From the NCBI RefSeq assembly GCF_027247405.1, contig NZ_CP097463.1, positions 1,674,001 to 1,738,000 on the forward strand: a stretch of 64,000 nt of DNA, read 5' to 3'. Source of the stretch: Jatrophihabitans cynanchi (GTDB lineage Bacteria > Actinomycetota > Actinomycetes > Mycobacteriales > Jatrophihabitantaceae). The notes below the pieces were generated by a model. The model did no database searches. It had not been told where the DNA came from and was given only the letters and a program-made list of their open reading frames with translations. Shown here piece by piece: positions 1-64,000 of this stretch (position 1 is the first letter of the stretch; each line of letters begins with the position of its first letter). Position numbers and translations under genes: made by a program.

Positions 1-725
1 GCCGTCGCCCCGGCCTCCTGGATGTGGTAGCCGGAGATCGAGATCGAGTTGAACTTCGGCATCCGCCGGCTGGTGAACCGGAAGATGTCGCTGATGATCC
101 GCATCGACGGCGCAGGCGGGTAGATGTAGGTGTTGCGGACCATGAACTCCTTGAGGATGTCGTTCTGGATGGTCCCGGTGAGCTGTTCCGGCGTGACGCC
201 CTGCTCCTCGGCGGCGACGACGTAGAGCGCGAGCACGGGCAGCACGGCACCGTTCATGGTCATGCTCACGGACATGCGATCGAGCGGGATGCCGTCGAAC
301 AGCTCGCGCATGTCGTAGATCGAATCGATCGCGACGCCGGCCATCCCGACGTCGCCGATGACGCGCGGGTTGTCGCTGTCGTAACCGCGGTGGGTGGGCA
401 GGTCGAACGCGATCGACAGGCCCTTCTGCCCCATCGCCAGGTTGCGCCGGTAGAAGGCGTTGGATTCGGTGGCGGTGGAGAACCCGGCGTACTGCCGGAT
501 CGTCCACGGCTGGTTGACGTACATCGTCGGGTACGGCCCACGCAGGAACGGCGCGATCCCCGGGTAGGTGTCCAGGAAGTCCAGGCCGGCCAGGTCGTCG
601 GCGGTGTACAGCGACGGGACGGCGATGCCCTCCGGCGTCTGCCACTGTTGGCCGCGCTGCAGGTGCGGCGGCGGCGTGTCGCCCTGCTCAGAGGCCAACG
701 CAGCCGAGCTGAAGTCGGGGATCAT
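1..725 (-). CDS. mutB: methylmalonyl-CoA mutase large subunit, N-terminal part (runs off the left edge)
   Basis: Adenosylcobalamin-dependent isomerisation of (R)-methylmalonyl-CoA and succinyl-CoA. About 241 N-terminal residues of the catalytic alpha chain are in the window; the rest of the barrel and the B12-binding domain lie beyond base 1. Visible family motifs: RGPYPTMY (about 63-70), [15 protein letters not shown] (about 75-89), [10 protein letters not shown] (about 154-163) and [10 protein letters not shown] near the window edge, all from the acyl-CoA-binding TIM barrel. The ATG at 723-725 overlaps the mutA stop in an ATGA junction, so translation is coupled to the small subunit. The neighbourhood (mutA upstream; sucCD and a separate B12-binding protein 60 kb away) fits propionyl-CoA catabolism or methylmalonyl-CoA supply. 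Identity is secure; completeness cannot be judged. Confidence 0.95.
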
Positions 726-2557
726 GCCGTGCCTCCGAGGACGTCGAGCGTGGCGCGCAGCACGGACAGCGCGTCGCAGCCGGCGAACAGGTAGCCGTCG
801 ATCCCGGCGCTCTGGTAGCGGTTCAGCCGCTCGCCGGGCTGGCCGGCCAGCCAGATGTGTTGCGCGCCCGCCGCCTTCAGCGCGGCCGCTTCGGACTCGG
901 CACGCTCGGCGTAGATCGTGTCGGACGAGCACAGGCAGGCGACGGTGCTGCCGCTCTTGGCGAACGCCTCGACGAGCTCGTCCGGCTCGCCCGTGCCGAC
1001 GACCGAGGCGATGCCTCCTGCCGCGAACAGGTTGGCCGCGAAGCCGGCGCGCGACGAGTGCGCGGCGACCGGGCCGAGTGCGGCGAGGAAGACGGTCGGG
1101 CGTTCCGCCGCGGCGTCAGCGCGGTCGCGCAGCGCCTCGAACTCCTCGGCGTACCGGTGCGCTTCGAGCGGCCCGCCGGTGGGGACGGACGGTGCCGCCG
1201 GGCGGGTGACCGGCAACTCCTGCAGGAACGCGAACTCGCTGATGCCGGTGAGCGGCGCGCGGCGGTGCGCGACGTCGGCGGCGCGGCGCTCGTACGTCGA
1301 GCGCAGCAGCTCGCCGATCGACCCGCCGTCGAGCGCGGCCAGCGCGCCCCCGTCGCGTTCGATGCCGGTGAAGACGTCCCAGGCGGCGGTGGCCAGCTGG
1401 TCGGTGCGCGACTCGACGTACCAGGAGCCGCCGGCCGCGTCCACGACCCGGGCCAGCGAGGACTCGTCGTGCAAGATCGCGGACGTGTTGCGGCCAATGC
1501 GCCGCGCGAAGTCGTCCGGCAGCCCGATCGCCGAGTCGAACGGCAGGACGGTGACCGCCTCGGCCCCGCCGATCGCGCCGGCGAAGCAGCCGATCGTGGT
1601 GCGCAGCAGGTTCACCCAGGGATCGCGTTGCGTCAGCATGGCGGCCGACGTCACCGCGTGCTGACGCTGGCCCGCGGCGCCGGTGGTCGCCTCGCACAGC
1701 TCGGCGACGCGGCTCCAGACCCGGCGCGCCGCCCGCAGCTTGGCGATGCCGGCGAACTGGTCGGCGGTCACGGCGAAGCGGAACTCCAGCGCTGCGAGCG
1801 CGTCGTCCACACAAAGACCGGCCCCGGTCAGCGCGCGCAGGTAGGCGACGCCGACCGACGTGGCGATCGCGATCTCCTGCGCGTCGCTCGCCCCCGCGTC
1901 GTGATAGACGGTGGCGTCGACCGTGGCCACCCGCAGCCCGGGCGCCGGCCCGGCCAGCTCGGCGAGCGCGGGAAGCAGCGTGAGGTCCGCATCCGCACCG
2001 GTACGGGCGCGCAACCCGATCGGGTCGGCACCGGTCGAGCCGCGCAGCTCGGCGAGCGCGACACCGGTCTGCTCGGCCCTCCCGAGCAGAGCTTGCACCG
2101 CTCGGTAGGTGTCGGCGCCGGCATCCAGCACGATCGGCGCCAGGTCCAGGTGCACGCCGTCGAGCACCTTGCCGAGGTCGTCGACCGCGGCGCCGCCGGC
2201 ACCGAGCACCAGCCACAGCGACGTCGCGCCACCCGTCAGGTCGGCCAGCACCGCGGCGTTGGCACGGCCCGGATCCGGGTCGGCGTGCCGCGCCCGGACG
2301 TCCCAAGCAGTGTGCTCCGCGCTCGCACCGCGCACGTACGGCGAACTTCCCGGCGCTCCCGTGGGCACCGAAGGCGCGTCCTCGGCCGTGTACAGCGCCT
2401 TGATCGTGATGCCGTCGTAGCTCACCGAGCGCAGCGCGTCCTCGGCGTCCGCCGCGTCGGTGCCGGACCTGGCCAGGACGGCGGCGACCAGTTCACGCCA
2501 CTGCGCACGCGTGGCGCCGGGGAACTGGGCGGCCAGCGGAAGAATCGCCTCGGACAT
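722..2557 (-). CDS. mutA: methylmalonyl-CoA mutase small subunit
   Basis: Non-catalytic partner of MutB in the heterodimeric mutase. The 611-residue length is typical of the small chain, which keeps the barrel plus Rossmann-like fold but lacks a working B12 site. No DxHxxG cobalamin motif is seen in the C-terminal part (which contains [20 protein letters not shown]), as expected. An ATG at 2555-2557 ([14 protein letters not shown]) was chosen over an upstream in-frame ATG at 2608 because a TACGAT hexamer lies 6 nt before it and the extra residues look non-coding. The 3' end overlaps mutB by 4 nt. Confidence 0.92.
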
Positions 2558-2563
2558 TGCCGC

Positions 2564-2569
2564 ATCGTA
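2564..2569 (-). promoter_or_regulatory. -10-like hexamer of a probable leaderless mutAB transcript
   Basis: TACGAT on the minus strand, 6 nt before the mutA ATG, with no Shine-Dalgarno between. Same layout as a dozen other genes here. No convincing -35 was seen; start-site mapping is absent. Confidence 0.45.
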
Positions 2570-2687
2570 TGGCGCGCAGCCCGCGGGTGACCTGCGGAGG
2601 TGGCCCATCTCTCGTGCCGCCTATACGCCGTTGCGCACCGAAATGGAAGGCGCGGAACCGACCCGATTCGTCTACCGTTGTGATCAT

Positions 2688-3020
2688 ATGGAGGCCATGA
2701 CGACGAGGGCGACGCGGCAGGTCCGCGTCGTTGCCGTCATGGCCGCTCTGCTGTGTGCCTTCGCCGCATTCGGCCCGCTGGTCGCCCGCGAGGCCGGCCC
2801 CGCCCATTCGCGGATGCACCTGGTCAAGGTCGTCAACCCGGCCTCGGCCGACCAGCACGGCACCACCACCAAGTTCGACCAGCCGGTGGTGGCGGCGGTC
2901 CCGGTCCAGGACGTGTACGCCTCGGCGCTCAGCGTGCGCCCGAGCGAGTCGGCGCAGAGCACCCACCACACCACGGTCCGGACCCCGGCCAACCGGGGAC
3001 CGCCCTCGTTGACGAGCTGA
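2688..3020 (+). CDS. small exported hypothetical protein
   Basis: Unrecognised 110-residue protein. An N-terminal basic stretch (TTRATRQVR) is followed by a hydrophobic run at about residues 13-33 (VVAVMAALLCAFAAFGPLV), consistent with a signal peptide or single membrane anchor. The remainder is polar, rich in Thr, Ser and His, with no cysteine pair or catalytic motif. The ATG at 2688 was chosen; ATG 2697 in the same frame is an alternative and follows GGAGG, but with very short spacing. TACCGT lies 9 nt upstream of 2688. Antisense frames are also open here, so reality as a gene is moderately supported, mainly by the signal-like segment and the compact end before the next gene. Confidence 0.5.
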   Translation: MEAMTTRATRQVRVVAVMAALLCAFAAFGPLVAREAGPAHSRMHLVKVVNPASADQHGTTTKFDQPVVAAVPVQDVYASALSVRPSESAQSTHHTTVRTPANRGPPSLTS

Positions 3021-3072
3021 CCGCACCTCCCGCCGCTCGCGGGAGGCCAGGCTTCGTCAACGAGGAGTACTC

Positions 3073-3429
3073 ATGACCCAATCCGCAGCGCCCGCTGCAC
3101 GTGGCGCCCCGGTGCCCGATACCCAACTCGCCGTCCTGCGCGGCATGCTCGAACAGCAGCGCCGGTTCCGGCTCGACCAGCTCGAGCAGTTGCAGCGCTC
3201 GGACCAGCTCGGCCTGCTCAGCGGCAGCGACCGCGAGATCAGCGACTCGCTGATCCGCGGCGCGCGCGCCGCGCTGCGCGACGTCGTCGACGCCTTGCAG
3301 CGCATGGCCGACGGCCGTTACGGCCGCTGCCGCCGCTGCGGCACGGCACTGGCCCCCGAGCGGCTCGAGGTACTGCCGCAGGTGAGCCTGTGCATGCCCT
3401 GCCAGCGCGAGGAGCAGGCGGACGACTGA
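3073..3429 (+). CDS. TraR/DksA-family zinc-finger protein
   Basis: 118-residue protein with a helical N-terminal half (about 20-80) and a C-terminal four-cysteine zinc finger: C86-x2-C89 and C107-x2-C110, the DksA/TraR C4 signature. DksA-like proteins bind the RNA polymerase secondary channel and change promoter response to ppGpp; short actinobacterial members (such as RbpA-unrelated CarD-era DksA homologues) are less well characterised. A good ribosome site (GAGGAG) sits at 3060-3066, 7-8 nt before the ATG, which fixes the start. The N-terminal coiled coil lacks an obvious DxxDxA tip, so a classical DksA effect on initiation is uncertain. Confidence 0.85.
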   Translation: MTQSAAPAARGAPVPDTQLAVLRGMLEQQRRFRLDQLEQLQRSDQLGLLSGSDREISDSLIRGARAALRDVVDALQRMADGRYGRCRRCGTALAPERLEVLPQVSLCMPCQREEQADD

Positions 3430-3458
3430 CGCCGCGCGGTGAATGACCGTCGGGCCGT

Positions 3459-3464
3459 TAGGCT
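3459..3464 (+). promoter_or_regulatory. -10-like hexamer of the PNP gene
   Basis: TAGGCT ending 8 nt before the ATG at 3473, no Shine-Dalgarno in between; fits a leaderless mRNA. Confidence 0.45.
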
Positions 3465-3472
3465 CGGCGGTC

Positions 3473-4300
3473 ATGGAGCACCAGACGGTAGAGGGCGCGG
3501 GCCGACCGCCCGCCGATCCGGCGACGGTGGCCAAGGACGCCGCCGCGGCACTGGCCGAGCGGACCGGCGTCGCCTCACATGACGTCGCGATCGTGCTCGG
3601 CTCCGGCTGGGTGCCCGCGATCGACGCCCTGGGCACGCCCACCGCCGAGGTCACCGTCACCGAGCTGCCGGGTTTCCTGCCGCCGAGCGTCGAGGGCCAC
3701 GCCGGCCGGATCCGTTCGCTGGACGTGTCCGGGGTGCGGGTGCTCGCCTTCCTCGGCCGCACCCACTTCTACGAGGGGCGCGGCGTGGAGCCGGTCGTGC
3801 ACGGCGTCCGGGTGGCGGCAGCCGCAGGGTGCCGCACGATCGTGCTGACCAACGCGTGCGGCGGGCTGCGTCCGGGCATGCAGGTGGGCGATCCGGTACT
3901 GATCAGCGACCACCTGAACCTGACCTGGCGCTCCCCGCTGGTCGGCGCCCGGTTCGTCGACCTCACCGACCTGTACTCGGCCCGGCTGCGCGCCCTGGTC
4001 CGCGAGATCGACCCGAGCATCAGCGAGGGTGTCTACGCGATGTTCCCCGGCCCGCAGTACGAGACGCCCGCCGAGGTCCGGATGGCCGGCGTGCTCGGCG
4101 CCGACCTGGTCGGCATGTCCACCGTGCTGGAGGCGATCGCCGCGCGCGCCGAGGGTTGCGATGTGCTCGGCCTGTCGCTGGTGACGAACCTGGCGGCCGG
4201 GCTGGGCGACCCGCTGGACCACGAAGAGGTGCTGGCTGCCGGCCGCGCCGCCGCGTCCCGGATGGGGGAACTGCTCGCCCGGCTCGTTCCGCAGCTGTGA
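3473..4300 (+). CDS. punA: purine nucleoside phosphorylase (trimeric type)
   Basis: Phosphorolysis of inosine/guanosine and deoxy forms to base plus (deoxy)ribose-1-phosphate in the cytoplasm. 275 residues, the normal length of low-molecular-mass trimeric PNPs. Motifs: IVLGSGW phosphate loop near the N terminus, [13 protein letters not shown], the GPQYETPAE substrate loop, [10 protein letters not shown] and LVTNLAAG. The sequence is close to mycobacterial PunA as I recall it. The ATG at 3473 is preferred to 3443 because the extra residues ([10 protein letters not shown]) are translated intergenic DNA and a -10-like TAGGCT precedes 3473. It is first in a three-gene run; the product sugar-1-phosphate could be passed to the phosphohexomutase-like enzyme two genes on. 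Confidence 0.93.
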
Positions 4301-4851
4301 GCGTGACGGTCCTGGTCACCGGCGCGGCCGGGCGCATCGGCGCGACGCTGTGCGAGCGGCTGCCCGCGCTCGGCTGGAACGTCCGCCCGTTCGACCTGGT
4401 CCCGGTGGGCGGCGCCCCGGCGGGCGAGGTGACCAGCGCGCGCGACCTGGACGCGGCGCTGGACGGGGTGAGCGAGGCGCTCGGGCGCTACTACGCCGAC
4501 CGCTACGGCCTACGGGTCGCCTGCCTGCGCATCGGCACGTTCGCACCGCGGCCGCCTGACCGCCGCGCGCTGGCCGACTGGCTCTCACCCGGCGACTGCG
4601 CCCGGCTGGTGGACGCCTGCCTGCGGTCGCCGCAGCTCGACTACGCCGTGGTGTGGGGCGTCTCGGCGAACGCCCGGCGCGGCTGGTCACTGGACGAGGC
4701 GCTGGCCCTCGGCTACCGGCCCGAGGACGACGCGGAGGCCTACGCGGCCGATCTCGGCGACGCGTGCTCCTACGATTCGGACGGCTACGTGGGCGGGGGC
4801 TTCACCTCGCCCGGATTCGGGATCGACGAGGTGGCTGCGCGTGCGCGATGA
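4297..4851 (+). CDS. uronate-dehydrogenase-like NAD-binding protein, internally deleted
   Basis: Resembles the extended-SDR uronate dehydrogenase/NAD-dependent epimerase family, but only 184 residues against about 260. The N terminus has the Rossmann motif VTGAAGRIG. The C-terminal third matches the family well: [25 protein letters not shown] and VVWGVSAN. Between LDAALDGV (about residue 50) and [13 protein letters not shown] roughly 70 residues are missing in frame, including the AGxxx strand, the catalytic Ser and the YxxSK Tyr/Lys. The product should therefore be inactive unless repurposed. A GTG start at 4297 overlaps the PNP stop (GTGA); GTG 4303 is an alternative. The stop overlaps the next gene by 11 bp, so the frame has been maintained in the operon. 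Could be a recent in-frame deletion allele. Confidence 0.75.
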
Positions 4852-6559
4852 GGAACTGCGGGGACGGGTCGAGGCCTGGCTCGCCGACGAGGTGGACGAC
4901 GCCGCGGCCGCCGAACTGCGCGTGCTGCTGGACGCGGCCGAAGGCGGCGCTGCCGAGCGCGGTGCTGCCGAGCGCGGTGCTGCCGAGCGCGGTGCTGCCG
5001 AGCGCGGTGCTGCCGAGCGCGGTGCTGCCGAGCGCGGTGCCGCCGAGCGCGGTGCCGACAGCCAGGCGGCCGAGGCCGAGCTGGTCGACCGGTTCCGCGG
5101 CCCGCTGACCTTCGGCACCGCCGGGCTTCGCGGTCCGGTGCGGGCCGGCCCCAACGGGATGAACCGGGTGGTGGTGCGCCGCGCCGCCGCGGGCCTGGCC
5201 GCGTGGCTGACCGCGCAGGGGCGCTCCGGCGAACCGGTGGTGGTCGGCTACGACGGCCGGCACGGGTCGGCCGAGTTCGCGCACGACTCGGCGGCGATCT
5301 TCGCCGCGGCGGGTTTCGACGCCCGGTTGCTGCCGCGGTTGTTGCCCACCCCGGTGCTCGCGTTCGCGGTGCAGCACCTGGGCGCGGCCGCCGGCGTGAT
5401 GGTGACCGCGTCGCACAACCCGCCACAGGACAACGGCTACAAGGTGTACGTGGCCGACGGCGCGCAGATCGCCCCGCCGGTCGACGTCGAGATCGAAGCG
5501 GCCATCCGAGCGGTCGCCTCGGCGCGGGGCGTCCCGCTGTCGGACCGCTACACCGTGCTGGGCGAGGACATCGTCGACGCGTACGTCGGCGCGGTTGCCG
5601 GCCTGATCGGGCCGGGCTCGCGGGAGGTGCGCATCGTGCACACCGCGATGCACGGCGTGGGCACCGAGGTGATCACGAAGGTGTTCGCCGCCGCCGGGTT
5701 CGCGCCGATGCACGGCGTCCCGCAGCAGGCTGCGCCGGACGCCGACTTCCCGACCGTCTCGTTCCCGAACCCCGAGGAGACCGGAGCGCTCGACCTCGCG
5801 CTGGCGCTGGCCCGCGAGCAGGACGCCGACCTGGTGATCGCGAACGATCCCGACGCGGACCGGTGCGCGGTCGCCGTGCCGGACGCCTCCGGTGAGTGGC
5901 GCATGCTGCGCGGTGATCAGGTCGGTGTGCTGCTCGCCGATGCCCTGCTGCGCAAGGGGGTTCGTGGCACGTACGCGACGACGATCGTGTCGTCCTCGAT
6001 GCTCGGCGCGATGGCGGCACGCAACCAGGTGCCGTACCGCGAAACGCTGACCGGCTTCAAGTGGATCTCCCGGGCCGCGCCGGATCTCGTGTTCGGCTAC
6101 GAGGAGGCGCTGGGCTACGCGGTCGCGCCGGAACTGGTGCGCGACAAGGACGGCATCAGCGCCGCGCTGCTGGTGGCCGAGCTCGCGGCGGCGCTCAAGG
6201 CCGACGGCTCCTCGCTCACGCAGCGGCTCGAACAGCTGTACGCCGAGTACGGCCGGTACGCGACCGACCAGGTGTCCGTGCGGGTCGAGGATCTCGCGCT
6301 GATCGCGGCGATGATGCAACGGCTGCGCGCCCGGCCGCCGACCCAGCTGCTCGGCCGGCCGGTCACGGTCGAGGACCTGCTGCCGGACAACGACGTGCTG
6401 CGCCTGCGCTGGCAAGGCGGGCGCGTGGTGATCCGGCCGTCCGGCACCGAGCCGAAGCTGAAGGCCTATCTCGAGGTGATCGTTCCCGACGGCGACGCGG
6501 CGCACGCTGCCGAGTTGCTCGCGCACCTGCGCGGCGAGGTCGGCGCGGCGCTGGCCTGA
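4841..6559 (+). CDS. phosphomannomutase/phosphoglucomutase-family enzyme, candidate phosphopentomutase
   Basis: Alpha-D-phosphohexomutase superfamily, 572 residues, full length. Four hallmark sites are intact: GTAGLRG near residue 93, the phosphoserine loop TASHNPP (Ser about 191), the metal loop DPDADR (about 336-341), the sugar loop GYEEALGY, and the phosphate-binding RPSGTEPK (about 532). These enzymes move phosphate between C1 and C6 (or C5) of sugars. In actinobacteria this gene sits beside PNP and deoC and has been proposed to act on (deoxy)ribose-1-phosphate; that substrate is inference here. The N-terminal extension carries seven GAAER repeats, absent from typical homologues. The GTG start at 4841 overlaps the preceding gene. 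Confidence 0.9.
   Translation: MRDEELRGRVEAWLADEVDDAAAAELRVLLDAAEGGAAERGAAERGAAERGAAERGAAERGAAERGAAERGADSQAAEAELVDRFRGPLTFGTAGLRGPVRAGPNGMNRVVVRRAAAGLAAWLTAQGRSGEPVVVGYDGRHGSAEFAHDSAAIFAAAGFDARLLPRLLPTPVLAFAVQHLGAAAGVMVTASHNPPQDNGYKVYVADGAQIAPPVDVEIEAAIRAVASARGVPLSDRYTVLGEDIVDAYVGAVAGLIGPGSREVRIVHTAMHGVGTEVITKVFAAAGFAPMHGVPQQAAPDADFPTVSFPNPEETGALDLALALAREQDADLVIANDPDADRCAVAVPDASGEWRMLRGDQVGVLLADALLRKGVRGTYATTIVSSSMLGAMAARNQVPYRETLTGFKWISRAAPDLVFGYEEALGYAVAPELVRDKDGISAALLVAELAAALKADGSSLTQRLEQLYAEYGRYATDQVSVRVEDLALIAAMMQRLRARPPTQLLGRPVTVEDLLPDNDVLRLRWQGGRVVIRPSGTEPKLKAYLEVIVPDGDAAHAAELLAHLRGEVGAALA
4946..5050 (+). repeat. 15-bp minisatellite, seven copies, inside the hexomutase gene
   Basis: Seven exact 15-bp periods. 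The five central copies are identical (GGTGCTGCCGAGCGC); the first and last differ by one base each. Each copy encodes GAAER, so copy-number change keeps frame. It lies in an N-terminal helical linker (residues 36-70) before the catalytic GTAGLRG loop, where expansion should be tolerated. Near identity of copies indicates recent slippage. Confidence 0.97.
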
Positions 6560-6571
6560 CCCCGGCGGCCG

Positions 6572-7525
6572 TCAGGCGCCGGCGTACCCGACCACGGCGT
6601 CGGTGGCGAAGCCGGCCAGCAGCCCGATGAGCAGGCCGATCGCGAGCAGGTCGGGCCGCTTGGCGCGGGCCGCGACACCGAGCAACTGGGTGACGACGTA
6701 GATGATCGATCCCGCGGCCAGGGTCAGGAACACGACGCTGACCGCCTCACTCGTGAAGCCGTGCCCGACGATCGTGCCGACGAAGGTCGGGCCGCCGCCG
6801 ATCAGCGCGAGCAGCAGCAGGAATCCCCAGGACGGCCGGCGGGCCGAGCCGTCGTCGTCCAGGTCGCCGGCGAGCGGGGCGACGATGCCGAAGCCCTCGG
6901 TCGCGTTGTGCAGGCCGAAGCCGATCACCAGCATCGTCGCGAGCGCGATCTCGCCGGACGCCGCCGACTGGCCGATCGCGAGCCCCTCGGCGAAGTTGTG
7001 CAGCCCGATCCCCACCGCGATCAGCAACGCGAGGCGCCGCGCGGGTGACCAGCCGGCGATCCCCGGGATCCGCACCGGGCGCACCTGCACCGCGGTTCCG
7101 GCCAGCGCCGGGCCCGGCTCGGGCGGTGCGACGACGGGGTTGCCGGCCGGGCCGGCGATCTCGGTCCGGTCGGCGGCCGCGGCCGCTGCCCGGGCGGTCA
7201 CCCGTGCCGTCGTCGCTGCCATATAGCGCTCGTAGCCGACGAGCGACAGCAGCCCGACGCTCACCCCGAGCACGAACAGCGCGCCGTAGCCGAACGCCGG
7301 GGCGAGCCCGCCGACGTGGTCGTGCGCGGCCGACAGCGCGCCGTCGATCGGCTCCCACGCGGCGGACAGCACGTCCCAGACGAGGAACAGCAAGATGCCG
7401 ACCGCGATCGCGTTGAGCAGCAGGCGCAGCGAGGGCATCGGGCGCCGGATCCTGCCGAGCGGGATGCCGAGGACGATGGTGACACCCGCGATCAGGCCGA
7501 GGATCAGTGTCTTCGTAAGGGACAT
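6572..7525 (-). CDS. ZIP-family metal transporter
   Basis: Inner-membrane divalent metal (Zn, Fe or Mn) uptake permease, 317 residues, about eight hydrophobic segments. The two metal-channel helices carry HNFAEG and HNATEG, the ZIP signature in TM4 and TM5. The cytoplasmic loop between TM3 and TM4 is long, Ala/Pro-rich and lacks the usual His cluster. The ATG at 7523-7525 (MSLTKTLILG) is preceded by GGAG at 5-6 nt spacing; the 25 residues upstream in the same frame overlap the operator and look untranslated. A DtxR/IdeR-like operator directly upstream points to iron- or manganese-dependent control, arguing for Fe/Mn as substrates, though the family is commonly zinc-linked. Confidence 0.85.
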   Translation of the reverse strand: MSLTKTLILGLIAGVTIVLGIPLGRIRRPMPSLRLLLNAIAVGILLFLVWDVLSAAWEPIDGALSAAHDHVGGLAPAFGYGALFVLGVSVGLLSLVGYERYMAATTARVTARAAAAAADRTEIAGPAGNPVVAPPEPGPALAGTAVQVRPVRIPGIAGWSPARRLALLIAVGIGLHNFAEGLAIGQSAASGEIALATMLVIGFGLHNATEGFGIVAPLAGDLDDDGSARRPSWGFLLLLALIGGGPTFVGTIVGHGFTSEAVSVVFLTLAAGSIIYVVTQLLGVAARAKRPDLLAIGLLIGLLAGFATDAVVGYAGA

Positions 7526-7538
7526 CAACGCTCCAGGA

Positions 7539-7557
7539 TTAGGTCTGCCTAACCTTA
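7539..7557 (-). promoter_or_regulatory. iron-box-like operator (DtxR/IdeR type) before the ZIP gene
   Basis: On the minus strand the 19 bases read TAAGGTTAGGCAGACCTAA, matching the DtxR/IdeR consensus TTAGGTTAGGCTAACCTAA at 16 of 19 positions with clear dyad symmetry. It ends 13 nt before the ATG, where repressor binding would block transcription initiation. The match is read from sequence; the regulator gene is not in the window. Confidence 0.75.
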
Positions 7558-7616
7558 CAAACGGCCGCGACCTGTGCAAACGCCGGGATCGCCCCGGCAC
7601 ACACAGCCGCTGCCTC

Positions 7617-7622
7617 TATCGT
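7617..7622 (+). promoter_or_regulatory. -10-like hexamer of the PAP2 gene
   Basis: TATCGT ending 6 nt before the GTG at 7629; supports that start and a leaderless transcript. Confidence 0.45.
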
Positions 7623-7628
7623 CACGGA

Positions 7629-8384
7629 GTGACTCGGCCCAAGATCATCTCTGCGCCGCTCGGCCGCGCGGTCGCGGTGCTCGCGTTGACCGGAGCGGTG
7701 CTTCTCGCGGTGGGCCTGACCGTCGGCCTGACCCTGATCGGCCGGCACGGCAACGGGCCGGTGCGCGGCCTGGACCGGCACGTGGGGAACTGGTTCCTCG
7801 ACCATCGCTACCTCATCGGCCTGGCGAAGGCGATCGCGACCGTGGGCGATGCCGCGCTTCTCGGGGTGGTGTGCGTCGTGCTGACGCTCGCACTGCTCGC
7901 GTGGCGGCGCACGCCGATCATGCTGGCGCCGCTGGCCGGTTACCTCGGCGGCGAGGGACTGGTCTACCTCACCCGCGCCGTCGTGCACCGCGACCGGCCG
8001 CCGACGGCCGACTACCCGGCACCCGGTGCCCTGGCCGGCATCCACGAGACGAGCTGGTCGTTCCCGTCCGGACACGCCACCGCGGTGACCGCCGTGCTGT
8101 TCGCCGGGCTCGGCGTCGTGGCGCTGTCGCGCCGCGCGCTCTGGCCGTGGCTGGTCGCCGCCGCCGGCTCGCTCTACGTCGCGGCGAGCAGGCTCGATCT
8201 GGGCGTGCACTGGTTCACCGACGTCGCGACCGGTTGGGTGCTGGGCACGGTGTGGGGCGTGACGGTCGCGCTGGTCGCCGTCCGGCTGGCGGTCGGCTAC
8301 GGGGTGGCGGCGAACCGGTACGAGCGGCCGCGCCATTCGTCCAGCACCGCCGTGTCGACCAGAGGGCCGGCCGACGGGCCGTAG
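7629..8384 (+). CDS. PAP2-family membrane phosphatase
   Basis: Type 2 phosphatidic acid phosphatase / undecaprenyl-pyrophosphate phosphatase-like protein, 251 residues, six predicted membrane helices. The three catalytic blocks are present: block 1 around HRDRPP, block 2 FPSGHATA with the conserved Ser-Gly-His, and block 3 SRLDLGVHWFTD with the nucleophilic His. The active site should face the periplasmic side and act on lipid phosphates or pyrophosphates. The exact substrate cannot be told from sequence. The GTG at 7629 is supported by the hexamer upstream; longer in-frame starts would overlap the ZIP operator. The last 88 bp overlap the convergent lipoprotein gene. Confidence 0.85.
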   Translation: MTRPKIISAPLGRAVAVLALTGAVLLAVGLTVGLTLIGRHGNGPVRGLDRHVGNWFLDHRYLIGLAKAIATVGDAALLGVVCVVLTLALLAWRRTPIMLAPLAGYLGGEGLVYLTRAVVHRDRPPTADYPAPGALAGIHETSWSFPSGHATAVTAVLFAGLGVVALSRRALWPWLVAAAGSLYVAASRLDLGVHWFTDVATGWVLGTVWGVTVALVAVRLAVGYGVAANRYERPRHSSSTAVSTRGPADGP

Positions 8385-9076
8385 TGCGCCGTCACCGTGC
8401 CGTTGTCGTTGACGGTGATTCCCGCCGCGTCGTTCCCGTCGCAGCGGTAGGTGAGGTCGACGTCGCCGAGCGCGGGCACCGCGCCGGTGACCGATACGCA
8501 GCGCCGGCCGTTACCGAGCACGATCGCCCACGGGTTTCCCTCGGTCAGGACCGGGTCGTACTTCGGCAGCGCGCGGGTCAGGGTGATGATCTGCCCGGTC
8601 GACCACGGGTCGGCGAAGCAGGCCACCGTGGGCGGGGTGCTCTCACGCGCTGACGCGAAGCACGGGTCCAAGATGGTGTTGCCGATCAGGCAGCGGAACA
8701 CGCCGGCCACCGGGACCGCGATCGAGGTCGCGAAGCAGGAGCCGTGGCCGGCCGCGCGCGCGTGCACCAGCCGCCGTCCGTTCTCGTCGAACGGGGTGAA
8801 CTGATGCACGGTGGGTGGCTTGGCCGGCACGGCGCCAGGGGCCGTCGCCCGGGTCGGGTCGACGGCGGCGGGCTGAGCGCCGCCGGTGCTCGCGGACCTG
8901 ATCGGCGTCGGCGAGCTCGACGTCGGCGGGTTCGGCTGGGGCGAGTTCGCGGTGGACGTCGGTGAGCCGCACGCGGCCAGCACCCCCAGGCAGGCCGCGG
9001 CGGCCACCGCCGGGATGGACGCTCGGAGGACGCGCGTCAGCGCACGACCTCGCGCGTCCTCCGAGCTCGCCATCAA
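8297..9076 (-). CDS. lipoprotein of unknown function
   Basis: 259 residues. Signal peptide with lipobox LAAC (Cys about residue 36), then a Pro/Ser/Thr-rich linker typical of surface lipoproteins, then a folded domain of about 190 residues with several Cys (HGSCFATS, FRCLIGN, DPCF, ACFAD, RRCVSV, YRCDG) that could form disulfides. No catalytic motif recognised. A strong ribosome site (GGGAGG) lies 6 nt before the ATG. Its 3' end overlaps the convergent PAP2 gene by 88 bp. Starts at either of two adjacent ATGs. Confidence 0.75.
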   Translation of the reverse strand: MMASSEDARGRALTRVLRASIPAVAAAACLGVLAACGSPTSTANSPQPNPPTSSSPTPIRSASTGGAQPAAVDPTRATAPGAVPAKPPTVHQFTPFDENGRRLVHARAAGHGSCFATSIAVPVAGVFRCLIGNTILDPCFASARESTPPTVACFADPWSTGQIITLTRALPKYDPVLTEGNPWAIVLGNGRRCVSVTGAVPALGDVDLTYRCDGNDAAGITVNDNGTVTAHYGPSAGPLVDTAVLDEWRGRSYRFAATP

Positions 9077-9174
9077 GCCTCCCTCGCACTAGTAGACGCT
9101 CCGAGCGCGCGGGACGTTGCGTGCAGAAGGCAACGGTTATGTCTCGATTGTGTGTTGATCAGGTGCGCGGGCCG

Positions 9175-9798
9175 CTAGCGCGGTCCGAACTGCCTGTCCC
9201 CGGCGTCGCCGAGTCCGGGGACGATGTAGGCGTTCTCGTTCAGGCGCTCGTCGACGCTGGCGACGAACAGCCGCCCGGCCAGCCCGCTCTCGGCGATGAG
9301 CTGGACGCCCTCGGGAGCGGCGAGCGCGCAGAGCACCGTGACGTCGGTGGCGCCGCGCTCGTGCAACAGCTCCAGGCAGTGCTTGAGCGAACCGCCGGTG
9401 GCCAGCATCGGGTCCAGCACGATCACCGGGCGGCCGGCGAGTGAGGCCGGCAGGGAGGCCATGTACGGGTGCGGCACGTGCGTCTGCTCGTCGCGGGCCA
9501 GGCCGACGAAGCCCATCTGCGACTCCGGCAGCAGGTTGAACGCCGCCTCGGCCATGCCCAGGCCGGCGCGCAGCACCGGCACCAGCAGCGGCGGGTTCGC
9601 GATCGCGGTGCCCGTGGTGGGCGCGACCGGCGTGGTGACCGGGACGTCGGCGACGGCGAGCTCGCGGGTGGCCTCGTAGACCAGCAGGGTGGCCAGCTCG
9701 CGCAGCGCGGCGCGGAACTCGGCGTTGCTGCTGCGCTCGTCGCGCATCACGGTGAGCCGGGCCTGGACGATGGGGTGCGTGACGACGACGGTTTCCAC
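9175..9798 (-). CDS. upp: uracil phosphoribosyltransferase
   Basis: Converts uracil plus PRPP to UMP in pyrimidine salvage. 207 residues, normal length. PRPP-binding loop [12 protein letters not shown] (about residues 126-137), N-terminal [15 protein letters not shown] typical of the family, and the C-terminal uracil-binding [18 protein letters not shown] start at 9798 follows a TAGGCT hexamer by 6 nt, without a Shine-Dalgarno. Its place beside deoC and in the same region as deoA and cdd fits recapture of uracil released by nucleoside breakdown. Confidence 0.96.
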
Positions 9799-9804
9799 GC
9801 GCGC

Positions 9805-9810
9805 AGCCTA
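9805..9810 (-). promoter_or_regulatory. -10-like hexamer of upp
   Basis: TAGGCT 6 nt before the upp GTG. Its first three bases are also the TAG stop of the CGNR remnant upstream. Confidence 0.5.
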
Positions 9811-10086
9811 CTGAGTCCGCGCCCTCGCGCGATGGGCGCGCACCCGCGCGCGCGAGCCGAACAAGCTGTCCGAGCACCAGCGACGGCGCCCGCTCTCGTC
9901 CAGGAAGATCCCGCCGCAGGTCTCGTCCGAGCAGGCGCGCAGCCGCGTCCGCTCCGGGCCGGTGAGGTGCCCGACCGCTTCCCGCGCGATCCGGGCCAGC
10001 GCGAGCGAAGTGGGCGTGCGGCTGCTGTCCCGGCGGCCTGCGGCGGTGCGCCCGACCGCCGAACCCGCCAGGTCGCTCGTGCGCTC
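9808..10086 (-). pseudogene. remnant of a CGNR zinc-finger transcription factor
   Basis: The minus-strand frame ending in TAG at 9808-9810 encodes the C-terminal CGNR zinc-finger region: LRACSDETCGGIFLDES, GRRRWCSD and a basic tail SRARVRAHRARAR. The second half of the zinc motif, normally CGNR, reads LFGSR, so one zinc ligand is lost. The frame opens only from a TAG at 10087-10089 and contains no ATG or GTG before the finger. The N-terminal ABATE-type domain is missing. It reads as a decayed 3' fragment, although a short protein from an unusual start cannot be excluded. It sits between upp and the divergent deoC, possibly once a local regulator. Confidence 0.6.
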
Positions 10087-10087
10087 C

Positions 10088-10093
10088 TAGACT
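10088..10093 (+). promoter_or_regulatory. -10-like hexamer of deoC
   Basis: TAGACT ending 6 nt before the deoC GTG at 10100; no Shine-Dalgarno apart from a G-run abutting the start. Confidence 0.45.
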
Positions 10094-10099
10094 GGCGGG

Positions 10100-11044
10100 G
10101 TGACCACAGTCGTCGACCTGCGGGACGTCACCCGCGACAACGCCGCACTGCGCCGCTTCCTGCACGGGCTGCCCGGCGTCGATCAGGTCGGCGCCGAGGG
10201 GCGGGCCGGCGCGCTGGCCACCCGCAGCATCAAGACCACCGCCAAGGCGTGGGCGATCGACACCGCGATCTCGATGGTCGACCTGACCACCCTCGAGGGC
10301 GCGGACACACCGGGAAAGGTGCGCTCGCTGTGCGCCAAGGCGATGCGTCCCGATCCCACCGACGCCTCGGTACCCGCCGTCGCCGCGGTGTGTGTCTACC
10401 CCGACCTGGTCGAGACGGCCGTCCACGCGCTGCGCGGGTCGCGGGTGGGCGTGGCGAGCGTGGCCACCGCGTTCCCGTCCGGCCGGGCGTCGCTGGAGAC
10501 CAAGCTGCACGACGTCCGGGACGCGGTGGCGGCCGGCGCGAGCGAGATCGACATGGTGATCGATCGCGGCGCGTTCCTCGCCGGGCGGTACCTGCAGGTG
10601 TTCGAGGAGATCGTCGCGACCAAGGCGGCCTGCGGCACTGCCCACCTGAAGGTGATCCTGGAGACCGGCGAGCTCGCGACGCTGGACAACACCCGGCGCG
10701 CATCCTGGCTGGCCTTGCTCGCGGGGGGCGACTTCATCAAGACCTCGACCGGCAAGGTCGCGCCCGCGGCGACGCCGCCGGTCGCGTTGGTGATGCTCGA
10801 GGCGGTGCGTGACTACCGCGAGGTCAGCGGCGAGTTGCGCGGGGTGAAGCTGGCCGGCGGGATCCGCGCCTCCAAGGAAGCGGTGCGCTACCTGGTGATG
10901 GTGAACGAGGTGGCCGGCGACGACTGGCTCGACCCGCGCCTGTTCCGGTTCGGCGCGTCCAGCCTGCTCAACGACCTGCTGCTGCAGCGGCACAAGCTCG
11001 CGACCGGCAGCTACGACGGCCCCGACTATGTGACGGTGGACTGA
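10100..11044 (+). CDS. deoC: deoxyribose-phosphate aldolase
   Basis: Class I aldolase splitting 2-deoxyribose-5-phosphate into glyceraldehyde-3-phosphate and acetaldehyde. 314 residues, the long actinobacterial form. Schiff-base lysine in FIKTSTGK (about residue 214), and the second DERA lysine region VKLAGGIRAS. It is followed after 3 nt by an aldehyde dehydrogenase, which would remove the toxic acetaldehyde. With deoA, cdd and PNP in the same region it completes deoxynucleoside catabolism. Confidence 0.95.
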   Translation: MTTVVDLRDVTRDNAALRRFLHGLPGVDQVGAEGRAGALATRSIKTTAKAWAIDTAISMVDLTTLEGADTPGKVRSLCAKAMRPDPTDASVPAVAAVCVYPDLVETAVHALRGSRVGVASVATAFPSGRASLETKLHDVRDAVAAGASEIDMVIDRGAFLAGRYLQVFEEIVATKAACGTAHLKVILETGELATLDNTRRASWLALLAGGDFIKTSTGKVAPAATPPVALVMLEAVRDYREVSGELRGVKLAGGIRASKEAVRYLVMVNEVAGDDWLDPRLFRFGASSLLNDLLLQRHKLATGSYDGPDYVTVD

Positions 11045-11047
11045 CCC

Positions 11048-12481
11048 ATGGCATCTCGCTTCGAGTACGCGCCCGCGCCGGAGTCCCGCGACATCGCGCG
11101 GCTGCGCCCGAGCTACCAGATCTTCGTGAACGGCCGGTTCCGCGACGGCAGCGGCGAGGCGGTCAAGACGATCAACCCGGCGGACGAGACACCGCTGGCC
11201 GAGATCGTCGAGGCGGGCCGCTCCGACGTGGACGACGCGGTGCGGGCCGCACGACGCGCGTTCGGGCCGTGGTCGCGGCTGCCCGGGCGCGAGCGTGGCA
11301 AGTACCTGTTCCGGATCGCGCGTGCGATCCAGGAACGCGGTCGCGAGCTGGCGGTGCTGGAGTCGCTCGACAACGGCAAGCCGATCCGCGAGTCGCGCGA
11401 CGTCGACGTCCCGACCGCGGCAGCGCACTTCTTCTACTACGCCGGCTGGGCGGACAAGCTCGGCTACGCGGGGTTCGGCCCCGATCCGCAACCGATCGGC
11501 GTGGCCGGCCAGATCATCCCGTGGAACTTCCCGCTGCTGATGGCGGCGTGGAAGATCGCGCCGGCGCTGGCGTGCGGCAACACCGTGGTGCTCAAGCCGG
11601 CCGAGACGACCCCGCTGACCGCGCTCGTGCTGGCCGAGATCATCGCCGAGGCGGACCTGCCACCGGGCGTGGTCAACATCCTCGCCGGTGGACCGGACAT
11701 CGGGCAGGCCATCGTCGAGCACGCCGGCGTGGACAAGATCGCGTTCACCGGCTCCACCGACGTCGGCAAGATCATCCAGCGCTCGCTCGCCGGCTCCGGC
11801 AGGCGGCTCTCGCTGGAGCTGGGCGGCAAGGCGGCGAACATCGTCTTCGACGACGCTCCGATCGACCAGGCCGTCGAGGGCATCGTGAACGGGATCTTCT
11901 TCAACCAGGGCCAGGTGTGCTGCGCCGGCTCGCGGCTGCTCGTGCAGGAGTCCGTGGCCGACGAGCTCATCTCGTCGCTGCAGCGCCGGCTCGGAACGCT
12001 GCGCGTGGGCGACCCGCTGGACAAGAACACCGACGTGGGGGCGATCAACTCGGCCGCGCAACTGGCCCGGATCCGCGAGCTGACCGACGCGGGTGTCGCC
12101 GAGGGCGCGACCCGCTGGTCGCCACCGTGCGCGCTGCCCGAGCGCGGCTACTGGTTCGCGCCCACCGTGTTCACCGGCGTCTCGCAGGCGCACCGCATCG
12201 CCCGCGAGGAGATCTTCGGCCCGGTCCTGTCGGTGCTGACGTTCCGGACCCCGTCCGAGGCGGTGGACAAGGCGAACAACACGCCGTACGGGCTGTCCGC
12301 GGGCGTGTGGACCGAGAAGGGGTCGCGGATCCTGTCGATGGCCTCGCGGCTGCGCGCCGGCGTGGTCTGGGCCAACACGTTCAACCGGTTCGACCCGTCC
12401 TCGCCGTTCGGCGGTTACAAGGAGTCCGGCTTCGGTCGCGAAGGCGGACGCCACGGCCTGGAGGCCTACCTTGCCCACTGA
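11048..12481 (+). CDS. aldehyde dehydrogenase (catalytic half of an ALDH16-like pair)
   Basis: NAD(P)-dependent oxidation of an aldehyde, probably acetaldehyde from DeoC. 477 residues, a complete ALDH fold: PWNFPLLM, the general-base glutamate in LELGGKAANIVF, the catalytic Cys in FNQGQVCCAGS (about residue 290), EEIFGPVL, and the oligomerisation tail PFGGYKESGFGREGG. The start is 3 nt after the deoC stop, and the end overlaps the next ALDH-like gene by 11 bp, so the three are one operon. Substrate is inferred from context. Confidence 0.92.
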   Translation: MASRFEYAPAPESRDIARLRPSYQIFVNGRFRDGSGEAVKTINPADETPLAEIVEAGRSDVDDAVRAARRAFGPWSRLPGRERGKYLFRIARAIQERGRELAVLESLDNGKPIRESRDVDVPTAAAHFFYYAGWADKLGYAGFGPDPQPIGVAGQIIPWNFPLLMAAWKIAPALACGNTVVLKPAETTPLTALVLAEIIAEADLPPGVVNILAGGPDIGQAIVEHAGVDKIAFTGSTDVGKIIQRSLAGSGRRLSLELGGKAANIVFDDAPIDQAVEGIVNGIFFNQGQVCCAGSRLLVQESVADELISSLQRRLGTLRVGDPLDKNTDVGAINSAAQLARIRELTDAGVAEGATRWSPPCALPERGYWFAPTVFTGVSQAHRIAREEIFGPVLSVLTFRTPSEAVDKANNTPYGLSAGVWTEKGSRILSMASRLRAGVVWANTFNRFDPSSPFGGYKESGFGREGGRHGLEAYLAH

Positions 12482-13376
12482 CTCCAAGTCCGGTGCTGCC
12501 GGCAAGGCCGGCGCCGGCGAGGCCCGGCTGCGGGTGCGCAAGACGTACAAGCTCTACCTGGGCGGAGCGTTCCCGCGCTCGGAGTCAGGGCGCTCGTACC
12601 CGGTGTCGTCGGCACGCGGCACGCTGCTCGCGCACGCCGCGCAGGCGTCGCGCAAGGACGTGCGAGACGCGGTCGTCGCGGCGCGCAAGGCGTTCGGCGG
12701 CTGGTCCGGCGCGACGGCGTACAACCGCGGCCAGGTGCTGTACCGGGTAGCCGAACTGCTGGACGGCCGGCGCGAGCAGTTCGCCGCCGAGGTGCAGGCG
12801 GCCGAGGGCGGTACGGCACGCGCGGCCGCCGCCCAGGTGGCCGCGGCGATCGACCGGTGGGTCTACTACGCCGGCTGGGCGGACAAGTATGCGCAGGTGG
12901 CCGGCGGCACCAACCCGGTGGCCGGGCCGTACTTCAACTTCTCGCTGCCCGAGCCGACCGGTGTGGTTGCGATCGTCGCACCGCAGGATTCGTCCCTGCT
13001 CGGACTGGTGTCCGTTCTGGCTCCGGCGCTCACCACGGGCAACACCACGGTGGTGCTCGCCGCCCAGGACCGGCCGCTGCCCGCCGTCTCGCTGACCGAG
13101 GTGCTGGCAACGTCCGACGTTCCCGGCGGCGTCGTGAACCTGCTGACCGGGTTCACCGCCGAACTCGCGCCCTGGCTGGCCTCGCACCGCGACGTCAACG
13201 CGATCGACCTGACCGGCGTCCCGCCTGCCGAGCGGGCGGCGCTGGAGATCGCCGCTGCCGACAACGTCAAGCGCGTGTACGTACCGCGATCCGTCGACTG
13301 GTCGACCGATCCCGGGCTGTCCCGGCTGGACGCCTTCGTCGAGACCAAGACCGTCTGGCACCCGATCGGCGTCTGA
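12471..13376 (+). CDS. truncated aldehyde dehydrogenase-like protein without catalytic Cys
   Basis: 301 residues matching only the N-terminal, NAD-binding half of the ALDH fold: YLGGAFPRSESGRSYPV, the amphipathic segment WVYYAGWADKYAQV also seen in the full-length neighbour, and PTGVVAIVAP. It ends before the catalytic cysteine and has a short unrelated tail ending VWHPIGV. Known ALDH16 proteins carry just such an incomplete, Cys-less second ALDH domain fused behind a full one; here the two would be separate, overlapping genes with a combined 778 residues, close to ALDH16 length. A structural or regulatory partner of the preceding enzyme is the best guess. Confidence 0.8.
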   Translation: MPTDSKSGAAGKAGAGEARLRVRKTYKLYLGGAFPRSESGRSYPVSSARGTLLAHAAQASRKDVRDAVVAARKAFGGWSGATAYNRGQVLYRVAELLDGRREQFAAEVQAAEGGTARAAAAQVAAAIDRWVYYAGWADKYAQVAGGTNPVAGPYFNFSLPEPTGVVAIVAPQDSSLLGLVSVLAPALTTGNTTVVLAAQDRPLPAVSLTEVLATSDVPGGVVNLLTGFTAELAPWLASHRDVNAIDLTGVPPAERAALEIAAADNVKRVYVPRSVDWSTDPGLSRLDAFVETKTVWHPIGV

Positions 13377-13411
13377 GGTTGCGCCGGATCCGGCTTCGGC
13401 GGTTGGGCCGC

Positions 13412-13861
13412 TCACGTCGCCGCGTCCCACTTGTGCTTGCCGAACCGCGGATCGGCGAGGACCTCCGGATCTGGCCGCCAGTCGTAGGTGTACGCCGGCA
13501 CCGCCGGGTTCTGTCTCGGGTTGTCCGGCATCCAGGCAATACGGAACCAACCCCACCACGGTGTCTGCATGCTGCAGATGGGGCGAACGCGCAGGTGGGC
13601 GGGCAGGCGCCGGCCGTCGCGCATCCGATACTCGACCGGTTCGCCGGGCACGACGAACTCGCGCCCGTGGCCGTGCAGCACTGCGATCCGCAGGCCGACG
13701 CTGCCCAGGATGCGCGTCAGCGTGCCGATCGTCGGGTCGGCGCACTCGCCGGATTCGAGCCGGCCGATGGTCGACTTGCCCAACCCGCTGAGCTCGGCGA
13801 GTTCGCGTTGGCTGAGCACGTACCTGCGCCGGATCTCGCGCAGCATGATCGCGGTGTTCAT
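13412..13861 (-). CDS. XRE-family helix-turn-helix regulator
   Basis: 149 residues. The N-terminal 60 form a Cro/C1-type HTH: LREIRRRYVLSQRELAELSG, KSTIGRLESGE, PTIGTLTRILGSVG. The C-terminal 85 residues are unlike common sensory domains, Trp- and Pro-rich (TPWWGWFRIAWMPDNPRQ, YTYDWRPDPEV). ATG 13861 follows GGGAG with good spacing, so the 44 codons upstream in frame are not used. It converges on the ALDH gene and has no obvious operon partner; the IS256 element lies just upstream of its promoter region and could influence it. Target unknown. Confidence 0.8.
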   Translation of the reverse strand: MNTAIMLREIRRRYVLSQRELAELSGLGKSTIGRLESGECADPTIGTLTRILGSVGLRIAVLHGHGREFVVPGEPVEYRMRDGRRLPAHLRVRPICSMQTPWWGWFRIAWMPDNPRQNPAVPAYTYDWRPDPEVLADPRFGKHKWDAAT

Positions 13862-14018
13862 GCTCCCGACGGTGCTCGCCAGGTGTGACGCCGGACGTGC
13901 CGGTCCTCCGCTGCCTGTGGACGACACGCGAACTGTGGACAGACGGTCGTTCGCGTCGCGGGTACGTTCTCCCGGGCACCCGGGTCCAGGCACCCCCAGG
14001 TGCGCTGGCGTGTAGTGG

Positions 14019-14026
14019 ATTGCCCC
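14019..14026. repeat. left target-site duplication of the IS256-family element
   Basis: ATTGCCCC, repeated exactly at 15617-15624 on the other side of the element. Eight bases is a usual IS256-family duplication length. Confidence 0.85.
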
Positions 14027-15616
14027 GGGCGTGTCAGATGGTCTGTGTGAGGGGTTGAGCTAACCCCGTGCGGGAGGCTCCTGCGGGAGCTGTCGCACAG
14101 ATCGGAGAACACGATCATGACGATCACGATGATGCCGGGCGGCCGGGCCGCTGCGGTGAACGAGGTGCCGTCGGCGGTGGCCGATCAGCTGGTGTCGGCG
14201 ACACTGGAGGACATGGCCAAGCGCAGCCGCAAGGACGAGCCGGTGCCACCGGCGCGGGTGGCGGCGCGCAAGCTGGTGGCCGAGATGGCCGGGCAGGGCT
14301 GGCTGGACGATCTGATGTCGAAGGTCGGTGACGACGGTGTCGCGTTGACCGGCGACGGCGGGTTCCTGCCGGAGATGATCAAGGCGGTGCTCGAGCGTGG
14401 ACTCGAGGCCGAGCTCACCGATCACTTGGGCTACGAGCGTGGTGACCCGGCCGGGGCCGGGTCTGGCAACTCCCGTAACGGGTCGACGCCGAAGACGTTG
14501 TTGACCGAGGTCGGGCCGGTCGATCTGGACACGCCGCGGGATCGGGTCGGCAGCTTCACGCCCCGGCTGGTACCGAAGGGGACCCGCCGCCTCGGCGGCC
14601 TGTCGGACATGATCATCAGCCTCTATGCCGGTGGGATGACGGTGCGCGACATCGGCCACCACCTGCAGCGGGTCTATGGCACCGAGCTGTCCCATGACAC
14701 GATCTCCAAGATCACCGACGAGGTCCTCGAAGAGGTCAAGGCCTGGCAGACCCGTCCCCTGGACGCGGTCTATCCGGTGATCTTCATCGACGCCCTGGTG
14801 GTGAAGGTCCGCGACCAGAACGTAGTGCGCAACAAGGCCTGTCACGTGGTGATCGGCGTCGATACCGACGGCGTGAAGCACGTGCTGGGCTTGTGGGTTC
14901 AGCAGCAAGAAGGCGCTCGGTTCTGGAACCAGGTGCTCGGCGAGCTGCGCAACCGCGGAGTGCGCGACGTGCTGATCGCCTGCTGCGACGGCCTGGTCGG
15001 GCTGCCAGAGGCGGTCGAGTCGACCTGGCCGCAGACAGTGGTGCAGACCTGCGTGGTCCACCTGATTCGCGCCTCGCTGCGTTACGTGTCCTACAACGAC
15101 CGCAAGGCCGTCGCTGCGGCGCTCAAGCCGATCTACACCGCGGTCAACGCCGACGCCGCCTTCGACGAGCTCACCACGTTCGCCGACTCCGAACTCGGCA
15201 AGAAGTACGGCGCCACCGTCGCAGCGTGGGAACGAGCCTGGGACCGGTTCGTGCCGTTCCTGGCCTTCCCACTGGAGGTTCGCAAGGTCATCTACACCAC
15301 CAACTCGATCGAGTCGTTGAACTACCAGCTCCGCAAGATCATCAAGAACCGTGGCCAGTTCCCCAATGACGACGCCATCATCAAGCTCATCTGGCTGGCC
15401 ATCCTCGACATCGAAGACAAGCGCGCCGCTCTGCGAGAGAAGGACAAAGGCAAGCCGGCGAACAAGCGCACCGCCCCGCCCCGCCTGATCGAAGGCGCCA
15501 CCACCACCGGCTGGCGCGCCGCCATCAACGCCCTCGACCTGGCCTACCCCGGCCGGCTCCCCGCCGGCCTCTAACCCAACGATCTTGACCACTTACACAG
15601 AAGACTTGACAGGCTC
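14027..15616 (+). mobile_element. IS256-family insertion sequence, apparently complete
   Basis: About 1.59 kb. Imperfect terminal inverted repeats of roughly 28 bp: the left end begins GGGCGTGTCAGATGGTCTGT and the right end, reverse complemented, GAGCCTGTCAAGTCTTCTGT; 8 of the first 10 bases match and a TCTGTGT core is shared. An exact 8-bp duplication ATTGCCCC flanks it. One intact transposase gene fills the element. The target lay in the distal arm of a hairpin downstream of the PKD-like gene. Perfect duplications and an intact gene suggest recent insertion. Confidence 0.92.
14117..15574 (+). CDS. IS256-family (Mutator-type) transposase
   Basis: DDE transposase of 485 residues, slightly longer than most because of an N-terminal extension. 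Visible features: GGFLPEMIKAVLERGLEAELTDHLGY-type N-terminal block, GMTVRDIGHHL helix-turn-helix, the first catalytic Asp in VIFIDALVVKV, the second in IACCDGLVGLPEA, and the family hallmark YTTNSIESLN near the C terminus. The ATG at 14117 follows GGAGAA at 14102-14108; MTIT is also a common beginning in this group. The frame is intact to the stop at 15574, 42 bp before the right end. Confidence 0.95.
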   Translation: MTITMMPGGRAAAVNEVPSAVADQLVSATLEDMAKRSRKDEPVPPARVAARKLVAEMAGQGWLDDLMSKVGDDGVALTGDGGFLPEMIKAVLERGLEAELTDHLGYERGDPAGAGSGNSRNGSTPKTLLTEVGPVDLDTPRDRVGSFTPRLVPKGTRRLGGLSDMIISLYAGGMTVRDIGHHLQRVYGTELSHDTISKITDEVLEEVKAWQTRPLDAVYPVIFIDALVVKVRDQNVVRNKACHVVIGVDTDGVKHVLGLWVQQQEGARFWNQVLGELRNRGVRDVLIACCDGLVGLPEAVESTWPQTVVQTCVVHLIRASLRYVSYNDRKAVAAALKPIYTAVNADAAFDELTTFADSELGKKYGATVAAWERAWDRFVPFLAFPLEVRKVIYTTNSIESLNYQLRKIIKNRGQFPNDDAIIKLIWLAILDIEDKRAALREKDKGKPANKRTAPPRLIEGATTTGWRAAINALDLAYPGRLPAGL

Positions 15617-15639
15617 ATTGCCCCGGATCCCGGGGCAAT
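15617..15639 (-). terminator. hairpin after the PKD-like gene, hit by the IS256 element
   Basis: Perfect 10-bp stem ATTGCCCCGG / CCGGGGCAAT with a 3-nt loop, 41 bp beyond the stop of the minus-strand gene at 15681. There is no T-run, as is common in high-GC terminators. The first 8 bp (15617-15624) are also the right copy of the IS256 target duplication, so the element entered the far side of this hairpin but left one complete copy next to the gene. Confidence 0.75.
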
Positions 15640-15680
15640 CCACCATCGCCGCAGCAGCCCCGGTCGGCCGCCGCCAGAAC

Positions 15681-16586
15681 TCAGTCGCCCGGGTTCGGCA
15701 CCAACACCGCCCGCGCCTGCCGCACCGTCAGCGCGGTCGAGGCGGCCGGGCCGGTGATCGGACCACCGGCCAACTGCTGGAAATGCGCGGCGTCCAGGGA
15801 ATACGACGCGGTCCACGACACCACCAGCGTGATCCGCACCGGCCCCGCACTGCGGTACACGTGCCCGTAATAGTCCGGACACAACACCTGCGCACACCGA
15901 TCCCCCACATCGTCATACGCCTTACCCGGAACAGCACTGGACGCCCGGACCCCGTCACCGAAATCCCACGCCGCATGATCGAACACGATCTTCAACCACA
16001 CCGGCTGACCCACCACCATCACCTGACCCAAGCTCCGAGCCGTACCGGTCCGCGCCCACAACAACGTCTGAATGTTCACCAACGTCGTCGGCGACGGACC
16101 GGCCAGCCCGATCCCCACCGCAGGCAACAACCGGATCGCCCGATCCCGGATCGTCGCCGCATCCGGCACCACCACCGGCACCTGCGTCTGCGGACACCAG
16201 AAACTCTCGTTCTGCCACCCCTGACCGGGCTTACGGCTCTGATACTCGAACGCATTCACGAAGACCGGGCCGGACTGTCCACCCTCGGCCAACAACTTGC
16301 AGCGCGGCACATTCGGCCCGCACCGACCCACCACCTGACCATCCAGCAGTGCCGCACCCGTGTCCGTACACGCCACCCGCCGATACTCGATCGAAGGCGA
16401 AGTGGGCGGCGTTGCTGATTCGCCGTCGACGCAGATGCCATTGAGAATCACCCCGTGCTTGCCCCCCGACCCAGCGATGATGCAGTCCTGAGCGTTGCTA
16501 CTTGGGAGCGCTGCAGCTGGGAGCATGGCAGACAGTTGCGCCACGAATGCGATGCCGAGCAACACCCGGATGACACGGCGCGCCAT
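15681..16586 (-). CDS. exported PKD-like domain protein
   Basis: 301 residues. Signal peptide (RRVIRVLLGIAFVAQLSA, then AAALPSS). The C-terminal third has a PKD-like pattern: WDFGDG near residue 210, then YGHVYRSAGPVRITLVVSW, the paired strands expected of this immunoglobulin-like fold. Several Cys (DCIIAG, ICVDG, RVACTD, CKLLA, FWCPQ, RCAQVLCPD) probably form disulfides. PKD domains usually mediate protein or carbohydrate contacts outside the cell; no catalytic site is seen. The start ATG at 16584-16586 lies 1 nt beyond the stop of the interrupted lipoprotein gene, so the two were one operon. With IS3 between it and the operon promoter, its expression now may depend on the element. Confidence 0.75.
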   Translation of the reverse strand: MARRVIRVLLGIAFVAQLSAMLPAAALPSSNAQDCIIAGSGGKHGVILNGICVDGESATPPTSPSIEYRRVACTDTGAALLDGQVVGRCGPNVPRCKLLAEGGQSGPVFVNAFEYQSRKPGQGWQNESFWCPQTQVPVVVPDAATIRDRAIRLLPAVGIGLAGPSPTTLVNIQTLLWARTGTARSLGQVMVVGQPVWLKIVFDHAAWDFGDGVRASSAVPGKAYDDVGDRCAQVLCPDYYGHVYRSAGPVRITLVVSWTASYSLDAAHFQQLAGGPITGPAASTALTVRQARAVLVPNPGD

Positions 16587-16587
16587 G

Positions 16588-16660
16588 TCACACCCGCACA
16601 CTGAACGCGTTGGCTCGCCAGCCGCTGTCGCGCCAGATGACTTCGATCCTGAACTGGAAA
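16588..16660 (-). pseudogene. 3' fragment of the DUF6318-like lipoprotein gene, cut off by IS3
   Basis: On the minus strand this stretch continues the interrupted frame and encodes FQFRIEVIWRDSGWRA and NAFSVRV before TGA at 16588-16590. The alternating hydrophobic pattern extends the strand broken at EQFWV on the other side of the IS3 element. It ends 1 nt before the start of the PKD-like gene, the usual spacing in an operon. Confidence 0.75.
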
Positions 16661-16700
16661 TCCCCCGAAACCGTGGAGGCATGCACTATGAGGAGTAGTC

Positions 16701-16991
16701 ATGCCAGAGAAGCGCAGGAAGTTCGATGCGGAGTTCCGCGAGGGCGCGGTGCGGCTGGTGCACGAGACCGGCAAGCCGATCGCGCAGATCGCTCGTGACC
16801 TGGGGGTCAACGAGGGCACGCTGGGCAACTGGGTCGCTCGTGACCGCGTAGCACGTGAGGGCCGAGACGGCCTGTCCCGTGATGATCTTGATGAGTTGAA
16901 GCGGCTGCGTGCGGAGAACGCCGAGCTGCGGATGGAGCGCGATGTCCTCAAGCGCTCCGTGGTCCTGTGGGTGAAGGAGGCGACGAAGTGA
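16701..16991 (+). CDS. IS3-family transposase OrfA
   Basis: 96 residues. HTH_Tnp_1-type N terminus (RRKFDAEFREGAVRLV, IAQIARDLGVNEGTLGNWV) that binds the inverted repeats, followed by a leucine-zipper-like heptad region (LDELKRLRAENAELRMERDVLKR). Good ribosome site GAGGAG before the ATG. Its stop codon overlaps the GTG of orfB. Confidence 0.93.
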   Translation: MPEKRRKFDAEFREGAVRLVHETGKPIAQIARDLGVNEGTLGNWVARDRVAREGRDGLSRDDLDELKRLRAENAELRMERDVLKRSVVLWVKEATK

Positions 16992-17884
16992 GCGTGGCAC
17001 GCTTCATCGCCGACCAGAGGACGAACTACCGCGTTCCCGTCGCGGTCTGCTGCGCGATTTTCGGGCTGTCCGTCTCGTGGTTCTACAAGTGGGTCAAGGC
17101 CCCGGTCACCGCGCAGCTCACGCGGCGGCGTGAGCTCGATGCTGCCGTCGCTGAGCAGTTCGAGAACTCGGGACGGACCTACGGCTCGCCGCGGATCCAT
17201 CGGGACCTGGTCGAGGCCGGCTGGCAGGTCGGCGAGAACACCGTCGCCGAGTCGATGCGCCGGCAGGGCCTGTTCGGCCGCAAACCCAAGCGGCGCAAGG
17301 GCCTGACCAGGCAGGACAAGGCAGCGCCGAAGTTCGCTGACCTGCTGCGGCGGGACTTCTCCGCGCCGGCACCGAACGTGAAGTGGTGCGGGGATATGAC
17401 CGAGATCCCGACCGGCGAGGGCAAGCTGTTCATGGCCACGGTGATCGACCTGTACTCGCGTCGACTGCTGGCCTGCCCGATGTCCGAGCACCCGGACCGG
17501 TGGCTGGCGATGGACGCGATCAAGATCGCCGCCGCCACCCGGGGCGGCCGCGAGAACATCGAGAGCGTCATCTTCCACACCGACCGAGGATCGACCTACA
17601 CCGCGGGCGAATTCACCAAGCTGTGCAAGGACAAACTCGGGATCCGGCAGTCGATGGGCCGGGTCGGTTCGTGCTTCGACAACGCCGCCGCCGAGTCGTT
17701 CTTCTCCACCCTGGAACACGAGGTCCTGTCCCGGCACACCTTCGAGACGAAGGCCCAGGCCCGCGCCGTCGTGCTCGCCTGGTGCCACAAGTTCTACAAC
17801 ACCCGACGACGGCACAGCAGCGCCGCGTTGCTAGCCCCAGCCGAGTTCGAGAAGATCACCGCTGACCAACCGGCAGCGGCATAA
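16988..17884 (+). CDS. IS3-family transposase OrfB (DDE integrase)
   Basis: 298 residues in the -1 frame relative to OrfA. rve-type integrase core: first Asp in WCGDMTEIPTGEG, second in IFHTDRGSTYTAGEF, third residue Glu in FDNAAAESFFSTLEHE; N-terminal HTH_21 segment with YGSPRIHRDL. GTG at 16988 overlaps the OrfA stop and has GGAGG at 16977-16981, so coupled re-initiation is possible. IS3 elements often also make an OrfAB fusion by -1 slippage; no obvious slippery heptamer was found. Confidence 0.93.
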   Translation: MSVARFIADQRTNYRVPVAVCCAIFGLSVSWFYKWVKAPVTAQLTRRRELDAAVAEQFENSGRTYGSPRIHRDLVEAGWQVGENTVAESMRRQGLFGRKPKRRKGLTRQDKAAPKFADLLRRDFSAPAPNVKWCGDMTEIPTGEGKLFMATVIDLYSRRLLACPMSEHPDRWLAMDAIKIAAATRGGRENIESVIFHTDRGSTYTAGEFTKLCKDKLGIRQSMGRVGSCFDNAAAESFFSTLEHEVLSRHTFETKAQARAVVLAWCHKFYNTRRRHSSAALLAPAEFEKITADQPAAA

Positions 17885-17908
17885 CGAAGTCCTTCACGAT
17901 TTCGGGGG

Positions 17909-18527
17909 AAACCCAGAACTGCTCACCCGTGTGCGCGATATCGCCTTGCTGGAACTGATTCCTTGCATCGACCTCCTCGAAAGAGGTCACGTCGACTGTG
18001 AACTGCACCGCCATGTGTGTGCTGCTCGCATCCGGATCGATCGTCGGAGCGCCTCGCACGCTGAACCTGCCGCCGAGGTAGTGATTGCCCTTCGCCCGAA
18101 CGGCGTCCATGCCGTTGGCGAGCGCTGCGCATGACGTGCACGTTTTGGTGGCGTAGTGCCGCATGTAGGCGCCGCTGGTGGTCGCGAAACCCCAGTCGAT
18201 CGTCTGGATGAAGAACTTCGCGAACGCGACCGCACCGTCCTGGGTGTGCTGCGTCGCCTCCAACGGCATCACCGGCGGCTTCTCCCCGGGCTTGCGCAGA
18301 TTCGGGCCCGTCGTCGGCACATCGGCAGGCACCGTCGGCCCGGCCGGCCGCGGCGGACCCGAATGACTGACAGTCACCGGCGGCACCGAACCCGACACCG
18401 AACCCGCCGGCGACGTCCGAACCGGCGAGGACGGATCACCCCCCGAACCACTTCCGTCACACGCCGCAAGCGCCATCACCACCAACAGCACCAAAGGGGC
18501 GAAACGCGCACGCACACCCGGCAGCAT
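17909..18527 (-). pseudogene. 5' part of a DUF6318-like lipoprotein gene, interrupted by IS3
   Basis: About 206 residues before the break. Lipoprotein signal (APLVLLVVMALAAC, Cys23), a Ser/Pro/Thr-rich linker, then a domain like actinobacterial DUF6318: PVMPLEATQHTQDGAVAFAK, FIQTIDWGFATTSGAYM, and KTCTSCAALANGM with its Cys pair. The native frame reaches EQFWV at the IS border; inside the element it reads on for a few codons (SPEIVKDF) to a stop at 17856, so a slightly altered, nearly full-length lipoprotein lacking the last strand could still be made. ATG 18527 was chosen; ATG 18551 in frame is an alternative. Function of the family is unknown. Confidence 0.8.
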
Positions 18528-18625
18528 AGGGTCCACGAGCGCCCGGCGCATCAAGTCAGCTGCGGCTGTGGAAGCCCGGTCCCCGCTCGGCGAACGGTGG
18601 GCCCGCGTGTTCGAACGCGGTTGGG

Positions 18626-18631
18626 TAGGTT
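18626..18631 (+). promoter_or_regulatory. -10-like hexamer of the conserved hypothetical at 18639
   Basis: TAGGTT, 7 nt before ATG 18639, no ribosome site; one of the cleanest leaderless-type arrangements here. Confidence 0.5.
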
Positions 18632-18638
18632 CGCAACT

Positions 18639-19682
18639 ATGACGAGCTCGCTGGACGCCGGCATCATCCCGATCACGCTGACCGTGAACGGCCGCATCGG
18701 ACTGACCCTCTGGGCGCCACCGTGGGAGGACGAGGACGACGAGGAGTGGCAGGGTTTCCTCGGCGACGGCGCGAAGATCCTTCTCTTCCCGGGCACTCGC
18801 GAGCTGGCCGAGTTCATCGCGTCCGGTGAGGAGAACGACCTGTCCGACCACCCGGCCTGGGGTCGCGTGCAGAAGCTCCGGCCGGACGACCTTCGCCCCG
18901 ACCCGGAGGACGGCTACGACCTGGACGCCGTGTACGAGTGGGCATCGGGCGAACCGGACCCGGTGCGCGTGTCCGCGCTGGCCAACGTCGTCGACATGGT
19001 CGCCAAGATCGCCGACTGCTGCGACGACGGGGCGCTGCGCCGGCTCGTCGAGCACACCCCGGCGTACGAAGAGCTGGTCGACGAAGACGTCAGCTACCAG
19101 GGCAAGGACGGCCGTAAGCGCTGGAACGAACTCGGGGACACCATCGCCGAGACGTGGGAGCGCGCCATCACGCGCGTGGACGCCTGGCTGTCCTGGCAGG
19201 GCGACTTCTCGCACAGCGACCTGGCCAGTGAGACGGTCTGGGACCGGGTGGGCGCCGAGCCGATCGAGATCCGCGTCGGCGACGCCCGCTACCTCACCGT
19301 GCGCGGCTACGTCTCCCCCGACGCCGAGGACGCCGAGACCGAGGCCGCGTTCATCGGCGGCGACGACACCGTCGTCGTGTTCACCGACGTCGCCAGCCTG
19401 GCCCGCTACTGCCGTACCGCGAAGGACCATGCGCTCACCAAGCTCGAATGGTGGTCCGAGCTCGCCGACCTCGAGGACGAGGCCGCGTTCGGCCCCGGCC
19501 TGGACGCGACGTACGACCTGCGCAAGCCGTCGGTGCGGGGCGCCGAACTGCTGCGCGAACTGGTCGCGTTCTGCAACCTGGACGCCGACACGTCCGTCCT
19601 GGACGGGCCGTCCGTCGACAAGGACGACTGGCGCAACCTGCTGGAGGAAGTGTCCGGCTGCCTGGATCCCCAGGACGGCTGA
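18639..19682 (+). CDS. conserved acidic actinobacterial protein of unknown function
   Basis: 347 residues, strongly acidic (many Asp/Glu), no membrane segment, no signal. The beginning IPITLTVNGRIGLTLWAPPWEDED and the segment LLFPGTRELAEFIA resemble a family common in actinobacteria that is sometimes labelled a primosomal protein without good reason. Two similar halves are suggested: a LWAPxWED...FLGDGAKILLFP unit near the N terminus and a VRGYVSPDAED...FIGGDDTVVVFTDVASLARY unit further on, so the protein may contain an internal duplication. I cannot assign a function. Start is fixed by the hexamer upstream. It ends in a 16-bp tandem duplication. Confidence 0.8.
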   Translation: MTSSLDAGIIPITLTVNGRIGLTLWAPPWEDEDDEEWQGFLGDGAKILLFPGTRELAEFIASGEENDLSDHPAWGRVQKLRPDDLRPDPEDGYDLDAVYEWASGEPDPVRVSALANVVDMVAKIADCCDDGALRRLVEHTPAYEELVDEDVSYQGKDGRKRWNELGDTIAETWERAITRVDAWLSWQGDFSHSDLASETVWDRVGAEPIEIRVGDARYLTVRGYVSPDAEDAETEAAFIGGDDTVVVFTDVASLARYCRTAKDHALTKLEWWSELADLEDEAAFGPGLDATYDLRKPSVRGAELLRELVAFCNLDADTSVLDGPSVDKDDWRNLLEEVSGCLDPQDG

Positions 19683-19700
19683 CTCCCAGGACGGCTGACT
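19669..19700 (+). repeat. 16-bp tandem duplication over a stop codon
   Basis: CCCAGGACGGCTGACT occurs twice in direct tandem. The TGA of the gene at 18639 lies in the first copy; the second copy holds an unused duplicate of the end. Confidence 0.9.
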
Positions 19701-19714
19701 CGGGACGGGAACGG

Positions 19715-21439
19715 CTAGAGGTACCCGCGCACCTCGGGTACCGCGGTGCGCGCCTCGTCGGCAGCAGCATCGTCGAGGCGGTCCTGCGACGCGCGCTCGG
19801 CCGCGACACGGTCGGTGTACGCCTTCACCTCGCGGCTGCGCGTGCGACGGTCCCAGCCGAGTACCGAACCGGCCAGCGCGGCCACCGGCTCGGCGCAGTC
19901 GACACCGCGGTGCGGGTACTCGATCGAGATGCGGGTACGCCGGGTCAGCACGTCCTCCAGGTGCAGTGCACCCTCGTGGGTCACGGCGTAACGGATCTCG
20001 GCCAGCAGGTAGTCCGGCGCGCCCGGCACGGTATCGAGCAGGTTCGCCTCGTCCAGGCCGGGGTCGAGCACGTCGCGGATCAGCGAGCCGTAGCGGTCCA
20101 GCACGTGCCGGATCCGATGTGGGTGCAGACCGTAGTCGGCGGCCAGCGTGTCGATCTGGTTGCGCATCGCGAAGTAGCCGTCCGCGCCGAGCAGTGGCAC
20201 CCGATCGGTGCACGACGGCTGGACGCGGCGCGGCAACTCCTCGGCCGCGGCGTCCACGATGTCCGCGGCCATCACCCGGTACGTCGTGTACTTGCCCCCC
20301 GCGATCGAGATCAACCCGGGAACCACCTGCGCCACGGCGTGTTCGCGCGACAGCGCGGACGACTCCTCGGACTCGCCGGCCAGCAGCGGCCGCAGCCCCG
20401 CGTAAACACCCTGGATGTCGGCCGCCGTCAGCGGCGTCACCAGCACCTCGTTGACCCGCTCCAGCAGGTAGTCGATGTCGGCCCGGGTCGCAGCCGGATG
20501 CGCCAGGTCGAGCGTCCAGTCGGTGTCGGTCGTGCCGATCAGCCAGTGGTTCTTCCACGGGATCACGAACAGCACCGACGTCGGCGTGCGCAGGATGAGT
20601 CCGGCGTCGCCGGTGATCTTGCCGCGCGGCACCACGATGTGCACACCCTTGGACGCACGCACCTGGAACCGGCCGCGTCCGCCGGACAGCTCCTGGATGT
20701 CATCGGTCCAGACGCCGGTGCAGTTCAACACCACGCCGGCCCGGACCGTCGCCTGCGCGCCGGTCTCGGTGTCGCGCAACTCGACACCGACCACGCGGTC
20801 GGACTCGCGGGCGAACCCCACCGCAGCGGTCGACGCGCGGACCACGGCACCGTACCTGGCCGCGGTGCGCGCGACGGTCAGCGTGTGCCGTGCGTCGTCG
20901 GCCTGGGCGTCGTAGTAGCGCACCGCGCCGACGAGGGAATCCGGCTTCATGCTCGGGAACATCCGCAGCGCGGCACGCCGGCTCAGGTGCTTCTGCGCCG
21001 GCACGCTCGAGTGCCCGCCCATGGTGTCGTACAGGGCCAGACCCGCTGCCACGTAAGGACGTTCCCAGCCCCGATGGGTGAGCGGGTACAGGAACGGGAC
21101 GGGCTTGACCAGGTGCGGCGCGAGGCGCGTTGTCATCAGCTCGCGTTCGTGCAGCGCCTCACGGACCAGGCCGAACTCCAACTGCTCCAGGTAGCGCAGG
21201 CCGCCGTGGAACAGCTTGGACGATCGGCTGGACGTGCCCGCCGCGAAGTCGCGCGCCTCCACAAGCGCCACCGAGAGCCCCCGGGTGGCGGCGTCCAAGG
21301 CGGCGCCCGCGCCGGTGACCCCGCCGCCGACCACCACGACGTCGAACGACTCGGCGGCGAGCCGGCTCCACGCGGTGTCCCGGTACACGGTATCGAGCCG
21401 CGACGTGTCGCCGCCGCCCTTCGGAATCGATGCGCCCAC
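19715..21439 (-). CDS. glpD: aerobic glycerol-3-phosphate dehydrogenase
   Basis: FAD-dependent, membrane-associated oxidation of sn-glycerol-3-phosphate to DHAP with electrons to quinone. 574 residues. N-terminal dinucleotide-binding motif [21 protein letters not shown] followed by [17 protein letters not shown], the GlpD signature; NCTGVWTDD and [11 protein letters not shown] in the C-terminal half of the FAD domain, then the C-terminal DAO_C domain. Start assigned to GTG 21437-21439 because TAGCCT lies 8 nt before it. Divergent from glpK with only 19 bp between start codons. Confidence 0.93.
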
Positions 21440-21447
21440 AAGGTGGC

Positions 21448-21453
21448 AGGCTA
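21448..21453 (-). promoter_or_regulatory. -10-like hexamer of glpD in the glpD-glpK gap
   Basis: TAGCCT on the minus strand, 8 nt before the glpD GTG. The same few bases form part of the glpK upstream region, where only CAGGCT is found at the corresponding distance. Confidence 0.4.
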
Positions 21454-21458
21454 GCCGA

Positions 21459-22946
21459 ATGCCGGCTGTCGTCGCTGCGATCGACCAGGGGACCACGTCC
21501 ACCCGCTGCCTGCTCTTCGACCACGACGCGCGGATCGTCGCGATGGAGCAGCTCGAACACCGCCAGTACCTGCCGCGGCCCGGCTGGGTGGAGCACGACC
21601 CGGCGGAGATCTGGTCGAACACCCGGACGGTGCTGGCCGGCGCGGTCGCGCGCGCCGAGTGCCGGCCGGGGGACGTCGCCGCGATCGGCATCACGAACCA
21701 GCGCGAGACCACGGTCGTCTGGGACCGCACCACGGGCGAGCCGATCGCGCCGGCGATCGTGTGGCAGGACACCCGCACCCAGTCGATCTGTGACGATCTG
21801 GCGGTGGACGGCGGTGTCGGCCGCTATCGCGAGCGTGTCGGCCTGCCGCTGGCCACCTACTTCGCCGGCCCCAAGGTGCGCTGGCTGCTCGAGCACGTCG
21901 ACGGAGCGCGCGCCAGGGCCGAGGCGGGCGAGTTGTTGATGGGCACGATCGATTCCTGGTTGGTGTGGAACCTGTCCGGTGGGCTGCACGTCACCGACGC
22001 CACGAACGCCAGCCGCACCATGCTGATGGACCTGGACACCCTCGACTGGGCGCCGGACATCGCGGCGGACCTCGGCATCCCTGTTGCCATGCTGCCGCAG
22101 ATCCGCTCGTCGTCCGAGGTGTACGCGCAGGTGCGCGAGCGGGGTCCGCTGGCCGGCGTGCCGATCGCGGGCATCCTCGGCGACCAGCAGGCGGCGACGT
22201 TCGGGCAGGCGTGCCTGCAGCGGGGTGAGGCCAAGAACACCTACGGCACCGGCAACTTCCTGCTGCTCAACACCGGCACCGAACGGGTGCTGTCGCAGAA
22301 CGGGTTGCTGACCACGGTCTGTTACGCCCTGCCAGGGCAGCCGCCGGTGTACGCGCTGGAGGGCTCGATCGCGGTCACCGGCTCGCTGGTGCAGTGGCTG
22401 CGCGACAACCTCGGCCTCATCGAGTCCGCGCCGGAGGTGGAGACGCTCGCCGCGTCCGTCGAGGACAACGGCGGCGCCTACTTCGTCCCGGCGTTCTCCG
22501 GACTGTTCGCACCGCACTGGCGTCCGGACGCGCGCGGCGCGATCGTCGGGCTCACCCGCTACGTCAACCGTGGCCACCTCGCCCGCGCCGCACTGGAGGC
22601 GACCGCGTTCCAGACCCGCGAGGTGATCGAGGCGATGAATGCGGACGCGGCGGTCGACCTGCGGTCGCTGAAGGTCGACGGCGGCATGGTCGGCAACGAG
22701 CTGCTGATGCAGTTCCAGGCCGACCTGCTCGACGTCCCGGTCGTGCGGCCGGTGGTCACCGAGACGACGGCCCTGGGCGCGGCGTACGCGGCCGGGCTGG
22801 CGGTGGGGTTCTGGTCCTCGACCGAGGAGATCCGGGCGAACTGGGCGGCCGACCGCGAGTGGCGACCGGCGATGGGCGCGGCGCAGCGCGAGGAGCTGTA
22901 CGCCCGGTGGAAGAAAGCCGTCACCCGCACGTTGGACTGGGTATGA
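21459..22946 (+). CDS. glpK: glycerol kinase
   Basis: ATP-dependent phosphorylation of glycerol. 495 residues, usual length. FGGY-kinase hallmarks: [16 protein letters not shown] phosphate-1 loop, [20 protein letters not shown], the [14 protein letters not shown] adenosine/phosphate-2 region and [20 protein letters not shown] at 21459 directly follows the 19-bp gap to glpD; no ribosome site. Works with GlpD to feed glycerol into glycolysis as DHAP. Its stop overlaps the next gene in ATGA. Confidence 0.96.
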
Positions 22947-23986
22947 GCAGCCCTTTGCCCGCCGTCCCACTGTCCGTGCTCGATCTCGCGCCGGTGGGCG
23001 ACGGGGCGAGCGCAAGCGATGCGGTGCAGGCCAGCCTCGAGCTCGCGCGCCGGGCCGACGAGCTGGGCTTCACCCGCTTCTGGCTGGCCGAGCACCACAG
23101 CATGCCGGGCATCGCCAGCTCGGCGCCGGCCGTGCTGATCGGTGCGGTCGCCGCCGCGACGCGCCGGATCCGGGTGGGTTCCGGTGGCGTGATGCTGCCG
23201 AACCACGCGCCGCTGGTGGTCGCCGAGCAGTTCGGGACGCTCGCCGCCCTGCACCCGGGCCGCATCGACCTGGGTCTGGGACGCGCGCCCGGCACCGACC
23301 CGCGCACCGCCGCCGCGCTGCGGCGTTCGGCCGACCCGCTCGGCCCGGACGACTTTCCCGAGCAACTCGGCGAGCTGGCGTGTTTCCTGAGCGGCGCGTT
23401 TCCCGAAGGCCATCCGTACCGGCAGATCCGCGCGGTGCCGCAGGCCGACGCGCCGCCGCCGATCTGGCTGCTCGGTTCGAGCCTGTACAGCGCCGAACTG
23501 GCCGGGCTGCTCGGACTGCCGTTCGCGTTCGCACACCACTTCAGCTCGGCGCATACGCTGCCCGCGCTCGAGCGCTACCGCTCGTCCTTCAGGCAGGGCC
23601 GCACCCTGGACGAGCCGTACGCGATGGTGACCGTGCAAGCCGTGTGCGCGCCCACCGACGAGGAGGCCGAGCGGATCGCACTGCCGGCGGCGCTGTCGTT
23701 CCTGCGGCTGCGCCAGGGGCAGCCAGGAACCCTGCCCACGCCGGAGCAGGCCGCCGAGTACCCGTGGTCACCGATGGAGCGTGAGTTCGTCGCCCAGCGC
23801 CGCGACGGCCAGGCCGTCGGCTCGCCGGACACGGTGCGCGACGCGCTCGCCGCCCTGCTCAAGGCCACCGGGCCGGACGAGCTGATGATCACCACCCTGG
23901 TGCACTCGCCGCAGGAGCGGTTGCGCTCGACCGAACTCGTGCGCGGCCTGTTCGCTGAACTTCCCCGCGGCCTGCAACAGACCTGA
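22943..23986 (+). CDS. luciferase-like (LLM class) flavin-dependent oxidoreductase
   Basis: 347 residues of the bacterial-luciferase superfamily, the YhbW/MsnO8-like subgroup that starts [15 protein letters not shown]. Typical features: [20 protein letters not shown] early, [42 protein letters not shown]-type block, and FAFAHHFS. Such proteins use FMNH2 or F420; which one cannot be told. Translationally coupled to glpK by the ATGA overlap, a linkage that does not explain its substrate. Confidence 0.85.
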
Positions 23987-24028
23987 GGCCCTGTCGGCGT
24001 CGATGCTGACGTGAGCAAGGATGTGAGC

Positions 24029-25273
24029 ATGCCTCGACGGACCCGCCTGGTGCCGCTCGCCCTGGCCGTGGTCGCACTCGCCGCCTGCTCGACCGGCACC
24101 AGCGGCACGCCGTCCACGTCACCGCGGCCTCCGCAGTCGCCGCAGTCGCCGCGGACCGTCCCGGCCACCACGGTGACGACGACCGGCACTGTTCCGACGA
24201 GTGCAGCGCCGACCCGATCCGGCAGCCCGTCGCCGACGCCGACGAGTCCGGCCGAGATCTCGCTGGCGACCATGAGCCTGCCCGAGCGCGTCGGCCAGCT
24301 GCTGATGGTCGACTGCCCGAGCACGTCGGTCACCGCGGCCACCGCGACGGCGATCGAGAAGTACCACGTCGGTTCGGTGATCCTCGACGGCAACAGCCAG
24401 CTCGGCGTGGAGGCCACCGCGGCGATCGTGCAGCAGTTGCAGGACCGGATCACCCGCGGCCCCAAGCTGTTCGTCGCGACCGACCAGGAGGGCGGCATCG
24501 TCCAGCGGCTGCGTGGCCCCGGCTTCACCTCCATCCCGAGTGCGGTGCAGCAGGGCGCCGAGAAGCCCGGTCAGCTGCAGACCGACACGACGGTCTGGGC
24601 CGGCCAGCTGCGGGCGGCGGGCGTGAACGTCGACCTGGCGCCGGTGCTGGACACCGTCCCGGCGGGATCGGGCAGCAACCCCCCGATCGGCGATCTGGAC
24701 CGCAACTACGGCACCACGCCGGACACCGTCTCCTCGCACGGGTTGGCGGTGGCCAAGGGTCTTGCGGCAGCGGGCATCGCGGCAACGGTCAAGCACTTCC
24801 CCGGGCTCGGCCGGGTCACCCAGAACACCGACACCACGGCCGGGGTCCGCGACACGATCACCACCGCGGACGACCCGTACCTCGACCCGTTCGCCGCGGC
24901 CGTCAAGGCGGGCGTGCCGTTCGTGATGATGTCGACCGCGATCTACACCCGGCTCGACCCGAAGAACCCGGCCGCGTTCTCCTCGACGATCATCACCGGG
25001 CTGTTGCGCGACAAGCTCGGCTTCGACGGTGTGGTGATCAGCGACGACCTGGGCGCGGCCAAGCAGGTCGCGCATTACCCGGTGGCGCAGCGGGCGGTGC
25101 GGTTCATCGCGGCCGGCGGCGACATGGTGCTCACCGTCGATGCCACGCAGGCCAAGGCGATGACGGCGGCACTGATCGCGAAGGCCGAGGCGGACCCGGC
25201 TTTCGCAGCCCTCGTCGACGCGGCAGCGCTGCGGGTGCTCAAGGCCAAGCAGGTCGCCGAGCTGATCTCCTGA
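24029..25273 (+). CDS. glycoside hydrolase family 3 lipoprotein (NagZ-like)
   Basis: 414 residues. Lipobox LAAC (Cys20), a Ser/Thr/Pro linker to about residue 75, then a GH3 TIM barrel: TMSLPERVGQLLMVDCP, ATDQEGGIVQRL, NVDLAPVLD, VKHFPGLG (about 254) and the catalytic nucleophile Asp in VVISDDL (about 336). Fits an extracytoplasmic beta-N-acetylhexosaminidase. The NagZ loop after KHFPG, usually GDTxxDSH, reads TQNTDTTA and lacks the His, so the acid/base residue may be different. ATG 24029 chosen because AAGGA sits 7 nt upstream; GTG 24011 would precede that site. Confidence 0.85.
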   Translation: MPRRTRLVPLALAVVALAACSTGTSGTPSTSPRPPQSPQSPRTVPATTVTTTGTVPTSAAPTRSGSPSPTPTSPAEISLATMSLPERVGQLLMVDCPSTSVTAATATAIEKYHVGSVILDGNSQLGVEATAAIVQQLQDRITRGPKLFVATDQEGGIVQRLRGPGFTSIPSAVQQGAEKPGQLQTDTTVWAGQLRAAGVNVDLAPVLDTVPAGSGSNPPIGDLDRNYGTTPDTVSSHGLAVAKGLAAAGIAATVKHFPGLGRVTQNTDTTAGVRDTITTADDPYLDPFAAAVKAGVPFVMMSTAIYTRLDPKNPAAFSSTIITGLLRDKLGFDGVVISDDLGAAKQVAHYPVAQRAVRFIAAGGDMVLTVDATQAKAMTAALIAKAEADPAFAALVDAAALRVLKAKQVAELIS

Positions 25274-25282
25274 GCCGGGTAC

Positions 25283-26359
25283 TCAGGCGCGCAGGGCGGC
25301 GTAGCCCGGCTTGATGACCCCGTTGATGAGCTGCAGCCGCTCGTCGAAGCCGATGAACGAGCTCTTCATCGCGTTGATCGTGAACCACTGCAGGTCGGCC
25401 CAGTCGTAGCCGAACGCGTCGGCGAGCAACGCCATCTCGCGCGTCATCGACGTCCCGCTCATCAGCCGGTTGTCGGTGTTCACCGTGACCCGGAACTGCA
25501 GCTTGCGCAGCAACCCGATCGGGTGCTCGGCGATGGACTCGGCCGCGCCGGTCTGCACGTTGGACGACGGGCACATCTCCAGCGGGATCCGCTTGTCGCG
25601 CACGTACTGCGCCAGCCGGCCGAGCGCGCCGCCTGCGGTGATGTCGTCGACGATGCGCACCCCGTGGCCCAACCGGTCGGTGCCGCACCACTGGATCGCC
25701 TCCCAGATCGACGGCAGCCCGAACGCCTCCCCGGCGTGGATGGTGAAGTGGAAGTTCTCGCGGCGCAGGTACTCGAACGCGTCCAGGTGCCGGGTGGGCG
25801 GGAAGCCCGCCTCGGCGCCGGCGATGTCGAAGCCGACGATGCCCTTGTCGCGGTACGCGACCGCGAGCTCGGCGATCTCACGGGAGCGGGCAGCGTGCCG
25901 CATCGCGGTCGCGATCGCCCCGACCCGGATGCGCTTTCCGCGCTCGGCCGCGGCCTGCTCGCCCTCGCGGAACCCGGCCAGGACGGCGTCGACGACCTCG
26001 TCCAGGGACAGTCCGGCCTCGGTGTGCTGCTCGGGCGCCCAGCGGATCTCGGCGTACACGACACCGTCGTCGGCTAGGTCCTCCGCGGCTTCGCGCGCGA
26101 CGCGGGCCAGCCCGTCCGCGGTCTGCATCACCGCGACCGTGTGCGCGAAGGTCTCCAGGTAGCGCTCCAGCGAGCCGGAGTCGGCCGAGTCACGGAACCA
26201 CTTCGCCAGCGTCGGCGCATCCGGCGCGGGCAACTCGTCGTAGCCGATCTCGCGCGCGATGTCGACGACGGTCTCCGGCCGCACGCCACCGTCGAGGTGA
26301 TCGTGCAGCAGGACCTTGGGCGCGGTGCGGATCGAGGACTCGTCGAGCGGCGTCGGCAT
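25283..26359 (-). CDS. add: adenosine deaminase
   Basis: Zinc hydrolase converting (deoxy)adenosine to (deoxy)inosine. 358 residues. Metal ligands in HDHLDGG (His19, His21), HAGE with catalytic Glu, RLGHGVRI and [19 protein letters not shown] is also conserved. Convergent with the GH3 gene. Start ATG 26359 has TACGGT 6 nt upstream; a GGAGG also abuts the ATG but is too close to serve. Product inosine is a PNP substrate, linking it to the salvage genes. Confidence 0.95.
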
Positions 26360-26365
26360 GCCTCC

Positions 26366-26371
26366 ACCGTA
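26366..26371 (-). promoter_or_regulatory. -10-like hexamer of add
   Basis: TACGGT 6 nt before the add ATG on the minus strand. Confidence 0.4.
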
Positions 26372-26383
26372 GTGCGGGCGCGG

Positions 26384-27511
26384 TCAGCGAGCGGGCACCA
26401 GCCGGGGCGCGACCGACGTGCCGCTCGCGGCGGGCTGCGTCGCGGGTTCGGGACGGTGTGCCCAGCGCTTGCGCAGCGGCGTCTCGACCCAGCGGTAGGA
26501 CGCCTCGGCGGTGCCCACCAGGGCGAGCAGCCACAGTAGCCCGGCCCACCCGGCGTCGATCGGCTTGTGCCCGAACAACTGGTTGAAGCCGTTCATGAAC
26601 AGCATGTTCCACAGGTACAGGCCGTATGAGAGCCGCCCCAGGTGCACGAACGGGCCCCAGCCGAGGAACCGGGCGAGCAGCCCGCCGGGGGTGATCACCA
26701 GGCCGGCAACGATCACCAGGCAGAGCAGGGCCACCTGCCCGTACCCGCGAGCATCGCCGCTGTACAGCGGAAGGATCTTCAGGCTGCCGTCCATCAGCAC
26801 CCCGAGGGTCACGAACGCGACCACGGCGAGCGTGCCCGCGACGTGCCGGGCGAGCCGTCCGAAGGCGCGTCCCGCGGTGACGATCGCCAGGATGGCGCCG
26901 AGCGCGATCGCGTCCATGTGGGTACGGAAGGCGAAGCTGATCTGCTGCTGCGCGGACTGGACGCCGGCCATGTCGGCCCGGCTCACCCATGCCAGCACCA
27001 CGACGGCGCCGGCGAACGAGGCCAGCCAGGTGCGTCCCCAGCGGCCGCCGAAGGCGAGCAGCACGATCATCAGCACCGGCCATACCAGGTAGAACTGCTC
27101 TTCGATGGCGAGCGACCAGGACCACTCGAAGTAGGTGCTGATGTGCGGCTGCAGCGCGGTCTGCTCGATGAAGTCGGTCGTGTAGGTGAGCGCGCCGACG
27201 AGCCCGGCGATCCAGTTGCTCACCGCGAGGCCGATGCCGAGCACCCAGCCCAGCGTCACGCCGACGACGAGCAGCAGCGCGGGCGCCAGCCGGGCGAACC
27301 GGCGGCGGTAGAACGCCCCGATGCTCAGGGTGCCGGTGGAGCCGTGCTCGGCGAGCAGCAGCCCGGTGATCAGGTAGCCGCTGATGACGAAGAAGACGAC
27401 GACGCCGTACGTGCCGATCGCCGGCAGGCCGGCGTGATCGCAGATGACGACAGCGACGGCGGCCGCGCGCAGCCCGTCCAGTGCCCGGTTGTAGCCCAGC
27501 GTGCGGCGCAT
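26384..27511 (-). CDS. acyltransferase 3 family membrane protein (OafA-like)
   Basis: 375 residues with about ten hydrophobic helices. Family signature at the N terminus: YNRALDGLRAAAVAVVICDHAG with its RALDGLRA motif and the catalytic-type His, then FFVISGYLIT and SIGAFYRRRFARLAPALL; WSLAIEEQFYLVWPVL is the second hallmark. These proteins O-acetylate or otherwise acylate surface glycans or antibiotics; the substrate is unknown. ATG at 27511 was chosen; a TTG at 27577 in frame would start inside the palindrome at 27562-27582 and is less likely. Confidence 0.85.
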   Translation of the reverse strand: MRRTLGYNRALDGLRAAAVAVVICDHAGLPAIGTYGVVVFFVISGYLITGLLLAEHGSTGTLSIGAFYRRRFARLAPALLLVVGVTLGWVLGIGLAVSNWIAGLVGALTYTTDFIEQTALQPHISTYFEWSWSLAIEEQFYLVWPVLMIVLLAFGGRWGRTWLASFAGAVVVLAWVSRADMAGVQSAQQQISFAFRTHMDAIALGAILAIVTAGRAFGRLARHVAGTLAVVAFVTLGVLMDGSLKILPLYSGDARGYGQVALLCLVIVAGLVITPGGLLARFLGWGPFVHLGRLSYGLYLWNMLFMNGFNQLFGHKPIDAGWAGLLWLLALVGTAEASYRWVETPLRKRWAHRPEPATQPAASGTSVAPRLVPAR

Positions 27512-27561
27512 CGTGCCCCGTTCCCGTCGTGGCGCGCCGGTCGGGCCCGGCGCGTCCGTTA

Positions 27562-27582
27562 CCTGTTTGTTACCCAAACAGG
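27562..27582. terminator. 8-bp palindrome between deoA and the acyltransferase gene
   Basis: CCTGTTTG - TTACC - CAAACAGG, perfect 8-bp arms and 5-nt loop, 47 bp past the deoA stop and 51 bp before the acyltransferase ATG on the same strand. Could end the nucleoside operon or act as an operator. It is unusually AT-rich for this DNA, which slightly favours an operator. Confidence 0.5.
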
Positions 27583-27628
27583 CTGGGAACTACGCAAGAG
27601 GCGGGCAAAGCCACCCAAACCGGTACGC

Positions 27629-28909
27629 TCAGCCGACCCGGTCGATCACCAGCGGCGCCGACGAGGCGCTGCCACCCACCTCGAACGCGCCGTCCAGGGC
27701 CGCCAGCGCCCGCTCGAAGCGGGACGGGTCGTCGGCGTGCAGCTCCAGCAGCGGCGCGCCCGCCTGGACGCGATCGCCCGGCTTGGCGAGCAGCACCACA
27801 CCCGCCGCCGCGGACACCGGATCCTCCTTGCGCGCCCGGCCGGCGCCCAGCCGCCAGGCCGCCACGCCCACGGCGTAGGCATCCAGCCGGGTGAGCACTC
27901 CGGACGCCGGCGCCGCGACCACGTGCCGCTCGCGGGCGGTGGGCAGCGGGGCGTCCGGGTCACCGCCCTGAGCCGCGATCATCGCGCGCCAGGTGTCCAT
28001 CGCCCGGCCGTCACGCAGCGCGTCCGCCGGGTCGACGTCGGCCAGCCCCGCGCCGGCGAGCATCTCGCGGGCCAGCGCGAGGGTGAGTTCGACCACGTCC
28101 GCCGGGCCGCCGCCCGCGAGCACCTCGACCGACTCGGTCACCTCCAGCGCGTTGCCGGCGGTCCGCCCGAGCGGGGTGGACATGTCGGTCAGCAGCGCCA
28201 CGGTACGCACCCCGTGCGCGGTGCCGAGCCCGACCATCGTCTCGGCCAGCTGCCGCGCCGTCGTGAGGTCCTTCATGAACGCGCCGGTACCGACCTTGAC
28301 GTCCAGCACGAGCGAAGCCGATCCTTCGGCGATCTTCTTGCTCATGATCGACGAGGCGATCAGCGGGATCGACTCGACCGTGCCGGTGACATCGCGCAGC
28401 GCGTACAGCTTGCGGTCGGCGGGCGCGAGCTCGTCGCCGGCCGCACAGACCACCGCACCGACCTCGTTGAGCTGGGCGATGAACGCGGCGTTGGACACCT
28501 CGGCGCGCCAGCCCGGGATCGACTCGAGCTTGTCCAGCGTGCCGCCGGTGTGCCCGAGGCCGCGGCCGGACAGCTGCGGGACCGCGGCCCCGCACGCGGC
28601 CACCAGCGGCGCGAGCGGCAGGGTGATCTTGTCCCCGACGCCGCCGGTGGAGTGCTTGTCGGACGTCGGGCGCGCGACCGCGGACAGGTCGAGCCGCTCG
28701 CCGGAGGCGATCATCGCGGCCGTCCAGCGGGCCAGTTCGCGGGGCGTCAGGCCACGCAACAGCACCGCCATCGCCAGCGCCGCCATCTGCTCCTCGGCAA
28801 CGGCCCCACGCGTGTACGCGTCGATCACCCAGTCGATCTGGGCGTCGGACAGCTCGCCTCCGTCGCGCTTGGTGCGGATGACGTCGACGGCGTCGAAGGC
28901 GCTACTCAC
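27629..28909 (-). CDS. deoA: thymidine phosphorylase
   Basis: Phosphorolysis of thymidine/deoxyuridine (and often uridine in Gram-positives) to base plus (deoxy)ribose-1-phosphate. 426 residues. Glycine-rich phosphate motif SDKHSTGGVGDK (about 83-94), SGRGLGHTGGTLDKLESIPG (the family signature), and LDVKVGTGAFMK. The start overlaps the cdd stop by 8 bp. Last gene of the transporter-cdd-deoA operon. Confidence 0.96.
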   Translation of the reverse strand: MSSAFDAVDVIRTKRDGGELSDAQIDWVIDAYTRGAVAEEQMAALAMAVLLRGLTPRELARWTAAMIASGERLDLSAVARPTSDKHSTGGVGDKITLPLAPLVAACGAAVPQLSGRGLGHTGGTLDKLESIPGWRAEVSNAAFIAQLNEVGAVVCAAGDELAPADRKLYALRDVTGTVESIPLIASSIMSKKIAEGSASLVLDVKVGTGAFMKDLTTARQLAETMVGLGTAHGVRTVALLTDMSTPLGRTAGNALEVTESVEVLAGGGPADVVELTLALAREMLAGAGLADVDPADALRDGRAMDTWRAMIAAQGGDPDAPLPTARERHVVAAPASGVLTRLDAYAVGVAAWRLGAGRARKEDPVSAAAGVVLLAKPGDRVQAGAPLLELHADDPSRFERALAALDGAFEVGGSASSAPLVIDRVG

Positions 28910-29300
28910 CCACCAGGTCCTCGCGGGTGAAGGCCAGCGGGAGCACCTCGATCATCGGATTCGGGCCGTCCGGCGTGTCGACGAGCAGGTCCGGGCCGCC
29001 GTGCTCCCACAGCAACTGCCGGCACCTGCCACAGGGCATCAGCACCTCACCGCGGAAGTCGACGCACGCGAACGCGACCAGCCGGCCGCCGCCGGACGCG
29101 TGCAGCGCCGACACCAGCCCGCACTCGGCGCACAGCCCCAGCCCGTAGGAGGCGTTCTCGACGTTGCAGCCGACCACCATGCGGCCGTCGTCGACGAAGG
29201 CCGCCGCGCCGACCGGGTACTGCGAGTACGGGGCGTACGCCCGGCCCATCGCCTCCAGGGCCGCCCGGCGCAGGGCTGCCCAGTCGATGGAAGAGGCCAC
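28902..29300 (-). CDS. cdd: cytidine deaminase
   Basis: Zinc-dependent deamination of (deoxy)cytidine to (deoxy)uridine. 132 residues, the short tetrameric form. Active site: CNVENASYG, then CAE (Cys57, Glu59) and PCGRCRQ (Cys90, Cys93), i.e. three zinc cysteines as in Gram-positive enzymes. GTG start at 29300 follows AGGAG with 5-nt spacing and begins 2 nt after the permease stop, showing operon membership with the ABC transporter. Confidence 0.96.
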   Translation of the reverse strand: MASSIDWAALRRAALEAMGRAYAPYSQYPVGAAAFVDDGRMVVGCNVENASYGLGLCAECGLVSALHASGGGRLVAFACVDFRGEVLMPCGRCRQLLWEHGGPDLLVDTPDGPNPMIEVLPLAFTREDLVGE

Positions 29301-29302
29301 GA

Positions 29303-30619
29303 CTACTCCTTCTCGTAGGGCTGGCCGTCCGCAGCGGGCGCCTGTACCCGACCGACCAGGCCGGCGACGGCGAACACGGTGACCAGGTACGGAGCCATGG
29401 CCAGGAACGCGGACGGGATCGCCACCGGTGTGCCGACGATACCGAGCGTGATCTGCAACTGGTCGGTGAACCCGAACAGCAGCGCGGCGGCGATCGCACC
29501 GCGCGGGCTCCACCGTCCGAAGATCACCGCGGCGAGCGCGATGAACCCCTTGCCGGAGGAGATGTTGGTGTTGAACTGCCCCGAGCCGCCGATGGTGAGG
29601 AACGCGCCCGCCAAGCCCGCGATGAGCCCGGCGATGATCACGTTGCGGTACCGGGTGCGGTTCACCTTGATGCCGACGGTGTCGGCCGCCTTGGGGTGCT
29701 CGCCGACCGCGCGGGTGCGCAGTCCCCAGCGCGTGCGGAACAGCGCGACGTCGATCGCCACGATCAGCCCGTAGGTGATGTAGACGATGATGTTCACGTC
29801 GAACAGCGCCGAACCGATGATCGGGATGTCGGCAAGCAACGGGATCTTGATCGGCGGCAGCGTGGTGACCGCGTTGTAGTGGTCGGGGTTGCTCTGCATG
29901 ATCGAGTGGTAACCGAGGTTGGTCAGACCCAGCGCGAAGGTGTTGAGCACGACGCCGAGCACGATCTGGTTGACCAGGTAGCGGATCGCGAAGACCGCGA
30001 GCAGCACGGCGATCAGCCCGCCGGCGGCGAGCGAGGCGATCAGGCCGATGCCCAGGTTGTGCGCTGCCGACGCGAACAGCGCCCCGGCGAACGCGCCGAC
30101 CAGCATCTGGCCCTCGATGGCGATGTTGATCACGCCCGAGCGCTCGCCGATGATGCCGCACAGCGCGCCCAGGATCAGCGGGATGGAGGCGATCACCGAG
30201 TTGGCGACCAGGCCGGTCAGGCTGATCGCGTTGGTCGGATCACCCGTTCCCGCCCAGCACAGGAACGCCAGCACGAACAGCAGCGCCGTGACCGAGACGG
30301 CCCAGCGCATCGCGGTACGGCCGTACGGGCGCAGCAGCTGCCCGATCCCGACGGCCACGATGATCACGCCGAAGATCATCGCGACGGCGCCGCCGGGGAA
30401 CCGCATGGTCGGCACCTGGTACTTGTCGCCGAACTGTGACACCTGGAAGGCGGCATCGCCGTTGCGGGCGCCGATACCCCAGGCGAAGAAGGTGATCAGA
30501 CCGGCGAGCAGGAACGCAACCCCGATGCCGATGCGGCGACGCCGCGAGACCGGGACGGTGACGACCTCGTGCGAGGCGACGAACTCGTCCTCGTCGACAG
30601 GAACGGTCGGGGTGCTCAT
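29303..30619 (-). CDS. ABC transporter permease, second nucleoside-type permease
   Basis: 438-residue inner-membrane permease of the BPD_transp_2 family, like NupQ (YufQ) of the Bacillus guanosine transporter. An N-terminal cytoplasmic tail and two extra helices precede the core, which contains LCGIIGERSGVINIAIEGQMLVGAF and the EAA-like RAVGEHPKAADTVGI. ATG 30619 overlaps the first permease stop in ATGA. Followed after 2 nt by cdd, which fits nucleosides as cargo. Confidence 0.88.
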   Translation of the reverse strand: MSTPTVPVDEDEFVASHEVVTVPVSRRRRIGIGVAFLLAGLITFFAWGIGARNGDAAFQVSQFGDKYQVPTMRFPGGAVAMIFGVIIVAVGIGQLLRPYGRTAMRWAVSVTALLFVLAFLCWAGTGDPTNAISLTGLVANSVIASIPLILGALCGIIGERSGVINIAIEGQMLVGAFAGALFASAAHNLGIGLIASLAAGGLIAVLLAVFAIRYLVNQIVLGVVLNTFALGLTNLGYHSIMQSNPDHYNAVTTLPPIKIPLLADIPIIGSALFDVNIIVYITYGLIVAIDVALFRTRWGLRTRAVGEHPKAADTVGIKVNRTRYRNVIIAGLIAGLAGAFLTIGGSGQFNTNISSGKGFIALAAVIFGRWSPRGAIAAALLFGFTDQLQITLGIVGTPVAIPSAFLAMAPYLVTVFAVAGLVGRVQAPAADGQPYEKE

Positions 30620-31859
30620 CCGTTCCATCCCTTCGCGAGCTGGCCGACGCTGCCACTGCGGGCGGCACGCAGCCGGAACAGGCCGCGGATGAGGGCCGGC
30701 GCCGCGATGAACAGCACGATCACCGGCTCGATCACCGAGACGACGTCTGCCGGCGTGTGCGTCTGCGAGGCCATCACCACACCGCCGGCGCGGAACGCGC
30801 CGAACAACAGGCCGGCGAGCACCGTGCCACCCGGGGAGCCGCGACCGAGCAGGGCGACGGTGATCGCGTCGAAGCCGAAACCGGCGTCGACGTCCTGGGT
30901 GACGACCTGCCGGGTGCCGAGCGCCTGCGAACAGCCGACCAGCCCCGCCAGCGCGCCGGAGATGATCATCACGACGATGTAGCCGCGCTCGATGTGCATC
31001 CCTGCGGTCCGCGCCGCGAACGGGTTCGCGCCCACTGCGCGCAGCCGGAAGCCGAGCGTGGAGCGGGACAGCAGCCACCAGCACAGCACCGCCGCGACCA
31101 GCGCAATGATCAGGCCGGAGTGCAGCGAGCCGAACAGGTGCGGCAGCTTCGCCGTGCTCAGGATGCGTGGCGAGGTGGCCTCGGTCTGGTGCGGTGCCTG
31201 GAACCCGTTCAGGCCGAGCAGGTACCCCAGCAGGTACAAGGCGACGTAGTTGAGCATGATGGTCGTGATGACCTCGTGCGCGCCGGTCTTCGCCTTCAGG
31301 TAGCCGACGATCCCGCCCCATACGGCGCCGCCGATGATGCCGGCGAGCAGCGCGACGATCAGGTGCAGGCCCGCCGGCAGGTGCCAGGTGAACCCGACGT
31401 ACCCGGCGCAGATGGCGCCCATGATCAGCTGACCCTGCACCCCGATGTTGAACAGCCCGGCGCGGAACGCAACGGCCACCGAGAGGCCGCCCAGGATCAG
31501 CGGCGCCGCGTTGACCAGGGTGTCCGAGATCGGCCCGAACACCGCGATTCCGCCGTTCGAGTACAGCGAGTCGGTGTTGAAGACCGCGCCGCGGAACAGC
31601 GCCGAGTAGCCGGCCGAGATCGCGTTCCACGCGTCAGTGAAGGTGTCGGTCGGGTGCTGGAAGAAGTACCCGAGCGACTTGCGGGTCGCCTCGTCGGCCA
31701 ACGCGATCAGGACCGCGCCGAACACCAGCGCGCAGACGAAGGCGAGGGCGGTGACGACCGCGGTGTTCCCGTACAGGTAGCCGTCCAGGATCCGGCGGCC
31801 CAGGTTGCGCCGCCCGGTCGGCGGCGGCGGTCCGACGTCGGCGGGGGCAGTCTGCGTCG

Positions 31860-31863
<4 letters not shown>
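30616..31863 (-). CDS. ABC transporter permease, first nucleoside-type permease
   Basis: 415 residues, NupP (YufP)-like. Multiple membrane helices; characteristic FRAGLFNIGVQGQLIMGAICAG block and the coupling segment RAVGANPFAARTAGM. It starts with GTG at 31863, overlapping the ATPase stop by 4 nt. Forms a heterodimeric channel with the second permease. Confidence 0.88.
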
Positions 31864-33467
<1,604 letters not shown>

Positions 33468-33492
33468 GGACTATCGATGTCCTCTCGCCACA

Positions 33493-33532
33493 GATCGGTG
33501 GGCGGTCGGCCGCCGCCGTCCACCCACCGATC
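33493..33532 (-). promoter_or_regulatory. intra-operon hairpin between binding-protein and ATPase genes
   Basis: 13-bp arms GATCGGTGGGCGG / CCACCCACCGATC with a single G-T-type mismatch and a 14-nt loop, placed in the 80-bp gap. In binding-protein-dependent ABC operons such a hairpin typically causes partial termination or protects the upstream message, giving more binding protein than transporter. That role is inference here. Confidence 0.65.
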
Positions 33533-33547
33533 CGTTCGGCACTGAGC

Positions 33548-34699
33548 TCAGCTGGCGGGCTGGCTCGGCGATGTGATCTTGATCTTGCCGCTGGTGATGT
33601 CGGCCTTGACCTGCTCGAGCTGGCTCTGCAGGCTGGCCGGCACCTTGCTCGCGAACTGGTGGTACGGCGCCAGGCCGGTGCCGTTGTTCGCGAGCGTGCC
33701 GACGTACGAGCCGGTCGGGAACGTGCCGCTGGCCGCCTGGTTCACGTACTGGGTCACCGAGTCGGTCAGGTTCTTGGTGACGCTGGTGATGAAGTACTTG
33801 CAGTACTGGGCGGCCGAGACGCAGCCGTCGGTGTCGACCCAGATCACGTTCGCGCGGCCGTTGCTGGCCTGCGCCGCGGCACCCGCGCCTAGGCCGGCGC
33901 CACCGGCGACCGGGAAGATGATGTCAGCACCCTGCTGGATGAACGTCTGGCTGATCTGCTTGCCCTTGTTCTGGTCGGTGAAGGACTGCGAGAACGTGCC
34001 GCCCTTCTGGTTCTTCTCGTTCCAGCCGAGCACCTTGACGTTCTTCTTGTTCTGCGTGTTGTAGTAGTTCACGCCCTCCCAGAAGCCGTCCATGTAGATC
34101 GTGACCGGCGGGATGTTGAGGCCACCCCAGGTCGCCACCTTGCCGGACTTGCTCATCCCGGCCGCGAGGTAGCCGCCGAGGAAGCCACCCTGCGCGGTGT
34201 TGAACTGGATGCCGTAGACGTTCGGGGCGGTGGAGCCGGAGTCGACCTCGGCGAAGTGGACGGTCGGGTTCGCCGTGGCCACCGCCTTGACGTTGTCGGT
34301 CATCAGGCCACCGACGGCGATGATCGTGTCGCAACCCTTGGTGACCTCGGCCTTGAGGTTCGGCGTGTAGTCGTTGCCCGAGTTGGACGGGACGTAACTG
34401 ATCTTGATGTTCGGGTTGGCCTTGTTCGCGGCCGTCATACCCGCCCACGAGGACTGGTTGAAGGACTTGTCGTCGACGCCACCGGTGTCGAGCACCATGC
34501 AGGCGGTCAGGGCGCCGGCCGCGGGAGCCGAGGAGGTCGACGGAGCCCCGGCGCTGGTCTGCGCCGCGGGCGGCGCGGAGGAGTTGCTGTTGGTGTTGTT
34601 GTTGGACCCCGATTTGCTGCCACAGCCGGACAGCGCCAGCGCGAAGGCTGCGATTCCGGCCACGAGTGCGGAGGTACGTGCTGGACGCAAGATGATCAT
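33548..34699 (-). CDS. BMP-family nucleoside-binding lipoprotein
   Basis: Substrate-binding protein of the ABC importer, 383 residues. Lipobox LSGC (Cys26), a 40-residue Asn/Ser/Ala/Pro linker, then the BMP/PnrA fold: VLDTGGVDDKSFNQSSWAGM (the family hallmark), NPTVHFAEVD, GIQFNTAQGGFLGGYLAAGM and WVDTDG. PnrA-like proteins bind purine nucleosides. First gene of a six-gene operon. The ATG at 34699 abuts GAAGGG directly; a TTG 9 nt on would have better spacing and is a realistic alternative start. Confidence 0.92.
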   Translation of the reverse strand: MIILRPARTSALVAGIAAFALALSGCGSKSGSNNNTNSNSSAPPAAQTSAGAPSTSSAPAAGALTACMVLDTGGVDDKSFNQSSWAGMTAANKANPNIKISYVPSNSGNDYTPNLKAEVTKGCDTIIAVGGLMTDNVKAVATANPTVHFAEVDSGSTAPNVYGIQFNTAQGGFLGGYLAAGMSKSGKVATWGGLNIPPVTIYMDGFWEGVNYYNTQNKKNVKVLGWNEKNQKGGTFSQSFTDQNKGKQISQTFIQQGADIIFPVAGGAGLGAGAAAQASNGRANVIWVDTDGCVSAAQYCKYFITSVTKNLTDSVTQYVNQAASGTFPTGSYVGTLANNGTGLAPYHQFASKVPASLQSQLEQVKADITSGKIKITSPSQPAS

Positions 34700-34993
34700 C
34701 CCTTCGGGCGTCGGCGGCGGCGCCGACTGTGCGAGAAAACTCCCGCCAACCTAAACCCCGACCGCCCGCGCGCAATAGCCGCGGGCGCGCAGGCGCCCCG
34801 TCGTCACCTGATTGTTGTCAGCGGGGGTGGGTTGTCCGAAGAGTCACACCGGCCCGGTCTGCCTCGCACCATGCGTCCCGACTAGCATTTGCTTGCGCGC
34901 GGGAGCCAATTTCACACCGTCTCCCCCGCAGCCCGCAGCGCCGGCGATCCGTCCCGGCTCCGCGCTTTCGCAGCCTCTTGAGGAGACCGACAG
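34700..34993. other. intergenic region between divergent nucleoside and sdh operons
   Basis: 294 bp, the largest gene-free stretch. It must hold promoters for both operons. A TAGGTT hexamer on the minus strand at 34749-34754 is a candidate -10 for the binding-protein gene with a leader of about 45 nt. On the plus side GAGGAG at 34979-34984 is the sdhC ribosome site. I found no clear -35 pair, riboswitch or perfect operator. Confidence 0.6.
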
Positions 34994-35419
34994 GTGTCTA
35001 GCGTCGCGCCCAGCGCACCGCCCACCACGCGAGCCAGGGCCGCCGGCTCGCTGTACCGCGGACGCGAGGGCATGTGGTCGTGGGTCGCGCACCGGATCAC
35101 GGGCGTGTTGACCTTTTTCTTCCTGTTTGCGCACGTCCTGGACACCGCGCTCGTGCGGGTCTCGCCGGAGTCCTACGACGTCGTGATCGACACCTACAAG
35201 AACCCGCTCGTGAACCTGATGGAGATTGGCCTCGTCGGCGCGGTGCTGTTCCACGCCCTGAACGGGCTGCGGATCATCGCGGTCGACTTCTGGGCCAAGG
35301 GCACGCGTTACCAGCGGCAGTTGCTGTGGTCGATCGTCGCGGTCTGGGTCGTGGTGATGGTTCCCGGGGCGTTCTTCATGTTCAAGCACAGCTTCGAAGT
35401 CCTGTTCGGGAGCAAGTAG
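34994..35419 (+). CDS. sdhC: succinate dehydrogenase cytochrome b556 subunit
   Basis: 141-residue membrane anchor with three helices. Family motif SWVAHRITGVLTFFFLFAHV, with Ser and His of the quinone/heme region, and LFHALNGLRII, where His is the heme-ligand candidate. GTG 34994 preceded by GAGGAG. First of sdhCDAB, which transfers electrons from succinate to menaquinone. Confidence 0.93.
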   Translation: MSSVAPSAPPTTRARAAGSLYRGREGMWSWVAHRITGVLTFFFLFAHVLDTALVRVSPESYDVVIDTYKNPLVNLMEIGLVGAVLFHALNGLRIIAVDFWAKGTRYQRQLLWSIVAVWVVVMVPGAFFMFKHSFEVLFGSK

Positions 35420-35841
35420 TGCACTCGTCGATACCTCCTGTGATCGAGGCACCGCGCTCCGCACCGACCGGACGCCCGCGCCGCAGCCGCACCAACGTCG
35501 AGCTCTACGCGTGGCTGTTCATGCGGATCTCCGGGATCGTGCTCGTGGTGCTGGTGCTGGGCCACCTGTTCATCATGAACATCCTCGACGGGGGCGTGCA
35601 GCGCATCAACTGGGCGTTCGTGGCCGGGCGGTGGGCCTCGCCGTTCTGGCAGGTGTGGGACCTGCTGATGCTCTGGCTCGCGATGATCCACGGCGCGAGC
35701 GGGCTGCGCACCATCATCAACGACTACACCCGCCGCGACGGCACCCGGCTGGCGCTCAAGGGCCTGCTCTACACGGCGACCACGATCACGATCGCGCTCG
35801 GCACGCTGGTGATCTTCACCTTCGACCCGACCGTTCACTAG
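35419..35841 (+). CDS. sdhD: succinate dehydrogenase membrane anchor subunit
   Basis: 140 residues, three helices: WLFMRISGIVLVVLVLGHLF, WDLLMLWLAMIHGASGLRTI with conserved His-Gly-x-x-Gly-x-Arg, and a last TM at the C terminus. The GTG start shares one base with the sdhC TAG stop. It pairs with SdhC to hold quinone and heme. Confidence 0.92.
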   Translation: MHSSIPPVIEAPRSAPTGRPRRSRTNVELYAWLFMRISGIVLVVLVLGHLFIMNILDGGVQRINWAFVAGRWASPFWQVWDLLMLWLAMIHGASGLRTIINDYTRRDGTRLALKGLLYTATTITIALGTLVIFTFDPTVH

Positions 35842-35854
35842 GGGACTGCAGCAC

Positions 35855-37594
35855 ATGCCACAGGTTCACCAGCACAACTACGACGTCGTGATCGTCGGTG
35901 CCGGCGGCGCCGGGATGCGCGCGGCTTTGGAGTCCTCCTCCCGCGTCCGTACCGCCGTGCTGACCAAGCTCTACCCGACCCGCTCGCACACCGGCGCGGC
36001 GCAGGGCGGCATGTGTGCCGCGCTGGCCAACGTCGAGGAGGACAACTGGGAGTGGCACACCTTCGACACGGTCAAGGGCGGTGACTACCTGGTCGACCAG
36101 GACGCCGCCGAGGTGATGTGCCGTGAGGCGATCGACGCCGTCATCGACCTGGAGAAGATGGGCCTGCCCTTCAACCGGACGCCCGAGGGGCGGATCGACC
36201 AGCGCCGCTTCGGCGGGCACACCCGCAACCACGGCGAGGCTGCCGTCCGCCGGTCCTGCTTCGCCGCGGACCGCACCGGCCACATGATCCTGCAGACGCT
36301 GTACCAGAACTGCGTCAAGCAGGACGTGCAGTTCTTCAACGAGTTCTACGTCCTGGATCTCATCGTGCAGGACGGCCACGCAGCCGGCGCGGTCGCGTAC
36401 GAGCTGGCCACCGGCGACATCCACGTGTTCGCCGCGAAGGCCGTCATCCTCGCCACCGGCGGCTTCGGCAAGGTGTTCAAGACGACGTCCAACGCGCACA
36501 CCCTCACCGGTGACGGCATGGGCATCATCTGGCGCAAGGGGCTGCCGCTGGAGGACATGGAGTTCTTCCAGTTCCACCCGACCGGCCTGGCAGGCCTGGG
36601 CATCCTGCTCTCGGAGGCCGCGCGCGGTGAGGGCGGGATCTTGCGCAACGCCGACGGCGAGCGGTTCATGGAGCGCTACGCCCCGACCATCAAGGACCTC
36701 GCGCCGCGCGACATCGTCGCGCGCTCGATGGCCAACGAGGTGCGCGAGGGACGCGGGGCGGGGCCGGAGAAGGACTACGTGCTGCTCGACCTCACCCACC
36801 TGCCGCGCGAGCAGATCGACGCGAAGCTGCCGGACATCACCGAGTTCGCGCGCACCTACCTGGGCGTCGAGCCGTACACCGAACCGGTGCCCGTGTACCC
36901 CACCGCGCATTACGCGATGGGCGGCGTGCCCACGAACATCCGCGCCGAGGTGCTGGGCAACAACACCGAGGTCGTGCCCGGCCTGTACGCGGCGGGCGAG
37001 GTCGCCTGCGTGTCCGTCCACGGCTCGAACCGGCTGGGCACCAACTCGCTGCTGGACATCAACGTGTTCGGCAGGCGCGCGGGCATCGCCGCGGCCGAGT
37101 ACGCGGCGACCCACTCGCACGTCGGCCTGCCGGTCGGCGCGCAGGGAACCGTCACCGCAATGGTGTCGACGCTGCTCGAGTCGACCGGAACGGAACGCGT
37201 GGCGACGCTTCGCGCCAAGATGCAGAGCACCATGGACCGCAACGCGCAGGTGTACCGCACGGACGCCTCGCTCAAGCAGGCCGAGGAAGACATCGCGGCG
37301 CTCAAGCAGCGGTACGCGAACGTCTCGATCAGCGACAAGGGCAAGCGGTTCAACTCCGACCTGCTCGAGGCGATCGAACTGGGCTTCCTGCTCGATCTGG
37401 CCGAGGTGCTCGTCGTCGGCGCGCGGGCGCGCAACGAGTCGCGCGGCGGCCACTTCCGCGAGGACTACCCGAACCGTGACGACGTCAACTTCATGCGCCA
37501 CACGATGGCCTATCGCGAAGGGGACGGCGCGATCCGGCTCGATTACAAGCCGGTCGTCCAGACCCGTTACCAACCGATGGAGCGCAAGTACTGA
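35855..37594 (+). CDS. sdhA: succinate dehydrogenase flavoprotein subunit
   Basis: 579 residues. FAD-binding VVIVGAGGAGMRAALES, the histidyl-FAD segment SHTGAAQGGMCAALAN, the substrate-site FHPTGLAGLGILLSEAARGEGG and the RSMANEVREGRG block with catalytic Arg; HYAMGGVPTN and GSNRLGTNSLLD complete the family set. Cytoplasmic side of complex II; next to sdhB with overlapping codons. Confidence 0.97.
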   Translation: MPQVHQHNYDVVIVGAGGAGMRAALESSSRVRTAVLTKLYPTRSHTGAAQGGMCAALANVEEDNWEWHTFDTVKGGDYLVDQDAAEVMCREAIDAVIDLEKMGLPFNRTPEGRIDQRRFGGHTRNHGEAAVRRSCFAADRTGHMILQTLYQNCVKQDVQFFNEFYVLDLIVQDGHAAGAVAYELATGDIHVFAAKAVILATGGFGKVFKTTSNAHTLTGDGMGIIWRKGLPLEDMEFFQFHPTGLAGLGILLSEAARGEGGILRNADGERFMERYAPTIKDLAPRDIVARSMANEVREGRGAGPEKDYVLLDLTHLPREQIDAKLPDITEFARTYLGVEPYTEPVPVYPTAHYAMGGVPTNIRAEVLGNNTEVVPGLYAAGEVACVSVHGSNRLGTNSLLDINVFGRRAGIAAAEYAATHSHVGLPVGAQGTVTAMVSTLLESTGTERVATLRAKMQSTMDRNAQVYRTDASLKQAEEDIAALKQRYANVSISDKGKRFNSDLLEAIELGFLLDLAEVLVVGARARNESRGGHFREDYPNRDDVNFMRHTMAYREGDGAIRLDYKPVVQTRYQPMERKY

Positions 37595-38340
37595 TGACTG
37601 CCATTGTCGAGAAGCCGGCCGCCGCACCTGCGATCGTCAAGCGGACGGTGTCGGTCAAGATCCGCCGGTTCAACCCGGAGGTCGACGCCGAGCCGCACTG
37701 GCAGACGTTCCAGGTCGAGGCGCTGCCCACCGACCGGGTGCTGAACCTGCTGCTGAACATCAAGGGCTACCAGGACGGCTCGCTGACGTTCCGTCGCTCC
37801 TGTGCGCATGGGGTGTGCGGCTCGGACGCGATGCGCATCAACGGCGTCAACCGGCTGGCCTGCAAGGTGTTGGTCAAGGACATGCCGGACGAGATCATGA
37901 TCGAGGCGATCAAGGGCCTGCCGCTGGAGAAGGACCTCGTCGTCGACATGGAGCCGTTCTTCGAGGCGTACCGGGCGGTCAAGCCCTTCCTCATCACGTA
38001 CGGCAACCAGCCTTCGCGCGAGCACATCCAGAGCCAGGCCGAGCGCGACCGTTTCGACGACACCACCAAGTGCATCCTGTGCGCCGCGTGCACGTCGTCC
38101 TGCCCGGTGTACTGGACGGACAACAAGTACGTCGGGCCTGCCGCGATCGTCAACGCGCACCGGTTCATCTTCGACAGCCGCGACGAGGGCACCGAGGAGC
38201 GGCTGGAGATCCTCAACGACCGCGAGGGCGTGTGGCGCTGCCGCACCACGTTCAACTGCACCGAGGCGTGCCCGCGCGGCATCGAGATCACCAAGGCGAT
38301 CGCCGAGGTCAAGCGCGCGCTGCTGTACCGGCGGGTGTAA
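37594..38340 (+). CDS. sdhB: succinate dehydrogenase iron-sulfur subunit
   Basis: 248 residues. Plant-type 2Fe-2S cluster region (RRSCAHGVCGSDAM and RLAC), then a 4Fe-4S motif CILCAACTSSCP and the 3Fe-4S ligands in CRTTFNCTEACPRGI. ATG shares one base with the sdhA stop. Wires electrons from FAD to the membrane anchors. Confidence 0.97.
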   Translation: MTAIVEKPAAAPAIVKRTVSVKIRRFNPEVDAEPHWQTFQVEALPTDRVLNLLLNIKGYQDGSLTFRRSCAHGVCGSDAMRINGVNRLACKVLVKDMPDEIMIEAIKGLPLEKDLVVDMEPFFEAYRAVKPFLITYGNQPSREHIQSQAERDRFDDTTKCILCAACTSSCPVYWTDNKYVGPAAIVNAHRFIFDSRDEGTEERLEILNDREGVWRCRTTFNCTEACPRGIEITKAIAEVKRALLYRRV

Positions 38341-38436
38341 CGAGCCGGACGTCGGGTGCAGCCGCCGCGTCCGAGAGGCGTGCTGTCGCGAGGTAACGTC
38401 GCGGTACGTTCTCGCTGACCCGGAGAGGACGGCCGC

Positions 38437-39177
38437 ATGCGCATTGCCGTGTTCGCGACCTGCTTGGTCGACGGGCTGTTCGCCGACGTCGGCAAGGCGA
38501 CGATCGCCTTGCTGCGCCGTCTGGGTCACGATGTCGACCTGCCGTTGGAGCAGACGTGTTGCGGACAGATGCATGTGAACACGGGGTACCCGCGTGAGGC
38601 GCTTCCGCTCGTGCGGCGCTATGTCGACACCTTCGCCCGCTACGACGCTGTGGTGGCACCGAGCGGTTCGTGTACGGGCGCGATAAGGCACCAGCACGCC
38701 GAGCTTGCCGGGGCCGCAGGCGATGCCACACTCGCCGAGGCTGCTCGCGAGGTCGCCTCGCGCACCTTCGAGCTGTCCGAGTTCCTCGTCGACCGGCTCG
38801 GGGTCACCGACGTGGGCGCGTACTTCCCGCACCGGGTCACCTATCACCCGACCTGCCACTCGCTGCGGCTCCTTCGGGTCGGCGACCGGCCGTACCGTCT
38901 GCTGCGCGCAGTCCGCGGCATCGAGCTCGTCGAGCTGCCGTCGGCGGATGCGTGTTGCGGGTTCGGTGGCACGTTCGCGTTGAAGAACGGCGAGGTGTCC
39001 ACGGCGATGCTGGCCGACAAGATGCGGTGCATCCTCGACACCGGTGCCGGGGTGTGCGCCGCCGGCGACGCGTCCTGCCTCATGCACATCGGTGGCGGGT
39101 TGTCCCGGCTGCAAGCCGGCGTCCGGACGGTCCACCTGGCCGAGATCCTCGCCTCGACCGAATCGAGCGCAGCATGA
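38437..39177 (+). CDS. lutA: L-lactate utilisation protein LutA (CCG-domain Fe-S protein)
   Basis: 246 residues with two CCG (cysteine-rich) domains: LEQTCCGQMHVNTGY and ADACCGFGGTFALKNGEVS, each with preceding single Cys (FATCLVDGLF; YHPTCHS). LutABC is a non-flavin Fe-S L-lactate oxidase. Clear ribosome site GGAGAGGA at 38421-38428. First of three genes joined by 4-nt overlaps. Confidence 0.93.
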   Translation: MRIAVFATCLVDGLFADVGKATIALLRRLGHDVDLPLEQTCCGQMHVNTGYPREALPLVRRYVDTFARYDAVVAPSGSCTGAIRHQHAELAGAAGDATLAEAAREVASRTFELSEFLVDRLGVTDVGAYFPHRVTYHPTCHSLRLLRVGDRPYRLLRAVRGIELVELPSADACCGFGGTFALKNGEVSTAMLADKMRCILDTGAGVCAAGDASCLMHIGGGLSRLQAGVRTVHLAEILASTESSAA

Positions 39178-40616
39178 CGTTCCTGGGAATCCCGACCGCC
39201 TCGTCCACCGGCCACCTGCGCGCGCCACGCACCTTCCCGGAGGCGGCCCACGACGCGCTCGGCAACGCCCAGCTGCGCCGCAACCTGGGCGATGCGACCG
39301 CGACGATCCGCGCCAAGCGGGCGGGCGTCGTCGCCGAGTTGCCCGACTGGGAACAGCTGCGCGCGGCCGGTGCCGCGATCAAGGACGAGACGCTCGCGCA
39401 CCTGGACGAGTACCTGATCCAGCTGGAGGAACAGGTCACCGAGCGCGGCGGCGTCGTGCACTGGGCCAGGGACGCGGACGAGGCGAACCGGACCGTCGTC
39501 GAGTTGGTGCGTGCCGCCGGCGCCGACGAGGTGGTCAAGGTCAAGTCGATGGCCACCCAGGAGATCGCGCTCAACGAGGCGCTGGCCGACGCCGGCATCA
39601 CCGCGCTCGAGACCGACCTGGCCGAGCTGATCGTGCAGCTCGGCCACGACGCGCCGAGCCACATCCTGGTGCCGGCGATCCACCGCAACCGCAGCGAGAT
39701 CCGCGAGATCTTCCTGCGCGAGATGGCGGGAGTGGATCCGGCGCTGACCGACGATCCGCGCGCGCTTGCCGAGGCCGCGCGCACCTACCTGCGGCGCAAG
39801 TTCCTGTCGGCCCAGGTCGCGATCAGCGGCGCGAACTTCGCCGTGGCCGAGGCCGGCACGCTGTGCGTGTTCGAGTCCGAGGGCAACGGCCGGATGTGCC
39901 TCACCCTGCCACGCACCCTGATCACCGTGATGGGGATCGAGAAGCTCGTCCCCACCTGGCGCGATCTCGAGGTGTTCCTGCAGACGCTGCCCCGTTCGTC
40001 CACCGGGGAGCGGATGAACCCGTACACCTCGATGTGGACCGGTGCGACCGAAGGGCAGCAGTTCCACCTGGTGCTGCTGGACAACGGCCGCACCGCGACG
40101 CTGGCCGACCCGCACGGGCGAAGCGCGCTGCGCTGCATCCGCTGCTCGGCCTGCCTGAACGTGTGCCCGGTGTACGAACGTACCGGCGGACACGCGTACG
40201 GCTCGGTGTACCCGGGCCCGATCGGCGCCGTGCTGTCGCCACAGTTGACCGGCGTGGAGCACAACCCGACGCTGCCGTTCGCGTCGTCGCTGTGCGGCGC
40301 CTGCTTCGACGCCTGCCCGGTCGCGATCGACATCCCCAGCATGCTGATCCACCTGCGCGCGCAGGTGGTCGACGCCAAACGTGAGGCGCACCACACCCCG
40401 ACGCCGGAAGCCGCGATCATGGCGGCCGCGGCATGGACCATGAACCGGCCGCGGTGGTGGGCGCGCGGGCTACGAGCCGCCCGGCTGAGCCGGTTCGTGC
40501 GGCGCCGCCGGGCGCTGCCGCCGCCGCTGTCGGCCTGGACCGCGTCCCGCGATCTGCCCGACCCGCCCCGCGAAACGCTCCGCGACTGGTGGCAGCGAGA
40601 GGGTGGCGTGCAATGA
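39174..40616 (+). CDS. lutB: L-lactate utilisation iron-sulfur protein LutB
   Basis: 480 residues. LUD domain (VVKVKSMATQEIALNEAL, ISGANFAVAEAGTLCVFESEGN) followed by a two-cluster ferredoxin segment CIRCSACLNVCPVY and CGACFDACPVAI, then a C-terminal basic tail. ATG overlaps the lutA stop (ATGA). The electron-carrying subunit of the complex. Confidence 0.95.
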   Translation: MTFLGIPTASSTGHLRAPRTFPEAAHDALGNAQLRRNLGDATATIRAKRAGVVAELPDWEQLRAAGAAIKDETLAHLDEYLIQLEEQVTERGGVVHWARDADEANRTVVELVRAAGADEVVKVKSMATQEIALNEALADAGITALETDLAELIVQLGHDAPSHILVPAIHRNRSEIREIFLREMAGVDPALTDDPRALAEAARTYLRRKFLSAQVAISGANFAVAEAGTLCVFESEGNGRMCLTLPRTLITVMGIEKLVPTWRDLEVFLQTLPRSSTGERMNPYTSMWTGATEGQQFHLVLLDNGRTATLADPHGRSALRCIRCSACLNVCPVYERTGGHAYGSVYPGPIGAVLSPQLTGVEHNPTLPFASSLCGACFDACPVAIDIPSMLIHLRAQVVDAKREAHHTPTPEAAIMAAAAWTMNRPRWWARGLRAARLSRFVRRRRALPPPLSAWTASRDLPDPPRETLRDWWQREGGVQ

Positions 40617-41233
40617 ACGAAGGTGCAGCAACCAGCGCCCGCGAGGAGATCCTGAGCCGGATCCGCACCGCGCTCGGGGACCGTCCGTCACCGGCACCGG
40701 TAGCGCGCGACTATCGCGTCGCCGGCAGCGTCCCGGCGGACGTCGAGCAGTTCGTCGACCGGCTGGTCGACTACCGCGCCACGGTGCACCGTTGCGGTAG
40801 CGACGAGCCCGCCTTACGCCTGAAGGAGATTCTCGACGCGCGCGGGGTACCGCGACTGGTGGTCCCGGACGGCTTCCCGCCCGCGTGGCTGCCGGCAGCG
40901 TCACTCGTCACCGAACCGGTCAGTACCGAGACACTCGACGAGGTCGGCGCCGTGCTCACGACCTGCGCGCTGGCCGTCGCCGAGACCGGCACGATCGTCC
41001 TGGATGCCGGTCCGGGGCAGGGGCCCCGGGCGCTCACCCTGGTGCCGGACTACCACCTGTGCGTGGTGCGCGCCGACCAGGTGCGCGCCATCGTGCCGGA
41101 CGCGGTCGCCGAACTCGACCCGCGCGCGCCGCTCACCTGGATCAGCGGGCCGAGCGCGACCAGCGACATCGAACTGCGCCGGGTCGAGGGCGTGCACGGT
41201 CCGCGCACCCTGGACGTCCTGATCGTCGGCTGA
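40613..41233 (+). CDS. lutC: L-lactate utilisation protein LutC
   Basis: 206 residues of the LUD family: SAREEILSRIRTAL beginning, GAVLTTCALAVAETGTIVLDAG core and WISGPSATSDIELRRVEGVHGP near the end, the family signature. Overlaps lutB by 4 nt. No lutR-type regulator or lactate permease is adjacent. Confidence 0.94.
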   Translation: MNEGAATSAREEILSRIRTALGDRPSPAPVARDYRVAGSVPADVEQFVDRLVDYRATVHRCGSDEPALRLKEILDARGVPRLVVPDGFPPAWLPAASLVTEPVSTETLDEVGAVLTTCALAVAETGTIVLDAGPGQGPRALTLVPDYHLCVVRADQVRAIVPDAVAELDPRAPLTWISGPSATSDIELRRVEGVHGPRTLDVLIVG

Positions 41234-41243
41234 GCACGCGCGG

Positions 41244-41249
41244 TAGCGT
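41244..41249 (+). promoter_or_regulatory. -10-like hexamer of the GGT-family gene
   Basis: TAGCGT, 8 nt before the GTG at 41258. Confidence 0.4.
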
Positions 41250-41257
41250 CGGGAAAC

Positions 41258-43024
41258 GTGTTCACCACCCGCCCGGAACTGCAGGGCAGCTTCGGCATGG
41301 TGTCCTCGACGCACTGGCTCGCCTCGGCCGCCGGCATGGCGGTGCTCGAGTCGGGCGGCAACGCATTCGACGCCGTCGTCGCGTCCGGGTTCACGTTGCA
41401 AGTGGTCGAGCCGCACCTGAACGGGCCGGGCGGTGACCTGCCGCTGATCTTCGCCGGCCCGGATCGCGCGCCGACCGTGCTGTGCGCGCAGGGCCCCGCG
41501 CCGGCCGGCGCCACCATCGCGCACTACCGCGGGCTCGGGTTGGAGCTGATACCGGGCTCCGGCCTGCTGGCGGCGGTCGTTCCCGGCGCGACGGCCGGCT
41601 GGCTCACCCTGCTGCGCGATCACGGCACCAAGCGGCTGCGCGACGTGCTGCAGTTCGCGATCGGGTATGCGGCGGACGGCATCCCGCTGCTGCCGTCGAT
41701 GCTGCGCACGATCGGTGCGGTCGCCGAGCTGTTCACGACGGACTGGACGACGTCCGCCGCGCTGTACCTGCCCGATGGCATCGTCCCGCAACCGGGCGCG
41801 TGGCACCGCAACCCGACCTGGGCGGCGACCCTGCAGCGCCTGGTGACCGAGGCCGAGGCCGCGACGCCCGACCGCGACGGGCAGCTCGAGCACGCGCTGC
41901 GGTCCTGGACGAGCGGGTTCGTCGCCGAGGCGATCGAGGAGTTCGCGCGGACGCCGTGGCGCGACTCGAGCGGTGAGCGGCACGCCGGCGTGCTGACCGG
42001 CGCCGACCTGGCGAGCTGGCGACCGACGTACGAGCGGCCGGCCACGCTGGACTTCGGCGGCCTCACGGTGTGCAAGACCGGGCCGTGGGGGCAGGGTCCG
42101 GTGCTGTTGCAGCAGCTCGCGCTGCTCGACGGGCTCGACCTCCGTCCCGGCACGGCCGAGTACGTGCACACCGTGATCGAGGCCGCCAAACTCGCCTTCG
42201 CCGACCGCGAGGCCTGGTACGGCGACGCCGCCGACGTCCCGCTGGCCGAGCTGCTCGATCCGGCGTACACGGCGTCCCGCCGGGCGCTGATCGGCGCGAC
42301 CGCCGACGGCGAGCTGCGACCGGGATCGCCCGCCGGCCGCGAACCACGGTTGCCGGACGCGCTGCGCGGTTCCGGTGCGCGTCCGCTCGGCGATGCCACG
42401 ACGGCCGAGCCGACGGTGTCACGAACCGGCGAGACGCGCGGCGACACCTGCCATGTCAGTGCTGCCGACCGCTGGGGGAACGTGGTCGCGGCGACGCCGA
42501 GCGGGGGCTGGCTGCAGTCGTCGCCGGTGATCGGCGCGGTCGGGTTCCCGCTCGGCAGCCGGCTGCAGATGGCCTGGCTGCAGGAGGGGCTGCCGAACTC
42601 GCTGACGCCCGGGCGCCGGCCGCGCACCACGCTGTCGCCGACGCTCGCGCTGCGCGGCGGCGAGCCGGTGCTCGGCTTCGGCACGCCGGGCGGCGACCAG
42701 CAGGACCAGTGGCAGTTGACCTTCCTGCTCAACCACCTGCTCGGCGGGATGAACCTGCAGGAGGCGATCGACGCGCCGACGTTCCACAGCACGCACTTCC
42801 CGAGCTCGTTCTACCCGCGCGACGCGTTCCCGCGGCAGCTGGTGATCGAGTCGCGCTTCGACGACGCCGTGCTCGATGACCTGCGCAGGCGCGGGCACGA
42901 ACTCGTCGTCAGCGACGCGTGGTCGCTCGGCCGGATGTGCGCGGTGGGACGCGATCCCGTGACCGGGCGGCTGCGCGCGGCCGCCAACCCGCGCGCGATG
43001 CAGGGCTACTCCGCGGGCCGGTGA
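41258..43024 (+). CDS. gamma-glutamyltransferase-family protein
   Basis: Ntn-hydrolase of the GGT / GGT-like acylase family, 588 residues. N-terminal MVSSTHWLASAAGMAVLESGGNAFDAVVA is diagnostic. The autoprocessing nucleophile is Thr in GDTCHVSAADRWGN (about residue 396), and TPGGDQQDQWQ plus the ALRGGEPVLGFGTPGG block match the small subunit. No signal peptide is visible, so it looks cytoplasmic, as in many actinobacterial GGT-like acylases that do not use glutathione. Start GTG 41258 agrees with the hexamer upstream. Its 3' end overlaps the convergent YihY gene by 19 bp. Confidence 0.9.
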   Translation: MFTTRPELQGSFGMVSSTHWLASAAGMAVLESGGNAFDAVVASGFTLQVVEPHLNGPGGDLPLIFAGPDRAPTVLCAQGPAPAGATIAHYRGLGLELIPGSGLLAAVVPGATAGWLTLLRDHGTKRLRDVLQFAIGYAADGIPLLPSMLRTIGAVAELFTTDWTTSAALYLPDGIVPQPGAWHRNPTWAATLQRLVTEAEAATPDRDGQLEHALRSWTSGFVAEAIEEFARTPWRDSSGERHAGVLTGADLASWRPTYERPATLDFGGLTVCKTGPWGQGPVLLQQLALLDGLDLRPGTAEYVHTVIEAAKLAFADREAWYGDAADVPLAELLDPAYTASRRALIGATADGELRPGSPAGREPRLPDALRGSGARPLGDATTAEPTVSRTGETRGDTCHVSAADRWGNVVAATPSGGWLQSSPVIGAVGFPLGSRLQMAWLQEGLPNSLTPGRRPRTTLSPTLALRGGEPVLGFGTPGGDQQDQWQLTFLLNHLLGGMNLQEAIDAPTFHSTHFPSSFYPRDAFPRQLVIESRFDDAVLDDLRRRGHELVVSDAWSLGRMCAVGRDPVTGRLRAAANPRAMQGYSAGR

Positions 43025-44073
43025 GTCCGCGCGAGCGCCCAGGTCGCGGCGGCCGCGCCGGCCACCGCGCCGACGCCGACCAGCGCGACGCCGACCGCGG
43101 CCGGGCTCACCGCCGTCGGTGAGCCGTCCGAGTCGACTGCGTCCGAGTCGACAGCGACCACGGCTGATGTCACGGGCACCAACTGAGCGCGCTCGCCCGT
43201 CAGCACCGCCATCCAGGCCGCGCAGAACAGCATGAACCGCGCCACCAGTTGGATCCAGATGAGCACCGCGACCACGCCGGCGAACGGGCCCGCGGTCGGG
43301 CTGCTCGCGGTGTGCGCGATGGTGTACGTCCCGACGATCTTGAGCACCTCGAAGCCGACGGCGGCCAGCAGCGCCCCCTTGACCGCCACGCGCGTCGGCA
43401 CGCTCACGCCGGGCAGGCGCACCAGCAGCCAGCTGAAGATGATCAGGTCGCCGCAGATCGCGAGCAGCACGCCGAGGACCTTGACCAGGCCGTGCACTCC
43501 GGGCAGCTCGTCCCACGACAGCGCGGTGAGGATCTGATCGGTGAGCGAGGTACCGACCGCGGTCAATGCCATCGACAGGATCAGGCCGAGCCCGAGGCCG
43601 GCGAGCACGAGCAGGTTCTTGAGTTTCGCGATCACGAAGTTCTGCGCCGGCGGTCGCACCTGCCACACCGCCTCGACGGCCGCGCGCAGGTTGCCGATCC
43701 AGCCGAGCCCGGTGAGGGCGACGCCGATGAGGCCGACTATCCCCACCCCGGTGCGCGCGTCGATGGCCGTCTTGATCGACGTGTTGAGCGTGTCGCCGAA
43801 CGCGCCGGGGACGTTGCGGGTGATGGACTCGAAAAGGTGCTGCAGCGTGTCCGGGTGGGAGTGCAGCACGAAGCCGGCGATCGCCACGCCCAGCAGGATC
43901 AGGGGAAACAGCGCGAGGAAGCTGAAGTAGGTGATCGCACCGGCGAACTGGTTGCCGTTGCTGTCCTGAAGTCGCTTCCAGGCGCGAGCCGTGTGGTCGA
44001 CCGACGGCCGCCTGCGCCGCAACCGCGCCCAGGCGCCGGCCACCGAGTCCTTGATCCGCCAGAACCACTTCAC
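43006..44073 (-). CDS. YihY/BrkB-family inner-membrane protein
   Basis: 355 residues with six to seven membrane helices. Family pattern: GNQFAGAITYFSFLALFPLILLGVAI, FGDTLNTSIKTAIDAR, a Gly-rich GWIGNLRAAVEAVWQVRP and RVAVKGALLAAVGFEVLKIVGTY. Earlier called ribonuclease BN-like without support; the function is unknown, possibly transport. A C-terminal Val/Ala-rich extra helix follows an acidic linker. GTG 44073 or 44076 begin it. Same strand and close to the LigT-like and trpS genes. Confidence 0.87.
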   Translation of the reverse strand: MKWFWRIKDSVAGAWARLRRRRPSVDHTARAWKRLQDSNGNQFAGAITYFSFLALFPLILLGVAIAGFVLHSHPDTLQHLFESITRNVPGAFGDTLNTSIKTAIDARTGVGIVGLIGVALTGLGWIGNLRAAVEAVWQVRPPAQNFVIAKLKNLLVLAGLGLGLILSMALTAVGTSLTDQILTALSWDELPGVHGLVKVLGVLLAICGDLIIFSWLLVRLPGVSVPTRVAVKGALLAAVGFEVLKIVGTYTIAHTASSPTAGPFAGVVAVLIWIQLVARFMLFCAAWMAVLTGERAQLVPVTSAVVAVDSDAVDSDGSPTAVSPAAVGVALVGVGAVAGAAAATWALARTHRPAE

Positions 44074-44104
44074 CACGCAGGCATACCCCACCCGCGCCCG
44101 CCGG

Positions 44105-44635
44105 TCACGCCCTGCCAGCCGCTCCCAGTGCGAACTCGGTACGCCAGCTCCAGCGGTCCTGCTCGCGCGAGAACAGCACGAACTTCTCCACCCGGAAGCG
44201 CGCGACGAAACCGGACAGCCCGTCGTACGCGCGGTCCAGCGACGCCTCGTCGATCTCCTGGGCAACCGTGACGTGCGGGTGGTACGGGAACTGCAACTCG
44301 CGCTCCAGCGGGCCGCGTCGCACGGCGCGCTCGAGCGCCTCGCAGTCGGACACCCCGCGCGCGACCTGGACGAACACGACGGGCGAGGCCGGACGGAACG
44401 TCCCGGTGCCGGACAGGTGCATGGTGAACGGCGCCGACGCCGCTGCCGCCGCCCGCAAGTGATCCTCGATGCCGTCCAGCTGCGAGCAGGCCACCGGAGT
44501 GGGCGGCAACAGCGTGACGTGCGGGAAGATCCGGTCGGCTGCCGGGTCGCCGACATCGCGCCGCCAGTTCGTCAGGACGGTCGCGTGCGGCTGCGGGATC
44601 GCGATCGCGACCCCGAGCACCACGTCGTCGGACAC
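44105..44635 (-). CDS. 2'-5' RNA ligase (LigT-like) family phosphoesterase
   Basis: 176 residues, 2H phosphoesterase fold. Two HxT/S motifs: FPHVTLLPP (about 38-46) and YHPHVTVAQE (about 117-126), spaced as in the family. Such proteins hydrolyse or ligate 2',3'-cyclic phosphate ends; the substrate is unknown. It starts 5 nt after the trpS stop. Confidence 0.85.
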   Translation of the reverse strand: MSDDVVLGVAIAIPQPHATVLTNWRRDVGDPAADRIFPHVTLLPPTPVACSQLDGIEDHLRAAAAASAPFTMHLSGTGTFRPASPVVFVQVARGVSDCEALERAVRRGPLERELQFPYHPHVTVAQEIDEASLDRAYDGLSGFVARFRVEKFVLFSREQDRWSWRTEFALGAAGRA

Positions 44636-44640
44636 GGGGC

Positions 44641-47032
<2,392 letters not shown>

Positions 47033-47039
47033 ACGGCAG

Positions 47040-47045
47040 AGTCTA
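47040..47045 (-). promoter_or_regulatory. -10-like hexamer of the CBS-domain protein gene
   Basis: TAGACT on the minus strand, 7 nt before GTG 47032, no ribosome site. Confidence 0.45.
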
Positions 47046-47073
47046 GGACCCTGTCGCGCAACCTCCTGCGCTC

Positions 47074-47868
47074 TCAGGCCGCAGCGGGGTGCCCGATCGG
47101 GTCGCGCAGCAGCAGGCGGACGACCTCGTCCGGGGCGTCCCACATCGGCACGTGCCCGACCCCGCGCAGCCGGACGTGCTCGGCCCCGGTCAGCACGGTG
47201 CGGGCGACCTCGGCCTGCCACGGCGGCAGGATCAGGTCCCGCCCGCCCCACGCGACCGTCACCGGCACGTCCGCGGGGATGCAGCCGGTGAACGGGGTGG
47301 CGGCGTCCAGGATCAGCCGCAGCGCCGGGCGGGCGTACTCGAAAGCGCGCAAGTCGCCGAGCGCATGATCGGCGCTCACCCGGCCGGGCCGGGTCATCAG
47401 CAGCCCGTACATCAGCCTGCGGCCGGCCGCGGTGCGGGCCAGCCGCTCCACCCGCGGGCCGACACGCTCGGTGAGTTGCGCCGCGCCGTTGAAGACGCGG
47501 CGGGTGTAGCCGAACTCGGCTGCGGTGCGCCAGAACCCGGCCGGAGCGAACGCGGTGACGCTGCGCGCATCGCCCCGGGCACCGGCCTCGAGGGCGATCC
47601 GGCCGCCGAGCGAGTAGCCGGCCACGTGCGGACGGTCCAGGCCCTGCTCGGCGAGGAACCCGCGGAACAGCTCGCTGAGCGCCTCGGTCACCGTTCTCCC
47701 GTCCAGGCAGAACGGGTCGGACTGCCCGTGTCCCGGCAGGTCGACCAGGATCACCTCGCGGTGTTCGCAGAGCCGGTCGAGAACCGGATACCAGGCCTGC
47801 CGGCGGTGCGTGAGGCCGTGCACCAGCACCAGCGGCTCGCCGCTGCCGTGCCGCTCGGACGCGAGCAT
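47074..47868 (-). CDS. alpha/beta-hydrolase fold protein
   Basis: 264 residues. Oxyanion strand LVLVHGLTHRRQAW, nucleophile elbow GYSLGG (Ser about 107), acid region VAWGGRDLILPP and catalytic His in GVGHVPMWDAP. Probably an esterase or lipase of unknown substrate. ATG at 47868 preceded by AGGAGG. Not obviously tied to its neighbours. Confidence 0.85.
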   Translation of the reverse strand: MLASERHGSGEPLVLVHGLTHRRQAWYPVLDRLCEHREVILVDLPGHGQSDPFCLDGRTVTEALSELFRGFLAEQGLDRPHVAGYSLGGRIALEAGARGDARSVTAFAPAGFWRTAAEFGYTRRVFNGAAQLTERVGPRVERLARTAAGRRLMYGLLMTRPGRVSADHALGDLRAFEYARPALRLILDAATPFTGCIPADVPVTVAWGGRDLILPPWQAEVARTVLTGAEHVRLRGVGHVPMWDAPDEVVRLLLRDPIGHPAAA

Positions 47869-47992
47869 GCCGGGCCTCCTGTCAGGCGACCCGTCGGGGC
47901 CGTCGGGTTTCCGCGCCGTTCAGTATGCGGATAACCGGACGGTACCTATCCGTAACGCGCCGCCACCGTCGCAACACGCCACGCGCGGTGAC

Positions 47993-50281
<2,289 letters not shown>

Positions 50282-50284
50282 TCA

Positions 50285-50290
50285 TAGTGT
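50285..50290 (+). promoter_or_regulatory. -10-like hexamer of the DUF885 gene
   Basis: TAGTGT, 7 nt before ATG 50298, no ribosome site. Confidence 0.45.
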
Positions 50291-50297
50291 GCAGGGC

Positions 50298-51983
50298 ATG
50301 ACCGCACCGCGCACACCCTCTGCCGTCGATGCCGTGGCGGAGAAGTTCCTGAACCGCCATGCCGCCCTCGATCCGATGGTGGCTACCTACATCGGCGTCC
50401 CGGGCCACGACGGCGAGTTGCCCGACCTGACTCCCGACTGGCTCGAGTCGCTCTCGCAGCTGCGCCGGGACACGCTCGCCGAACTCGCGGCCGCCGAGCC
50501 CGCCGACGCGATCGACAAGGTCACCGTCGCGGCGTTGCGCGAGGAGTTGACGCTGCGCGAGGAGCTGCGGGCCGCGGGCACCGAGGAGTCCGACCTGTCC
50601 AACATCGCCTCGCCGCTGCAGGCCGTGCGCGACATCTTCGATCTCACCCCGACCTCGACCGCCGACGAGTGGGCGGACGTCGCCCGCCGGCTGGCCGCGG
50701 TGCCGCGCGCGATCGGCGGCTACGTCGAGTCGCTGCGGCTGGCTGCCTCACGCGGCGACGTTCGCGCGCGCCGACAGGTCGAGGCCGGCATCAAGCAGGC
50801 GGGCGACAACACCGGCCCGGACGGTTTCTTCGCCACCTTCGCGCGCGGCGCGGCGGTCGACGGCGCCGAGCTGCCGGCCACCCTGCGCGCGGAGCTGGAG
50901 CGCTCCGGCGCCGCCGCCGGCGAGGCGTACGCCGGGCTGGCGGCGTTCCTGCGCGACGAGCTGCTCCCGCAGGCCCCCGAGCGCGACGCCGTCGGGCGCG
51001 AGGCGTACGCGCTGCATTCGCGCTCGTTCCTCGGCGCGCGGATCGATCTGGAGGAGACCTACGCGTGGGGACAGCAGGAGCTGGCCCGGATCGGCGCCGA
51101 GATGCGCGCCACCGCCGAGCGGATCAAGCCGGGTGCGTCGGTCGCGGAGGCGATGGACCACCTGGACGCCGACCCCGGCCGCAAGCTCGCCGGCACCGAC
51201 GCGCTGCAGGCCTGGATGCAGGGCAAGTCCGACGCCGCGGTAGCCGCGCTGGCCGGCGCCCACTTCGACATCCCGGAGCCGATCCGCACGCTGGAGTGCA
51301 AGATCGCGCCGACGCCGTCCGGCGGCATCTACTACACGCCGCCGAGCGACGACCTGACGACCCGCCCCGGACGGATGTGGTGGGCGGTGCCCGAGGGCGT
51401 CACCGAGTTCTCCACGTGGCGCGAGCTGACCACCGTCTACCACGAGGGCGTGCCCGGCCACCACCTGCAGTGTGCGCAGACGATCTACCGGCGCGAGCTG
51501 CTCAACAGCTGGCGGCGCCTCGGCTCGTGGGTCAGCGGGCACGGCGAGGGCTGGGCGCTCTACGCGGAGCGGCTGATGGCCGACCTCGGCTTCCTGGACG
51601 ACCCGGCCGACTACCTCGGCATGCTGGACAGCCAGTCGCTGCGCGCCGCGCGGGTGGTGCTGGACATCGGCTTCCACTGCGGCTTCGAGGCGCCGGCCGA
51701 GCTGGGCGGCGGCGAGTGGACCTACGACAAGGCCTGGACGTTCCTCAACAACCACGTCTCGGTCGCCGAGGGGTTCCTGCGCTACGAGCTGGACCGCTAC
51801 CTGGGCTGGCCCGGCCAGGCGCCGTCCTACAAGATCGGTGAGCGGCTGTGGCTGCAGCTGCGCGACGACGCCCGCGCCAAGGCCGGCGACGCCTACGACC
51901 TGAAGGCGTTCCACCGCGAGGCGCTGGACATCGGCTCGGTCGGCCTGGACGTGCTGCGGGCGGCCGTCCTGAACGAGCTGTGA
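50298..51983 (+). CDS. DUF885-family metallopeptidase-like protein
   Basis: 561 residues. Zinc-peptidase signature HEGVPGHHLQ (about 381-390) with the downstream glutamate in SGHGEGWALYAERLM, the layout of DUF885 proteins, which are distant relatives of M3/M32 peptidases. GGIYYTPPSDD precedes the active site. No signal peptide, so cytoplasmic; a peptide substrate is assumed. Start ATG 50298 is supported by the hexamer. A strong hairpin terminator follows 1 nt after the stop. Confidence 0.88.
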   Translation: MTAPRTPSAVDAVAEKFLNRHAALDPMVATYIGVPGHDGELPDLTPDWLESLSQLRRDTLAELAAAEPADAIDKVTVAALREELTLREELRAAGTEESDLSNIASPLQAVRDIFDLTPTSTADEWADVARRLAAVPRAIGGYVESLRLAASRGDVRARRQVEAGIKQAGDNTGPDGFFATFARGAAVDGAELPATLRAELERSGAAAGEAYAGLAAFLRDELLPQAPERDAVGREAYALHSRSFLGARIDLEETYAWGQQELARIGAEMRATAERIKPGASVAEAMDHLDADPGRKLAGTDALQAWMQGKSDAAVAALAGAHFDIPEPIRTLECKIAPTPSGGIYYTPPSDDLTTRPGRMWWAVPEGVTEFSTWRELTTVYHEGVPGHHLQCAQTIYRRELLNSWRRLGSWVSGHGEGWALYAERLMADLGFLDDPADYLGMLDSQSLRAARVVLDIGFHCGFEAPAELGGGEWTYDKAWTFLNNHVSVAEGFLRYELDRYLGWPGQAPSYKIGERLWLQLRDDARAKAGDAYDLKAFHREALDIGSVGLDVLRAAVLNEL

Positions 51984-51984
51984 G

Positions 51985-52039
51985 CGTTGGCCCCGTAGCA
52001 GGGTCGCCGGCGGCGTGTTGCCCTGCTACGGGGCCAACG
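51985..52039. terminator. bidirectional terminator between the DUF885 gene and mdh
   Basis: Perfect 19-bp inverted repeat: CGTTGGCCCCGTAGCAGGG (51985-52003) and its exact complement at 52021-52039, with a 17-nt loop. It begins 1 nt past one stop and ends 1 nt before the other, serving both convergent genes. No T-run. Confidence 0.9.
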
Positions 52040-52040
52040 G

Positions 52041-54179
<2,139 letters not shown>

Positions 54180-54183
<4 letters not shown>

Positions 54184-55085
54184 GGTCGCCCATCCTGCCA
54201 GCCGTCGCGGGCGGCCCGGTTGCCCGGCCCGTCCGGCGGTGGTGCTACTCGGCCGGAGGCGCGCTGTCGTACGGGCCGGCCGGCGGGTTCGTCGGGTGCT
54301 GCGGGGCCCGTCGGCTGCGTGCCGTACGGCTGCGGCGCAACGTACGGTTGCGGTGCGCCTGACTGCTCCTGCGGCGGGTACGGCTGGCCGGCGAGCGGCC
54401 GGCTGAGCGGTGCGGGCGGGAGCGGAGCTGATGTCGGCGCTGGCGTCGGCGCTGATGTCGATGCGGCACGGCCGGCCAGCAGGAGCAGTACGCCACCGGC
54501 GATCGCGATCACCCCGCCGGCGACGGTGAGCCACAGGCCGACCTGCGGCCCGCGACTGAGCTCGAGGTCGACGCCCGATGCCTTGGCGAACTTGATGTAG
54601 CCGCTCCAGCCGTAGGTCTTGCCGCCGTCGGTGAACCGGTACTGCGACGTGACCACGAACCAGGCGATCACGACACACACCAGCGCCACGACGCCCGCCG
54701 CGATCGCGGCCTTGCCGGCGGAGGAGAACGGGTGGGCCGAGCCTCGCGAGAAGCGCGACTGCCTGCCGAGGATCAGCAGGAGGACACCCACCCCGACCAC
54801 CACGAGCAGGATCGGGCCGAGCAGGCCGATCTTGCCGTCGTCCCAGGCGTGGACCGCATCCGCCGCGTTCTGGGTCGCCGACTGCCCCTGATAGCTGATC
54901 TTGCCCTGCGGGCGGAACCACGGCGTGAAGGCGCCGATCAGGCCCAGAACGCCCGCCAGCGGGATGAGCCAGGCGTGCTGCGGTGGCTTCACCTGTTGCC
55001 TCGTCAGATAGCCGGACGCAGGGGGCGGCGGCACCGGCGATCCGGGTGCCGGGGCGGCACTGGGCGGTGGCGGGTACGAGGTCAT
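54180..55085 (-). CDS. proline-rich membrane protein of unknown function
   Basis: 301 residues. Pro-rich N-terminal tail ([13 protein letters not shown]), four hydrophobic helices ([73 protein letters not shown]) and a C-terminal Pro/Gln/Ala-rich tail ([20 protein letters not shown]). The extracytoplasmic loop includes [18 protein letters not shown]. Same architecture as the two paralogues 4-5 kb away, though without their FDPKSVN motif. Cotranscribed with folD by a 4-nt overlap. No function recognised. Confidence 0.8.
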
Positions 55086-55146
55086 GGCTCTCCGGGGAGA
55101 GGTTGCTGCGGCGGGCTGCCGGGCCGGCTATGCCCCGACGGACCTG

Positions 55147-56709
55147 TCAGTGGGCGAAATGACGCGTGCCGGTCAGGTACATCGTCGCGCCGGCCGCCGC
55201 GACCGCCTCGATGACCTCCGCGTCGCGGATCGAGCCGCCGGGCTGCACGATCACGCGCACGCCCGCGTCGAGCAGCACCTGCGCGCCGTCGGCGAACGGG
55301 AAGTACGCGTCGGACGCGGCGACGGCACCCGCCACCCGATCACCGGCGCGCGCCACCGCCAACCGGCACGAGTCGACGCGGTTGACCTGGCCCATACCGA
55401 CGCCGACGGTCGCACCGCCGCGCGCCAGCAGGATCGCGTTCGACTTCACCGCGCGCAGCGCCCGCCAGGCGAACACCAGGTCGGCAAAGGCCTTCTCGTC
55501 CAGGGCAGCGCCGCACGCGAGCGTCCAGGTTGCCGGGTCGTCGCCGGGTGCGTCGATCCGGTCGGCGCTCTGGACCAGCAGTCCGCCGGAGACCGGGCGC
55601 GTCTCCACGCTGGGCTCGCTCGAGCGGGCCCGCGCGATCAGCACGCGCAGGTCCTTCTTCTTGGCCCATCGCTCGAGCACGCCGTCCTCGTAGCCGGGCG
55701 CCACGACGACCTCGGTGAAGATCGGTCCGAGCTGGTCGGCCATCGCCATCGAGACCGGACGGTTCGTGGCGACCACCCCGCCGTACGCGCTTGCCGAATC
55801 GCACTCGTGCGCCTTTCGGTGCGCCTCGGCAATGTCCGCGCCGACAGCGATGCCGCACGGGTTGGCATGCTTGATGATGGCCACGCACGGCTCGCTGAAG
55901 TCGTACGCGGCCTTCCATGCGGCGTCGGCGTCGACGTAGTTGTTGTAGCTCATCTCCTTGCCGGCAAGCTGTTCGGCGTTCGCGATCCCTTCGCCGCCGG
56001 AGTTCGCCGGTTGGATGTACAGTGCCGCCTGCTGGTGCGGGTTCTCGCCGTACCGCAGTACCGCGGCCCGCTCGTACGACGCGGCGATCCAGCCGGGGAA
56101 CTGCGTCTGCGGCTCGCTCGCCACGTCCGACCCGAGCCAGGACGCGACGGCGATGTCATAGGACGCGGTGTGCCGGAACGCCTCGCGCGCAAACCGCTGC
56201 CGGTCGGCGAGCTCGAAGCCGCCGGCGCGGACCGCGTCCAGCACCTCGGCATAGTGCGACGGCGAGACGATCACCGTCATCGAGCCGTGGTTCTTCGCCG
56301 ACGCGCGCACCATGGCCGGCCCGCCGATGTCGATCTGCTCGACGATCTCCGGCGCACTCGCACCGCTGGCCACCGTCTCGGCGAACGGGTACAGGTTCGC
56401 GATCAGCAGCTGGAACGGTGCAATGCCCAGCTCGCTGATCTTCGCCACGTGCTCTGGATCGTTCTGGTCGGCGAGCAGGCCGGCGTGCACGTGCGGGTGC
56501 AGCGTCTTCACCCGGCCGCCGAGGATCTCCGGGAACCCGGTGACCTCCTCCACCGGAGTCACCGGCACGCCCAGGTCGCGGATGCGTGCCGCGGTCGAGC
56601 CGGTCGAGACGATCTCGACGCCCGCCTCGTGCAGGCCGCGGGCCAGCTCGTCCAGACCGGTCTTGTCGTAGACGCTGACCAGCGCGCGGGTGATGGCGAT
56701 CTTGCTCAT
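55147..56709 (-). CDS. purH: AICAR transformylase/IMP cyclohydrolase
   Basis: Last two steps of de novo IMP synthesis. 520 residues. N-terminal cyclohydrolase (MGS-like) domain with [15 protein letters not shown] and [15 protein letters not shown]-terminal transformylase with [38 protein letters not shown] and the ends [19 protein letters not shown] overlaps the purN stop by 4 nt. Confidence 0.97.
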
Positions 56710-57266
56710 TCAATCTCCTTGCACAGCAGGCGAATCGTCTCGATGTAGAGCGGCTTCTCGGCGGCTTGGATGCGCTCGCGCAGCGTGTTCTCGTCATCGC
56801 CCGGTTCGACGGCGACGGGAACCTGGGCGATCACCGGGCCGGTGTCGACGCCCTCGTCGACCCAGTGCACGGTGACTCCGGTGCGGTCCGCACCGGCGGC
56901 GAGCGCGTCGCGGATCGCGTGCGCGCCGGGGAAGGCGGGCAGCAGCGCCGGGTGGGTGTTCACGATCCGGAACCGGGTCACGATCTCGTGCGCGAGCAGC
57001 CGCATGAACCCGGCGAGCACCACCAGGTCCGGTTCGAACGCAGCGATCCGCTCGGCCAGCGCGGCGTTCCACGCGGCCCGATCGGGTTGGTCACGCAACG
57101 CGACGGCGAAGGTGGGCACGCCAGCGGCCCCGGATCGCGTCATCGCCGCGCACCCCGGGACGTCCGTGCCGGCGGCGACCACGAGCGGCCGCAGCACCGG
57201 ATCGTCGAGGATCGCCTGCAACGTGGTGCCGCTGCCCGACGCGAGGACGACAAGGCGGGCCGGCAC
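56706..57266 (-). CDS. purN: phosphoribosylglycinamide formyltransferase
   Basis: GAR transformylase, 10-formyl-THF-dependent. 186 residues. [15 protein letters not shown] phosphate loop, LAGFMRLL, the catalytic Asn/His segment [15 protein letters not shown] and [17 protein letters not shown] with catalytic Asp. GTG start 57266 preceded by TAGGCT at 8 nt. First of a purN-purH unit. Confidence 0.96.
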
Positions 57267-57274
57267 GTTCCGGG

Positions 57275-57280
57275 AGCCTA
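57275..57280 (-). promoter_or_regulatory. -10-like hexamer of purNH
   Basis: TAGGCT, 8 nt before the purN GTG. The TAG stop of the DUF6350 gene (57278-57280) is its first half. Confidence 0.45.
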
Positions 57281-58645
57281 CCCGGCGCGCTGGGAGCCAC
57301 CGCCGGCGTCGTCCGCATCGTCCGCGCCGGGATTCTGGCCGGCCGGTGACCGCACCGCGTCGGCGAGCAGTTGCAGCCGGCCGGCGGCGTCAGCGCGGCC
57401 CGATACGCCGGTGCCGCGTGCCCGGCTGACGAAGCGGGAGCGGGCGGCCGCCACACCGAGTCCTGCCGACGCCACGCCCGCGACGGCCACACCGGCGCTG
57501 AGGGCGAACCGCCACGGCGACGGCCCGATCGTGCTCAGGCCGCCCGCGCCGATCGCGCCGCCGGCCTGCCAGCCGAGCACGATCAGGCCCAGCAACACCC
57601 CGGCGGTCGCGGACCCGATCAACTGCCAGCGCGCGGCCCATGCGTCCTCGCGGCAGGCCAGTCGGGCGAGCAGCAGTCCGGCGAGCAGCGGGGTCAGCGC
57701 CATCAGCACCCAGACCGGCGCGTTCGCACCCGAGCCGTCCGGCATCGCACCCAGCAGCGGGAACGCCGGCAGCACGCCGTGCGCGGTCGTGAAGGCGCTC
57801 GCGCTCGACCCGCCTACGGCGAACCCCGGGCCGGCCAGGTACGCGGCCCCGGCGACGGCCGCGTTGGGCGCGGCGAGAACTCCCAGCAGCAGCACCGGGA
57901 CGCCGCCCCAGCCACCGCCGACCTGCGCGGACAGCGCCTCGATCCGGGCGTGGTGCACGACAGCGGAACCGGCGGCAAGCAGTGCCCCGGCGGCGAGGTA
58001 CACGCACAGCGCGACACCTGCCCCGCGCGCTCCTGCCCGAACGGACGCCGGGGTCCGTTCGGCCAGCAGATCGGACAGCGGTGAGTACAGCACCAGCGCC
58101 GTGCCGCCGCTGAACGCGAACAGCAGGAACGCCGCCGCGGCCACGCCGAGGAACGGTGCATCGCTGGTGCCGAGGGTGGCGTACGGGACGGCGAGGAGGC
58201 AGCAGCCGGTGAAGCTGACCGCCTGGGCAAGGCCGGCGAGCGCGAGCCGTAGCGGATCGCACTCGCCGATGCCGGCCGCCGCGTCGGCCAGTCCCGCACC
58301 GGCTCGCCAGGCAGTGATCGCGACGGCCCCCAGCATGCCGAGCGGCAGGAACGAGGCGGACGTGCCGTCGACCGTGACGCCGCCGTGCAGCGCGGCCAGG
58401 AAGGTGAGCAGCCCGGCATGGATGGCCGAGTGGGCGCGCCCGCCCGGCCCGGACACCGGCAGCCAGCAGACTGCGACGGCGAGGATGCCGACCGTCGCGC
58501 AGACGATTGCCGCGCCCGCGCCGGTCCAGGTCGCGGCGCGCCACAGCGAGCGGCCGGCAGCGCGGGGCACCACGCTGCGCCGCGCGGCAGCGCCGTCGTT
58601 CGGCGCGGCCGACGGCTCGCTGCAGTGCTCGCGCGGGCCAGGCAT
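57278..58645 (-). CDS. DUF6350-family multi-pass membrane protein
   Basis: 455 residues with ten or more hydrophobic helices rich in Ala and Gly: WTGAGAAIVCATVGILAVAVCWL, HSAIHAGLLTFLAALHGGVTVDG, LPLGMLGAVAITAWRAGAGLADA. This resembles the actinobacterial DUF6350 (PerM-like) family found near purN/purH in Streptomyces and mycobacteria. In mycobacteria PerM has been linked to cell division under stress; a similar role is only inferred. Ends in a polar tail with GADDADDAGGG. Confidence 0.82.
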   Translation of the reverse strand: MPGPREHCSEPSAAPNDGAAARRSVVPRAAGRSLWRAATWTGAGAAIVCATVGILAVAVCWLPVSGPGGRAHSAIHAGLLTFLAALHGGVTVDGTSASFLPLGMLGAVAITAWRAGAGLADAAAGIGECDPLRLALAGLAQAVSFTGCCLLAVPYATLGTSDAPFLGVAAAAFLLFAFSGGTALVLYSPLSDLLAERTPASVRAGARGAGVALCVYLAAGALLAAGSAVVHHARIEALSAQVGGGWGGVPVLLLGVLAAPNAAVAGAAYLAGPGFAVGGSSASAFTTAHGVLPAFPLLGAMPDGSGANAPVWVLMALTPLLAGLLLARLACREDAWAARWQLIGSATAGVLLGLIVLGWQAGGAIGAGGLSTIGPSPWRFALSAGVAVAGVASAGLGVAAARSRFVSRARGTGVSGRADAAGRLQLLADAVRSPAGQNPGADDADDAGGGSQRAG

Positions 58646-58722
58646 CAGTTCAGGCTGGCAAACCGCCCGGGCGATCCGGCGCAGACGCGCCGACTGCGGC
58701 GAGTTCTTATCCGCAGACGCAG

Positions 58723-59895
58723 CTACTGCGGCGGCTGATCACCCGGTTCCGGACGCTCGTGCTGCGGCGCGGTGGCCGGCGGTGCCGGAGGCGGCGGCGC
58801 CTGCTGCGGCGCGGGTGGCACGGGTGGCGCGGCCTGCTGCGGGCGCGGCTGCGGCGCGGGCGGCTGCGGCGCGGGCGGCTGCGGCGCGGGCGGCTGCGGC
58901 GCGGGTGGCTGCGGCGCGGGTGGCTGCGGCGCTGACCCTGGGGCAGGCGGCGGGTAGCCGGGCTGCTGGCCGTAACCCGGTTGCTGCCCGTAACCAGGTT
59001 GCTGCCCGTAACCAGGCTGCGCACCGGGCTGCTGGCCGTAACCAGGCTGCGCACCGGGCTGCTGGCCGTAACCAGGCTGCGCACCGGGTTGCTGCCCGTA
59101 GCCGGGTTGCTGCCCGTAACCAGGCTGCGCACCGGGTTGCTGCCCGTACCCGAGTTGCGCACCGGGCTGCTGCCCGTACCCAGGTTGCTGCCCGTAACCA
59201 GGCTGCTGCCCGTAACCAGGCTGGCCGTACCCGGGCTGGCCGTACGGCGCCGTGCCCCCCGTACCCGGGTATCCGGCGGGCGCCGAACCCGTCGGGCGCA
59301 GCGTGCCGAACCCGCCGGTCTGCTGCACGCGCAGCACGGCTACGACCAGGGCGATGATCAGCAGGATCAACACGATCCAGTACGCCCAGCCGTGGCCGGC
59401 GTCCACGTCGCTGGCGCCGGAGTCGATCGTGGTCCCCTTGTAGTCGCCGTCCGGGATGACGGCCAGCGCGATCAGCGTGAAGATCACGCCGAGTGCCAGG
59501 CCGCCGATGCCGATCAGGCGGGCCGGAACGGGCAGGGAGACGTGCGGCGCCAAGATCGCGACTGCGATCGCCGCGGCGGCGATCAGCGCGAGCAGCACGC
59601 CGAACCAGCCGAAGAACCCGTGCCAGGCGCTGTTGCCTATGCCGTCGCACACGTCCTTGTACTGGCCGCGGTACTGCGCCGGCACGTCGGACAGGTGCTT
59701 GCACACCTGGTCGGCGTCCGAACCCTTCGCGGCGTAGTTGTAGTAGCTGAAGAAGGAGAAGATGAGCGCGAGCACCGAGGCGCCGACGGCCGCCCAGTCA
59801 AGCGGGTTGACCGATTTCGGGTCGAAGCCGGCCCGGGGTGTCCCGTAGCCGGTTGGCGGCGGGCCGGCCTGGCCTGGTGGCGGATACGCGGACAT
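58723..59895 (-). CDS. membrane protein with GYGQQPG and PAPQP repeat tails
   Basis: 390 residues. N-terminal Pro/Gly tail, conserved [11 protein letters not shown] (about 24-34), four helices ([82 protein letters not shown]) with a Cys-containing loop (DQVCKH, KDVCDG), then about 190 residues of low-complexity tail: GYGQQPG(AQP) repeats followed by PAPQP repeats, ending [14 protein letters not shown]. The tail should be cytoplasmic and disordered, prion-like in composition. Paralogue of the next gene upstream. Function unknown; protein-protein scaffolding is one possibility. Confidence 0.82.
58846..59250 (-). repeat. two adjacent in-frame minisatellites (PAPQP and GYGQQPG)
   Basis: From about 58846 to 58933, six copies of a 15-bp unit (GGCGGCTGCGGCGCG and close variants) encode PAPQP. 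From about 58959 to 59250, 21- to 30-bp units built on CCGTAACCAGGCTGC encode GYGQQPG or [10 protein letters not shown]. Neighbouring copies are nearly identical at DNA level. Confidence 0.9.
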
Positions 59896-59979
59896 TGGTA
59901 CACCAGCCTCTCGTGGCGCGCCGCGGCGCGCGGGAGTCGGGACGAGCTACCGGACGACTGTATCGCCCCTTTGAGACGG

Positions 59980-60016
59980 CTGTGCCGGGGCACGCAGTTT
60001 GCGTGCCCCGGCACAG
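59980..60016. terminator. terminator hairpin between the two paralogous membrane-protein genes
   Basis: Perfect 16-bp stem CTGTGCCGGGGCACGC / GCGTGCCCCGGCACAG with a 5-nt loop, 21 bp beyond the stop of the 60037 gene. It separates the paralogues into different transcripts. Confidence 0.85.
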
Positions 60017-60036
60017 TTTGACCGGATACGGCAGTA

Positions 60037-60819
60037 TCAGCGCGGCGGTCCCTGCGGCGGCGGTCCCTGCGGCGGGGCACCGTACTGCGGCGGACCCTGC
60101 GGCGGGCCTTGGGGCGGGGCACCGTACGGCGGCGGACCCGCCGGCGGCTGACCGGCCGGGCCACCCGCACCGTGCGCACCGGGTGCGTGCCCACCGATGT
60201 TCGGGATGCCGCCGAGCGCGCCGGGCAGCTTGCCGCCCCCTTGCTGGAAGCGCATCAGCGAGAGCACCAGCCCGGCGATGATCACGATCAGGCTGATCCA
60301 GTAACCGAAGCCGTGCCCCTCGTCCACGTACTTGTCGTAGCCCGGGCCACCGCCCAGGTAGTCCGGCACGACGAACAGCGCCAGGATGACGCAGAGCGTG
60401 GCGACCGCGTAGCAGCCGAGACCGATGAGCCGGTTCGGGAACGGCAGCTTGACCTGCGGCATGAACAGCTCCAGTGCGACGAGCGCGGAGCCGACCACGG
60501 CGAGCAGCATCGCGAACCAGCCGAAGAAGCCGTTCCACGCGCTCTCGGTCAGGTTGTAGTTGTCACACAGATCGCCGCAGTTCTTGGCGCTGAAGCTGTA
60601 GTAGCTGACGAAGGAGAAGATGAACGCCAGCAGGCCCGCGCCCATGATTCCCCAGTCGAGCTGGTTCACCGACTTCGGGTCGAAGCTCGCGCGTGCCGGC
60701 ATCCCGGCTCCGGGCGGCGGCCCCCAGGCGCCCGGTGGCGGGCCGCCCTGTGGGCCGCCGGGCGGCGGTGGCGGTGGTGATGCCGGTGGTGGTGGTGGTG
60801 GCGGCGGTTGGAACGTCAT
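60037..60819 (-). CDS. membrane protein, paralogue with FDPKSVN motif and P/G-rich tails
   Basis: 260 residues. Pro-rich N terminus (PPPPPPPP, then GGPQGGPPPGAWGPPPGAG), FDPKSVNQLDW (about 46-56), four helices aligned with those of the downstream paralogue, a loop with CGDLCDNYNL, GFFGWFAMLLAVVGSALVAL, and a C-terminal tail of PPYGAPPQGPPQ-type repeats. The shared motif, loop cysteines and FFGWF segment show common origin by duplication. Ribosome site GAGGAG before ATG 60819. Function unknown. Confidence 0.82.
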   Translation of the reverse strand: MTFQPPPPPPPPASPPPPPPGGPQGGPPPGAWGPPPGAGMPARASFDPKSVNQLDWGIMGAGLLAFIFSFVSYYSFSAKNCGDLCDNYNLTESAWNGFFGWFAMLLAVVGSALVALELFMPQVKLPFPNRLIGLGCYAVATLCVILALFVVPDYLGGGPGYDKYVDEGHGFGYWISLIVIIAGLVLSLMRFQQGGGKLPGALGGIPNIGGHAPGAHGAGGPAGQPPAGPPPYGAPPQGPPQGPPQYGAPPQGPPPQGPPR

Positions 60820-60965
60820 GGCGTTCTCCTCGTCGAAGTTGTGTCCCTCTTAGCTCGCAAAGCTAGCGCCAACCCACGGCATAGCAAACAATGAACACGC
60901 CGATGCACCCTTTCGGGAGGCGCGAATGTCCGAATTGCCGGACGATTCTGCCCGGACGGACGCGA

Positions 60966-61003
60966 ACGGCGGGGCGGCTCGCCTGCGCGAACCGCCCCGC
61001 CGT
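60966..61003. terminator. terminator after sucD
   Basis: Perfect 12-bp stem ACGGCGGGGCGG / CCGCCCCGCCGT, 14-nt loop, starting 18 bp past the sucD stop on the minus strand. The rest of the 200-bp gap (60820-61020) shows TAGCT...AGCTA symmetry near 60849-60865 upstream of the 60819 gene and nothing else I recognise. Confidence 0.8.
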
Positions 61004-61020
61004 GATCGTCCGGCGCTGCC

Positions 61021-61899
61021 TCAGCCGGAGACGATCTCCCGCATCAACTGCGCGGTCTCGCTGGGCGTCCGGCCCACCTTGACCCCGGCGGCCTCGAGCG
61101 CTTCCTTCTTCGCCTGCGCGGTACCGGACGAGCCGGACACGATCGCGCCGGCGTGGCCCATCGTCTTGCCCTCGGGCGCGGTGAAGCCGGCGACGTAGCC
61201 GACGACCGGCTTGCGCACGTTGGCCTGGATGTACGCGGCAGCACGCTCCTCGGCGTCGCCGCCGATCTCGCCGATCATCACGATCGCGTCGGTCTCGTCG
61301 TCGTTCTGGAACGCCTCGAGACAGTCGATGTGCGTGGTGCCGATGATCGGGTCGCCGCCGATGCCGACGCAGGTGGAGAAGCCGAGATCGCGCAGCTCGT
61401 ACATCATCTGGTAGGTCAGCGTGCCGGACTTGGACACCAGGCCGATGCGTCCGGCCTTGGTGATGTCGGCCGGGATGATGCCGGCGTTCGACTTGCCGGG
61501 ACTGATCAGGCCCGGGCAGTTCGGCCCGATGATGCGCGTCTGCTTCCCTTGCGCGTAGGCCCAGAACGCCGCGGTGTCATGGACGGCGACGCCCTCGGTG
61601 ATCACCACCGCGAGCGGGATCTGCGCGTCGATCGCCTCGATCACCGAGTCCTTGGTGAACGCCGGCGGGACGAACCCGACGGCCACGTTCGCGCCGGTCT
61701 CGGCCATCGCGTCGGCCACCGTGCCGAACACCGGCAGCGAGGTGTCGCCGAACTCGGACTTCGTCCCGGCCTTGCGGGCGTTGACGCCGCCGACGACGTT
61801 GGCCCCCGAGGCGAGCATGCGCGCGGTGTGCTTCATGCCCTCCGAGCCGGTCATGCCCTGGACGATGATCCGGCTGTTCTCGTCGAGAAAGATGCTCAT
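61021..61899 (-). CDS. sucD: succinyl-CoA synthetase alpha subunit
   Basis: Substrate-level phosphorylation step of the TCA cycle. 292 residues. CoA-binding [40 protein letters not shown] and the phosphohistidine loop [12 protein letters not shown] 61899 selected; five more in-frame residues upstream lie in the sucC-sucD spacer. 39 nt separate it from sucC. Confidence 0.97.
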
Positions 61900-61938
61900 T
61901 TGCTCACTCCGCAAGCGTCATTCGCAGTTGCCATTGCC

Positions 61939-63108
61939 TTACGCTCCCTGGTTGGCGAGCTCGGCGGCCTTGTCGGCCGCGGCGTCCATGGTGTCGACCA
62001 GCGTGACCAGCGGGTGGGCGGCCTCGGTCAGGATCCGCCGTCCCTCGACGACGTTGTTGCCGTCCAGCCGGACGACCAGCGGCTTGTTCGCCTCGTCGCC
62101 CAGGGTCTGCAGCGCGCCGACGATACCGTTGGCGACCGCATCGCACGCGGTGATGCCGCCGAACACGTTCACGAACACGCTGCGCACCGCAGGGTCGTTG
62201 AGGATGATGTCCAGTCCGTTGGCCATCACCTCGGCGCTCGCGCCACCGCCGATGTCGAGGAAGTTCGCGGGCTTCACGCCGCCGTGCTTCTCACCGGCGT
62301 AGGCGACCACGTCGAGTGTGGACATGACCAGGCCGGCGCCGTTGCCGATGATCCCGACCTCTCCGTCGAGCTTGACGTAGTTGAGGTGCTTCTCCTTCGC
62401 CTTCTGCTCGAGGGGATCGGTGGCCGCGACGTCGACCAGGCCGGCGTTGCGCGACTGGCGGAAGTTCGCGTTGTCGTCCAGCGTGACCTTGCCGTCGAGC
62501 GCGACGACGTCCCCTGACCCGACTCGCGCAAGGGGATTCACCTCGACCAGCGTGGCGTCCGCGCCCACAAACGCGTCCCACAGCTTCACGAGCACGTCGG
62601 CCACCGGGTCGATCAGGTCGGCGGGGAACTTCGCGGCCTGCGCGATCTCGCGGGCTTTGGCCACATCGACGCCCTGGTTGGCGTCGATCGGCACCTTCGC
62701 CAGTGCGTCCGGACGCTCGACCGCGAGCTGCTCGATCTCCATGCCGCCCTCGTAGGACGCCATCGCCAGGAACGTCCGGTTGGCGCGATCGAGCAGGTAG
62801 GAGACGTAGTACTCCTCCTTGATGTCCGCGCCCGGGTCGACGAGCACCCGGTGCACGGTGTGCCCCTTGATGTCCATGCCCAGGATCGCCTCGGCGTTGG
62901 CCCGGGCGTCCGCTGGCGTCTTGGCCACCTTCACGCCGCCGGCCTTGCCGCGGCCGCCGATCTTGACCTGCGCCTTGACGACGGTCACGCCGCCGATGCG
63001 CTCGGCGATCGCCTGCGCCTGCTCGGGGGTGTCGGCCACCTCGCCGAGGCCCACCGGTACGCCGTACTCACTGAACAGTTGCTTGGCCTGGTACTCGAAC
63101 AGATCCAC
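61939..63108 (-). CDS. sucC: succinyl-CoA synthetase beta subunit
   Basis: 389 residues. ATP-grasp domain with [46 protein letters not shown]-terminal ligase-CoA domain with [18 protein letters not shown] and [19 protein letters not shown] start at 63108. Supplies or uses succinyl-CoA, the product of MutAB at the other end of the window. Confidence 0.97.
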
Positions 63109-63213
63109 GCTGTTACGTCCGTTCTCGCGGTTGTGTCGTGTTGCGAACTTCGCTGAAACCCGCCCGGAGCCTAACCAGTACCGGGACGAACCGACGCGCT
63201 CGTGAGACTGGAT

Positions 63214-63612
63214 TCACGAACCGCCGACGTTCGCCCTGACCCACTGCACGACCTCGTCCATCGTCGCCCCGGGCGTGAAGACCTTGGCCACGCCGGACTT
63301 TTCGAGCGCGGGGATGTCGGCGTCCGGGATGATGCCGCCGCCGAACACCACGACGTCCTCGACGTTGTTCTGGCTGAGCAGTTCGAGGGTCCTGGCGAAC
63401 AGCGTCATGTGCGCGCCGGACAGCACGGACAGCCCGACCGCGTCGGCGTCCTCCTGGATCACTGTCTGCACGATCTGTTCCGGAGTCTGGTGCAGGCCGG
63501 TGTAGACGACCTCCATGCCTGCGTCGCGCAGTGCGCGAGCGATCACCTTCGCTCCGCGATCGTGCCCGTCCAGCCCGGGCTTGGCGATGACGATCCTGAT
63601 GCGTTCGGCCAC
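63214..63612 (-). CDS. stand-alone cobalamin-binding domain protein (mutase small subunit type)
   Basis: 132 residues, a single B12-binding Rossmann domain as found at the C terminus of methylmalonyl-CoA mutase. It has [14 protein letters not shown] with the DxHxxG lower-ligand motif (His17), GLSVLSGAH (the SxL part) and [15 protein letters not shown] with the GG turn. Free-standing forms serve as small subunits of acyl-CoA mutases such as IcmB/HcmB, or activate partner mutases. No large-subunit gene lies beside it; the mutB fragment 63 kb away normally has its own domain. Partner therefore unknown. Confidence 0.92.
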
Positions 63613-63636
63613 GCAATGGAGCGTATGCCCCGCGGC

Positions 63637-63930
63637 TCAGGCGGCGGCGTCGCGGTCGGTCTTGCGGGGGCGGCCGCGCGGTCGCTTGACCGCGACGATC
63701 ACGCCCTCGACCACGATCTCGCCGCCCCACACCCCCCACGGCTCGCGCCGTTCGAGCGCACCCGACAGGCAACCGGCGCGGGCCGGGCAGGGCCGGCAGA
63801 ACGCCTTGGCCGCCTCGAGCCGGACCGGGCTCTCGGCGAACCACAGTTCGACGTCCTCGACGCGGCACGGCAACGACTCCGGGCAGGCCGGCGAGAGCGG
63901 ATCCATCGCCCGGCTCGGCAACGAGTGCAT
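63637..63930 (-). CDS. whiB7: WhiB7-type transcription factor
   Basis: 97 residues. WhiB 4Fe-4S domain: an early Cys (16 or 22), ELWFAESP, then C45-x2-C48-x5-C54, and the signature GVWGG (66-70). The C-terminal RPRGRPRK (83-90) is the AT-hook that distinguishes WhiB7, the activator of intrinsic antibiotic-resistance genes in actinobacteria. ATG 63930 has AGGAGG at 5 nt; a longer frame start at 63993 would run through the leader hairpin. The leader continues past the right edge. Confidence 0.92.
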   Translation of the reverse strand: MHSLPSRAMDPLSPACPESLPCRVEDVELWFAESPVRLEAAKAFCRPCPARAGCLSGALERREPWGVWGGEIVVEGVIVAVKRPRGRPRKTDRDAAA

Positions 63931-63941
63931 GAGACCTCCTC

Positions 63942-63959
63942 GCGAACTTGGACGTTCGC
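63942..63959 (-). promoter_or_regulatory. leader hairpin next to the whiB7 ribosome site
   Basis: GCGAAC-GTCCAA-GTTCGC on the minus strand, ending 2-3 nt before the GAGGAGG ribosome site. whiB7 messages in relatives have long attenuator leaders with an upstream ORF; this small hairpin may be the last part of such a leader. Only the final 60 nt are visible. Confidence 0.45.
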
Positions 63960-64000
63960 AAGAGGCCGATCTCATCGCCGGCGGGACATTCACCGCGCTG

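Follow-up and report, generated by a model that had tools for sequence, protein, structure and literature searches.

What are two adjacent and related membrane proteins, each with its own low-complexity tail, doing between sucD and a DUF6350 gene? The question is raised by a stretch of 64,000 nucleotides from Jatrophihabitans cynanchi (contig NZ_CP097463.1, positions 1,674,001 to 1,738,000 of the forward strand), which we analysed and call the window. A sequence-only reading had pointed out the two genes and guessed at an undescribed membrane-tethered scaffold with prion-like tails. We call the two proteins A and B, and a third one C.

Genes A, B and C and their neighbours

The features that we refer to below are the following (positions are those of the window).

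58723..59895, minus strand: protein A, an ORF of 390 aa with a short N-tail, a four-helix core and a 202-aa C-tail
residues 32-50, 98-116, 128-146 and 170-188 of A, minus strand: TM segments from a hydropathy scan
59794..59826, minus strand: FDPKSVN-x-LDW motif of A, residues 24-34, read from the translation
59647..59703, minus strand: Cys65 to Cys83 of A in the first outer loop, from hydropathy and loop analysis
60037..60819, minus strand: protein B, an ORF of 260 aa with a P-rich N-tail, a four-helix core and a 71-aa PPQGPPQYG C-tail
residues 58-76, 102-120, 132-150 and 171-189 of B, minus strand: TM segments from a hydropathy scan
60652..60684, minus strand: FDPKSVN-x-LDW motif of B, residues 46-56, read from the translation
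60565..60579, minus strand: Cys81 to Cys85 of B in the first outer loop, from hydropathy and loop analysis
54180..55085, minus strand: protein C, an ORF of 301 aa with four TM segments, the remote third member between purH and folD
57278..58645, minus strand: DUF6350 (PerM-type) membrane protein directly after A, PF19877 at E 1e-42
61021..61914, minus strand: sucD, the landmark before B, recognised from sequence and used as a BLAST landmark
56706..57266, minus strand: purN, flanking landmark, recognised and used in the same way
55147..56709, minus strand: purH, flanking landmark, likewise

On the minus strand the genes run whiB-like, B12-binding, sucC, sucD, B, A, DUF6350, purN, purH, C, folD, DUF3017 and mdh. 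DUF6350 and DUF3017 were named by their Pfam matches in the window; the other names (whiB-like, B12-binding, sucC, sucD, purN, purH, folD and mdh) are what we take these genes to be after looking over their translations by eye.

The four-helix cores of A and B are 47-49% identical (in two alignments), and the hydropathy scan predicts that A, B and C have four TM segments each. The predicted outer loops have a net acidic charge in A and B, and the inner loops a net basic or neutral one; from these charges the tails are predicted to be cytoplasmic. A and B are tandem paralogues and, going by the predicted segments, tetraspan membrane proteins. This agrees with the sequence-only reading, in which the adjacent paralogues share the FDPKSVN-x-LDW motif, four helices and a two-Cys loop (C65/C83 in A and C81/C85 in B). 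The Cys pair is not family-wide: a first outer loop with two Cys is present in only 4 of 59 aligned members, A and B included.

We worked with three family profiles, A1 (14 cores), A2 (18 cores combined) and A5 (59 rows). A2 finds only three members in the own genome, B at E 2.1e-56, A at E 1.9e-46 and C at E 7.8e-7. When a set of three C sequences was compared profile against profile, it scored 94.8% with A1, 93.8% with the intermediates described below, 7.9% with the second and third g8 copies and 1.4% with the DUF5336 set of family f2. The earlier reading was also right that the third protein is of similar architecture, and that A and B carry different low-complexity tails; both the compositions and the tandem-repeat arrays of the two tails differ.

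Relation to DUF5336 and to mycobacterial Rv0954

Nothing in A, B or C scored above cut-off in Pfam or NCBIfam. A and B reach 16.0 and 15.8 bits with DUF5336 (PF17270), below the Pfam gathering cut-off of 28.6, and C has no DUF5336 match in Pfam at E up to 1. We discarded weak matches of the three proteins to permease, citrate-transporter and Pericardin-repeat entries, which look like hydrophobic or low-complexity noise. In our assessment A and B are DUF5336 homologues but not curated members of PF17270.

Within our class sample of 148 genomes, A1 and PF17270 match the same 7 places in 6 genomes. None of the 11 genomes of family f2 is matched by A1 alone at E 0.001, so the link from A and B to DUF5336 needs intermediates. 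In profile-profile comparison A1 scored 99.8% with 16 intermediates, and these scored 97.0% with 10 f2 DUF5336 cores; A1 compared directly with the f2 cores gave 91.8% over 118 columns. DUF6350 and DUF3017 served as control sets, and every comparison with them stayed below 1%. Together with the gene order, the intermediates show that A and B are homologous to the mycobacteria-like DUF5336 gene that precedes a PerM-type DUF6350.

Matches to A2 are present in 53 of the 148 class genomes and in 48 of the 197 genomes of a phylum sample (the two samples share genomes). A search with a single sequence found a match in 16 of 24 genomes of the window's own family (f1), the own genome counted; the 8 genomes without a match by this search are mostly incomplete, but one of them (G015) is 99% complete. 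The named relatives in f1 include, out of 9 loci, 2 on contigs named Jatrophihabitans and 4 in Pseudonocardiales MAGs. Two DUF5336 matches were rejected. One, elsewhere in the own genome (L070), sits among frames that we recognised by eye as a cation-antiporter cluster, and the other (G078, L149) has an E of 3.8e-5 but no support from the family profile.

The actinobacterial layout of the locus is sucCD, one to three family copies, DUF6350, purN and purH. We fetched 15 loci from the own family. In 12 of them the family gene is flanked by sucD as well as DUF6350; 2 loci, at contig ends, have one of the two landmarks, and 1, on a 3.6-kb contig, has neither. For f2, DUF6350 follows the family gene in 10 of 11 genomes, purN is there in 11/11, and sucD lies within the same fetched stretch in 7/11. 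By Pfam, L118 has DUF5336 and then DUF6350, and in L138 DUF6350 adjoins a DUF5336 match that stays below threshold (23.3 bits). Twenty further regions from the class include 4 at the sucD locus and 16 without any landmark gene (L149, which has no confirmed family gene, is among these 16). Eight of 18 regions fetched later have sucD, purN, purH or folD and 10 do not. Landmarks are also present outside the class (L200, L201, L203 and L205), and from L200 the sucD-type neighbourhood seems to reach beyond it.

Some side observations belong here. At L200:4665-9468 (family f57), sucC and sucD are followed by a family gene on the opposite strand and then by purH. Two f2 genomes have a further weak member downstream of sucCD, at L126:6467-7561 (E 1e-7) and L128:7651-8424 (E 8e-5), with the main DUF5336 gene about 15 kb beyond it.

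Tandem copies are common in the own family: two or three were detected in 7 of the 13 loci with a complete interval between sucD and DUF6350 (the window and 12 others), namely the window, L031, L034, L035, L042, L044 and L045. The second copies are weaker in L042, L044 and L045 (E 3.8e-10, 8.1e-9 and 6.8e-7). In L044 and L045 the GYGQ-type tail is N-terminal in the first copy and C-terminal in the second. The tree groups A with the 606-aa copy of G005 at a support of 94/96, just under the tool's mark for good support, and leaves B without a resolved position. This grouping of A suggests that the A/B split may predate the two genera. In L034:7494-10105 and L035:7567-10235 the interval from sucD to DUF6350 holds three family genes in tandem; the second copy is nearly tail-less, and the third has a tail poor in P/Q/G/Y.

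The mycobacterial protein Rv0954 has been studied directly. According to the sections of PMC8093794 available to us, it has four TM helices, P and Q make up 18% and 15% of its C-terminal half, and its gene forms an operon with perM. The same sections place it at mid-cell from before septum formation until constriction, report 19 co-precipitating proteins (LamA, PbpA and PknH among them) and genetic interactions with pbpA, perM, rodA and others, and describe four phosphosites in the tail, whose phospho-mutants still localise; deletion of rv0954 had no phenotype, and a structural scaffold role was suggested (PMC8093794). Rv0955/PerM is conserved among mycobacteria and actinobacteria in the available part of PMC4450064, and that of PMC12004960 describes PerM-FtsB and says that conditional phenotypes for Rv0954 may be found. 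Among the papers that we searched, DUF6350 is named in one, on Cutibacterium acnes, and DUF5336 in none.

From its position before a PerM-type DUF6350, its number of TM segments, its length and its tail, we infer that the f2 DUF5336 gene is Rv0954; the f2 gene in L118 has 302 aa, and the available sections of PMC8093794 number Rv0954 to residue 303. A and B are like Rv0954 in having four TM helices, a P/Q-rich cytoplasmic tail (predicted in A and B) and a gene that adjoins PerM/DUF6350. They differ from it in being a tandem pair, in the two outer-loop Cys, in their S/T-poor tails and in scoring below the PF17270 cut-off. The kind of protein to which A and B belong is already described, as the Rv0954 type. 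ZipA of E. coli differs from this type, as it has a single TM helix and a folded FtsZ-binding domain. Wang and Ehrt, in the sections available, liken Rv0954 to ZipA as a membrane anchor with a P/Q-rich cytoplasmic stretch and consider it unlikely to fill ZipA's role (PMC8093794). They also describe rv0954 as a core gene of mycobacteria that has no homologues in other bacteria (PMC8093794, same sections). Our results extend this protein to a locus common to other actinobacterial families, beside DUF6350/PerM, so an Rv0954-type role could be studied in actinobacteria that are harmless.

Low-complexity tails and a proposed role

Our preferred reading, which we think is probably right, is that A and B are septum-associated adaptors of the Rv0954 type with tether-like tails, homologous to Rv0954 and encoded beside a PerM-type DUF6350. 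We favour it because of the profile chain with its controls, the gene order, the septal data on Rv0954 and the tail composition in 32 of 38 locus proteins (see below). Both ends of A and B would lie in the cytoplasm, and the proteins would accumulate at the division septum along with DUF6350, with the core contacting other membrane proteins for division or the cell wall. The tails, uncharged and rich in P/Q/G/Y, would be flexible, multivalent tethers of variable length that hold or recruit partners, and tandem copies would let one complex carry two different tails. In the A/B lineage the two outer-loop Cys may form a disulfide that stiffens the loop. Disulfides are required by LamA and by other envelope proteins of mycobacteria (PMC12421883, available part), which makes such a bond in A and B plausible at most.

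Several points speak against the adaptor reading: A and B fall under the DUF5336 cut-off, A1 misses f2, deletion of rv0954 is silent and the phospho-mutants of Rv0954 still localise, the C-tails of A and B are poorer in S+T than f2 tails, many regions are without landmarks, and 8 of 24 genomes of the own family lack a match. The earlier idea of a membrane-tethered scaffold was a reasonable guess, with tails that are predicted to be cytoplasmic, but such a role is not undescribed, as a scaffold had already been suggested for Rv0954 (PMC8093794, sections available). We regard it as partly supported but not new.

The tails were surveyed in 38 family proteins at the sucD locus (A, B, 21 from f1, 11 from f2 and 4 from f17), leaving out two partial f1 copies (L040 and L043) and the loci fetched later; N-terminal starts were chosen by rule and the N-tail lengths are approximate. 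The scan finds four hydrophobic segments in 35 of these proteins and five in 3. In 32/38 there is a tail that is 40 aa or longer and consists of P+Q+G+Y to at least 45%, so we did not find the lack of family conservation of the tails that the sequence-only reading had named as counting against it. What is conserved is the composition; tail sequence, length and carrying end vary among the 38, and neither the sequence nor the carrying end is conserved. The 25 C-tails of at least 60 aa have at most 6% K+R and at most 8% D+E.

In A, the C-tail (202 aa) has 29% P, 22% Q, 20% G, 7% Y and 1% S, and in B (71 aa) it has 31% P, 28% G, 11% Q, 2-3% Y and 0% S. S+T comes to 4% in A and 0% in B, against 6-24% in f2 tails, so phosphorylation of the tails is not obviously shared. 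High G+C does not explain the Q and Y of the A tail because base-shuffled DNA of the last 185 residues gives far less (a mean of 3.0% Q where 22.7% is observed, and of 0.6% Y where 8.1% is observed). The tails are encoded by these arrays.

58761..58932, minus strand: PAPQP part of the A tail, tandem DNA repeats with periods 15/30/45
58958..59245, minus strand: GYGQQPG part of the A tail, tandem DNA repeats with periods 15/18/30/48/78
60042..60159, minus strand: C-tail of B, tandem DNA repeats with periods 15/42

It is possible, though we would not bet on it, that the tails are passive spacers, that is, elastomer-like entropic linkers without specific binding, and that partners bind to the core alone. 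Chains with high P+G tend to be elastomeric and non-amyloid, and P+G makes up 50% of the C-tail in A and 60% in B, which by comparison puts these tails nearer to an elastomer-like flexible spacer than to a prion-like domain in the strict sense. The free variation in tail length, end and sequence, the tandem DNA repeats of the arrays and the copies in L034 and L035 that are nearly without a P/Q/G/Y-rich tail fit a spacer as well. What argues against it is the recurrence of YGQ far beyond tail composition in three families (173 occurrences against 13.85 in shuffled tails, present in 22 of the 38 locus proteins), although tandem duplication of the repeats inflates this count. Tandem copies with different tails and copies nearly without one are natural tail swaps on one core, so the question of tail function is directly testable.

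A condensate, in which the tails would bind one another in the manner of FUS-type low-complexity domains and enrich partners at the membrane, seems unlikely to us. Prion-like domains of the FUS or yeast type are uncharged, rich in Q/N/G/Y/S and poor in proline. The tails of A and B are alike in being uncharged and rich in Q and G, and the Y content of A and the excess of YGQ would suit self-association; they differ in their proline (29% and 31%) and serine (1% and 0%). The description of the tails as prion-like holds for their lack of charge and their Q/G/Y content and fails on P+G. In addition, K+R is only 1-2% in both C-tails, so Tyr-Arg stickers are lacking, and B has little Tyr to offer.

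Two other proteins in the own genome have similar tails and could co-assemble with A and B in such a condensate. The GYGQ codon pattern has 12 matches in A (58966-59232) and 50 in the own genome, against 21 for a backward control. Nine of the own-genome matches are in a 508-aa frame (L199:1492-3015, C1 ~4,382,000-4,383,500) that has a long Q/P- and GYGQ-rich N-terminal part and one hydrophobic stretch; it carries DUF4333 (PF14230, E 6.4e-9) and is an unrelated membrane protein with the same tail type. Four more are in a 329-aa frame (L198:1964-2950, C1 ~3,721,000-3,722,000) whose N-terminal part is GYGQ/P-rich; this frame has a single hydrophobic stretch, and its C-terminal domain matches nothing in Pfam. 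GYGQ-type tails are not unique to the A/B family in this genome. The f18 members (L146, L147 and L148), which are at another locus, have a conserved C-terminal segment (...FWFAVPVPRPLYAEDG...) after a P/Q/G-rich linker, in contrast to the open-ended tails at the sucD locus.

We also think it improbable that A and B are general envelope or metabolic membrane proteins, not division proteins, kept in place by an old operon structure: sucCD, purNH and folD are metabolic, many relatives are located elsewhere and the rv0954 deletion has no phenotype, but f1, f2 and part of f17 have retained the gene next to DUF6350, and Rv0954 is septal with division partners (PMC8093794, sections available, for both Rv0954 results).

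Predicted fold and likeness to claudins

The AlphaFold model of B, made with an alignment of 11 rows, has a mean pLDDT of 73.0 (about 90 in the helices) and a pTM of 0.59. It consists of four helices and three short strands (74-78, 89-92 and 165-169). The model of C, made from a single sequence, was unusable (mean pLDDT 54.8). With the B model, Foldseek returned 414 PDB matches at E <=10 and 8 at <=0.001 (best E 2.4e-4), and the best 50 of the 414 are all entries with TARPs or LHFPL4/GARLH4, or claudin-19. VIA-align of the same model gave MP20 with Z 11.8 over 139 residues (rmsd 3.9), where a Z below about 13 means a possibly common helical arrangement; TARPs, claudins, a designed claudin fold and synaptophysin came after it. 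The BFVD viral library had no match to the B fold at E <=0.001.

Support from sequence profiles is at noise level. Searched against 177,635 PDB sequences, A2 and A5 both put LHFPL4 and TARPs on top (LHFPL4 at E 0.043 with A2 and 0.018 with A5), but reversed A2 reaches E 0.015 with another protein, and the first 25 PDB matches of A5 include two unrelated chains. Neither A1 alone nor the DUF5336 set alone gave a claudin-type match in these searches. Because of this and the reversed control, we do not claim a sequence case for claudin homology. Claudin superfamily members have a W-GLW-C-C motif in the first outer loop; GLW-C-C is found in 0/76 family frames, and GLW is absent from A and B. The B model is like claudins, TARPs and LHFPL proteins in its predicted four helices and predicted small outer beta sheet, and B and its family are unlike them in lacking GLW-C-C, in having only three short strands and in a sequence profile that does no better than its reversed control. 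We conclude that the predicted fold of B is similar to the claudin type.

A more far-reaching idea, which we put forward as speculation and rather doubt, is that the Rv0954/FDPKSVN family represents the claudin/TARP/LHFPL/PMP22 tetraspan fold in bacteria, as a branch of it that works at the actinobacterial division septum. Like the eukaryotic proteins that they resemble, its members would then be auxiliary, partner-binding tetraspan proteins for DUF6350/PerM and septal cell-wall enzymes, with exchangeable, repeat-rich cytoplasmic tails that repeatedly diverged after tandem duplication. We found no described bacterial claudin in the literature (titles and the start of abstracts). Should the claudin-like fold prove real, there would be relatives at the bacterial septum of a tetraspan architecture that is eukaryotic in the best 50 of 414 structure matches, and this is the part that we consider worth a structure. 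Synaptophysin is a eukaryotic vesicle protein to which we found no sequence link, but PDB 9b8o_U aligns with the B model over 151 residues (Z 10.5), and the cytoplasmic tail of synaptophysin is rich in Y/G/Q/P.
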